A stretch of DNA of 43,684 bases from Candidatus Uhrbacteria bacterium CG_4_9_14_3_um_filter_50_9 (GTDB lineage: Bacteria > Patescibacteriota > Patescibacteriia > UBA9934 > GWF2-40-263), in the NCBI GenBank assembly GCA_002791295.1, contig PFWU01000012.1, positions 1 to 43,684 on the forward strand, given 5' to 3'. The position numbers and the translations under genes were made by a program. Numbering within the stretch: position 1 is the first letter of the stretch; each line of letters opens with the position of its first letter. This document shows positions 1-43,684 of the stretch, piece after piece. The notes beneath the pieces were generated by a model. It was not told where the DNA came from. It did not search any database and was given only the letters and a program-made list of their open reading frames with translations.

Positions 1-13
1 CACCTGGCACTTC

Positions 14-1024
14 TTGGCCCGATTCGACACAATAAGTTCAATTACACATTTGGTCACAGTACCAAGAAGCAAAAATGAGACCTTTAGAAAGGTCCCAATA
101 GGAGGCATGAGCATTGATGCAATTTCAGCAAAAAACGTCACTTGGAAACACATCGTTCAGGTGAGTGAAGCAGACTTGAAGGGACTTGAGTCTGAGTTTC
201 GGTTTCATCACTTGGATTATGAAGATATCCGTGCAGAATCACCCATCTCGAAGATGGACGTCTACAAGCATTACATTTTTTTTGTTTTCCACATCCCAAT
301 GATTCATAAGGATACCGGGCATGTGTATGGCGAAGAGTTGTACGTGTTCTTGAGCAGTGAAACGATTGTCACGCTTACCCACGTTCCATTTCCAGTATTA
401 GACTCTTTTTTTAATCGCATGAAATCCGGTTCGAAGTTCCGAGCCTCGCTCATGGGAAAGGGAACGGCTTTTTTGATGTACCGAATGCTCATGGAACTCT
501 TCAGGGATTCACTCTCTATTTCAGCAAAATTAACGCAGGAAGTCACACGCATCGAAGAAGCGATTGAGTCTCGTCATGAGAAAAGAATTACGGTCGATCT
601 TGCTCATGCACGCAGGAATATTCTGTTCATGCGTCACATCGTCGATCCACAGCGCCACATACTCACGAATTTATCTTCAACCAAGCGAGCATTTATTTCT
701 CAGGATTCATTGCTGTATTTTGATGACCTACACGACGTTCTTGATACGATTTGGCTCTCATCTGACAATCTCAAGCTCATCATTGATGGGTTGTTTGATG
801 TGAATGAGGCATTACTTTCACACAAGACAAACCAAATTGTGACCTTGCTGACATTCATCTCGGCGGCACTCATGGTTCCAACATTGATTGCCGGTTTCTA
901 TGGCATGAATGTGCCCTGGTTGCCGCTTGCAAACAATTCTGCTTTCGTCGGAGCGTTGTATGTGATTGGCTTTATCGGAATGATCTCCGTTGTGATTGCA
1001 GTGGTTCGTCGCACAACGCTTTAA
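14..1024 (+). CDS. corA: CorA-like Mg2+/Co2+ transporter
   Basis: 336 aa ORF; C-terminal two-TM region with the GMN signature (FYGMNVPW). Confidence 0.93.
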   Translation: MARFDTISSITHLVTVPRSKNETFRKVPIGGMSIDAISAKNVTWKHIVQVSEADLKGLESEFRFHHLDYEDIRAESPISKMDVYKHYIFFVFHIPMIHKDTGHVYGEELYVFLSSETIVTLTHVPFPVLDSFFNRMKSGSKFRASLMGKGTAFLMYRMLMELFRDSLSISAKLTQEVTRIEEAIESRHEKRITVDLAHARRNILFMRHIVDPQRHILTNLSSTKRAFISQDSLLYFDDLHDVLDTIWLSSDNLKLIIDGLFDVNEALLSHKTNQIVTLLTFISAALMVPTLIAGFYGMNVPWLPLANNSAFVGALYVIGFIGMISVVIAVVRRTTL

Positions 1025-1025
1025 T

Positions 1026-1583
1026 ATGGATATTCCTGTTGTCGTTCAACATCGTCATGTTCACCTTTCTGAAGTGGATTGGCAGACATTGTTTGGGGAG
1101 GAGTTACCTATGAGCGTGCGTGAGCTCGAGCATCGTGGGCAATATGTGAGTGAGCATTGTCTTAAGATCATTGGTGAAACAGGAACGTTTGATTGTGTCA
1201 GGGTTCTGGGACCTTATCGGTCCTCCACACAAGTTGAACTCTCTGCGAGTGATGCCTTCGCCATTGGGATTGATGCTCCTGTCCGTATTTCGGGAGACCT
1301 GGTTCGTGCTGGAACTTGTGAACTGAAGGGGACAGTTGGGACGGTAAAAGCTGTTGCATCCACGATTATTCCCGCAAGACACCTTCACTGCTCAACAAAA
1401 AGTGCAGATCAACTTAAGGTCGCTCATCTTGACGTTGTGTCTTTAAGGATTGTTCAAACAGGCCAAATCATTCAAAATGTGGTTGTAAGAGTTCACCCAA
1501 CGTTTGCCACAGCATTTCACCCATCTAAAGACGAAGCTGCTGAATGGTGGCTTCAAACCGGCGATCACGTCACGATCGTATGA
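1026..1583 (+). CDS. pduL: PduL-like phosphate acyltransferase (phosphotransacylase)
   Basis: HRHVHLSEVDWQTLFG, RVLGPYRSSTQVELSASDAF, ARHLHCS and a C-terminal FHPSKDEA; His/Glu metal-ligand positions of the family look retained. ATG at 1026 fits better than the track start at 996. Confidence 0.8.
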   Translation: MDIPVVVQHRHVHLSEVDWQTLFGEELPMSVRELEHRGQYVSEHCLKIIGETGTFDCVRVLGPYRSSTQVELSASDAFAIGIDAPVRISGDLVRAGTCELKGTVGTVKAVASTIIPARHLHCSTKSADQLKVAHLDVVSLRIVQTGQIIQNVVVRVHPTFATAFHPSKDEAAEWWLQTGDHVTIV

Positions 1584-2830
1584 AACATTTTTTCACAGCA
1601 CTTTTTCTGCTCATGGCACCTGGGGTCGTGCTGGCAGCCGCCGACCTTGGAATTTCCCAAGGAGACATTCGGTTTTCTGATGATGAAATGATAGCCGGGG
1701 ATACCGTCCGTGTCTACGCGACCGTTTACAATGTCGGGGATGAGGATGTGTCTGGATACATCACCTTCTACCAAGGGTCTGTATTGATTGGAGACTCACA
1801 AGTTATTTCTGTGGTTGCGGAAGGAAATCCCGAAGAGGTGTATGCGGATTTTGTGATCCCTTCAAGTCGTTTCAATATTCAAGCAATCATTCGAGGAACA
1901 GACCCACAGGACACGAATAGTAATAACGATGTCGCACTCACTCCTTTCTTTTACCCCGTTTTGGATGATGACCGTGATGGAGTGGTCAACGAAGAAGATA
2001 ATTGTCCATCCACGGGGAATGCAAATCAACTTGATACAGATGGTGATGGATTGGGGGATCTGTGTGATGCTGATGATGACAACGATGGGTTAAGCGATGA
2101 TGTAGAGGCTGAGATTGGTTCAAATCCGTCCTCTGCTGATACAGATGGTGATGGGGTAGAAGATCCAGATGACGCCTACCCAAACGATCCAACAAAGACG
2201 GAAATCGAGCCAGAGCTTGTTGTAGAAGAGGAAGTAGTCGTTGAAACAGAGGTTGCTTCTGAGGATAACGCAGCGGAATCAGACGCCTTGAATAAAATCA
2301 TTGCAGGTATTGCCGACCAGGTCGCCGAAGGGCTGCTTGGTGATCTTGAGACCGTGGGGGGTGAAGAAGAGGCGGATACTCAGGTGGTGATGACGGATCA
2401 GTTGGTTATATCCCCAGGGGCGTTATTCAGTTACGAGCAGCTTGATTGGAATACGTTTACATTCAAAACATTGGGACCTTCAGCGCCATCTGTGTCCTAT
2501 GAGTGGGATTTTGGGGATGGAGTGACCTCATCGAGAGAAGACGTGGAGCACACATTCGAGGGAACAGGCGAGTTCCAGGTGGCATTAACGATTAGCGATG
2601 CCGATGGGGTTATTTCAGAAGAGCGTGTCCGTATCTTCGTGCCATTTTTCTCGCTTCAAAACACGGTCGTTCTCATCATCGTCGCCTTACTCATCCTATT
2701 GTTATTTATTGGATTAGGAGTTGTGGGCTCTATGATTGTTCAAGATCGACGTCGGGTTACTCGGAAACCCGCTTCAGCTACCGAGGCAGCAGAGCCAAGG
2801 AAGATCTCCGTCATTGAAGAAAATGATTAG
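1580..2830 (+). CDS. Secreted/anchored surface protein: signal peptide, CARDB-like domain, thrombospondin type-3 Ca-binding repeats, PKD domain, C-terminal TM
   Basis: DTDGDGLGDLCDADDDNDGLSD and DTDGDGVEDPDDAYPNDP repeats; YEWDFGDGVTSSREDVEHTF PKD signature; hydrophobic TM near C-terminus. Confidence 0.85.
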   Translation: MKHFFTALFLLMAPGVVLAAADLGISQGDIRFSDDEMIAGDTVRVYATVYNVGDEDVSGYITFYQGSVLIGDSQVISVVAEGNPEEVYADFVIPSSRFNIQAIIRGTDPQDTNSNNDVALTPFFYPVLDDDRDGVVNEEDNCPSTGNANQLDTDGDGLGDLCDADDDNDGLSDDVEAEIGSNPSSADTDGDGVEDPDDAYPNDPTKTEIEPELVVEEEVVVETEVASEDNAAESDALNKIIAGIADQVAEGLLGDLETVGGEEEADTQVVMTDQLVISPGALFSYEQLDWNTFTFKTLGPSAPSVSYEWDFGDGVTSSREDVEHTFEGTGEFQVALTISDADGVISEERVRIFVPFFSLQNTVVLIIVALLILLLFIGLGVVGSMIVQDRRRVTRKPASATEAAEPRKISVIEEND

Positions 2831-4433
2831 GTTGTTTAACAAAGAATCAAAAACGATCGTTGGCGCCGCCACTATTGTCGGCGTCCTTTCGTTTGCAAGT
2901 CGTCTTGTTGGGCTTGTGCGCGATCGTATTTTGGCAGGCACGTTTGGAGCAGGCGATCAGCTTGATGTCTATTATGCAGCGTTTAAGATTCCAGATTTTT
3001 TATTCAGTCTCATTGTCGTAGGGGCACTGTCTGCCAGCTTCATTCCGCTGTTCATCAAACAATATAACAACGTTGTTTCAAAAAGAGGTGCTTGGAGGTT
3101 TACAAACAACATTGTGCACGCATTGGGTGGATTCATGCTCGTGATTTCCATCCTGATTGCCGTTTTTGCTGAACCTCTCGCATCTGTGATTGCTCCCGGT
3201 TTCCCTGCTTTCAAACAGTCTGATGTTGCGAGCTTCATGCGTGTGATGGTGATCGGTCAGGTGTTCCTGGCCGTTTCAATGGTTTTTGGATCCGTGCTTC
3301 AAGGTTTGCGAAGGTTCTTTTTATACGCTCTCGCCCCCATCTTCTATAACATCGGGATTATTATCGGAGCGCTTGTGTTTGTTGAGTGGCTCGGACCTAT
3401 TGGATTGGCATGGGGGGTCGTCCTAGGGGCAGTGCTCCATCTCTGTGTCCAGGTTTTTGGTGTTTTTGATGTTGGCTATCGGTACGAATATCAATTCTCT
3501 GTAAGGGGGCCAGACACAAAGGAGATGTTGCGCTTAACAGGGCCGAGACTTTTGGGAATTGCGACGACACAAATTCTGTTTCTTATCCTTTCTATCTTGG
3601 CATCCACACTCAGCACCGGAAGTGTCACGATTTTTCAATTTGCTTATAACATTCAATTTTTTGCTGTCGGCATTATTGGTGTGTCCTATGCCGTGGCTGT
3701 CTTTCCATCCTTATCTGATCATGCAGAAAAGGAAGAGACGTCCGCATTTATTGAGACGCTCTCATCGACAATTAGACAGGTTGTGTTCCTACTCATTCCC
3801 CTCATGATCCTCTTTTTGATTCTACGTGCGCAAATCGTCCGTGTGGTTGTTGGGGCGGGTGAGTTTGATTGGGCAGCCACGATCGCCACGGCTGACACGC
3901 TTGCTTTTTTCGCTCTGACGTTTATCCCGCAGGCATTGGTTTTTATTCTCGCAAGAGGATACTACGCCCTTCACGATACAGTGACACCACTCATGGCGGC
4001 ATTTGTTGGAGCCCTGTTTGGAATCATGGGGGCATTCCTGTTTTCAAATGGATTTGATGTGATTGGACTTGGAATGGCCTATGCACTCGCAAGCGTTGTG
4101 AATGCGTTGCTTCTCTGGATTCCTTTGCGGCAACGCCTAGGAACCCTCAGTGAATCTGAAATGATCCCAGATTTCCTCAAGATGTTCGCTGCGGGAATTG
4201 TCTGTGCACTCATCATGCAATCATTAAAACCTGTGGCGATTTCAATCATCTCCTTAGATACGTTCCTGGGAGTATTCGCCCAAGGGTTGTTTGCGGGTGG
4301 GTTTGGCTTGATCGGGTATGTGGTTGTTTCAAAATGGCTTCGTGTGAATGAACTAGATGTTCTTATTGCAGCCGTGAAACGCAAAGTGCTAAAGAAATCA
4401 AAGCCCGAGGAAACACTCTCACAAACCACCTAA
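2823..4433 (+). CDS. murJ: Lipid II flippase MurJ (MviN)
   Basis: Polytopic membrane protein; SFASRLVGLVRDRILAGTFGAGDQLDVYYAAFKIPDFLF N-terminus typical of MurJ. ATG at 2823 overlaps the upstream stop. Confidence 0.93.
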   Translation: MIRLFNKESKTIVGAATIVGVLSFASRLVGLVRDRILAGTFGAGDQLDVYYAAFKIPDFLFSLIVVGALSASFIPLFIKQYNNVVSKRGAWRFTNNIVHALGGFMLVISILIAVFAEPLASVIAPGFPAFKQSDVASFMRVMVIGQVFLAVSMVFGSVLQGLRRFFLYALAPIFYNIGIIIGALVFVEWLGPIGLAWGVVLGAVLHLCVQVFGVFDVGYRYEYQFSVRGPDTKEMLRLTGPRLLGIATTQILFLILSILASTLSTGSVTIFQFAYNIQFFAVGIIGVSYAVAVFPSLSDHAEKEETSAFIETLSSTIRQVVFLLIPLMILFLILRAQIVRVVVGAGEFDWAATIATADTLAFFALTFIPQALVFILARGYYALHDTVTPLMAAFVGALFGIMGAFLFSNGFDVIGLGMAYALASVVNALLLWIPLRQRLGTLSESEMIPDFLKMFAAGIVCALIMQSLKPVAISIISLDTFLGVFAQGLFAGGFGLIGYVVVSKWLRVNELDVLIAAVKRKVLKKSKPEETLSQTT

Positions 4434-4450
4434 GGAAGCAGTCCCAAAAC

Positions 4451-4479
4451 TAGACGAAATCAAAGAGGTTTCTTACAAT
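4451..4479 (+). promoter_or_regulatory. Putative sigma70-type promoter of alaS: TAGACG-17 bp-TACAAT
   Basis: -10 box ends 7 nt before the ATG at 4487. Confidence 0.5.
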
Positions 4480-4486
4480 CGCGCAT

Positions 4487-6367
4487 ATGACTATTCACCA
4501 GATCCGAAAGGCTTACTTAAATTTTTTCGAAAAACAAGGTCATCACATAATCCCTTCGTCATCCCTGCTTCCTGAAAATGACCCCACAACACTGTTTACT
4601 GGTTCAGGCATGCAACCAATGGTGCCATTTTTGTTGGGGGAAAAGCATCCAGACGGGGTACGTATCTCTGATTCGCAGAAATGCTTCCGTTCACAGGATA
4701 TTGAAGAGGTTGGAGACAATAGGCATACGACATTCTTTGAAATGCTCGGCAACTGGTCCTTAGGAGATTATTTCAAACAGGAACAAATACCCTGGATCTT
4801 CGAGTTTTTAACCGAAGAAATTGGGCTTGATGCAAAGAATCTCTACATCACAGTTTTTCGTGGAAATAAAGAACTTGGAATTGAGCGGGACACAGAATCT
4901 GTGCAGCTTTGGAAAGACGTCTTTGCTTCAAAAGGAATTGAGGCAAAGGATATTGATTTTGCTGAACGAGACGGCATGCAGGACGGAAGGATTTTTTACT
5001 ACGACGAGTCAAAAAACTGGTGGTCTCGTTCAGGGGTTCCAAAGAATATGCCGGTTGGTGAGCCAGGTGGTCCAGATAGTGAGATGTTTTGGGACTTTGG
5101 TGCAGAGCTTGGTTTGCATGAGACATCGCTGTTCAAGGATGAGCCCTGTCACGTGAACTGTGATTGTGGACGCTTTTTGGAGATAGGGAACAGTGTGTTC
5201 ATGGAATATAGAAAAACTGAGAGCGGGTTTGAGGCGCTACCGAACAAAAATGTTGACTTTGGGGGAGGGCTTGAACGTATGGCAGCTGCTGTCAATGGAG
5301 ATCCAGACATCTTTCGCATAAGTGTGTTTACAAAGGCACTACAAGCGCTTCAGGACCAGAGTGGCTCTACGTACGGTGAAAATGAACAGGAGACAAAGGG
5401 ATTTCGTGTTGTGCTGGATCATATAAGAGCGGCAACCTTTTTGATTGGTGATGGCATTGTTCCATCCAACAAGGACCAAGGTTACTTTGTCCGCCGATTG
5501 ATTCGGAGGGCCATTCGTTTTGGTAAGCGACTAGGAGTAGAAAAAGGATTTACAGCTCGAATCGCGGAGGCATTCATTGAGGAGTATGTGGAGAGCTACC
5601 CAAGCCTTCAAGAGAAGAAGCACATCATTGTCGACGAACTTTCAAGAGAGGAAGATCGTTTTATGAAAACACTGGAGAAAGGCGAAAAAGAATTTGAGAA
5701 GATACGTTTAGAGGGGGTTGTGTCAGGAAAGGATGCTTTCATTTTGTACTCCACGTATGGTTTTCCGCTTGAACTTACAACAGAAATGGTTGAAGAAGCA
5801 GGAGAACAGATAGACCTCGAGACATTCAAAAAGGAGTTTGAGGAACATCGAGCCATGTCGCGTGCAGGATCTGAGCAAAAATTTACCGGCGGACTTGCAG
5901 ACCATTCTGATGCAACAGTAAAACTCCATACAGCGACACATATGCTTCATCAAGCACTTCGAACAGTTCTTGGTGATCACGTTTTTCAAAAGGGATCAAA
6001 CATTACACCAGAAAGGTTGCGTTTTGATTTTTCACATTCTGACAAAATGACGGATGAGGAAAAGCACCGAGTAGAAGAGATTGTGAACGAACAGATTCAT
6101 AAGGATCTACCTGTTCACTATGAAGTACTGGATCTCAATGAGGCTAAGAAGCGCGGTGCTGTTGGGGTTTTTGATGACAAATACGCACAGCTTGGAGGAA
6201 AAATAAAGGTCTACTTCATTGGTGAACAAGTAACAGGTGAGTATTTCAGCACAGAAGTTTGTGGAGGACCGCATGTTGAACGTACGGGATCAATGGGTAT
6301 CTTTAGGATTAAGAAGGAAGAATCCGTGGCAGCAGGTGTTCGACGGATTAAGGCCGTGTTAGAATAG
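4487..6367 (+). CDS. alaS: Alanyl-tRNA synthetase, short form (catalytic + editing domains, no C-Ala)
   Basis: Class II core (FTGSGMQPMVPFLLGEKHP, CFRSQDIEEVGDNRHTTFFEMLGNWSLGDYFK), editing motifs TATHMLHQALR and CGGPH; ends right after AAGVRRIKAVLE. Confidence 0.95.
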   Translation: MTIHQIRKAYLNFFEKQGHHIIPSSSLLPENDPTTLFTGSGMQPMVPFLLGEKHPDGVRISDSQKCFRSQDIEEVGDNRHTTFFEMLGNWSLGDYFKQEQIPWIFEFLTEEIGLDAKNLYITVFRGNKELGIERDTESVQLWKDVFASKGIEAKDIDFAERDGMQDGRIFYYDESKNWWSRSGVPKNMPVGEPGGPDSEMFWDFGAELGLHETSLFKDEPCHVNCDCGRFLEIGNSVFMEYRKTESGFEALPNKNVDFGGGLERMAAAVNGDPDIFRISVFTKALQALQDQSGSTYGENEQETKGFRVVLDHIRAATFLIGDGIVPSNKDQGYFVRRLIRRAIRFGKRLGVEKGFTARIAEAFIEEYVESYPSLQEKKHIIVDELSREEDRFMKTLEKGEKEFEKIRLEGVVSGKDAFILYSTYGFPLELTTEMVEEAGEQIDLETFKKEFEEHRAMSRAGSEQKFTGGLADHSDATVKLHTATHMLHQALRTVLGDHVFQKGSNITPERLRFDFSHSDKMTDEEKHRVEEIVNEQIHKDLPVHYEVLDLNEAKKRGAVGVFDDKYAQLGGKIKVYFIGEQVTGEYFSTEVCGGPHVERTGSMGIFRIKKEESVAAGVRRIKAVLE

Positions 6368-6419
6368 CGTAGCTAATTTTAGTCAAAAAATATGATTAAA
6401 TTTATCCACGTATCAATTC

Positions 6420-6448
6420 TTGACAGCATGGAAACACATCAGTACAAT
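6420..6448 (+). promoter_or_regulatory. Putative promoter P1 of the translation operon: TTGACA-17 bp-TACAAT
   Basis: Consensus -35, 17 bp spacer, 5/6 -10. Confidence 0.75.
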
Positions 6449-6477
6449 ACCGGCGCCTCAAATAGTGAAGTCGGAAC

Positions 6478-6506
6478 TTGCTTTTTTCGCTAACTCTTGC
6501 TAGAAT
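6478..6506 (+). promoter_or_regulatory. Putative promoter P2: TTGCTT-17 bp-TAGAAT with extended -10 (TGC-TAGAAT)
   Basis: -10 ends 10 nt before the infA ATG at 6517. Confidence 0.6.
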
Positions 6507-6516
6507 TTTCGCGATT

Positions 6517-6738
6517 ATGAGCAAAGGGACTAAAGACTTTATTGAAATGCGGGGCACGGTGGAAGAACTTCTACCGGCTGCAAACTTCAAAATCACTCTC
6601 GAGAACGGTCAAACAATTATCGGACACCTGTCAGGCAAGATGCGAAAGTTTCGTATCCGTATCCTTCCAGGTGACGACGTCAAGGTTGAGATCAGCCCAT
6701 ACGACCTCACAAAAGGTCGTGTCGTCTACCGGTACTGA
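6517..6738 (+). CDS. infA: Translation initiation factor IF-1
   Basis: [63 protein letters not shown]. Confidence 0.95.
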
Positions 6739-6778
6739 AGACGTCATCGAATAATCCTTCGATGGCGTTTGTGAATTT

Positions 6779-6892
6779 ATGAAAGTACGAGCATCAGCAA
6801 AAAAAATCTGCCGCGACTGCAAAGTGATCCGACGTGAAGGTCGGGTTCATGTGATTTGTAAAAATCCGCGTCATAAACAGCGTCAAGGATAA
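6779..6892 (+). CDS. rpmJ: 50S ribosomal protein L36 (37 aa, below the ORF-track cutoff)
   Basis: Translated by hand: [37 protein letters not shown]; CxxC...C...H zinc ligands. Confidence 0.95.
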
Positions 6893-6893
6893 T

Positions 6894-7280
6894 ATGGCAA
6901 GAATCGCCGGAGTTACTATTCCATCAAATAAGCACATTGTGATTGCCCTCACATATATTTATGGTGTTGGGCCAGCACGATCAAAAAAAGTTCTTGTAGA
7001 AGCAGGTGTGAGTGAGAACACACGAACAAAGGACCTGACAGATGAGGAGGTTAACAAGATTCGGGAAATCCTCGAAAAGAAATACCGACTCGAAGGAGAT
7101 CTTCGTCGGGACATTCTTTCAAACATCAAACGGCTTCGTGAAATCAATGCCTACCGAGGGATTCGTCATGCAAAGCGCCTTCCTGTACGAGGTCAAAGAA
7201 CCAAAACGAACTCACGCACGGTACGAGGTAATGTACGTAAAACCACTGGAAGTGGACGTCGTGCTCTGACCAAGACGTAA
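6894..7280 (+). CDS. rpsM: 30S ribosomal protein S13
   Basis: [56 protein letters not shown]. Confidence 0.96.
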
Positions 7281-7290
7281 ACCTTTTATT

Positions 7291-7689
7291 ATGGCGGTAA
7301 AGAAAACAAAGTCACGATCAAAGAAAAAGAAGGCTGTGCGACAGGTGTCGCAGGGTTGTGCCTATATTCAGGCAACGTACAACAACACGATTTTGACACT
7401 TACTGATCTGAATGGAAATACATTGGCTTGGTCAAGTGCTGGTAACTGTGGGTTTAAGGGGCCGAAGAAAGCCACACCGTACGCAGCGAGCATTATTGTC
7501 CGTACAGCTGCGGAACGGGTAAAGGAAACAGGTCTGAAAGAACTAAATGTCTATGTGACAGGTGTTGGGTCTGGTCGTGATTCAGCCGTTCGTGCTTTGA
7601 ATGCTAATGGATTTCATGTCCTCTCACTTAAAGACATGACACCACTTCCTCATAACGGCTGCCGACCACGCAAGCCACGTCGTGTCTAA
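7291..7689 (+). CDS. rpsK: 30S ribosomal protein S11
   Basis: YIQATYNNTILTLTDLNGNTLAWSSAGNCGFKGPKKATPYAAS; NGCRPRKPRRV end. Confidence 0.96.
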   Translation: MAVKKTKSRSKKKKAVRQVSQGCAYIQATYNNTILTLTDLNGNTLAWSSAGNCGFKGPKKATPYAASIIVRTAAERVKETGLKELNVYVTGVGSGRDSAVRALNANGFHVLSLKDMTPLPHNGCRPRKPRRV

Positions 7690-7695
7690 TTTCCT

Positions 7696-8310
7696 ATGGC
7701 AAAGAATAACACCCCCATCGTAAAACTTTCCCGTCGACTCGGTATTGCTATTGGAAAAGAAAACTATACACGACGACGACCTTACCCACCTGGCATTCAC
7801 GGTCCGAAGCAGGCACAACGTCGACCACGTATGTCTGCATATGGAGAGCAGCTACTTGAAAAACAGAAGGCGAAGGCTATTTATGGAATCATGGAACGTC
7901 AGTTTCGAAACTATTTTGAAAAGGCTTCAAAACAAGAAGAGAACACTGCAGAAGTTTTGGTTCGTTTGTTGGAGCAGCGACTTGATAATGTTGTCTTTCG
8001 TCTAGGATTTGCAAAGACACGTCGTCAAGCGAGACAGGTTGTGGGACACGGATTTATTTTAGTAAATGGAAATCGTGTTGATATTCCATCATTCAGTGTT
8101 TCTGTCGGTGATGAGATTTCTATCAAGGAATCAAAAAAAACCACGAACATGATTAAACAGATTCCAGAGGTGATGGGACTCAGTGCTGTGCCGAAGTGGA
8201 TTGCACGTGACGACAAAGCTCTTAGCGGAAAAGTTACCTCATTGCCAGAGGGTGATGATCTTGATCAACCTTTTGATCCAACCCTCATCGTGGAGTTCTA
8301 CTCCCGATAA
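7696..8310 (+). CDS. rpsD: 30S ribosomal protein S4
   Basis: GKENYTRRRPYPPGIHG..., RLDNVVFRLGFAKTRRQARQVVGHGFILVNG S4 domain. Confidence 0.96.
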   Translation: MAKNNTPIVKLSRRLGIAIGKENYTRRRPYPPGIHGPKQAQRRPRMSAYGEQLLEKQKAKAIYGIMERQFRNYFEKASKQEENTAEVLVRLLEQRLDNVVFRLGFAKTRRQARQVVGHGFILVNGNRVDIPSFSVSVGDEISIKESKKTTNMIKQIPEVMGLSAVPKWIARDDKALSGKVTSLPEGDDLDQPFDPTLIVEFYSR

Positions 8311-8322
8311 CGATCTTTTATT

Positions 8323-9072
8323 ATGGAAAACATCCTCCTTCCATCATCAATCCGATTCGAAGCAGGTGAGCGTACCAATGAAGGCATGCTTATTGTGGAG
8401 CCATGCTTTCATGGATACGGAACCACGCTTGGAAACGCATTGAGACGCGTTCTTCTGTCGTCTCTTCCTGGTGCAGCCGTAACGGCTGTTAAAATCAAAG
8501 GTGTAAGTCATGAGTTTCAAGCGGTTGAGAATGTGAAAGAAGATGCTCTTGAAATCATTCTTAATCTCAAGTCGCTGCGGATCAAATGTTTTAGTGATGA
8601 ACCTGTTGTGCTCAAGCTGAACACAAAAGGAATCAAGGCGGTGACGGCAGGTGACATTGAGCCAAATGCGGATGTAGAGATCGTGAATCCTGATCTAGTT
8701 ATTGCAAACATCACAGATGATTCAGCAACCCTTGAAATGGAAATTACCGTTCGAAGAGGACGTGGTTATAGCCCGACAGAGGAACGCACACACGAGGTTC
8801 ACGACATTGGAACGATCGGCATTGACGCCCTTTTTTCCCCAATTCGAAATGTTGGTTACCGTGTCGAGAATACACGTGTTGGTGAAATCACAAACTACGA
8901 CAAGTTGATAATGACCATTGAGACAGATGGTACGATCACAGCAGAAGATGCTGTTCAAGAATCCTCAAGAATCCTCATTGACTATTTTAAACTCTTACTG
9001 CAAAATCCTGGCGATTCTTCAGCCGAACTTACAATGACCGAAGGTTCAGTAGAAGAACAGGGAAACGAATAA
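8323..9072 (+). CDS. rpoA: DNA-directed RNA polymerase subunit alpha (N-terminal domain only)
   Basis: EPCFHGYGTTLGNALRRVLLSSLPGAAVTAVKIKGVSHEF; ends after the alpha-NTD plus a short acidic tail. Confidence 0.95.
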   Translation: MENILLPSSIRFEAGERTNEGMLIVEPCFHGYGTTLGNALRRVLLSSLPGAAVTAVKIKGVSHEFQAVENVKEDALEIILNLKSLRIKCFSDEPVVLKLNTKGIKAVTAGDIEPNADVEIVNPDLVIANITDDSATLEMEITVRRGRGYSPTEERTHEVHDIGTIGIDALFSPIRNVGYRVENTRVGEITNYDKLIMTIETDGTITAEDAVQESSRILIDYFKLLLQNPGDSSAELTMTEGSVEEQGNE

Positions 9073-9078
9073 GAACGT

Positions 9079-9429
9079 ATGCGCCATCGCAAGAAAGGAA
9101 CAATCCTAGATCGAAAGAAAGCTTCTCGCGAGGCCTTGCTTAGAAATCTTGCAGCAAGTGTCATCCTCCATGAACGTGTAAAGACGACTGAAGCAAAGGC
9201 AAAAGCTGTCCGACCTTTGGTAGAGAAGGCAATTACCCGAGGGAAGCAGCCAACACTGGCAAATCGACGACAACTCATGAAGTTTTTTTACACAGATCAC
9301 CCAATCAATAAGCTGTTTGAGGTTTTAGGACCTCGCTATGCTTCTCGACCAGGTGGCTACACCCGCATTGTAAAACTAGGTCATCGTCAGAATGATGGTG
9401 CTGACATGGTTCAAATCGAACTCGTATGA
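9079..9429 (+). CDS. rplQ: 50S ribosomal protein L17
   Basis: MRHRKKGTILDRKKASREALLRNLAASVILHERVKTTEAKAKAVRPLVEKAITRGK. Confidence 0.95.
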   Translation: MRHRKKGTILDRKKASREALLRNLAASVILHERVKTTEAKAKAVRPLVEKAITRGKQPTLANRRQLMKFFYTDHPINKLFEVLGPRYASRPGGYTRIVKLGHRQNDGADMVQIELV

Positions 9430-9785
9430 TAAAGGTAGAACGAGACATCCACACAATTGACGCCGAAGGAAAGGCGCCAGGACGTATCGCCACTGAGGTG
9501 ACACAGCTTTTAATTGGAAAGCACAAACCAAACTTTACCCCAAATATAGATGGTGGTGATCATGTTCAAGTCATCAATGCAGCAAAGATGAAGATTTCTG
9601 GAAAAAAGTTGGACCAGAAGATGTATTATCGACACAGCGGTTATGCTGGTGGGTTGAATGAACAAGCGATGTCAGACATCTGGACGGACGATCCATCTGA
9701 AATTGTGCGACGAAGTGTCTCTCGCATGCTCCCCAAGAATAAGCAGCGCAATGAGCGCATGAAGCGTCTTGCTGTAAGCAATTAA
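9426..9785 (+). CDS. rplM: 50S ribosomal protein L13
   Basis: [67 protein letters not shown]. Confidence 0.95.
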
Positions 9786-9786
9786 T

Positions 9787-10191
9787 ATGAGTGAATCAGG
9801 AACAACTTACATCGAAGCAATTGGACGCCGAAAGCGTGCTGCGGCGCGCGTGCGTCTGTACCAAGGTGGAAGCGGAAGCATTAAGGTAAATGATAGAAAT
9901 CTCGCTGAATACCTGCCAGTTGCCATTTTACAAGAGGCTGTAAAAAGTCCTCTCGTCCTCACTGGGACTGATGGAATGTTCGACATCACCGTCCATGTTA
10001 AGGGTGGAGGGATCCATGGACAAGCAGATGCGATCCGAATGGGGATCGCACGTTCACTCGTAGATTTTAACCCAGAGTTTAGGGCTGTGTTGCGTAAAGG
10101 CGGTTTCCTTTCTCGTGACGCACGTCGTCGTGAGCGAAAGAAGCCAGGTCTCAAGAGCGCACGTCGCGCTGCTCAGTTCTCAAAACGTTAG
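9787..10191 (+). CDS. rpsI: 30S ribosomal protein S9
   Basis: [38 protein letters not shown]-terminal [17 protein letters not shown]. Confidence 0.96.
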
Positions 10192-10200
10192 AAATCAAAG

Positions 10201-10225
10201 ACCAGGGCCTCAGGGCCCTGGTTTG
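10201..10225 (+). terminator. Terminator after rpsI
   Basis: Perfect 9 bp stem ACCAGGGCC-TCAG-GGCCCTGGT followed by a short T run. Confidence 0.75.
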
Positions 10226-10251
10226 ACATTTAGGGTTCGGAATGCTTAAAT
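10223..10251 (+). promoter_or_regulatory. Putative promoter of the GC-rich cassette: TTGACA-17 bp-TTAAAT
   Basis: Exact consensus -35, 17 bp spacer, 4/6 -10, starting at the end of the rpsI terminator. Confidence 0.6.
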
Positions 10252-10299
10252 CTGCAACCAGGAGTAGATTTCCTACATCACTGGCAGGAGGGAAGAGGA

Positions 10300-11379
10300 A
10301 TGCCCAGACCACCCAATTCACAGAGGCAGATGCCTCGCCGGGCCGAGCTTTCGCTCAGTCCACACCTGACCAAGACGACGGGTCGCAGGGAGGTCAAACC
10401 CGACCTCGATTTCGCCAAGGGTCACGGCATCGGTGTGGTTCAGCTCGAGCCCGGAACACAGGCGATTCCGGCCACAATCGGCATGCGGTCGCTCCTCAAG
10501 CACATCGAGGTGTCAGTCCCCACTGCACTCACCATCGACCACTGGACGACGACCCTAAGCCCCATGTCGCCAAACCTGCAGAGACGGCTCTTGGCAGCGC
10601 GGAATGCGACCCAAATGGGCGACATCGATCCTCTGGACATGCCGGCGCTTCCAGGCTTCCTCTCGGCGTCCTACGACGCCATCAGGGAGTTGCGCCTTGG
10701 GCATCAGCCCTTCTCTGATCTCAACCCGCCTCGTGAGGGGGCTGTGATCGAGGTGACCTACGCACTGGTGCCCAAGGACGATGGAACCCTGGGCCCTGTG
10801 ATCGGCTTCAAGGCCTCGACGGTGACGGCCCTCGAACATCTGCAGCGCATCGCGCTGAGGCGTCAAGCACAGAACGATCGGATCTTCGCTGCGGCCTGCT
10901 GGCCGTTCAAGGGTCCCAAGTTCTGGGTCAGCGAGGATGCCTCCGGGAACGAAACCGGTCGAATCCAGCTCTGGCCAGCCGGCCGTGAACGCACAGTCAT
11001 GGCGATTCCCGAGCTTCCTGCGGATCCCTGGGCCATGGACGGCGAGCAATATGCCGACGTTGGTCTCGCCTGTGCCAGAATGGAGCGGGTCTTCAACTCT
11101 CTCTGGCGGGCGGTCTACGCCATGGACGAACGTGTCAGTCGTCAGCTCGAAGAGCAGGGTTACGACTTCTCCCGTGTCGAGGGCACCTGCCTGGGTGCCG
11201 GGCCGCTTCACGAGATGATGAGTCCGCGTCTCCAGGCCGGCAACCTCACTCAGCTCGGCGAGTTCGCTGACTGGTTTGAGGAGGAGGCTCTTCCAGAAAT
11301 CGGGGCAGAACATCTCGATCGCCTCGCTACGAACCACGGCTTCGCCACCCACTACGACTTTGAGATCATCGACGACTAG
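10300..11379 (+). CDS. Uncharacterised soluble 359 aa protein encoded by a GC-rich cassette
   Basis: Long ORF with an AGGAGG Shine-Dalgarno about 8 nt before ATG, flanked by its own promoter and terminator; no family recognised by eye. Confidence 0.85.
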   Translation: MPRPPNSQRQMPRRAELSLSPHLTKTTGRREVKPDLDFAKGHGIGVVQLEPGTQAIPATIGMRSLLKHIEVSVPTALTIDHWTTTLSPMSPNLQRRLLAARNATQMGDIDPLDMPALPGFLSASYDAIRELRLGHQPFSDLNPPREGAVIEVTYALVPKDDGTLGPVIGFKASTVTALEHLQRIALRRQAQNDRIFAAACWPFKGPKFWVSEDASGNETGRIQLWPAGRERTVMAIPELPADPWAMDGEQYADVGLACARMERVFNSLWRAVYAMDERVSRQLEEQGYDFSRVEGTCLGAGPLHEMMSPRLQAGNLTQLGEFADWFEEEALPEIGAEHLDRLATNHGFATHYDFEIIDD

Positions 11380-11382
11380 CTG

Positions 11383-11407
11383 AACGGCAGACATACACTG
11401 CCGTTTT
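11383..11407 (+). terminator. Terminator of the GC-rich cassette
   Basis: AACGGCAG-acataca-CTGCCGTT (8 bp stem, 7 nt loop) followed by TT. Confidence 0.75.
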
Positions 11408-11432
11408 CATATTCCCTAAAAACCAGTAAACT
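11404..11432 (+). promoter_or_regulatory. Putative promoter of the flippase gene: TTTTCA-17 bp-TAAACT
   Basis: -10 ends 9 nt before the GTG start at 11442. Confidence 0.4.
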
Positions 11433-11441
11433 AGAGCTGTT

Positions 11442-12875
11442 GTGAGCACACTATTGGCGAAAAATACCCTTTACCTAACCCTTGCGGCTGTGGGACAAAA
11501 GATGATTGCTTTTGTCTACTTTTTATTCTTGGCCCGCATCATGGAGCCAGAGGCCACGGGGGCCTATTTTCTTGCGGTATCGATTGCGACCATGTTTTCT
11601 GTCATCGCAGATTTTGGAATCACTCCAGTGATCATTCGTGAGATTGCCAAACGTCCTGACTCAGCTGTTCATCAGCTTCGCATTGCTCTTGGAACGAAAC
11701 TGCCATTCATCCTCCTGGCCGTGATTGGAACCCTCGGAGCAGGATATGTGCTTCAATACGATGCGAGGATCATTCTGTTAATCAGCTTGGCTTCACTGGT
11801 GCTGCTTCTAGATTCAGTCCACTTGCTATACTACGGGGCGCTTCGTGGAGCACAAAAACTTAAGTATGAATCCGTAGGTATTTTCTTGGGCCAGCTTGTC
11901 TCAGCTGTGAGTGGTGGATTGGTGCTGTGGTTTCATCCTTCACTGTCGCTCCTCATTTTTGCACTCGTTGCTGGTTCACTCACAAATGTCCTCGTATCCG
12001 TCACAAAATCTGTACGCGTTTACGGATCTCGCATTCTTAAACCGCTTTGGAATTGGCACGAGACGAAGCATCTTTTGCAGGTGGCACTCCCGTTTGCCCT
12101 TGCAGCCATCTTTGTCAAAGTCTATTCGTACGTTGATAGCATCTTCATTTCAAAAATGATCGATACCACTGCCGTCGGTATTTATAGCATTGCCTATAAG
12201 TTCACCTACGCCTTCCAGTTTTTGCCACTTGCCTTCATTGCGGCCTTCTATCCAGGGCTGAGTGCTCTTGTAGGTAAGGACCCAAAGAAACTTGAGCAAA
12301 CGTTCATGAAAGGCATGTGGTACATGATGCTGCTTGCCGTACCCATCACGTTCGGTATCTGGCTCATCGCTCCTGAGATGGTCCTCCTTGCCGGGAATGG
12401 ATATGAGGCATCTGCTCCAGTATTGCAAGCGCTTGTATTTGTACTCATTCCAATCTTCCTAGATTTTCCCGTTGGCTCTCTGCTTAATGCTTCCGATCGA
12501 CAAGCAACAAAGACAGGAATCATGGGCGTGACTATGGTTATTAATGTTGTCCTGAATGCGCTCCTTATCCCTCACTTCCAGGTTTTAGGTGCGGCCTATG
12601 CGGGTCTTGCAAGCTTTGCTTTTATGTATCTAGCGGGTCTTTATTTTGTTCCACAGTTGATTCAAGGATTTTCTTATACAAAGATGGCAAAACGTCTGCT
12701 GCCCATTTTGGGTTCAGGTTTGCTAATGCTTGTTGTTGGTTGGTCTATAAAGCCGCTGACAAGCTGGATCATCCTCATACCAGTCACAGCCGTGGTCTAT
12801 ATCACTGGACTGTATCTGACAGGTTCTGTGACAAAACGTGATCTTCAAGATGCTCGTAATCTGCTCCGCAACTAA
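11442..12875 (+). CDS. Polysaccharide flippase (Wzx/MATE-like, MOP superfamily)
   Basis: Polytopic protein beginning LLAKNTLYLTLAAVGQKMIAFVYFLFLARIMEPEATGAYFLAVSIATMFSVIADFGITPVIIREIAK; GTG start. Confidence 0.88.
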   Translation: MSTLLAKNTLYLTLAAVGQKMIAFVYFLFLARIMEPEATGAYFLAVSIATMFSVIADFGITPVIIREIAKRPDSAVHQLRIALGTKLPFILLAVIGTLGAGYVLQYDARIILLISLASLVLLLDSVHLLYYGALRGAQKLKYESVGIFLGQLVSAVSGGLVLWFHPSLSLLIFALVAGSLTNVLVSVTKSVRVYGSRILKPLWNWHETKHLLQVALPFALAAIFVKVYSYVDSIFISKMIDTTAVGIYSIAYKFTYAFQFLPLAFIAAFYPGLSALVGKDPKKLEQTFMKGMWYMMLLAVPITFGIWLIAPEMVLLAGNGYEASAPVLQALVFVLIPIFLDFPVGSLLNASDRQATKTGIMGVTMVINVVLNALLIPHFQVLGAAYAGLASFAFMYLAGLYFVPQLIQGFSYTKMAKRLLPILGSGLLMLVVGWSIKPLTSWIILIPVTAVVYITGLYLTGSVTKRDLQDARNLLRN

Positions 12876-12877
12876 GT

Positions 12878-13957
12878 ATGGATAGCAAACGAGACCTCCT
12901 TCTACTCACACCAGATTTTCCACCCAACAGGGGAGGGGTGGCGCGTTATCTTTCCGCACTCGCCACATATCTGAAGGAGCGTATTGTGGTGGTCGCAGAG
13001 GAACATCCTGAGTGGCAACAAACAGATCCACTCGCTCCATACCCTGTTTACCGCACACCACTCCTGTACAAGCACTGGTGGCCTAAGTGGATGAAGACCA
13101 CAAGGTATCTCAAACAGGTACGTGCTCAGTACAACATCGTGTTGGTCAGCCATGTCTTGCCCTATGGCACTGCCGCAATGGCCGCAAACATTCCTTACAT
13201 TATCTTTACTCATGGTCTTGATATTCGTCTGGCAAAACGAAATGCGCACAAAAGAAAGGTCGCAGAACGAGTCTTGAAAAAAGCACGGTTGGTCGTTGCA
13301 AATTCCGAGGCGCTTGCTCAGGAAATTCTTCAAGATTTCAATGTGCAATCTCTCGTGATCCATCCGTGTCTTGATGTTCAAGAACTTCAAGTAAAAAAAG
13401 CATCTCCACGGCTTGAACTTCTGACCGTCAGTCGACTTGTGGAGCGCAAAGGGCATTCTTTTGTTCTCAACACACTTGCTGCCTTGCGTCATGGTGGAGC
13501 ATTGCAGGATTTCACCTATCACATTGTTGGAACAGGACCCATGAAGATGACGTTAGAATCTATGACGCACGAACTTGGTTTAGACGGGCATGTTCAATTT
13601 CATGGGGGTGTCTCTGATGATGAGCTCCAGCGGTTTTATGCGCAGGCGGATATCTTTGTGATGCCTGTCACGGATGATCCCATCGACAAGGAAGGGTTTG
13701 GGTATGTATTTTTAGAAGCAGCTGCACATGCGACCCCATCTATTACCTCTCGTATTCCAGGGGTTGATGAAGCAGTGATCGATGGTGAAACTGGGTTGCT
13801 CATTGATGCTGGGGATCAGAAACAACTTGCGCATGCGATTACACAACTCGCAACAGATGAAGACTATCGTGCAGCACTTGGTCAGCGTGCCTATGCACGG
13901 GTGAAATCCACCTTTGATTGCAAACAACAATTTTCAAAGCTGGATCCATATCTATGA
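12878..13957 (+). CDS. Glycosyltransferase, GT4-like
   Basis: LLLTPDFPPNRGGVARYLSALA N-terminus; GFGYVFLEAAAHATPSITSRIPGVDEAVIDGETGLLID C-terminal GT4 signature. Confidence 0.9.
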   Translation: MDSKRDLLLLTPDFPPNRGGVARYLSALATYLKERIVVVAEEHPEWQQTDPLAPYPVYRTPLLYKHWWPKWMKTTRYLKQVRAQYNIVLVSHVLPYGTAAMAANIPYIIFTHGLDIRLAKRNAHKRKVAERVLKKARLVVANSEALAQEILQDFNVQSLVIHPCLDVQELQVKKASPRLELLTVSRLVERKGHSFVLNTLAALRHGGALQDFTYHIVGTGPMKMTLESMTHELGLDGHVQFHGGVSDDELQRFYAQADIFVMPVTDDPIDKEGFGYVFLEAAAHATPSITSRIPGVDEAVIDGETGLLIDAGDQKQLAHAITQLATDEDYRAALGQRAYARVKSTFDCKQQFSKLDPYL

Positions 13958-14646
13958 GAGAGACCATCTCCGTCATTATTCCTACATACCAACACGGTGA
14001 CTCTATTGTTGCCTGTTTAGAGTCCATCCTGCGGCAGTCACGTCAGGCAGATGAGATTATTGTGGTTGATGACGGTTCGACAGATGAGACAAAACAGATT
14101 CTTTCAAGTTATCTAGATCGTATCGAGTATCTCCACCAGGAAAATGCAGGGGCCCCAGCGGCTCGCATGAGAGGATTTAAATCGTCAAAGGGTTCTCTTT
14201 TGCTTTTCTGTGACGCAGACATACACATGCATAAAGATCTACTTAAAGAGCTTGAAACAGCCCTTAGAGATGATCCTGGAGCCTCTTGGGCCTACTGTGG
14301 CTTTCGGTGGGGGTGGAAACGCTTCCGTTCACGCCCTTATGATAAGGAAGCACTAAAACGGAACAATTACATTCATACGACCTCCCTCATACGCCGTGAA
14401 TCGTTTCCAGGCTTTGATCACACACTTAAGCGCTTCCAGGACTGGGATCTTTGGCTGACCATGAGTGAGCAGGGTCATCGAGGCACCTTTGTTGATAAGG
14501 AATTATTTCGTGTGATCCACCAGCGTGGCCGAACGGGAATGTCCGCATGGATTCCTTCATTTCTGTTTAAGCTCCCCTTTGAAACAAAACGTGTTCGTGA
14601 ACACCGTGCAGCCGAACAAGTCGTCCGAGAGAAACATCGATTATGA
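13954..14646 (+). CDS. Glycosyltransferase family 2
   Basis: ISVIIPTYQHGDSIVACLESILRQSRQADEIIVVDDGSTDETKQIL; ATG overlaps the upstream stop. Confidence 0.9.
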   Translation: MRETISVIIPTYQHGDSIVACLESILRQSRQADEIIVVDDGSTDETKQILSSYLDRIEYLHQENAGAPAARMRGFKSSKGSLLLFCDADIHMHKDLLKELETALRDDPGASWAYCGFRWGWKRFRSRPYDKEALKRNNYIHTTSLIRRESFPGFDHTLKRFQDWDLWLTMSEQGHRGTFVDKELFRVIHQRGRTGMSAWIPSFLFKLPFETKRVREHRAAEQVVREKHRL

Positions 14647-15488
14647 TTTCCGTTGTCACCGTCAACTACAAGACTGTCGACTACACCCTAAAAATGTTGG
14701 AGTCATTATTTACCCATCATGTAAAAGAGGCTGTAGAAGTTTTTGTTGTTGAAAATGCCTCGGGCGACAGCATGGAGGAAGTACGTGCTCGATTTCCGCA
14801 GGTAACAGTGATCGAATCTGACGTGAACCTTGGATTTGCTGGGGGATGTAATCTTGGTATTCAAAAAGCAACTGGAGACTATGTTGTGCTGATCAATCCA
14901 GATATTGTGTTTGTGGACGAAGCGCTCTACATGATGCAAGACCACATGAATAACGACACAGAGGTCGGTATCGGCGGCGCATCGTTAAAAAACATGGACG
15001 GCACACAACAAGATTGCGTGTGGCGTTTCCCAACACCTCTTGATCAACTCTTCTTACTCCTAAAGTTCAACCACGTATTCCCAAACCACCCGATCCTTCA
15101 AAGGTGGCTGATGAAAGATTTTACTTACGGTCGCACACAAAATGTGGATCAGGTGATGGGGGCCTTCTTCTATATTCGTCGCAAGGTGATTGAACAGATC
15201 GGACCCATGGATGATGACTTTTTTATGTGGTACGAGGAAGTCGATTATTGTAAGCGTGCGAAGATTAGCGATTGGCATGTCCGGTACTATCACGACGTAG
15301 TCGCAAAGCACAAAAAGGGGAGTAGCTTCGATCGTGTGCCTACGATTAAGAAGCAGACGATGTTGCGTAAAAGTATCCGACGATACATGCGCAAGCATTA
15401 CGGAGCCGTTGTCGGTAGTCTGTTCGTAGTGGGGGAACCCGTCTTCTTCCTCTTGAGTCTCGTTGCGTCCATTCTTAAACCCATATGA
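14643..15488 (+). CDS. Glycosyltransferase family 2 (rhamnosyltransferase/WbbL-like)
   Basis: ISVVTVNYKTVDYTLKMLESLF...VVENASGDS...NLGFAGGCNLGIQKATGDYVVLINPDIVF. Confidence 0.9.
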   Translation: MISVVTVNYKTVDYTLKMLESLFTHHVKEAVEVFVVENASGDSMEEVRARFPQVTVIESDVNLGFAGGCNLGIQKATGDYVVLINPDIVFVDEALYMMQDHMNNDTEVGIGGASLKNMDGTQQDCVWRFPTPLDQLFLLLKFNHVFPNHPILQRWLMKDFTYGRTQNVDQVMGAFFYIRRKVIEQIGPMDDDFFMWYEEVDYCKRAKISDWHVRYYHDVVAKHKKGSSFDRVPTIKKQTMLRKSIRRYMRKHYGAVVGSLFVVGEPVFFLLSLVASILKPI

Positions 15489-17011
15489 TCAAGCAGTTCT
15501 TCGGAAAGACAACGCTTATTGCACTCGGAATCATCATACTTCTATGGAGTCTTGCGCTCCTTGGGTATTTTTCTAATCTTGATGTATGGCTCTTGCTCAT
15601 CGTCTGGATCGTCTCATTTGGTATCACCATAAAACGTCTTGAGTTTGGAATCTATCTTGCGTTTATTGAGCTCTTTTCCAGCCCACATGGTCAACTTCTA
15701 AGTACAGAGTTAGGTGGATTCGTGTTTTCTCTGAGGATGTGTATTTTTTCAGCTGTTCTTGCCGCATGGATGGTGTCACTTCTTACAAAGAAAACCAGTA
15801 TGTCAGTCTCTGATGAACGCTGGTACTGGTTCCTGCCTCTTGGATTAGCCGTAATGCTTGGAATCGTGTTGGGTAGCATCAGCAACGGTTTCCCCGCAGC
15901 ATTTTCAGATGGAAATGCGTATCTCTACCTCGGCTATCTGTTTCCGATCTTGAGTGTTGCTTGGACACAGCAACACAAAAAAGATCTTTTGCAACTTTTA
16001 GCCGCTGGGGCGATCTCTATTGCTGTTTTTTCGCTCTGTGTGCTGTATGTTTTTTCACACTTTGACGTAGGAGTGCTCAGGGCCACCTATGTTGTTCTCC
16101 GGGACCTCCGCACGGTCGAAATCACCAACATTGGCGCCGGTGTCTATCGTGTCTTTTCGCAAATACAGTTTTTCGTTATCTCGTTCCTCTTTCTGATTGC
16201 TGGAATCTTGTTCCAAGGGAATCAACGCTGGAAGGAAGCTGTGGGGATCTTGGCTCTTATGATTTCAACCGTTGTGCTGAGTTTATCTAGGAGTTTCTGG
16301 GTTGGCTTGCTAGCAGCTACAGCCGTGTTCATCCTCCTGGTCATCATTAAAATGAAACCTCAGTGGAAACAGTGGGGGCGTACCATCGGTCAGACAACCA
16401 CCTCATTTTTTGCCGCCATCTTCCTGATTCTTCTTGTCGCACTCTTCCCAATCCCTACACAGGACCTGTCAGGAAGTGATCTTGCTGATGCCTTTGCAAA
16501 ACGTGCTGAAGCAGATGACGTGGCTGTTTCAAGCCGCTGGAATTTACTCACCCCGATGGTGAGCACGATCCTAGAGCACCCTATTGAAGGGTCTGGGTTT
16601 GGAACAGCTGTGACGTTTATAAGCGATGATCCTCGCGTACGTGAAATTTCTGAGGACGGGTCGTGGTCAACGGTATCTATGGAGTGGGGTTGGCTCGAAA
16701 TTTGGATCAAGATGGGGATTCTGGCGCCCCTTGGATTTCTCTATCTTTTTTACATGATGACCAAGCGCCTCCTCGCCTATGCGTGGACAGACCAGGCATG
16801 GCTCGGCATAGGCCTCTTATCAGGTCTTGTCTTCCTTTACGCAACCCACTTCTTCTCTCCGTATTTGAACCACCCTATAGGTCTTGGGTTCATCCTCTTT
16901 TGCATCCCTTTTCTTCCCAATAAACAAAAAGTCGCCGCACAAGAAACGGAGACCATCAATGTGACGCTGCAAACAAAACAGGTGGCCGCAGCCACCATTC
17001 AAACGGACTAG
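15485..17011 (+). CDS. O-antigen ligase/polymerase-like membrane protein (Wzy_C type)
   Basis: Multiple TM segments plus SSRWNLLTPMVSTILEHPIEGSGFGTA. Confidence 0.8.
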   Translation: MIKQFFGKTTLIALGIIILLWSLALLGYFSNLDVWLLLIVWIVSFGITIKRLEFGIYLAFIELFSSPHGQLLSTELGGFVFSLRMCIFSAVLAAWMVSLLTKKTSMSVSDERWYWFLPLGLAVMLGIVLGSISNGFPAAFSDGNAYLYLGYLFPILSVAWTQQHKKDLLQLLAAGAISIAVFSLCVLYVFSHFDVGVLRATYVVLRDLRTVEITNIGAGVYRVFSQIQFFVISFLFLIAGILFQGNQRWKEAVGILALMISTVVLSLSRSFWVGLLAATAVFILLVIIKMKPQWKQWGRTIGQTTTSFFAAIFLILLVALFPIPTQDLSGSDLADAFAKRAEADDVAVSSRWNLLTPMVSTILEHPIEGSGFGTAVTFISDDPRVREISEDGSWSTVSMEWGWLEIWIKMGILAPLGFLYLFYMMTKRLLAYAWTDQAWLGIGLLSGLVFLYATHFFSPYLNHPIGLGFILFCIPFLPNKQKVAAQETETINVTLQTKQVAAATIQTD

Positions 17012-17955
17012 GTCAACACAGCTCCATGAATGTCTCGATACCCTTGAATGAATGCTTGTGCATTCATTTTTGGTTTTCCCTCTGGCTGGACCTCGAGGAT
17101 TTCAATGGTTCCGTCTGCAGCGTCAACAAAGAGTTGGTTGTTGTTTATCACAACGGTTCCTGGTGGAACATCAGCATTAAAATCAGCGAATCTCATCTGG
17201 ATCCACTTGAGACGGATCTGAACACCTTCTGTTCGTTTCCACATCGACCAACTTCCTGGCCAACCTTCGTAGGCTCGAGCCTTGCGTTCAATCACCTCCA
17301 TAGAGTGATTCCACTCCACACGCCCGTCTTCCTTATCAAGCAAGTGCGTCATCGTGGCGAGCGCATCATCCTGCGGCACAGTCACAATCTTTCCCTCTGC
17401 ATAGGATTTCAGTGTCGTCACAAGAAGCGGTGGGCCGAAGAGATGTACTTTTTCCTGCAGCGACGTATACGTTTCGTCCCCGTCTAGGGTAATGGCTGTA
17501 CTTGCAAGAACGGGTCCTGTATCCATCCCTTCATCAAGAAGCATGATGGTGATCCCGGTTTGCACATCACCGTGCGCGATTGCCCATTGCATGGGTGAGG
17601 GGCCTCGATGGCGAGGGAGTAGGGAAGGGTGCACATTGACGGCTCCAAGTGGTGGAAGTGCAAGGACAGCGGCTGGAAGAATCTTTCCATAGGCCACAAC
17701 CACAAACACATCCACCCCTAATCGCTCGAGCGTTCCGTGAATATCAGGATCTTTTTTGAATGACGCTGGCTGAAGAACAGGAATGGAGTGATCCTGTGCG
17801 AGCACCTTCACAGGGCTCGGGGTCGGTTCCTTTTCTCGTCCGCGAATCTTGTCTGGTTGAGTCACAACAGCCACGACCTCAATATCAAGATCTTGAATGA
17901 GTGATTTCAAAAAAGGGACGGCGAAAGCGGGGGTTCCAAAAAAAACAGCTTTCAT
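17008..17955 (-). CDS. fmt: Methionyl-tRNA formyltransferase
   Basis: MKAVFFGTPAFAVPFLKSL; GAVNVHPSLLPRHRGPSPMQWAI. Confidence 0.95.
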   Translation of the reverse strand: MKAVFFGTPAFAVPFLKSLIQDLDIEVVAVVTQPDKIRGREKEPTPSPVKVLAQDHSIPVLQPASFKKDPDIHGTLERLGVDVFVVVAYGKILPAAVLALPPLGAVNVHPSLLPRHRGPSPMQWAIAHGDVQTGITIMLLDEGMDTGPVLASTAITLDGDETYTSLQEKVHLFGPPLLVTTLKSYAEGKIVTVPQDDALATMTHLLDKEDGRVEWNHSMEVIERKARAYEGWPGSWSMWKRTEGVQIRLKWIQMRFADFNADVPPGTVVINNNQLFVDAADGTIEILEVQPEGKPKMNAQAFIQGYRDIHGAVLT

Positions 17956-18434
17956 AATTGCATCTTTGGGTGCTTGGTATATTCGGTCACCTTATCGATG
18001 AACAACATACCATCAAGGTGATCAATTTCGTGTTGAAAAATAACGGACGGTAACTTCTCTGCTTTGAGTACAATCTCCTTTCCTGTGCGAGTCAGCGCCT
18101 TCACCCTCACGGTACGATGACGCTTCACGTATCCCCAGACCCCTGGAACCGAGAGACATCCTTCATCAACAAATTCTCCCGTACGCAGTGATCGTCCAAT
18201 GATGACAGGGTTGATGTAGGCCTCAGGACCCTTTCCGTCGTCGACGATAATCACACGCTTATGCACACCAATCTGCGGAGCAGCGATCCCGATGCCGTTT
18301 TCTGCGTTCATGGTTTCAATCAGGTCATCAATGAGCGTATTCAATTCTTTTGATCCGATCTCAGAAACATCAATAGACTCAGAAGGGATTCTGAGTTCAT
18401 CGTTCGGGTCGGTGAGTACAGTTCGACGTGTCAT
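17952..18434 (-). CDS. def: Peptide deformylase
   Basis: GIGIAAPQIGV, EGCLSVPG, QHEIDHLDG motifs. Confidence 0.96.
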   Translation of the reverse strand: MTRRTVLTDPNDELRIPSESIDVSEIGSKELNTLIDDLIETMNAENGIGIAAPQIGVHKRVIIVDDGKGPEAYINPVIIGRSLRTGEFVDEGCLSVPGVWGYVKRHRTVRVKALTRTGKEIVLKAEKLPSVIFQHEIDHLDGMLFIDKVTEYTKHPKMQL

Positions 18435-18449
18435 AGAACAAGGTGTTTA

Positions 18450-20276
18450 TCACGGAAAAACGTTTGTGTCAATGATATAGTGATCAGGTAAATCTGTGAA
18501 GAATGACAAGAGTGTCTCTGCATGTTCTGGTTCCACAGAACAAAAAAACTGCATTCCACCATTAACGAGTTCAGGTTTTCTCGAGCGAACAGTGGGGATG
18601 GTGGCGAGTTCTTTTTGCAACTGATGAAACACAACTTCCAGCTTGCGCACCTCCTCTTCTTTCCTCGAAATACGCACCCATCGCCTAAACGGAGGAAGGC
18701 CGTAATCACGACAAGATTCCCATTCACGTGATAAAAGAGCTTCGGGATCACCAAGAATCGTTGAGAACAGCTCTGGTTCATGCGTCTGTACGACAAATCG
18801 CGCACCGGTATTCAGAGCCACCCCACGCCACTGTTCAAACGCTCGAATGGTTTCCTCGATGGAACGTGTGTCTTGGATGTAGAGCGTTTGATCCGCATCA
18901 ATGAGTGCGATCAGCCCGAGCGGCTCTGTTTGAATGGGTTTCATCTGATCAAGGTAGGATTGCGTGGCCACAAGGATCTGAGCCTCCGAGACTGTTTTGA
19001 GATCTATGTCCTTACTGAGAGACTGAACGGTTGCACTTGGAAACAAGGCTTTGAGTACGGTACAGAGTCCATCGATGCCAATCCCAAGTTCGATCAGGTT
19101 CACCCCTTTACACTCAGGGCACTTACTCGGGAGGGGGCGTGAATCCAAGCATCGGGGACAATGGAGCATCTGATCGCGAACAGCCATGCCTGTGGAACAG
19201 GTCGTGCAGGGGAATCGAAAGGAGCAATCTTGGCAAAAGAGTCGTGCAGCAGTTCCTTTGCGGTTCAAAACGCAGAGCACTTGTTTTTGCTCTTCAAGCG
19301 TTTCACCCACAATGCGTTGAAGCGTCTGAGAGAACAGAGGATGCTCAGATTCACGACGTTCGGTATTCAAGTCGACAATGCTTGCTGGATGTGATCGACT
19401 CCAGACTCTTCTTTCGAGATCTGCAAACCACGAAAGATCCTCAAGTCGCGGGGAAACATCTAAAAAGAACAGGTTGCTGTGAATACGATTATGCAGTTCC
19501 CATAAGAGGTAGCGTGTGTCATATCGAGGGTTTCGATCCGACTGTTTGTGATTTGCATCTCCTGACTGAAGGACAAAGATTGTTGTAAGATCATGATGCG
19601 GCAGCAGGGCGGCGATGCGTGTACCCACCATCACACCCGATTTCCTTTTTCGAAAGGCAATCCAGCGTCGATAGCGTTCATTATTTGTTTGATCTGCAGT
19701 GAAGACAATGGGATCCAAAAAGGACAGACAATCGTAAACAGCCTTTGCTGCCTGAACTGTTGGAACAATGACAAGCACTTTTTCATCAGGTTCGGTTGCA
19801 CAGTAGGCGGCAAGCGTGGCAGTCATGCGTTTAAGATCGGGAATTTGTAAAAAAAGTTCACGTCGATCCTTCACCGAGTGAATCATGCGGGTCAACACAT
19901 CTGCTTCGCTTCGCGGGAGTGTGACAGACCCCGTACCGACTGTTGGGGTATAAGATGTGTCACCTCGCTTGGGCGGAAGCGGGAGGCTCATGTGAAGCAC
20001 AGAAGAACAGGATTGCGCCAAATCAAACGCCATCCATTCAAAAAAAGAGAGTTCCTCCTCTCTTAGCTGAATCGATCCTTTTGCAATGAGTTCTTTGATC
20101 TTGATCCCACGTTCTGGTCGATCCTTCACAAGTCGGACGATTCCAAAAAGTGTTGAGCCACGGAATGGGACTTCTACGAGATCGCCCCGCACAACCTGAA
20201 TCTCATTTGGAATTTTGTAATCAAAGGCGTGCATGGATCGCGGAAGTCGTTTGATTGGATAGACTTCAGCGATCAT
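18450..20276 (-). CDS. priA: PriA (primosomal protein N') homologue with degenerate helicase motifs
   Basis: PriA N-terminal DNA-binding domain, eight-Cys zinc domain (CQDCSFRFPCTTC...CPRC...CPEC), and position next to def-fmt; Walker A and B absent. Confidence 0.85.
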   Translation of the reverse strand: MIAEVYPIKRLPRSMHAFDYKIPNEIQVVRGDLVEVPFRGSTLFGIVRLVKDRPERGIKIKELIAKGSIQLREEELSFFEWMAFDLAQSCSSVLHMSLPLPPKRGDTSYTPTVGTGSVTLPRSEADVLTRMIHSVKDRRELFLQIPDLKRMTATLAAYCATEPDEKVLVIVPTVQAAKAVYDCLSFLDPIVFTADQTNNERYRRWIAFRKRKSGVMVGTRIAALLPHHDLTTIFVLQSGDANHKQSDRNPRYDTRYLLWELHNRIHSNLFFLDVSPRLEDLSWFADLERRVWSRSHPASIVDLNTERRESEHPLFSQTLQRIVGETLEEQKQVLCVLNRKGTAARLFCQDCSFRFPCTTCSTGMAVRDQMLHCPRCLDSRPLPSKCPECKGVNLIELGIGIDGLCTVLKALFPSATVQSLSKDIDLKTVSEAQILVATQSYLDQMKPIQTEPLGLIALIDADQTLYIQDTRSIEETIRAFEQWRGVALNTGARFVVQTHEPELFSTILGDPEALLSREWESCRDYGLPPFRRWVRISRKEEEVRKLEVVFHQLQKELATIPTVRSRKPELVNGGMQFFCSVEPEHAETLLSFFTDLPDHYIIDTNVFP

Positions 20277-21061
20277 AAGTGGAATTGTGCGACAAGGTAT
20301 CCCACGCCAAAGGGGGCTTCGTAGGAGAGGATCTCTGGACGCAAACGTTTTCGCTCAATCAAGCCAAACAGGATCAGGAGTTGCTCATAAACACAGGATT
20401 TTGTTTCTTCTATAAGCAACATCTTCATGCTGAGCAGGGTCGAGCTCGAGAGTTCTGCCACCGCACGCTGGATCGTCTCGTCAAATTCCCGTGCGTGTTT
20501 ATGAAACCCTCCTGGGGCATCTGAGGTAAGACAGTGGGAAAGATCCCCTGAAGCAATAACAGCAATACGCTCGGAAGAATTCTGAGTCACTTCCTGAAGC
20601 ATCTTCCCAAAGGCAAGATGCTCTTTGGGGCTCAGTCCGCTGTAAGAGACGGGGACAATCTTTTTTGTGAGACCAATTGAATGCAAGAGTTCGAGCGGAA
20701 CCCCTGCGCCGTAGTCGAGGTTCACATTTGAATCAAGGGTGATTGGGTGGTTTGAGTCGTACCCTTCTCGACGAATCGCTGTGATGAGCTCGAGGTCCGG
20801 GTAAAACTCATGGCTCGTACTCATGTCACCAAAATCACGAAAATCTGTCTGGTATTCATCATGCAAATTGATCGAAAAATGAGACGCATGACGGGTTGCG
20901 TGTGAGGAGATCACCAAAATTGTATCTGGGCGAGAGAGATACAAATCCTCCTTGAGTTTTTGCAATGCCTCAAGTGTTTTCTTGAGGTGTTTTTGATTCT
21001 CCTTTCCAATAGGTTCAAGCAATAGTGGTGAGTGGGGAACAATGGCAGCAAAAACAATCAT
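20273..21061 (-). CDS. MEMO1/LigB-family protein (AmmeMemoRadiSam system protein B-like)
   Basis: IVFAAIVPHSPLLLEPIG, TILVISSHATRHASHF, LDYGAGVPLELL, IASGDLSHCLT. Confidence 0.75.
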   Translation of the reverse strand: MIVFAAIVPHSPLLLEPIGKENQKHLKKTLEALQKLKEDLYLSRPDTILVISSHATRHASHFSINLHDEYQTDFRDFGDMSTSHEFYPDLELITAIRREGYDSNHPITLDSNVNLDYGAGVPLELLHSIGLTKKIVPVSYSGLSPKEHLAFGKMLQEVTQNSSERIAVIASGDLSHCLTSDAPGGFHKHAREFDETIQRAVAELSSSTLLSMKMLLIEETKSCVYEQLLILFGLIERKRLRPEILSYEAPFGVGYLVAQFHL

Positions 21062-21062
21062 A

Positions 21063-22481
21063 TTAGTTGGAAGCCACTTCAATGTCTTCGTCTACAAAAT
21101 CAGATGAGATGGCGTTTCCAAGTGGGTGGAGGAGAACAGATCGTTCATTTGTCCAGACGATTTGATCCCACTTCCAACCATAGAGCAGGAACGCAGCTTC
21201 ATCCATGATTGGCAAGCGTTGTCCATCTGAAACAACAAAGACATCTGGCGAGCCGATTACAGCGACGAGTGTTCCATCAGGAAAGGTCACGTCCACGCCG
21301 CGCTCGTAGGTTTCGAGGTCCTCTGAAGAAACGGAGACAATCGGAAGATTACCGAAGCGTGACTGAAGGATCTCCCGTGAGTAGATGGCATGACGCACAC
21401 CGTTCTCCACATACACAATTCCACCTGTTGTGCTGTCTTGAAGGAGCGCTCCTTGGGGGTAGATGGATTCAGCCGTGATAGGTGTTCCTTCGGTGTACGG
21501 TTCAAGATCTTCCCAGGTCACGTCTATAATTTCGTCAGGGGAGAAACCGATCGCACGGAAGGCTTCTTGTGAGACAAACCCATGTCGCTCATCGTCAACG
21601 ATTAAGTAGACGACCCCGGTAGGTGAGCGGAGGAGAGAATAATTTGGAAAACTAATGGGAGCTCCTTGATCATACTTCTCGATCTCTGTGGAGCTTACGG
21701 GGATGACGAGACTCGGATCAAATCGGCTATAGAACGCTGTTTGAGAGGTGATGGGTCGAGCGACTCCATATTGAATGAGCCACACAGCTCCGGTGGCTGA
21801 GTCCTGCAAAAGGGTTCCGTTCACGTAGTCCCGTGTGAACCACTTGTCCCAAATAATCACGAAGTTCTCATTGCCATGCAGGTGGGGGGTGTAGGTGTAG
21901 AGCGATGATGTTGCGAAATTAACCGGAACAACAATGGTGCCATCAATTTCCTTTTCAATACCTGGACCCACACCTGTTTCGGTGTAGCCACGTGATTCTA
22001 GGTCATCAAGATACGAGGTTCGAATACGCTCAGCCGCATACCAAACTTGCCTGGCAAATCCTTTGAACTTTGCAAGGCGTGGGTCTTCCTTTGAGCAGCT
22101 GTCACACACAGCATATCCCATGGCCCAATCAAGCTGGCGCTCCGTAGGGGAGTCATCTTCCACCAAACTTTGTTCACGTTGAAGCAAGACAAGTAAAAAA
22201 CGAGGGCTGATTTCAAACGTCTGCGCCGCATTGTAGATAATCTCTGCTGCCGACCGTGTGGCACCATCTCGATCCACAAAGCTCAAATCCGCCAAGGTCC
22301 CACGCGTCAAAAACAACTGGATCTGCTCAAGCGACATGCTGTCAACATTGAGCATATCGTCATCAGAGAGCAGATAATGCGGATTAAACGAATAATCCTC
22401 CTCAGCGATAGCAACGCTAGGGTAGAGGAGGGGATTGATGATTATCGTCAGTAAAAGAAGGCTAGAAAAAAACCTATGCAT
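21063..22481 (-). CDS. Secreted protein: signal peptide, lytic-transglycosylase-like domain, about four C-terminal tandem repeats
   Basis: Signal peptide; FEISPRFLLVLLQREQSLVED...DWAMGYAVCDSC...FKGFARQVWYAAERIR...SSLYTYTPHLHGNENFVIIWDKWF; repeats GTLLQDSATGAVWLIQYGVARPI... Confidence 0.75.
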   Translation of the reverse strand: MHRFFSSLLLLTIIINPLLYPSVAIAEEDYSFNPHYLLSDDDMLNVDSMSLEQIQLFLTRGTLADLSFVDRDGATRSAAEIIYNAAQTFEISPRFLLVLLQREQSLVEDDSPTERQLDWAMGYAVCDSCSKEDPRLAKFKGFARQVWYAAERIRTSYLDDLESRGYTETGVGPGIEKEIDGTIVVPVNFATSSLYTYTPHLHGNENFVIIWDKWFTRDYVNGTLLQDSATGAVWLIQYGVARPITSQTAFYSRFDPSLVIPVSSTEIEKYDQGAPISFPNYSLLRSPTGVVYLIVDDERHGFVSQEAFRAIGFSPDEIIDVTWEDLEPYTEGTPITAESIYPQGALLQDSTTGGIVYVENGVRHAIYSREILQSRFGNLPIVSVSSEDLETYERGVDVTFPDGTLVAVIGSPDVFVVSDGQRLPIMDEAAFLLYGWKWDQIVWTNERSVLLHPLGNAISSDFVDEDIEVASN

Positions 22482-22489
22482 ATATGAGA

Positions 22490-22518
22490 ATTATAGCTTT
22501 TTTTCACCCCTCGGACAA
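22490..22518 (-). promoter_or_regulatory. Putative promoter of the secreted transglycosylase-like gene: TTGTCC-17 bp-TATAAT
   Basis: Perfect -10; ends 8 nt before the ATG at 22481. Confidence 0.65.
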
Positions 22519-22525
22519 TGGAGAT

Positions 22526-22558
22526 AAAAAGAACCGGCCACTACAGCCGGTTCTTTTT
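22526..22558 (-). terminator. Terminator of clpB (symmetric A/T tails, potentially bidirectional)
   Basis: AAAAAGAACCGGC-cactaca-GCCGGTTCTTTTT; directly at the clpB stop codon. Confidence 0.9.
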
Positions 22559-25221
22559 TATGCCATTGCTTTTACTTTCTTTTTTGATCCTTTAATCGTG
22601 ATCTCTTCACCAGCGGCTCCGATTGATATTGTTGATCCTTCGGGGGCTTCGCCGGTGATGATGCTCATTGCCAGTGGATCGAGGATTTTTGATTGGATGA
22701 CGCGTTTGAGTGGGCGGGCGCCGAAGCTTGGGTCGAAGCCTTCTTTGGCGAGAAGCTTCTTGGCGGTTGCACTCACGCTCAGGGTGATGTCGCGCTGCTC
22801 TTTGAGCCTGTCAGAGACAATCTGTAGCTGCAGCTCAACAATCTTTGCGATGTCTGCCTCTGTGAGGGAATGGAAGACAATCATTTCATCGACACGGTTG
22901 AGGAATTCTGGTCGGAAGTGATCCTTCAACATCCCGAGCACCTGCTTGTGTGCGGAGGTGTCTTCCTTCTCCGCCTCACCATCCACAAACCCCATGGATT
23001 CCAGCCTTGTGTCTGATGAAAGAATCACATCGGATCCAATGTTGCTTGTCATGATGATCACTGTGTTTTTAAAGTTTACCCTGCGACCCTTAGCATCTGT
23101 GAGATGTCCGTCTTCCAGTATTTGGAGAAGGATATTGAAGGTATCTGGGTGGGCCTTTTCAATTTCATCAAACAAGAGGACTGAGTATGGCTTGCGTCGA
23201 ACGATCTCTGTGAGCTGTCCACCCTCGTCGTGACCAATGTATCCAGGAGGGGAACCGATCATCTTTGAGACGGCATGCTTCTCCATGTACTCAGACATAT
23301 CGAGTCGCACAAGTGCACTTTCGTCATTGAACATGAATGCAGCGAGCGCACGCGCAAGTTCAGTCTTACCAACACCGGTTGGCCCAAGAAACATGAAAGA
23401 TCCAATCGGTCGCTGCTCTTCACCAATACCGGCGCGAGAACGACGGAGCGCATTTGAAACCGCCTTAATGGCTTCCTCTTGTCCAACAACACGATCAGAG
23501 AGGACGGACTCCATCCGAGCCAGCTTCTCCATTTCAGATTCAAGCATTTTTGAGACAGGGATGTGCGTCCAGCGTGAAACAACAGCCGCCACATCCTCTT
23601 CGCCAATCACTTCCTTAAGGAGTCCACGCTCTTTCTGTAGCTTCACCAATTCCTTCTCAGTCTTAATCAGGCGCTGCTCCTCTTGAGGGATCTCTGCATA
23701 ACGAATCTCAGCAACTTTTTCCAGATCCCCACGACGCTCTTCCATTTCCGCCCGTGCACGGAGCTTTTCAATAGAGGACTTAATCCCTTGAATGGCGGTG
23801 ATCTTTTCCTTCTCGTTCATCCACTTTCCTTCAAACGCTCCTGTTTTTTCACGCAGATCAGCAATTTGTTTTTCAATCTCCTTCAGTCGAGCCTTAGAGT
23901 CCTTATCCTCTTCCTTCACAAGAGCCTTCTGCTCGATCTCATAACGCATCAGATCGCGCTTCAAAAGGTCGAGTTCCTCTGGCATGGAATCGATCTGCAT
24001 ACGCAGAGCCGATCCAGCCTCATCAATGAGGTCAACGGCTTTATCTGGAAGATTGCGATCTGTGATGTACCGATGTGAAAGCTCTGCCGCCGCAACAATA
24101 GCGGGATCAGAGATACGCACCCCATGGTGCACTTCGTACTTTTCTTTAATACCACGCAGAATAGCGATCGTGTCATCCACGGTTGGTTCTTCCACAATGA
24201 TGGGCTGGAATCGACGCTCAAGTGCTGAGTCCTTTTCAATATGTTTTTGATACTCCTTAAGGGTTGTGGCGCCAATCGCACGCATCTTCCCGCGTGCCAA
24301 AGCTGGCTTGAGCATATTTGACGCATCAAGAGAGCCACCCTCAGTGGTACCGGTCCCCACGAGGGTATGAAGTTCATCAATAAAAAGAATCATCTTCCCA
24401 CTAGAGGCCTCGATTTCCTTCACAACAGCTTTTAGACGATCTTCAAACTCTCCACGGTACTTGGTACCCGCCACCATGGCTCCAATATCAAGAGCCATAA
24501 TAACCTTGTCTTGCAAGAGTTCGGGAACGTCCCCCGCAACAATACGCTGTGCAAGTCCCTCAACAATAGCGGTTTTACCGACACCGGCCTCTCCAATGAG
24601 AACAGGATTGTTCTTTGTGCGCCGGGAGAGCACTTGCATCACACGACGAATCTCCGTATCCCGACCGATGATGGGATCAAGTTCTCCTTTCTGTGCAGCC
24701 TCGGTGAGGTTGAAACCGTATTTTTCAAGCGCCTGGTAACGGCCTTCTGGTTCAGGAGAATCAACACGCTGGTTACCACGGATTCCCTTGAGAGCCTGCA
24801 TGACAGATTCCTCTGTGATCTCATATCCAAGCAACAGCCTCGCAACAGCCTTGTTACTCAGAAGGCCAAGGAGGAGATGCTCTGTCGAAATAAAATCATC
24901 ACTAAATGATTTGGACTTTTTGTGGGCACTTGCAAGAACATTCGCCATTTGTTGGCTCATGTAGATCTGCGAGAGTCCTCCAACTTGCTTCTGTGCAGAA
25001 GAAGAGGGGAGCGATTCCAAAATCGTTTCCACTTCTCCTCGAAGTTCAGATTTATTTGGTGAAATTTTGTCAACGATTGCACTCACGACACCATCATCTT
25101 GTCCAAGTAAAGAGGAGAGGAGATGAATCGGCTCAAGAGCCTGTTGTCCGTTTTCGACAGCAATATTATGTGCCGTTTGAATGGCCTCTTGTGACTTCAA
25201 TGTAAAATTGTTTGGCATCAT
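22558..25221 (-). CDS. clpB: ATP-dependent chaperone ClpB
   Basis: Two AAA+ modules ([33 protein letters not shown]), ClpB middle coiled coil, Clp N domain. Confidence 0.97.
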
Positions 25222-25234
25222 AGATAGAGTGATA

Positions 25235-25261
25235 TTAGCACTCTCAACTATAGAGTGCTAA
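25235..25261. promoter_or_regulatory. CIRCE element (HrcA operator)
   Basis: TTAGCACTC-tcaactata-GAGTGCTAA, exact consensus with 9 bp spacer. Confidence 0.95.
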
Positions 25262-25275
25262 CGGGCATTTGTCAA
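25247..25275 (-). promoter_or_regulatory. clpB promoter: TTGACA-17 bp-TATAGT overlapping CIRCE
   Basis: Consensus -35, 17 bp spacer, 5/6 -10 lying inside the CIRCE spacer. Confidence 0.85.
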
Positions 25276-25302
25276 TGTTTTTTGGTACTATTGTGGACAG
25301 TT

Positions 25303-26115
25303 ATGCAACATCAACTCTTTGGCGTGAGAATCGATGATCTGGATAAACACACGATTTCACAACAACTCACAACCTGGCTTGGGGGTCAACGACCTCACAT
25401 CATCGTGACACCTAACGCTGAGTTTTTATTAGAGGGGAGGAGAGATCCTTCTTTTGTAGAACTGCTAAACACGTCGGATTTATCTGTGCCAGATTCAGTT
25501 TCACTTCGGTACGCCGTGGCCGCGCTCTCAACCGCACGACTCCTTCACAGGTATCCAGGTGTTGATCTCTTTCTTGATCTCGTGAGCATCGCTCAGGCAC
25601 AACAAAAAAAGGTGCTCCTTCTTGGTGGTCATCCCGGTGCCGCTGGGCAGTCGGCAATCGTGCTCAAGACACAACATCCCGACCTTGCCATTGTTGCACA
25701 CGATCCAGGTTTTTTAAAAAGTGAAGGGGGACAGGTGGAACTTACCGCGAAGACACTCACGATTATTGAACAAGAGAAACCCGATGTGGTTGCGGTCGCG
25801 CTAGGGCAGGGGAAACAGGAACGTGTGATGACCGCACTCGCCAAGTGCTTTCCGTTTATTAAAATTCTCATCGGGATCGGAGGCTCCCTTGAGATGATCG
25901 CGGGGCAGAGGCAGCGAAGCCCTTTATGGATGCGTCAAATTGGCTTAGAGTGGCTCTGGCGGGTTTCTATTGAACCACAGCGCTTGCAGCGAATCGTCAA
26001 TGCCTCTATTGTCTTCCCGTTTCTTGTGGCAAAAAAGGCCTTTCGAGAACGGGGGGTCATAGTACCTACCCGACACGTATTTTCAGAAGTATTCAAACAG
26101 TTAAGAGGTTTATGA
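25303..26115 (+). CDS. WecG/TagA/CpsF-family glycosyltransferase
   Basis: MQHQLFGVRIDDLDKHTI...VTPNAEFLLE...PDSVSLRYA...VLLLGGHPGAAGQSA...VALGQGKQE. Confidence 0.88.
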   Translation: MQHQLFGVRIDDLDKHTISQQLTTWLGGQRPHIIVTPNAEFLLEGRRDPSFVELLNTSDLSVPDSVSLRYAVAALSTARLLHRYPGVDLFLDLVSIAQAQQKKVLLLGGHPGAAGQSAIVLKTQHPDLAIVAHDPGFLKSEGGQVELTAKTLTIIEQEKPDVVAVALGQGKQERVMTALAKCFPFIKILIGIGGSLEMIAGQRQRSPLWMRQIGLEWLWRVSIEPQRLQRIVNASIVFPFLVAKKAFRERGVIVPTRHVFSEVFKQLRGL

Positions 26116-27575
26116 ACGTCAAAACACGATTTCCACCATCTCCAACAGGCTTTCTACACATCGGCTCTCTTCGAACGGTTCTTTATAACTATCTTCATGC
26201 CAAAAAAAACCAAGGCGCCTTGGTGCTCCGTGTTGAGGACACAGACCAAGCACGGCTTGTGGATGGTGCGATAGAGTCCCTTATCCGCACCCTGGATGCG
26301 GTTGGAATTGCGTATGACGAGGGTCCAATCCTACTCAAGGACGGCACACTCAGTTCAAAGGGTGAGCAGGGTCCGTATATTCAATCCGAGCGACTCGAGA
26401 TCTACAAGGAACACGCACAGCGTCTTTTGGACGAAGGTCATGCCTATGTCTGTTTCTGTTCGAAAGAACGACTAGACCAAGTACGGAAGGAGCAGCAGCT
26501 TGCCAAGCTCCCAACTAAGTATGACCGTACGTGCTTGAAATTAGGTGCCGAGGAGGTGAAGGAGCGTATGGGGGCAGGGGAGCCACATGTGGTGAGACTC
26601 AAAATTCCTGAAGGGGAAACAACGTTTCAGGATGAAGTCCGTGGGTCGATCACTATTAATAACAGTGAGATCGACGATCAGGTTCTTGTAAAAACAGACG
26701 GATTTCCAACCTATCATCTCGCTGTCGTGGTCGATGACCACCTCATGGGGATCACACATGTCATCCGTGGAGAGGAATGGATTTCCTCTGTACCAAAACA
26801 CATTATTCTCTATCAAGCATTCGGATTCCCACTTCCTGTCTTTGCGCACCTTCCCCTCATTCTGAACCCAGATCGCTCTAAGCTTTCTAAGAGACAAGGA
26901 GATGTCGCTGTTGAGGACTTTCTTGGAAAGGGGTACCTCCCTGAAGCCTTGTTGAATTTTGTGGCCCTTCTCGGTTTTAACCCAACAGGTGATCGCGAAA
27001 TTTACACACTCCAAGAGTTGGAAGAATCTTTTGAGCTCTCCAAAGTCAACAAAGGTGGCGCCGTGTTTGACCAAGAGAAGCTGCGATGGATGAATGGGCA
27101 ATACATCAAACAAACTGACACAGTAAGGCTTGTCGAAATCACGAAACAAATAGGTGTTGGGAAGGAAATCGATCGTGTGTTCATGGAAAGAATCATGGAT
27201 ATTGAAAAGGATCGTCTTGATGTACTCATTAATCTCCAAGAACAGCTGCCCATGTACATCTCCCAACCAGATTACAATGCCGAACTCCTTGTGTGGAAAA
27301 AGGCTGATCTGACTGATGCAAAGACACAACTTGAGGGAATGCGCAGTTTTTTGGAAGCACAATTGGACGCATTTTTTGAGGATCGATCATTGATTGAAGA
27401 GGGGATAAAGGGGTATATTAATGATAAGGAATTACAAAACGGAAATGTCTTGTGGCCACTGCGTGTAGCACTCTCTGGCGCAGGTAAGTCACCGGGGCCT
27501 TTCGAACTTCTGTGGGTGTTCGGCAAGCAAGAATCAATTCAACGCATTAAGAACGCACTCAATAAACTTTCATGA
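26112..27575 (+). CDS. gltX: Glutamyl-tRNA synthetase
   Basis: MNVKTRFPPSPTGFLHIGSLRTVLYNYL; KLSKRQG. Confidence 0.95.
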   Translation: MNVKTRFPPSPTGFLHIGSLRTVLYNYLHAKKNQGALVLRVEDTDQARLVDGAIESLIRTLDAVGIAYDEGPILLKDGTLSSKGEQGPYIQSERLEIYKEHAQRLLDEGHAYVCFCSKERLDQVRKEQQLAKLPTKYDRTCLKLGAEEVKERMGAGEPHVVRLKIPEGETTFQDEVRGSITINNSEIDDQVLVKTDGFPTYHLAVVVDDHLMGITHVIRGEEWISSVPKHIILYQAFGFPLPVFAHLPLILNPDRSKLSKRQGDVAVEDFLGKGYLPEALLNFVALLGFNPTGDREIYTLQELEESFELSKVNKGGAVFDQEKLRWMNGQYIKQTDTVRLVEITKQIGVGKEIDRVFMERIMDIEKDRLDVLINLQEQLPMYISQPDYNAELLVWKKADLTDAKTQLEGMRSFLEAQLDAFFEDRSLIEEGIKGYINDKELQNGNVLWPLRVALSGAGKSPGPFELLWVFGKQESIQRIKNALNKLS

Positions 27576-28774
27576 TGCCTAGGGAGGTTCTTCGTATCTC
27601 AGCGTTCTCTCTACTGACAACCCTTATTCTGGGTATCAGTGTTGTGTTTGCACAGGAGGTTGTCTCAGATGAGATCAACTCATTGAACCAAAGTATTGAG
27701 GATAAGCAGCAGAGTATTGACCAAATTTCTCGACAGATTGATTCCTATCAATCATTGATTGATCGAAAGCAAGCTGAAGAAGCAAGTCTAAGTGCTGAAC
27801 TAGATCTCTTAAGTAACCGGACCAAAAAAACAGAACTTCAGATCATACAAACAGAGCAGGAAATTGATCTTGTCAACGAGGAGATGCACCTCGTTGAGAC
27901 AGAAATTCATACACTTGAAACACAACTCACAGAACAAGAACAGATGATTGCAGATGTTTTGCGACAAATTCAAGTTGTAGATAATGACCTTCCATTCCAA
28001 TCTTTCTTTGGAACAGAATCCTTAGCTGACTTGTTTGATGAGTTGGAGCAGCTTGAAACGATCAACACAGACCTCAAACAGGCTGTGGAGCTTGCACAAG
28101 TGGCAAAGAACCAGCTCTTTGAAAAGCGCGAGCGAGAAGATAGTAAACGTGAGCAACTTGAAGAGTTGGAATTGGCGCTTATAGATGAAATTGAACTTCT
28201 TGAAGAAGAAGAACGGTCAACGGAAGTCCTTATTAGTGCGACTCAACAGTCTGAGGCTGAATTTCAACTCTTACTCAATCAATTGGCTCAGGAAGAAGCC
28301 TTCATCAACCAACAAATTTCTTTACTCCAGGCAGAAATTGAAGGGAAGCTTAATGCAAATGACGAAGTAGGGGACAGCTCAATTCTTTCATGGCCAGTCA
28401 ACCCAACGACACGTGGTATTTCAGCCTATTTTCATGACCCAACCTATCCATTTAGAAATCTTTTTGAACACTCAGGTCTAGATCTTCCAGCGACTTCCGG
28501 AACACCCATTTCATCAGCAGCACCGGGTTATGTAGCCTGGACGAGGGTAGGGAGGTTGTATGGAAACTATGTGATGATTATTCATGCTGACGGGGTTGCA
28601 ACGCTCTATGCTCACATGTCACGCATTGATGTCTCTCCTGATCAATTTGTTACGCGTGGGCAGACGATTGGAGCCGTAGGGAGCACAGGGTTTTCTACAG
28701 GCCCACACGTACACTTTGAAGTCCGCAAGAACGGCATTCCAACAAATCCACTCGACTACTTAATTACTTACTAG
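27572..28774 (+). CDS. M23-family metallopeptidase with N-terminal coiled coil (EnvC/NlpD-like)
   Basis: Signal peptide, long coiled coil, C-terminal HSGLDLPATSGTPISSAAPGYV...YAHMS...GPHVHFEVRKNGIPTNPLDYL. Confidence 0.92.
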   Translation: MMPREVLRISAFSLLTTLILGISVVFAQEVVSDEINSLNQSIEDKQQSIDQISRQIDSYQSLIDRKQAEEASLSAELDLLSNRTKKTELQIIQTEQEIDLVNEEMHLVETEIHTLETQLTEQEQMIADVLRQIQVVDNDLPFQSFFGTESLADLFDELEQLETINTDLKQAVELAQVAKNQLFEKREREDSKREQLEELELALIDEIELLEEEERSTEVLISATQQSEAEFQLLLNQLAQEEAFINQQISLLQAEIEGKLNANDEVGDSSILSWPVNPTTRGISAYFHDPTYPFRNLFEHSGLDLPATSGTPISSAAPGYVAWTRVGRLYGNYVMIIHADGVATLYAHMSRIDVSPDQFVTRGQTIGAVGSTGFSTGPHVHFEVRKNGIPTNPLDYLITY

Positions 28775-28775
28775 T

Positions 28776-29009
28776 ATGACCCTTGTCGGCATTCTCACAT
28801 TTATTGGTTGGGTATTTACACTCACCCCTCTTCTTATTGTAATAGGGGTGAGTGCTGTGATGATTAAAGGCGCTGCTGGTGATGATGACCTCATTATGGC
28901 TCTCACCATGCTAGGGATCACCATTTTCGTCATTGGAGTCATCCTGCTTATCCTTGTCTATCTTTCTGGGATGTTTGAACAGGGTGGTGCCCTGACCCTT
29001 CTTCAGTAA
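28776..29009 (+). CDS. Small two-TM membrane protein
   Basis: 77 aa hydrophobic ORF immediately after the M23 peptidase gene. Confidence 0.6.
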   Translation: MTLVGILTFIGWVFTLTPLLIVIGVSAVMIKGAAGDDDLIMALTMLGITIFVIGVILLILVYLSGMFEQGGALTLLQ

Positions 29010-29027
29010 AATTAATCAATTAATTTT
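29008..29027. repeat. AT-only perfect inverted repeat between convergent genes
   Basis: AAAATTAAT-ca-ATTAATTTT. Confidence 0.55.
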
Positions 29028-29119
29028 GTGTCGCACAATATACCTTATACGACACTAAGAAATTGACCTGAGAGAAAGAGGAGGTGTGTAGGTACCTTGG
29101 AAAACAAAAGCAAGTGGGA

Positions 29120-29947
29120 CTATTTAAAGTAAATATGGTCTCCAAAGCGTAAATCGATGTAATCAAGTGCGGATGGATCATCGACTTGCGTTGCCAGGAC
29201 CGTTTCCAAACGACTGGCCTGGGCATCAATATCACCGGTTGGATCAAACAGTAACGCATACCCAGCCGCTGTTGTGACACTCACCCACTTTCCAGCAAGG
29301 CGGTCAAAGATAGTGTCGTAAAATGAGATGCCCTGTGCTTGGAGATGCTCATGAAACAAGAGTGTTCCGTTCACTTCTTTTTCCGTAAGCACAGCCTCCC
29401 CGATTGATACTGGCAGGTTGTTTTTATCGATGAATAGCGGCAGATCTTTCTGAATTTCCTCCCCTTCCCTCTTACGAACAACCGTACCAGTCAAATCAAC
29501 AATGTACTCAGACTCACCTGTTTTCCAAATCAAGTTCGAAGTGCGTTCCTCGAGGGTGATGTAAAGCACTGTGCCTTGTGTGGAAACATCGATGGTTGCA
29601 AAGGTGAAGATCGATGAGAGCTGGTTCACGAGATCCAGCGGCCTAAAGAGAAAAATATTTGCACGAGTGAATAAAAAAAGGGCATCACGATTCACATAGT
29701 TAAGAATTTCAAACTCTAGACTCGTCTTTGAGCTATGTTCAACCCCCGTTATAACGACATCACGAATATTAAGTTTTTGGTGTCCAAGAGAAACAACCAC
29801 AATCAATACAATAACCGATATAACACCAACAGCGATCACTGCATGTTTCCACGGTAACTCAGACTTTCGTTTAAAAAATGGATTCTGAAAACGTTTTGAT
29901 TGGTATCGCTTTCTTGAATCTCGTTTAAAGTAGTTTTTCTTTGGCAT
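29120..29947 (-). CDS. FtsQ/DivIB-like cell division protein (POTRA)
   Basis: Basic cytosolic N-terminus, one TM, then LNIRDVVITGVEHSSKTSLE... POTRA-like region and FtsQ-like beta domain. Confidence 0.75.
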   Translation of the reverse strand: MPKKNYFKRDSRKRYQSKRFQNPFFKRKSELPWKHAVIAVGVISVIVLIVVVSLGHQKLNIRDVVITGVEHSSKTSLEFEILNYVNRDALFLFTRANIFLFRPLDLVNQLSSIFTFATIDVSTQGTVLYITLEERTSNLIWKTGESEYIVDLTGTVVRKREGEEIQKDLPLFIDKNNLPVSIGEAVLTEKEVNGTLLFHEHLQAQGISFYDTIFDRLAGKWVSVTTAAGYALLFDPTGDIDAQASRLETVLATQVDDPSALDYIDLRFGDHIYFK

Positions 29948-29948
29948 G

Positions 29949-31088
29949 CTAGATCACCAATCTTGGAATAATTGGATTGATGCGTGTCACAATTTCATAG
30001 TTGATCGTGCCAATTTTTTTTGCCATGTCATCAGCTGAAATAACGTGACGTCCCTCTGTACCCAATAATATCACTTCATCCTCTTTTTGGATGTCTGGAA
30101 CTGAAGACACATCCACCATGCACATATTCATGCAGATGCGGCCAATCACTTTACAACGGCAGCCACGGATCAAAACTTCTCCAACAGAAGAAAGTCCTCG
30201 GTCGAATCCATCAAAATAACCTACTGGAATCACGGCAATTCTACCCCGTCGTTTCATCACCTCCGTGAGTCCATACCCGACCGGTGTCCCCATTGAAATT
30301 GACTTTACCTGAGCAACGCGAGTTTTCCACGTGAGTGCGGGACGCAGATCACATTTAAGGTGTTGATTGCGCACCGTCTGCTGAACCAGCTCCGAGGACC
30401 AAAGACCATACAAAGAAATTCCAGCACGAACGAGTGTTGCATGCGTATCCGGATAAAGAATAATCGCAGCTGAACAAGCACAGTGAACAAGCTCTGGGTC
30501 AAAACCGAGCTCTCTTACAGCATCTACAGCTTCTTGAAATCTAGAAAATTGTAGGGTGGCGTACTCAGGGTTAGATGAATCCTCAATATTCGCAAAATGG
30601 GTTGAAACACCAGCAAGGCGTACATGTGGCATTCTCTGTAGATCCTTTAGTAAATCCAGCAAGTCATCCTTCAGGACTCCTTGTCGTGATGTTCCGGTCT
30701 CGATCTTTAGATGAATTTGCGCTTGTTTGGCTAGCTGCTTTGCTACGGATTCCGCCTGTTCAATCCCCTCTTTGTCGTAGAGTGTTAAATGAATATTTGA
30801 TTTGATTGCGTCTTCATAACGCTCAAAGAGTGTATAACCGAGGACAATAATAAGGCTTGATGGAAAAAGGGCCCTGAGACTAAGTGCTTCATCAATACTA
30901 TCAACGGCGAAGGCGTCCACTCCTGCCCTACCCGCAATTTGGGCGACCTCTTTTAACCCATGTCCATAAGCGTTTGATTTTAGAACAGCACAAAATCGCG
31001 CATTTTTTTCTAATAACAACCTTAGTGTTTCAATGTTATGGGTAAGAGCGCGTTCGCTTACTTCAACCCATGTTCGATGTCGGTGCAT
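29949..31088 (-). CDS. alr: Alanine racemase
   Basis: RFCAVLKSNAYGHGL PLP-lysine motif; VGYGLTEVMKRRGRIAVIPVGYFDG; RICMNMCMVDVS. Confidence 0.95.
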   Translation of the reverse strand: MHRHRTWVEVSERALTHNIETLRLLLEKNARFCAVLKSNAYGHGLKEVAQIAGRAGVDAFAVDSIDEALSLRALFPSSLIIVLGYTLFERYEDAIKSNIHLTLYDKEGIEQAESVAKQLAKQAQIHLKIETGTSRQGVLKDDLLDLLKDLQRMPHVRLAGVSTHFANIEDSSNPEYATLQFSRFQEAVDAVRELGFDPELVHCACSAAIILYPDTHATLVRAGISLYGLWSSELVQQTVRNQHLKCDLRPALTWKTRVAQVKSISMGTPVGYGLTEVMKRRGRIAVIPVGYFDGFDRGLSSVGEVLIRGCRCKVIGRICMNMCMVDVSSVPDIQKEDEVILLGTEGRHVISADDMAKKIGTINYEIVTRINPIIPRLVI

Positions 31089-31109
31089 AGCATCAGCCTC
31101 TTACGGCTA

Positions 31110-31484
31110 TTAAATTTTCTTGATGCGGAGCATGGGGATGTAGGCATCATGTTCACTCATCCAGCGAATCAGATCCTGCTCAAGTTCGTATTGATCATGA
31201 CCAACAACAATAAGATCGGGGTTTGTCGCCTTCAAAATATCAAAAGAGCCGAGTTCTGTATCACATGCGTGAACCTCATCCACAAATGGAAGGTTCTTGA
31301 GCGCTTGCATACGCTGTGCAAGAATCTGACCAACACGTTTTTGCTTCAATGTATTTACATGCTCGTCCCGAGCGACACCAACAACAAGCACGTCTCCACG
31401 TGCTTTTGCTGAACGTAAAAAGAAGTAGTGACCTGGATGAAGACCGTCAAAGGTCCCAAATACAAGAACGCGCTTTCCTGCCAT
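31110..31484 (-). CDS. Cytidylyltransferase-like nucleotidyltransferase (TagD/RibL-like)
   Basis: RVLVFGTFDGLHPGHYFFLRSAKARGDVLVVGVARDEHV. Confidence 0.8.
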   Translation of the reverse strand: MAGKRVLVFGTFDGLHPGHYFFLRSAKARGDVLVVGVARDEHVNTLKQKRVGQILAQRMQALKNLPFVDEVHACDTELGSFDILKATNPDLIVVGHDQYELEQDLIRWMSEHDAYIPMLRIKKI

Positions 31485-31485
31485 A

Positions 31486-32964
31486 CTACTCTTCTTGCTC
31501 GGGACGCAGTGTTGGAAACAAGATGACCTCCTTAATATTTTTCGCACCCGTCAGAAGCATAATCATTCGATCAATCCCAATTCCAAGTCCACATGCCGGA
31601 GGCATGCCATGCTTGATCGCTTCAAGATAGGCAAAGTCTGTTTGATGCGCTTCGTCAAATCCTGCTTTTTCTCGATCCTTCTCTTCAATAAATCGTTGTT
31701 CAAGATCCACAGGATCATTGAGCTCTGAATAGTTGTTTCCAATCTCACTTCCCAGCGCAAACGCCTCAAAACGCTCAACAAAACGTTTATCTGAAGCTCG
31801 TTTGGCAAGCGGAGAGACCTCGACTGGATAATCGTAGATAATGGTAGGCTGAATCAGTTTTTCCTCTACAAGTTCCTCAAACGCAAAGGCTAAGAGTTCA
31901 CCTACGCTTGTGATGCGGCCTACTTCTTCTTGAGCCTTCTTTGAAAGTTTTTCTTTAAGAACGGCTCGTGCGGGTTCAAGCTCACCCCATGTTTCCGTTG
32001 GAAGACCTCCAATTTCTGCCACAGAGTCAATGAGCCTCATACGTTTCCATGGGCGCTGTAGTTCAATCAGTACCTCTTCGTGCTGCACGTGTGTTGTTCC
32101 AAGAGCTTTTTGTGCAGCGTATTCAAAAATCTCTTCAAAGAGATCCATGCCGTAGTCCACATTTTCATAGGCAACCTGTGCTTCAAACATGGTGAACTCG
32201 GGATTGTGGTCACGATCGATTCCTTCGTTACGAAAGACTTTAGTGATCTCATAAACCTTCTCGAATCCACCCACAAGCAAGCGTTTCAAATACATTTCAT
32301 CTGAAATGCGCAAAAAGAAATCTGCATCAAGGGCGTTATGGTGCGTCACAAAAGGCTTCGCAAATCCCCCACCGTAAATTGGTTGCAACGTTGGTGTCTC
32401 TACTTCCATGAATCCTTTTACGTCCAAAAGTTCACGGATGGCTGAGATGATTCTTGTACGCTTCATCATGCGCTCTCGCACATCCTCATTCATGATTAAA
32501 TCTAGATAGCGCTTGCGGAATCGTGTCTCAATATCACTCACCCCATGCCATTTCTCGGGAAGTGGTAGCGTGCTCTTCGTCAACATCTTGTACGCTTGGA
32601 TATTGAGTGTGGGCTCCCCTTTCTTGGTTGCGAACGCTGTTCCATGCACCTCAAGAAAGTCAGCAACATCCACGGTTGCATGAAATTGGCTGTACACATC
32701 CTCTCCAACCTCGTCACGCTTCAATGCAAGTTGAGACGTTCCTGATGCATCCTGTAGCTGCAGGAATGTGAGTCCTCCATGTTTACGCAAAAGCCGAATA
32801 CGTCCAACGAGTGTCACGCGATCACCTGATGATTCAAGCCTGTTGAAGTCAGACAAAAAAGCGCGCACCTCATGAGTGCGGGACGTTTTAGACGGATATG
32901 GGTCCACCCCTGTCTCACGGATTGCGGCAAGTCGATTAAGTCGGTCTTGTTCTTCTTGTGTCAT
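31486..32964 (-). CDS. lysS: Lysyl-tRNA synthetase, class II
   Basis: OB fold plus class II motifs (RKRYLDLIMN, FRNEGIDRDHNPEFTMFEAQVAY, GLGIGIDRMIMLLTGAKNIKEVILFPTLRPE). Confidence 0.96.
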   Translation of the reverse strand: MTQEEQDRLNRLAAIRETGVDPYPSKTSRTHEVRAFLSDFNRLESSGDRVTLVGRIRLLRKHGGLTFLQLQDASGTSQLALKRDEVGEDVYSQFHATVDVADFLEVHGTAFATKKGEPTLNIQAYKMLTKSTLPLPEKWHGVSDIETRFRKRYLDLIMNEDVRERMMKRTRIISAIRELLDVKGFMEVETPTLQPIYGGGFAKPFVTHHNALDADFFLRISDEMYLKRLLVGGFEKVYEITKVFRNEGIDRDHNPEFTMFEAQVAYENVDYGMDLFEEIFEYAAQKALGTTHVQHEEVLIELQRPWKRMRLIDSVAEIGGLPTETWGELEPARAVLKEKLSKKAQEEVGRITSVGELLAFAFEELVEEKLIQPTIIYDYPVEVSPLAKRASDKRFVERFEAFALGSEIGNNYSELNDPVDLEQRFIEEKDREKAGFDEAHQTDFAYLEAIKHGMPPACGLGIGIDRMIMLLTGAKNIKEVILFPTLRPEQEE

Positions 32965-32989
32965 AAAAAATACAGCGAAATATGCCGTA

Positions 32990-33018
32990 TTTTTACTATC
33001 TTTTGGGTAAATTGTCAA
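32990..33018 (-). promoter_or_regulatory. Putative lysS promoter: TTGACA-17 bp-TAAAAA
   Basis: Consensus -35 and 17 bp spacer, weak -10. Confidence 0.45.
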
Positions 33019-33021
33019 AAG

Positions 33022-33477
33022 CTACTGAATCTTGATGATTGTGTACACAATCTTACCGGACAGGACATCAATTTCAACGGAATCACCAACCTTCCTACCA
33101 AAGAATGCGGCACCCAGAGGAGACTCGTTACTAATCCTTCCGCTCATAGGATCTGCCTCTGTCGACCCTACGAGTGAGAACGTTTTTTCTTCGCCATCAA
33201 CCGTAACAATAAAGGTTGTTCCAAGTGTAATCACTGAGCCGCCAGTTGATTCCTCGACAATAACCGTATCGTGAATCATGGCCTCAATCTCGAAAATACG
33301 AGCCTCGTTGAGACTTTGTCGTTCCTTCGCTTCCTGATATTCGAAATTCTCTGAGATATCACCTAATTCTTTTGCTGCACCGATATCCTCTGCGATCTCT
33401 CCTCTCGTGATTTTTTTGCGTGTTTCAAGCTCTGATTTCAGCGCACTCAAAGCCTCTTCTGATAAATAGGTTGGCAT
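33022..33477 (-). CDS. greA: Transcription elongation factor GreA
   Basis: MPTYLSEEALSALKSELETRKKITRGEIAEDIGAAKELGDISENFEYQEAKERQ. Confidence 0.94.
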   Translation of the reverse strand: MPTYLSEEALSALKSELETRKKITRGEIAEDIGAAKELGDISENFEYQEAKERQSLNEARIFEIEAMIHDTVIVEESTGGSVITLGTTFIVTVDGEEKTFSLVGSTEADPMSGRISNESPLGAAFFGRKVGDSVEIDVLSGKIVYTIIKIQ

Positions 33478-33492
33478 ACGTGTTTACCCAGA

Positions 33493-34572
33493 CTATGTTG
33501 GGTGCTTCTCTGTGTCAAGAGTTTTTGGTTGGAGTGTTGCGAAAAATGTACTAATAGGAACCGTTAACACAAGCGCACTTGTGCCAGCAAACGTACGAAC
33601 AATCTCTTCCGCAACAACTTCATACTGAAGGAACGATTGCCAGGAACCACTGAAGTGCATGAATAAAAGAAGAAGTGGAAGAGCCGCACCTGCGTAGACC
33701 AGTACAAGGGTATTCACTGTTGAGGCAATGTGATGGCGACCAACACTCATCGCCCGCTTAAACAACGTCCTGCGATCCGTATAGGGGTTCGCTCTAAGAA
33801 GCTCTTCGACAACCTCATTTTGCGTAATAGCAATGTCATCCAAAACACCAGCAGCTCCTAAGATAATTCCCGCCATAAGGAGACCTACAGGGAGCTTGAT
33901 TGTGGAGATTTCCCAGAACAAAAGCGTTGCTTCTTCTGTGCCAAGACCCGTCAGATGTGCCAACCCTGTGAACAAAATCGTAAAGAGTAGGACGAGACCA
34001 AGTCCTGCAACAGAACTTAAGAACGCTAAAAAAGTTTGTCGTTTGATCCCGTGAGACAGATGCATGTTCACAGCAAGAATGACAATGGAACCAAGGACCG
34101 TCACAGTCACAGGATCCGCTCCAGCGAGTATCGATGGGAACACCCACCAAAACAAAATAAGCATCGTCACACCAAGTCCAATGATTGAACGTAGTCCTCG
34201 TAAAAGTCCAACGCAAAGCGTAATGAGGAGAAAGAGTCCTCCAATGAGGTACAAGGCGTTCACGCGAGGAATGTCCTTGTAGAAGGCTGTTGTCCCATCA
34301 GCTTCTTCGACAATCTCCACAAGAATATTATCTCCTTCCTCAAGTTTAAGAGAAAGCCCACCCAAGAGCGATTCCTTTGTATCAACAAAAAAAGATTCTC
34401 CGTATGTGGTTTCAACGTTCAGCGTATAATCCAGAAGACCACGATCATTCATTTCTTCTGTGACGACCTCACTGATTCTCACGTTTTCTTCCCGATGTTC
34501 AATTGTCTGTGCACTCACCGAAATCGGAATGAGACAGATGAGCACGAGAAGAATGCGTTTCATAAATGACAT
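33493..34572 (-). CDS. YibE/F family membrane protein
   Basis: Multi-TM C-terminal region with YibE/F-like DIAITQNEVVEELLRANP. Confidence 0.8.
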   Translation of the reverse strand: MSFMKRILLVLICLIPISVSAQTIEHREENVRISEVVTEEMNDRGLLDYTLNVETTYGESFFVDTKESLLGGLSLKLEEGDNILVEIVEEADGTTAFYKDIPRVNALYLIGGLFLLITLCVGLLRGLRSIIGLGVTMLILFWWVFPSILAGADPVTVTVLGSIVILAVNMHLSHGIKRQTFLAFLSSVAGLGLVLLFTILFTGLAHLTGLGTEEATLLFWEISTIKLPVGLLMAGIILGAAGVLDDIAITQNEVVEELLRANPYTDRRTLFKRAMSVGRHHIASTVNTLVLVYAGAALPLLLLFMHFSGSWQSFLQYEVVAEEIVRTFAGTSALVLTVPISTFFATLQPKTLDTEKHPT

Positions 34573-34607
34573 AGCTCCACTAGTATAACAAAATCCACAA
34601 AAGGTGC

Positions 34608-36551
34608 TTACATTCCCTGAGTAAACCACCAGTTGTAGATTGAGAATGCAAGTGGAACAGCTGCATCGTTACTCTCTCCACCTTCCTCGATGAGAACAAC
34701 GAGTGCAAGGTTTGGATCATCGTAAGGAGCAAATCCTGTAAACCAAGAGTGATAAGGGCGATCTCCGGGTGTCTGCGCTGTCCCTGTTTTTGCCGCAACA
34801 TCTTCTCCCAGGGCGGAAAGTGAACGTGCACTTCCAATCGTGACAGTTTGACGCATCCCCTGTCGAACAACTTCGAGTGCGTACGCATCCAATCCTTCAA
34901 TCTCCGTCATCTCTCCTTTTGAAAAATCAATCCATCCAGAACCATCAACCGTTTCGACCACATAAGGTTCAAACAAATACCCACCGTTTGCGATCACAGA
35001 CGTTGCCACAGCCATCTGAAGCGGTGTGGTCAGAAAATCTCCTTGACCAATGGAAAGATGATACGTGTCTCCAACATACCAACGCTCCCCCTTCGCCTCC
35101 TCCTTCCATTCCTTTGTCGGAAGAAACCCATCCTGTTCTCCCGATAAATCAACTCCGGTAGGGCTACCGAAACCAAAACGTGCAGCATACGTGTTAATAC
35201 GCTCAACCCCGAGGCCCGTCACAGAATCAAACCCACCTCCGATGATGTAAAAATACGTATTCACGGATTCGGAGATCGCTTTTCGGACATCTGTCACTCC
35301 ATGCCCACCAGCCTTCCAGTCAGGAAAGAACCACTGACCGATCCTAAGCCCACCAGTGGAAACAAAGGAGGTGTGTTCATTCACCACGCCTTCAGCAAGG
35401 GCTGCATAAGCAATAAAGGGCTTAAACGTGGATCCCGAAGGATACTCACCAGCAATAGCTCTTGGAAACAACGGCTGATCTGGATCATTAAGAAATGCCT
35501 GGTAATTTTCTGTACTAATGCCGTTAACAAAGAGATTGCTGTCGAACGTCGGCAGGCTGACCATGGCGCGGATGGCTCCTGTTTGAGGATCAACGGCCAC
35601 CACGGATCCTCGTGAGGCACCAACACGATCCAATGTGTTCTGAAGTTCAAGTTCAATGTATTTTTGAAAATCTAAATCAATACTTAAGGAAATATCTGCG
35701 CCAGGTACTGGAGATTCTTCTGTCACGACAGCAAGCTTCGTCCCTTGTGCATCAACTTCATATACAAGCTGACCAGGGATCCCTCTGAGCACGCTTTCGG
35801 CTGTACGTTCCACCCCTGACTTCCCCACCTCATCAATAGGTCGGTACGTATCGTCAAGCGTTTCAAGTTCTGAGGCACTTACATTACCTGTATATCCCAA
35901 CACATGAGAGAGTGAAGGGGCTGAAGAACTGTAAACTCTCTTGGTTCCTGTGACGAGATCGAATGCGTCAATCGAGGCCAGTTCAATTGCAAGACGCATC
36001 GCTGTTTCATAGGAAAGATACTCCTTCACGGGAATCGCATCGTAAGGCCTTGAGATAAAATCAGAAATTAATAAATCAATATCTGTTCGCACAAGTCCTG
36101 CAAGAGAAGCCACATATTCAATTTGTTCCGTCCGCTCCTCTTCGTCGATAGGGAGATCCCCTATGGTCATGGTGAGTGAAAAAGTTGCTTCATTCGATGC
36201 CAGGAGTTGACCATGACGATCAAAAATAGACCCTCGTGGAGGGACAATAAGTTTAACTGATTCTCGATTCCGTACGGAGAGTGCCTGATAGTGTCCCCCC
36301 TCAACAATTTGAAGTTGTGCTGAGCGTCCTAGAAAAAGGAAAAGAAATGAGAGGATGAAAATAGAAAAGAGGCGTAACCGCTTTGAACCTATCTTCATCT
36401 TTACAAACTGTGTTTTGTTCGAAGTCACCTCATCAAACTCCACATACTCATGACTCATGTCCCCGAGATTCTGATGATGAACAGTTCCAAAACGGCCGTC
36501 ATCTTGAAGGATAAAGAGATGTTTTGTTGTGGATTTACGAAACCAAGACAT
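34608..36551 (-). CDS. mrdA: Penicillin-binding protein 2 (elongasome transpeptidase)
   Basis: TM then transpeptidase domain: SGSTFK (SxxK), SVN, KTGTAQ motifs; next to mreBCD. Confidence 0.92.
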   Translation of the reverse strand: MSWFRKSTTKHLFILQDDGRFGTVHHQNLGDMSHEYVEFDEVTSNKTQFVKMKIGSKRLRLFSIFILSFLFLFLGRSAQLQIVEGGHYQALSVRNRESVKLIVPPRGSIFDRHGQLLASNEATFSLTMTIGDLPIDEEERTEQIEYVASLAGLVRTDIDLLISDFISRPYDAIPVKEYLSYETAMRLAIELASIDAFDLVTGTKRVYSSSAPSLSHVLGYTGNVSASELETLDDTYRPIDEVGKSGVERTAESVLRGIPGQLVYEVDAQGTKLAVVTEESPVPGADISLSIDLDFQKYIELELQNTLDRVGASRGSVVAVDPQTGAIRAMVSLPTFDSNLFVNGISTENYQAFLNDPDQPLFPRAIAGEYPSGSTFKPFIAYAALAEGVVNEHTSFVSTGGLRIGQWFFPDWKAGGHGVTDVRKAISESVNTYFYIIGGGFDSVTGLGVERINTYAARFGFGSPTGVDLSGEQDGFLPTKEWKEEAKGERWYVGDTYHLSIGQGDFLTTPLQMAVATSVIANGGYLFEPYVVETVDGSGWIDFSKGEMTEIEGLDAYALEVVRQGMRQTVTIGSARSLSALGEDVAAKTGTAQTPGDRPYHSWFTGFAPYDDPNLALVVLIEEGGESNDAAVPLAFSIYNWWFTQGM

Positions 36552-36553
36552 GT

Positions 36554-37060
36554 TTAGAAGAGAGAGTGAATACGAGAAACAAAGGATCGTTGAAGTGGAA
36601 AGAAAAAAAGTAATAACACCGTTGCCCCAATCATGCGCCAAAACGTAAAACTGAAATAATCTTCAAGAGAGATAATGGACGTGTCAGTGAGCTGTGTTGC
36701 AAACAGTGTTAGGATCTCTGTCACCGAGAGAACAATGAGCACCGAGACGGTTGTACCGAGTACACCATAGAACGAACGATTAGAAAACAGGAGTCGTGAC
36801 ATGATGAGCGCCGCAACAGCAGCAATTGCATAGGCAAGCGTCGCAAATGGAAGTGTGTGCAAACGGAACAGATCAAGAAGGATGCCGTACAGAATAATCC
36901 AGCCAATGGCATAGGGATCATTCTGCGCCTGCAATCTCAAGATGCTTAGTGTGATAACCAAAGGAGCAGCAGAGAACGGAAATGGCAATGAAGAGATGAA
37001 AGCGAGCTCTAGAGAAGTTAAAAGAATGAACAGCAGGATGAACCAGAGAATGCGTGTCAT
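36554..37060 (-). CDS. mreD: MreD-like membrane protein
   Basis: 168 aa polytopic protein between mreC and mrdA. Confidence 0.75.
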   Translation of the reverse strand: MTRILWFILLFILLTSLELAFISSLPFPFSAAPLVITLSILRLQAQNDPYAIGWIILYGILLDLFRLHTLPFATLAYAIAAVAALIMSRLLFSNRSFYGVLGTTVSVLIVLSVTEILTLFATQLTDTSIISLEDYFSFTFWRMIGATVLLLFFFPLQRSFVSRIHSLF

Positions 37061-37860
37061 AAAGTGTCCGTGAGGATGACAAGAACCTGAGAATATCTGT
37101 GGGCGTCTGCCACAGGCTCTACAACAGCTTCTTGAAATGGAGTCTGATCGTCAACAACAATGGCATTAATCACACCAACGAGTAGCCCACTTGGAACAGA
37201 CTCATCGAGCCCGGATGTCACAACAATATCATTCACTTCAATCCGCTCCTCTTCTGGAACAAAAGACATGGTCAGTAAATTCCCCATTCCTCCTTCAACG
37301 ATTCCAATGGTGCGGGTTTCATTGAGAATAGAGACTGCGAGCGCCATGTCTGGGTCTGACAATACCGTGACAGTTGATGTGTAAGGTCCTGTGCTTAGGA
37401 CTTTTCCAATAATGAACCCTTCCCCAACAACGACAGCCTGCCCCTCATGAATCCCATCCTCCTCACCTCGATCAATAAGAAAACGATTTGAATCCGGACC
37501 AATGCTTCGACCAGTGATGTTTGCAGAAACAGTTGAATAATTAGCTCTTTCAAGAAATCCCAACAGTTCCATCAAGGCATTGTTCTCGTCTCTTAAAAGT
37601 TCTAATTCTGTCTGATCGACCATGTAGGCGTCTCGCTGTCCAATAAGAACCTCTAGTTCACTCGGTAAAATTGATCCTGCCGTCAAAAAATAAAAGACAT
37701 CCTCATAGATGCTGGTTCCGAGGGCGGAAAGCGGTCGTTGAATAACGGATAAGACATCTACTGTTCGTCCAAAGAACAAGATGATGAGAAGAAGGACAAC
37801 CCCAGCAGGGAGATACAGACGTCGTGCGGATCTTGATGAGAGCAATGACCGCTTTGACAT
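37057..37860 (-). CDS. mreC: Rod shape-determining protein MreC
   Basis: N-terminal TM, coiled coil, then ITGRSIGPDSNRFLIDRGEEDGIHEGQAVVVGEGFIIGKV. Confidence 0.9.
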   Translation of the reverse strand: MSKRSLLSSRSARRLYLPAGVVLLLIILFFGRTVDVLSVIQRPLSALGTSIYEDVFYFLTAGSILPSELEVLIGQRDAYMVDQTELELLRDENNALMELLGFLERANYSTVSANITGRSIGPDSNRFLIDRGEEDGIHEGQAVVVGEGFIIGKVLSTGPYTSTVTVLSDPDMALAVSILNETRTIGIVEGGMGNLLTMSFVPEEERIEVNDIVVTSGLDESVPSGLLVGVINAIVVDDQTPFQEAVVEPVADAHRYSQVLVILTDTL

Positions 37861-37863
37861 AGG

Positions 37864-38916
37864 TTAAACGATGCTCCCTTCACTGGCTGAAGGAAGGGTG
37901 ATGTCCTTGAGAAGCTCTGGATCATCTAAAAGAAGTCCGGCTCCACGCACCACAGAGGTAAGTGGATCCTCAGCCACACGAACAGGGATGGCGGCCTCAC
38001 GTGAAATCAACTGATCCAATCCACGTAACAACGCACCGCCTCCCGTTAAAATAATCCCCCGCTCGTAGATGTCTGCCACTAATTCCGGTGGAGTGGTCTC
38101 AAGTGTTGATTTGATGCTATCAATAATGGTGCGAATAGAGCGCTCTAAAGCCTCACGAATCTGTGTATCGTTAACAATAATTTCTTTTGGAAGACCACTA
38201 AGTAAATCTCGTCCACGCATCTCAATGGTGAGTGGCTCTTCTTGTGCAATCGCACTTCCGATGCGCATCTTCACTTTTTCTGCAATGCGCTCACCAAGAA
38301 GCAGGTTAAACGCATCACGTGCGTAGTGAATAATATTTTTATTCAATTCGTCACCAGCGACGTCTAGTGATTTCCAGGTCACAACACCCGCAAGAGACAT
38401 CACGGCAATTTCCGTTGTCCCACCACCAATATCAACCACCATCATTCCAAGCGATTCTGAAAGTGGAAGCCTGGCACCCAGCGCAGCAAGCATCGTATTT
38501 TCAACCATGTGCACCTTGCGCGCCCCAGCAGAGAGAGCTGCGTCTTCAATCGCTTTCCGCTCAACCTCAGTCGTCTCAAGCGGGACACCAATAACAATCG
38601 TTGGTCTTGGAATGATGGTAAACGACTCGGAATGAACCTTATCAATAAAATACTTGAGCATTTTCTCTGTGATTTCAAAGTCAGAAATGACACCGTTTGT
38701 AAGCGGCTTGGTGATTTGAATGTGGGGAGGTGTCTTACCCAACATATCCTTGGCATCCTTACCAACGGCAAGAATTTGATCTGTTCTGGTGTTTACCGCC
38801 ACAATTGATGGTTCATTTATCACAATGCCTCCATCACTTGAATAAACAAGGGTGTTTGAGGTACCGAGATCAATCCCGAGATCCTTTGAAAAATGTCCGA
38901 ATAGTTTGTTAAACAT
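37864..38916 (-). CDS. mreB: Rod shape-determining protein MreB
   Basis: DLGIDLGTSNTLVYSSDGGIVINEPSIVAVN; MMVVDIGGGTTEIAVMSL; LTGGGALLRGLD. Confidence 0.96.
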   Translation of the reverse strand: MFNKLFGHFSKDLGIDLGTSNTLVYSSDGGIVINEPSIVAVNTRTDQILAVGKDAKDMLGKTPPHIQITKPLTNGVISDFEITEKMLKYFIDKVHSESFTIIPRPTIVIGVPLETTEVERKAIEDAALSAGARKVHMVENTMLAALGARLPLSESLGMMVVDIGGGTTEIAVMSLAGVVTWKSLDVAGDELNKNIIHYARDAFNLLLGERIAEKVKMRIGSAIAQEEPLTIEMRGRDLLSGLPKEIIVNDTQIREALERSIRTIIDSIKSTLETTPPELVADIYERGIILTGGGALLRGLDQLISREAAIPVRVAEDPLTSVVRGAGLLLDDPELLKDITLPSASEGSIV

Positions 38917-38954
38917 AGTTATCCACAAAACAAAAATAGGATCTTGACCCCGAG

Positions 38955-38983
38955 ATTTTACCTGACCGTAGAGCTACTATCAA
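38955..38983 (-). promoter_or_regulatory. Putative promoter of the mreBCD-mrdA operon: TTGATA-17 bp-TAAAAT
   Basis: 5/6 -35, 17 bp spacer, 5/6 -10, about 38 nt upstream of the mreB ATG. Confidence 0.7.
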
Positions 38984-39013
38984 CTAGTTCATGAATATCT
39001 TTAGTGCTCAAGC

Positions 39014-39391
39014 CTACTTCTTTTTCAGACTTAGAAAAATCATCTCAAAAATACTGACAATAAGGATAAAGAGAACAAGAGTCCACCAACGGAGAAGACC
39101 CAGACCTGAGAGAACCAGCCCCCCGATAAAAAGGACTGTGAGTAGAAGCGCCTGTCGAAATGAACGTGCGCTCATACGAACAAGAATCTCATCTTTTTTT
39201 AACCATATTCTGATGAGGACTCCTGCAACAGAAAGTGTTCCAAGAAGCGCCGAGGCAAGACTTCCGTAAAACAAAATAAACCCCAGGAGACCTGAACGTG
39301 TTGGATCAATAGCATTCACCACCACCAGCCATGCAATCCATGCAACAGCGCTCGCAACTCCCATGATGATTAAAAATGTTTTGAAATTCAT
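39014..39391 (-). CDS. Small membrane protein with about four TM segments
   Basis: MNFKTFLIIMGVASAVAWIAWLVVVNAIDPTRSG...; ATG at 39391 overlaps the upstream gene. Confidence 0.65.
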   Translation of the reverse strand: MNFKTFLIIMGVASAVAWIAWLVVVNAIDPTRSGLLGFILFYGSLASALLGTLSVAGVLIRIWLKKDEILVRMSARSFRQALLLTVLFIGGLVLSGLGLLRWWTLVLFILIVSIFEMIFLSLKKK

Positions 39392-39699
39392 ACTCCCCTT
39401 GGTTTGAAACGAAAACGAACGTGTTGAATATAGTTTCCACCTAGAATCTCGTTGAGTCGAACAATAAATGATTCTTCTTGCTGCATAAGATGGTCTTGTA
39501 CCGCTCCCGTGACCACCCCGATCGTGATCGTCTCCTTTGCAAATGAGAGTGTCCGAGCATCTGTGTCGCAACCTGTAGGGAGCAACTCCTTCAGAACCTT
39601 GTCTGAACGATCAACAATGAACGCCGCTGTAATTTGGCGCCCGATTCCCGCTCTGTTCACGGCTCCGTTCAATAAATTTCCCAGTGGAGAAAGCCCCAT
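39388..39699 (-). CDS. DUF721/DciA-like protein
   Basis: Short protein with SFAKETITIGVVTGAVQDHLMQQEESFIVRLNEILGGNYIQHVRFRF. Confidence 0.55.
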   Translation of the reverse strand: MGLSPLGNLLNGAVNRAGIGRQITAAFIVDRSDKVLKELLPTGCDTDARTLSFAKETITIGVVTGAVQDHLMQQEESFIVRLNEILGGNYIQHVRFRFKPRGV

Positions 39700-39715
39700 A
39701 GGACTCTATTGTACG

Positions 39716-42652
39716 TTAACGAGCCTTAAACTCACAAATGTCAGCGAAGTCACAAAATGAACAGTGAAACCCCGGTGTGGCTTCAAAGCTCGATGTGCGA
39801 ATCTGCTGAACACGATCCACAACCTGCTCTTCTAGATTCAACAAGTCCTCAGGAGACCCAAGAAATGAAACCTGCGAATTATCTTCTAAATAATGAAACG
39901 TCAGCCTACGGACATCAAGACCCAGAACATCCCTTGCGGCTAGCTGATACAAGAACAGCTGCTCCTTGTCTTGCTTCGAAAGCTTTTTGTCCGTTTTTGC
40001 ACTGCCGGTTTTATAGTCAATAATTTCCACCCCACCCTCATCGAGTGCATCAATGCGGTCAATACGTCCCTTGACGACCACATCACCCAGCTTCAACGTG
40101 AATCCTTGTTCAAGCGTGAGTGGTTTCGGTGGTGCATTCTGAATCATCTTTATAAATCCCCTTAAGGATTCCCTCCCTTTTTCACGATACTCCTCTCGTT
40201 GCGTGTCATTGATATACCAATCATCTTGCCAACACTGATCAAAGAGTTCAAAGAGTTCATCTTTTGAGACTGGAAGATTTTCGAAGTGTTGTGCTTCAGG
40301 CACTTCAAACAGACTCCCCTGCTCTGCCCCTGCACGTTCCTGCCACACTGTAAAATAACGTTGCAATGTGTTATGCATGGTCTTCCCAAAAGAGAAGGTC
40401 CACTTTCCAAACACGGGGACGTTGAGAATGTGTGCAAATTTATACTGTAATGGGCAAGTATTAAATGCGGCTAACTGTGTAAACGAGAATTGTTTAGGGA
40501 TGGGCATGTGTATCTGCTGATCTGTGTATGCCTCAGGTCCCCGATCTTCATCAAAAATCTCTACCACAAGCGTGTCATCCTTCTTTGGCTCCTCATAGCC
40601 CAATTCATACAAAAACCGAGAGAGTTTACGCTTACGTGCACCACCGTAGTCTGAGGCAGAGGTAAAGAAGAGTCCCTCCTTCGCTCGGGTCATTGCCACA
40701 TAGAAGAGCCGACGCTCTTCTTCAAGATGATCTACTGAGTCGCTCGAGGATGGCACAAGTGCCTCAGGAAGTGGAATGCTTTCTGATTTTGCATTGGTCG
40801 GAAATCGCTGGTTTACGAGATTCACGACAAAAACATGTTTAAACTCAAGCCCCTTGGCCGCATGCACGGTCATAATTTTTACGACATCAGGTCCTGCATC
40901 AAAATCTACATTCAACGAACCCTCCTCTCCGGCAGCGCGCTCATGCTCAAACTCCTTCAAGAAATGGTGGAGCACAGGATGCTCATGACGTCGCTCAAAG
41001 GATCTCATGCGCTCATACATCTGTTGTAGGTACCCAAACCCCTCCTGTTTAAATCGCTCCCCTTGATGATTCAACCACTCGAGATACCCGGTCTGCTTTG
41101 CAACGAGAATATACAGTTCACCAATTCTCCTCGTTCGAGCTTCTTTTTGAAGACGTTCGATGAGGCCTAAAATTAGACGGAGACGTTCAACCTCCTCAGG
41201 TGGAAGCCCTGACGACACTTGAGCGAGCTGACACGCCTCATAGAGGCTCTTCCCCTTTTGATAGGCAAGATGATTGAGTTCGATGATCGTCTGGGTGGAA
41301 AGTCCCTGTGCACCCTGAGAGAGCAAGCGGTACATACTCGGGCTATCAAAAGGATTGTCTATCACCCGCAGCCACGAAAGCACATCGAGCACAACCGGCT
41401 TGGTGTAAAGACCACTCAAGGCAAGAAATTGATAGGGAATCTTGTGACGCTCAAGTACCTGGGCAAAATCCATCCCCGCACTGTTTGAGCGCACAAGAAT
41501 GGCAAAATCACTCCACGCAACCCCCTCATCCTTGAGTGAAACAATCTTCTCAACCACCATGGAAACCTCGTCTTCCAGTCGATCGGCGTGCAGGTGTTCA
41601 ATCGTGCCAGTGAGTTCAAGCCCCGCTTTCAACTTCTTACTCAACGCGCCTTCAGAACTTGCCTCAAGCCGATTGGGATTGTTGTGTTGAATGAATGCGT
41701 GTGCCTGATCCAAAATGGCTTGCGAGGATCGGTAATTTGTCGTGAGCACAATACGCTTCGCTTCAGAATAATCTTTTTCAAAACGAAGAATGTTTGCAAG
41801 CGAGGCCCCACGAAATTTATAAATCGACTGATCATCATCCCCCACCACCGTCAAATTGTTCTTTGGCGCAGCAATCAGCTTCACGAGTTGGTACTGGGCA
41901 TCATTTGTATCCTGAAACTCATCCACGAGAACAAACGGGTAGCGCTCTCGCACCGTCTTGAGCACGGTCGGCCGCTCAGTGAGGAGTTTGATCGAATAGA
42001 GCATCAAATCACCGAAATCAAGACAGTCGTTCTCTAAAAGAATCTGCTGATAGGTCGCATACGCACGCGCAAGCTCATCCAAACGATTGAGTTCCGCCGT
42101 AGCCTCCTCGTGAGCCTGAGCGGTATCAAGATTTGCCCGCTCAGCCTCCACATGCGCCAGATAGGCATCTGAATCAATGACAGAATCCTTCGCGCGCGAA
42201 AAATGCGTGAGGAGAGATCGAATGTACTTTGTGGGATTTCCAAGCGGTCTGTAATGCGACAGATCAAAGCGATCAAAATTCTGACGAGCAAGGAGCCACG
42301 CATCAAGTTCATTGGCCAAACGAAAATCTCGTGACAATCCCATCTCAACGCCATACTCACGCAAGAGACGCTCACAGAAGGAGTGAAACGTTGAAATTTG
42401 CAAATCAACATACCCATACGGCAACAGACGATCGACACGCTCTTCCATCTCCCCTGCTGCCTTGTCCGTAAAGGTGAGCGCAAGAATTTCTTCTGGCTTC
42501 ACCAGCCCCTGGTCAATGAGCCAAGCAATTCGATGCGTGACCACGGTGGTCTTTCCTGTTCCCGCTCCTGCAACAATCATGAGAGGTCCTTCCGTGTGTG
42601 TGACCGCTTCACGTTGTTCAGGGTTTAATTTTACGAGCAAATCATGACTCAT
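39716..42652 (-). CDS. UvrD/PcrA-type helicase fused to a RecB/AddB-like PD-(D/E)XK nuclease domain
   Basis: VAGAGTGKTTVVTHRIA, LVDEFQDTNDAQY, GDDDQSIYKFRGA; C-terminal GRIDRIDALDEGGVEIIDYKTG and CSFCDFADIC. Confidence 0.92.
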   Translation of the reverse strand: MSHDLLVKLNPEQREAVTHTEGPLMIVAGAGTGKTTVVTHRIAWLIDQGLVKPEEILALTFTDKAAGEMEERVDRLLPYGYVDLQISTFHSFCERLLREYGVEMGLSRDFRLANELDAWLLARQNFDRFDLSHYRPLGNPTKYIRSLLTHFSRAKDSVIDSDAYLAHVEAERANLDTAQAHEEATAELNRLDELARAYATYQQILLENDCLDFGDLMLYSIKLLTERPTVLKTVRERYPFVLVDEFQDTNDAQYQLVKLIAAPKNNLTVVGDDDQSIYKFRGASLANILRFEKDYSEAKRIVLTTNYRSSQAILDQAHAFIQHNNPNRLEASSEGALSKKLKAGLELTGTIEHLHADRLEDEVSMVVEKIVSLKDEGVAWSDFAILVRSNSAGMDFAQVLERHKIPYQFLALSGLYTKPVVLDVLSWLRVIDNPFDSPSMYRLLSQGAQGLSTQTIIELNHLAYQKGKSLYEACQLAQVSSGLPPEEVERLRLILGLIERLQKEARTRRIGELYILVAKQTGYLEWLNHQGERFKQEGFGYLQQMYERMRSFERRHEHPVLHHFLKEFEHERAAGEEGSLNVDFDAGPDVVKIMTVHAAKGLEFKHVFVVNLVNQRFPTNAKSESIPLPEALVPSSSDSVDHLEEERRLFYVAMTRAKEGLFFTSASDYGGARKRKLSRFLYELGYEEPKKDDTLVVEIFDEDRGPEAYTDQQIHMPIPKQFSFTQLAAFNTCPLQYKFAHILNVPVFGKWTFSFGKTMHNTLQRYFTVWQERAGAEQGSLFEVPEAQHFENLPVSKDELFELFDQCWQDDWYINDTQREEYREKGRESLRGFIKMIQNAPPKPLTLEQGFTLKLGDVVVKGRIDRIDALDEGGVEIIDYKTGSAKTDKKLSKQDKEQLFLYQLAARDVLGLDVRRLTFHYLEDNSQVSFLGSPEDLLNLEEQVVDRVQQIRTSSFEATPGFHCSFCDFADICEFKAR

Positions 42653-42824
42653 AATCGTGAACATATTATCATGAAAGTCCTCATTCAGGTTCGATCCTGG
42701 AACACCGAGGCCCTATCGTGCCGGGAGACTTGCCTACCTACACCCAACCACTCATTGACCGTGATTTTCTTTTGAAAAATCAAACTAAACAACTCGACCA
42801 GACGGCCGAATTGTTTGATGTTTT

Positions 42825-43684
42825 TTACATGTCTGTTCCTGAATAACTCAGGTTGAGAGACTTGTTACACAGCGGAAAGTCCGGGACGATATTCCCTGGC
42901 CCTAGTTCTCCAAACAATGCCCAGTTGCAAAATGACGGATCGCGTGGCATGCAACGCTCAATCTTCCCCTCCTTAAGATGCACTGCGGTTAGAATCTCAC
43001 CGCGCCATGATTCGACAGCACTCAAAGCTGAACCATCTTGAAGCTGTACGTCCACGGCTACGGAAGTGCCTTGATGCAGGTAAAGGGCCTCTTGAAGGAT
43101 CCTCAACGAAACATTCAGCTCATCGATACGACAACGATAACGAGCATAAACGTCACCATTCACAGCCGAAACGATATTCCAGGAAACTTCCGGATAGCTG
43201 GCGTAGGGATGATGTGAACGAACATCGCGCATCACACCGGAGGCACGAGCTGGAAGGCCAACGGCTCCGTAGGCGATAGCTGCGTCGTGTTTCAACACGC
43301 CGCTTGTTTCCAAACGCTCGCGTAGACCATCGGACTGCATGGCCATCTTTATCAATTCTTGCATTTCCTTCACGGCCTCTGTCACCACACGATCAATCAG
43401 ATCACACTCCTCTTTGGACCAGTCTCGTGTCACACCACCAGGCATGATCACTCCGCGCCAGAATCGATTCCCGAGCAGATCCTGCGAAAGGCGCATAAGT
43501 CTCTCCTTTATGCGGAAACCATTGGCTGCCATGAGGGTGTAGCCCGTTCCCATACCCGCAATGTTCGCGAGGTCGTGGATGTGCATGGTGATACGCTCGA
43601 GTTCACACAAGGCTACGCGGATGGCGTTCGCCCGAGAAGGAACAGACACGCCTGAAATCTTTTCAATGGCCTGGCAAAATGCGA
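42825..43684 (-). CDS. Partial group-4 [NiFe]-hydrogenase-like / NuoD-like large subunit (5' end outside window)
   Basis: Frame stays open to the window edge (AFCQAIEKISGVSVPSRANAIRVALCELERITMHIHDLANIAGMGTGY); C-terminus ESWRGEILTAVHL...RDPSFCNW...GNIVPDFPLCNKSLNLSYSGTDM. Confidence 0.85.
   Translation of the reverse strand, partial: AFCQAIEKISGVSVPSRANAIRVALCELERITMHIHDLANIAGMGTGYTLMAANGFRIKERLMRLSQDLLGNRFWRGVIMPGGVTRDWSKEECDLIDRVVTEAVKEMQELIKMAMQSDGLRERLETSGVLKHDAAIAYGAVGLPARASGVMRDVRSHHPYASYPEVSWNIVSAVNGDVYARYRCRIDELNVSLRILQEALYLHQGTSVAVDVQLQDGSALSAVESWRGEILTAVHLKEGKIERCMPRDPSFCNWALFGELGPGNIVPDFPLCNKSLNLSYSGTDM

Follow-up and report, generated by a model that had tools for sequence, protein, structure and literature searches.

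The stretch of DNA that we analysed (the window: 43,684 nucleotides of a Candidatus Uhrbacteria contig, 47% GC) carries a gene for a soluble protein of 359 amino acids at 10300-11379, on the + strand like the other features given here for this locus. To its left lies rpsI (ORF 9787-10191), which encodes ribosomal protein S9, and to its right a polysaccharide flippase gene of the Wzx/MurJ superfamily (11442-12875; Pfam Polysacc_synt, 1.7e-32), followed by glycosyltransferase genes and an O-antigen-ligase-like gene. We coined the name RJP, for rpsI-junction protein, for the family of which the window gene encodes the founding member. The preliminary description of this DNA had singled out the ORF for its GC richness, and this is borne out: its GC content is 0.624 (GC3 0.741), against 0.475 for the rest of the locus.

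The gene is framed by its own expression signals. A probable terminator hairpin follows rpsI (10199-10224; 11-bp stem, -21 kcal/mol, z -3.9) and a terminator-like hairpin follows the window gene (11382-11406; 9-bp stem, about -13 kcal/mol, z -4.2). Both fold far better than shuffled sequence; the second was missing from the list of the scan tool. The promoter (10223-10251) consists of a -35 box TTGACA (10223-10228), a 17-nt spacer and a -10 box TTAAAT (10246-10251), with a TG at 10243-10244, one base ahead of the -10. The T tail of the hairpin after rpsI is short, being overlapped by the -35 box. A Shine-Dalgarno sequence, AGGAGG, can be read at 10286-10291, 8 nt upstream of the ATG. All of these elements are present as first described.

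A strict sigma-70 scan made no call at this promoter because the second base of the -10 box is T. We consider the promoter credible because it is conserved in relatives: of the 17 junctions occupied by the gene or by a remote relative, 12 show TTGACW-N17-TTMAMT, as against 0 of 18 comparison junctions with neither (15 of these are empty and 3 contain an unrelated gene of 590 aa). Strict matches in 538 kb of the same genome number one, at the window gene, against 0.4 in shuffled sequence. Among the conserved promoters the spacer is exactly 17 nt and the TG one base ahead of the -10 is usual. Most homologous junctions have a hairpin and, after it, TTGACW, the -35 box mostly emerging from the T tail of the rpsI hairpin, and sites of the (A)AGGAGG type lie upstream of most homologues. 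The whole arrangement is conserved, and in the explanation that we favour the window gene would be transcribed alone from this promoter.

The RJP family at the rpsI-flippase junction

The window protein gave no match at E<=0.01 in Pfam, NCBIfam, PHROGs, PADLOC or PDB sequences, and 14 family members searched against Pfam gave a best E of 0.036, in one member. The view that the protein belongs to no recognised family, possibly to a new one, agrees with these searches; the label "orphan" does not hold, since homologues stand at the same junction in 14 of 40 genomes. Whole-genome searches placed homologues within the same GTDB-type family, including one Candidatus Uhrbacteria genome. Those at the junction share 23-37% identity, and across the RJP family identity to the window protein falls as low as 16%. 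The members nevertheless align over a common core with W82, P88, R96, D242 and W244 and over T296 and T317 in the tail. Our alignment holds 20 sequences, and a 21st member occurs in G007. Weak matches in G004 and G022 were rejected as RJP, being DnaB helicase.

Two further groups are more remote. A relative that stands as a tandem second gene (group A2; L009, L024, L033 and L010) matched RJP with an hhalign probability of 95% (E 2e-8) in a single comparison. The A3 group (L011 and L016, from genomes G001 and G048) gave a probability of 84% (E 8e-6), and its homology to RJP likewise rests on this one profile comparison. Among about 380 genomes of the class, RJP was found in its own GTDB-type family and in G033; about 380 phylum genomes yielded no RJP elsewhere. 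We conclude that the window gene belongs to a new and fast-evolving family of Uhrbacteria-type Patescibacteria, one that is lineage-restricted.

rpsI, present in 40 of 43 family genomes, served as the anchor for fetching the junction from those 40, our own included. The flippase lies to the right in all 40. A homologue of the window gene fills the junction in 14, and remote relatives occupy it in three more: G016, whose A2-group gene is the one found elsewhere in tandem, and the two A3 genomes. Of these, G001 is the only other genome found of the same genus; its remote relative occupies the matching position and shares the promoter. Of the remaining junctions, 15 are empty, at 51-152 bp, and 8 have other content. 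Loss and replacement of the gene at the junction do occur. Since the same arrangement recurs in independent genomes, an assembly chimera is excluded.

Other genes also appear at this site. In G056-G058 (L037-L039, about 1000-2820 in rpsI orientation) the junction is filled by a different family of about 590 aa; in these genomes the RJP homologue adjoins a kinase gene. The G002 junction (L043) holds what by eye is a HicB/HicA-like toxin-antitoxin pair, with ORFs of 140 and 84 aa. In G006 an extra coiled-coil-like ORF of 459 aa (L023:5939-7318; 984-2363 in rpsI orientation) lies between rpsI and the RJP gene, on the strand opposite rpsI; the close relative G042 is without it.

Might the gene's place after rpsI mean that its product is associated with the ribosome or with translation? 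The left flank is constant, with the genes for ribosomal proteins L17, L13 (rplM) and S9 (rpsI). However, the gene has its own promoter beyond a terminator, it is absent in many close relatives that carry the same ribosomal genes, and its distant members lie away from ribosomal genes. We regard this explanation as very improbable.

Inheritance and base composition

The 14 junction homologues have a mean identity of 33%, whereas rpsI reaches 66% and the flippase 57%. Pair by pair, divergence among the homologues follows that of four flanking genes (Spearman/Mantel rho 0.50-0.72, p<=0.001), with rho 0.67-0.72 (p<=0.001) against ribosomal-protein and glycosyltransferase genes. The last result speaks against the horizontal acquisition proposed in the preliminary description. 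The proposal of a mobile cassette fares no better, given a fixed junction in 14 genomes, the vertical signal and the lack of a recognisable integrase ORF adjoining the gene. Residence with mostly vertical inheritance belongs to the explanation that we favour, and we give that explanation as a whole somewhat better than an even chance.

A hotspot reading, in which a defence gene, toxin or similar cassette occupies a permissive site after rpsI, can point to the variability of the junction (15 empty, 8 with other content, including the HicBA-like pair and the 590-aa family) and to the gene's deviant composition. Yet site and promoter are the same across genera, with vertical divergence, and no flanking repeats were seen by eye. 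There is no PADLOC or PHROGs match and no phage, plasmid or viral relative; searches of phages, plasmids and viral contigs returned only matches with E>1 or unconfirmed ones. The GC content of the homologues, moreover, tracks that of the host with a slope of 0.93. This reading is largely refuted, and we consider it improbable.

How unusual, then, is the composition? In a 538-kb sample, half of the genome, genes average GC 0.494 (sd 0.052) and GC3 0.505 (sd 0.096). The window gene ranks 13th by GC among 405 ORFs of >=150 aa, and some of the ORFs ranked above it resemble spurious antisense frames. The window gene is not the sole case: the kinase operon described below, in this genome, matches it in GC (0.62-0.63). 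It is a strong GC outlier, though not unique in the genome. A minority of this genome's accessory genes, including orphan lipoproteins, are GC-rich (L155, L158, L159, L165 and others), with GC3 of 0.7-0.9 in a genome sample of 49% GC.

All 14 junction homologues exceed their neighbouring genes in GC (mean +0.096, Wilcoxon p 1e-4). GC3 is raised by 0.14; hence, amino-acid choice alone does not explain the high GC. As GC is raised in every homologue and tracks host GC, it is a property of the family, and the description "composition-constrained" was apt. In relatives, then, the gene occupies this locus too and its composition is shifted in the same way, the outcome that the preliminary description had named as telling against its own interpretation. 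Its observation is confirmed and its interpretation is partly supported.

A recent transfer from a high-GC donor would fit the GC3 of 0.74 against a genome mean of 0.505. It is contradicted by the consistent elevation over the respective hosts, in proportion to host GC (14 of 14, Wilcoxon p 1e-4), by the sister genome G001, in which a remote relative with this promoter occupies the junction, and by the lack of relatives outside the order; we find it scarcely credible. We conclude that high GC is a maintained property of this gene class and not the remnant of a single recent transfer.

Association with a Hanks-type kinase

A profile search of the class found distant RJP members outside the junction. 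In six genomes such a member adjoins a gene for a Hanks-type kinase, head to head in G017 and G055-G058 and tail to tail in G033. These genomes span one other genus and one other family, the latter represented by G033. In the linked kinase, a PF00069 kinase domain (1.7e-43) is combined with a membrane helix and a C-terminal domain that bears a pair of cysteines (alignment A5). This outer domain is small and beta-rich, ends in C...C and looks PEGA-like by eye; it has no Pfam match.

The genome of the window carries the kinase (L066:5343-7418) together with a secreted-protein gene at G000:C12 (L066:4523-7418; GC 0.63 and 0.62), on a different contig from the window gene and not adjacent to it. 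The secreted protein (L066:4523-5503) has a signal-peptide-like start, hydrophobic C-terminal stretches and no Pfam match, and almost every genome with the kinase has the gene for this protein next to it. A conserved promoter, TTGACN-N14-TG[CA]TAAAAA, belongs to the kinase operon (L107:19388, + strand, in this genome; also at L070, L071, L072, L074, L075, L076 and L088); immediately after it comes a conserved box close to GCCGTCGTTCTTT. Promoters of the class TTGAC-N15-TG.TWAAA number four in half of the genome; the window gene and the kinase operon account for two. The idea of an alternative sigma regulon was dropped, four sites being too few for such a claim.

Across the order, 22 genomes have both an RJP-type gene and the kinase, 2 have the gene only, 4 the kinase only and 45 neither (Fisher p 1.4e-12). 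The gene occurs without a detected kinase of the linked type in G043 and G007, and the kinase without a detected gene in G004, G052, G049 and G038; these absences may be real or may be due to incomplete assemblies. With correction for the tree of 40 genomes, independent pairs stand at 6:0 (p 0.03), and with strict RJP members only the median p is 0.06. Kinases of other types showed no co-occurrence with the RJP gene (Fisher p 1). The kinase shares the range of RJP among about 380 class genomes, namely the same GTDB-type family and G033, with weak evidence in G038. The lycopene cyclase-VanW locus holds an RJP homologue in G007 and the kinase in G038. In 13 genomes the window-gene homologue and the kinase are almost equal in GC (r 0.98), compared with r 0.88 between the homologue and its flanking genes. 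RJP thus shows the genomic linkage and co-occurrence with one kinase type that a substrate should have, and at the genomic level the link is well supported.

Presence of a PP2C phosphatase also correlates (5.6:0.3), less cleanly than the kinase; hence, part of the signal may be a general gain and loss of accessory genes. Such joint gain and loss is central to another explanation, that RJP is a factor of polysaccharide or envelope assembly working with the flippase and glycosyltransferases, its tie to the kinase being indirect. The flippase-glycosyltransferase operon is always the right flank of the junction, the PP2C correlation points the same way, and the genome is rich in GC-rich accessory lipoprotein and orphan genes. 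However, six genomes have the homologue next to the kinase rather than near the flippase, and G007 has it at a third locus. Nor are other kinases correlated, and a promoter and terminator of its own set the gene apart from the flippase operon. We judge this explanation unlikely, though it carries real weight.

RJP as a candidate kinase substrate

The AlphaFold2 model of the RJP core (pLDDT 86.7, pTM 0.79) has three alpha-beta-beta repeats followed by helices, the helical module bearing DPW...SLW. A Foldseek search with the core gave a best PDB E of 0.03 and a TM of at most 0.23 among listed matches; the full-length model, searched against PDB and BFVD, likewise found no fold match. The top matches, MHC-I and CD1 platforms, were set aside as a generic sheet-plus-helix likeness. 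Disorder is predicted from residue 294, with a pLDDT below 50 over 294-335, and the C-terminal tail (residues 295-359; 11182-11376) is poorly conserved. Only two tail residues are conserved in alignment A4, Thr296 (20 of 20; codon 11185-11187) and Thr317 (19 of 20; codon 11248-11250). They are candidate phosphorylation sites; alternatively, they could form a docking motif.

We favour the interpretation, again with a little more than even confidence, that RJP is a cytoplasmic partner or substrate of the linked kinase, in a resident and vertically inherited family. It starts from computed features: the family and its locus, promoter and composition, the adjacency and co-occurrence with the kinase, and the conserved threonine pair. 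The folded cytoplasmic core with its flexible tail would act downstream of the transmembrane Hanks-type Ser/Thr kinase, whose outer domains would sense an envelope signal. The kinase would phosphorylate RJP at Thr296 and/or Thr317, and phosphorylation would switch its binding partner. Polysaccharide export could be the target, as the flippase and glycosyltransferase operon is usually the gene's direct neighbour. More tentatively, at less than an even chance, RJP may have a new fold and act as the phospho-switch dedicated to an envelope-sensing kinase system specific to this lineage; RJP, the kinase and the secreted partner would then be evolving fast together.

The nearest working analogue is CwlM of Mycobacterium tuberculosis, a substrate of the Hanks-type kinase PknB (PMC6180346). 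PknB phosphorylates CwlM at its C-terminal T382 and T386, and CwlM switches between FhaA and MurJ: the phosphorylated form binds the FHA protein FhaA and the non-phosphorylated form binds the flippase MurJ (PMC6180346). Like CwlM, RJP is soluble, has no membrane helix and carries two threonines in its C-terminal tail, which in RJP are candidate sites. PknB is transmembrane with an extracellular sensor, and the RJP-linked kinase combines a membrane helix with an outer domain. CwlM binds MurJ, and in the window a Wzx/MurJ-superfamily flippase is the next gene after RJP. The two differ in that RJP has no sequence or Pfam similarity to CwlM and no CwlM-type domain (it has no Pfam match at all). 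The phospho-form of CwlM is bound by FhaA, whereas our test for an FHA-mediated reader found FHA-domain proteins to be rare in the RJP-bearing family.

The linked kinase resembles PknB/PASTA-type kinases in its PF00069 domain, membrane helix and outer C-terminal domain, but that domain is small and ends in C...C, and the neighbouring gene encodes a secreted protein unmatched in Pfam. The kinase also scores with PADLOC PD-T4-6 and other kinase models through its kinase domain, whereas PADLOC gave nothing for the window protein, the tandem relative or the secreted partner. Because these models match many Hanks kinases, the kinase hit is no evidence of defence. Our literature search found no paper on the RJP family or the linked kinase type in Patescibacteria.

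In Patescibacteria genomes, then, a gene with sharply raised GC can be long established, its shift kept in proportion to the host, which cautions against reading a GC deviation as recent transfer. Most lineage-specific proteins of these bacteria are unnamed, and their signalling is little known. The RJP family now gains a testable role, two candidate phosphosites and one named kinase.
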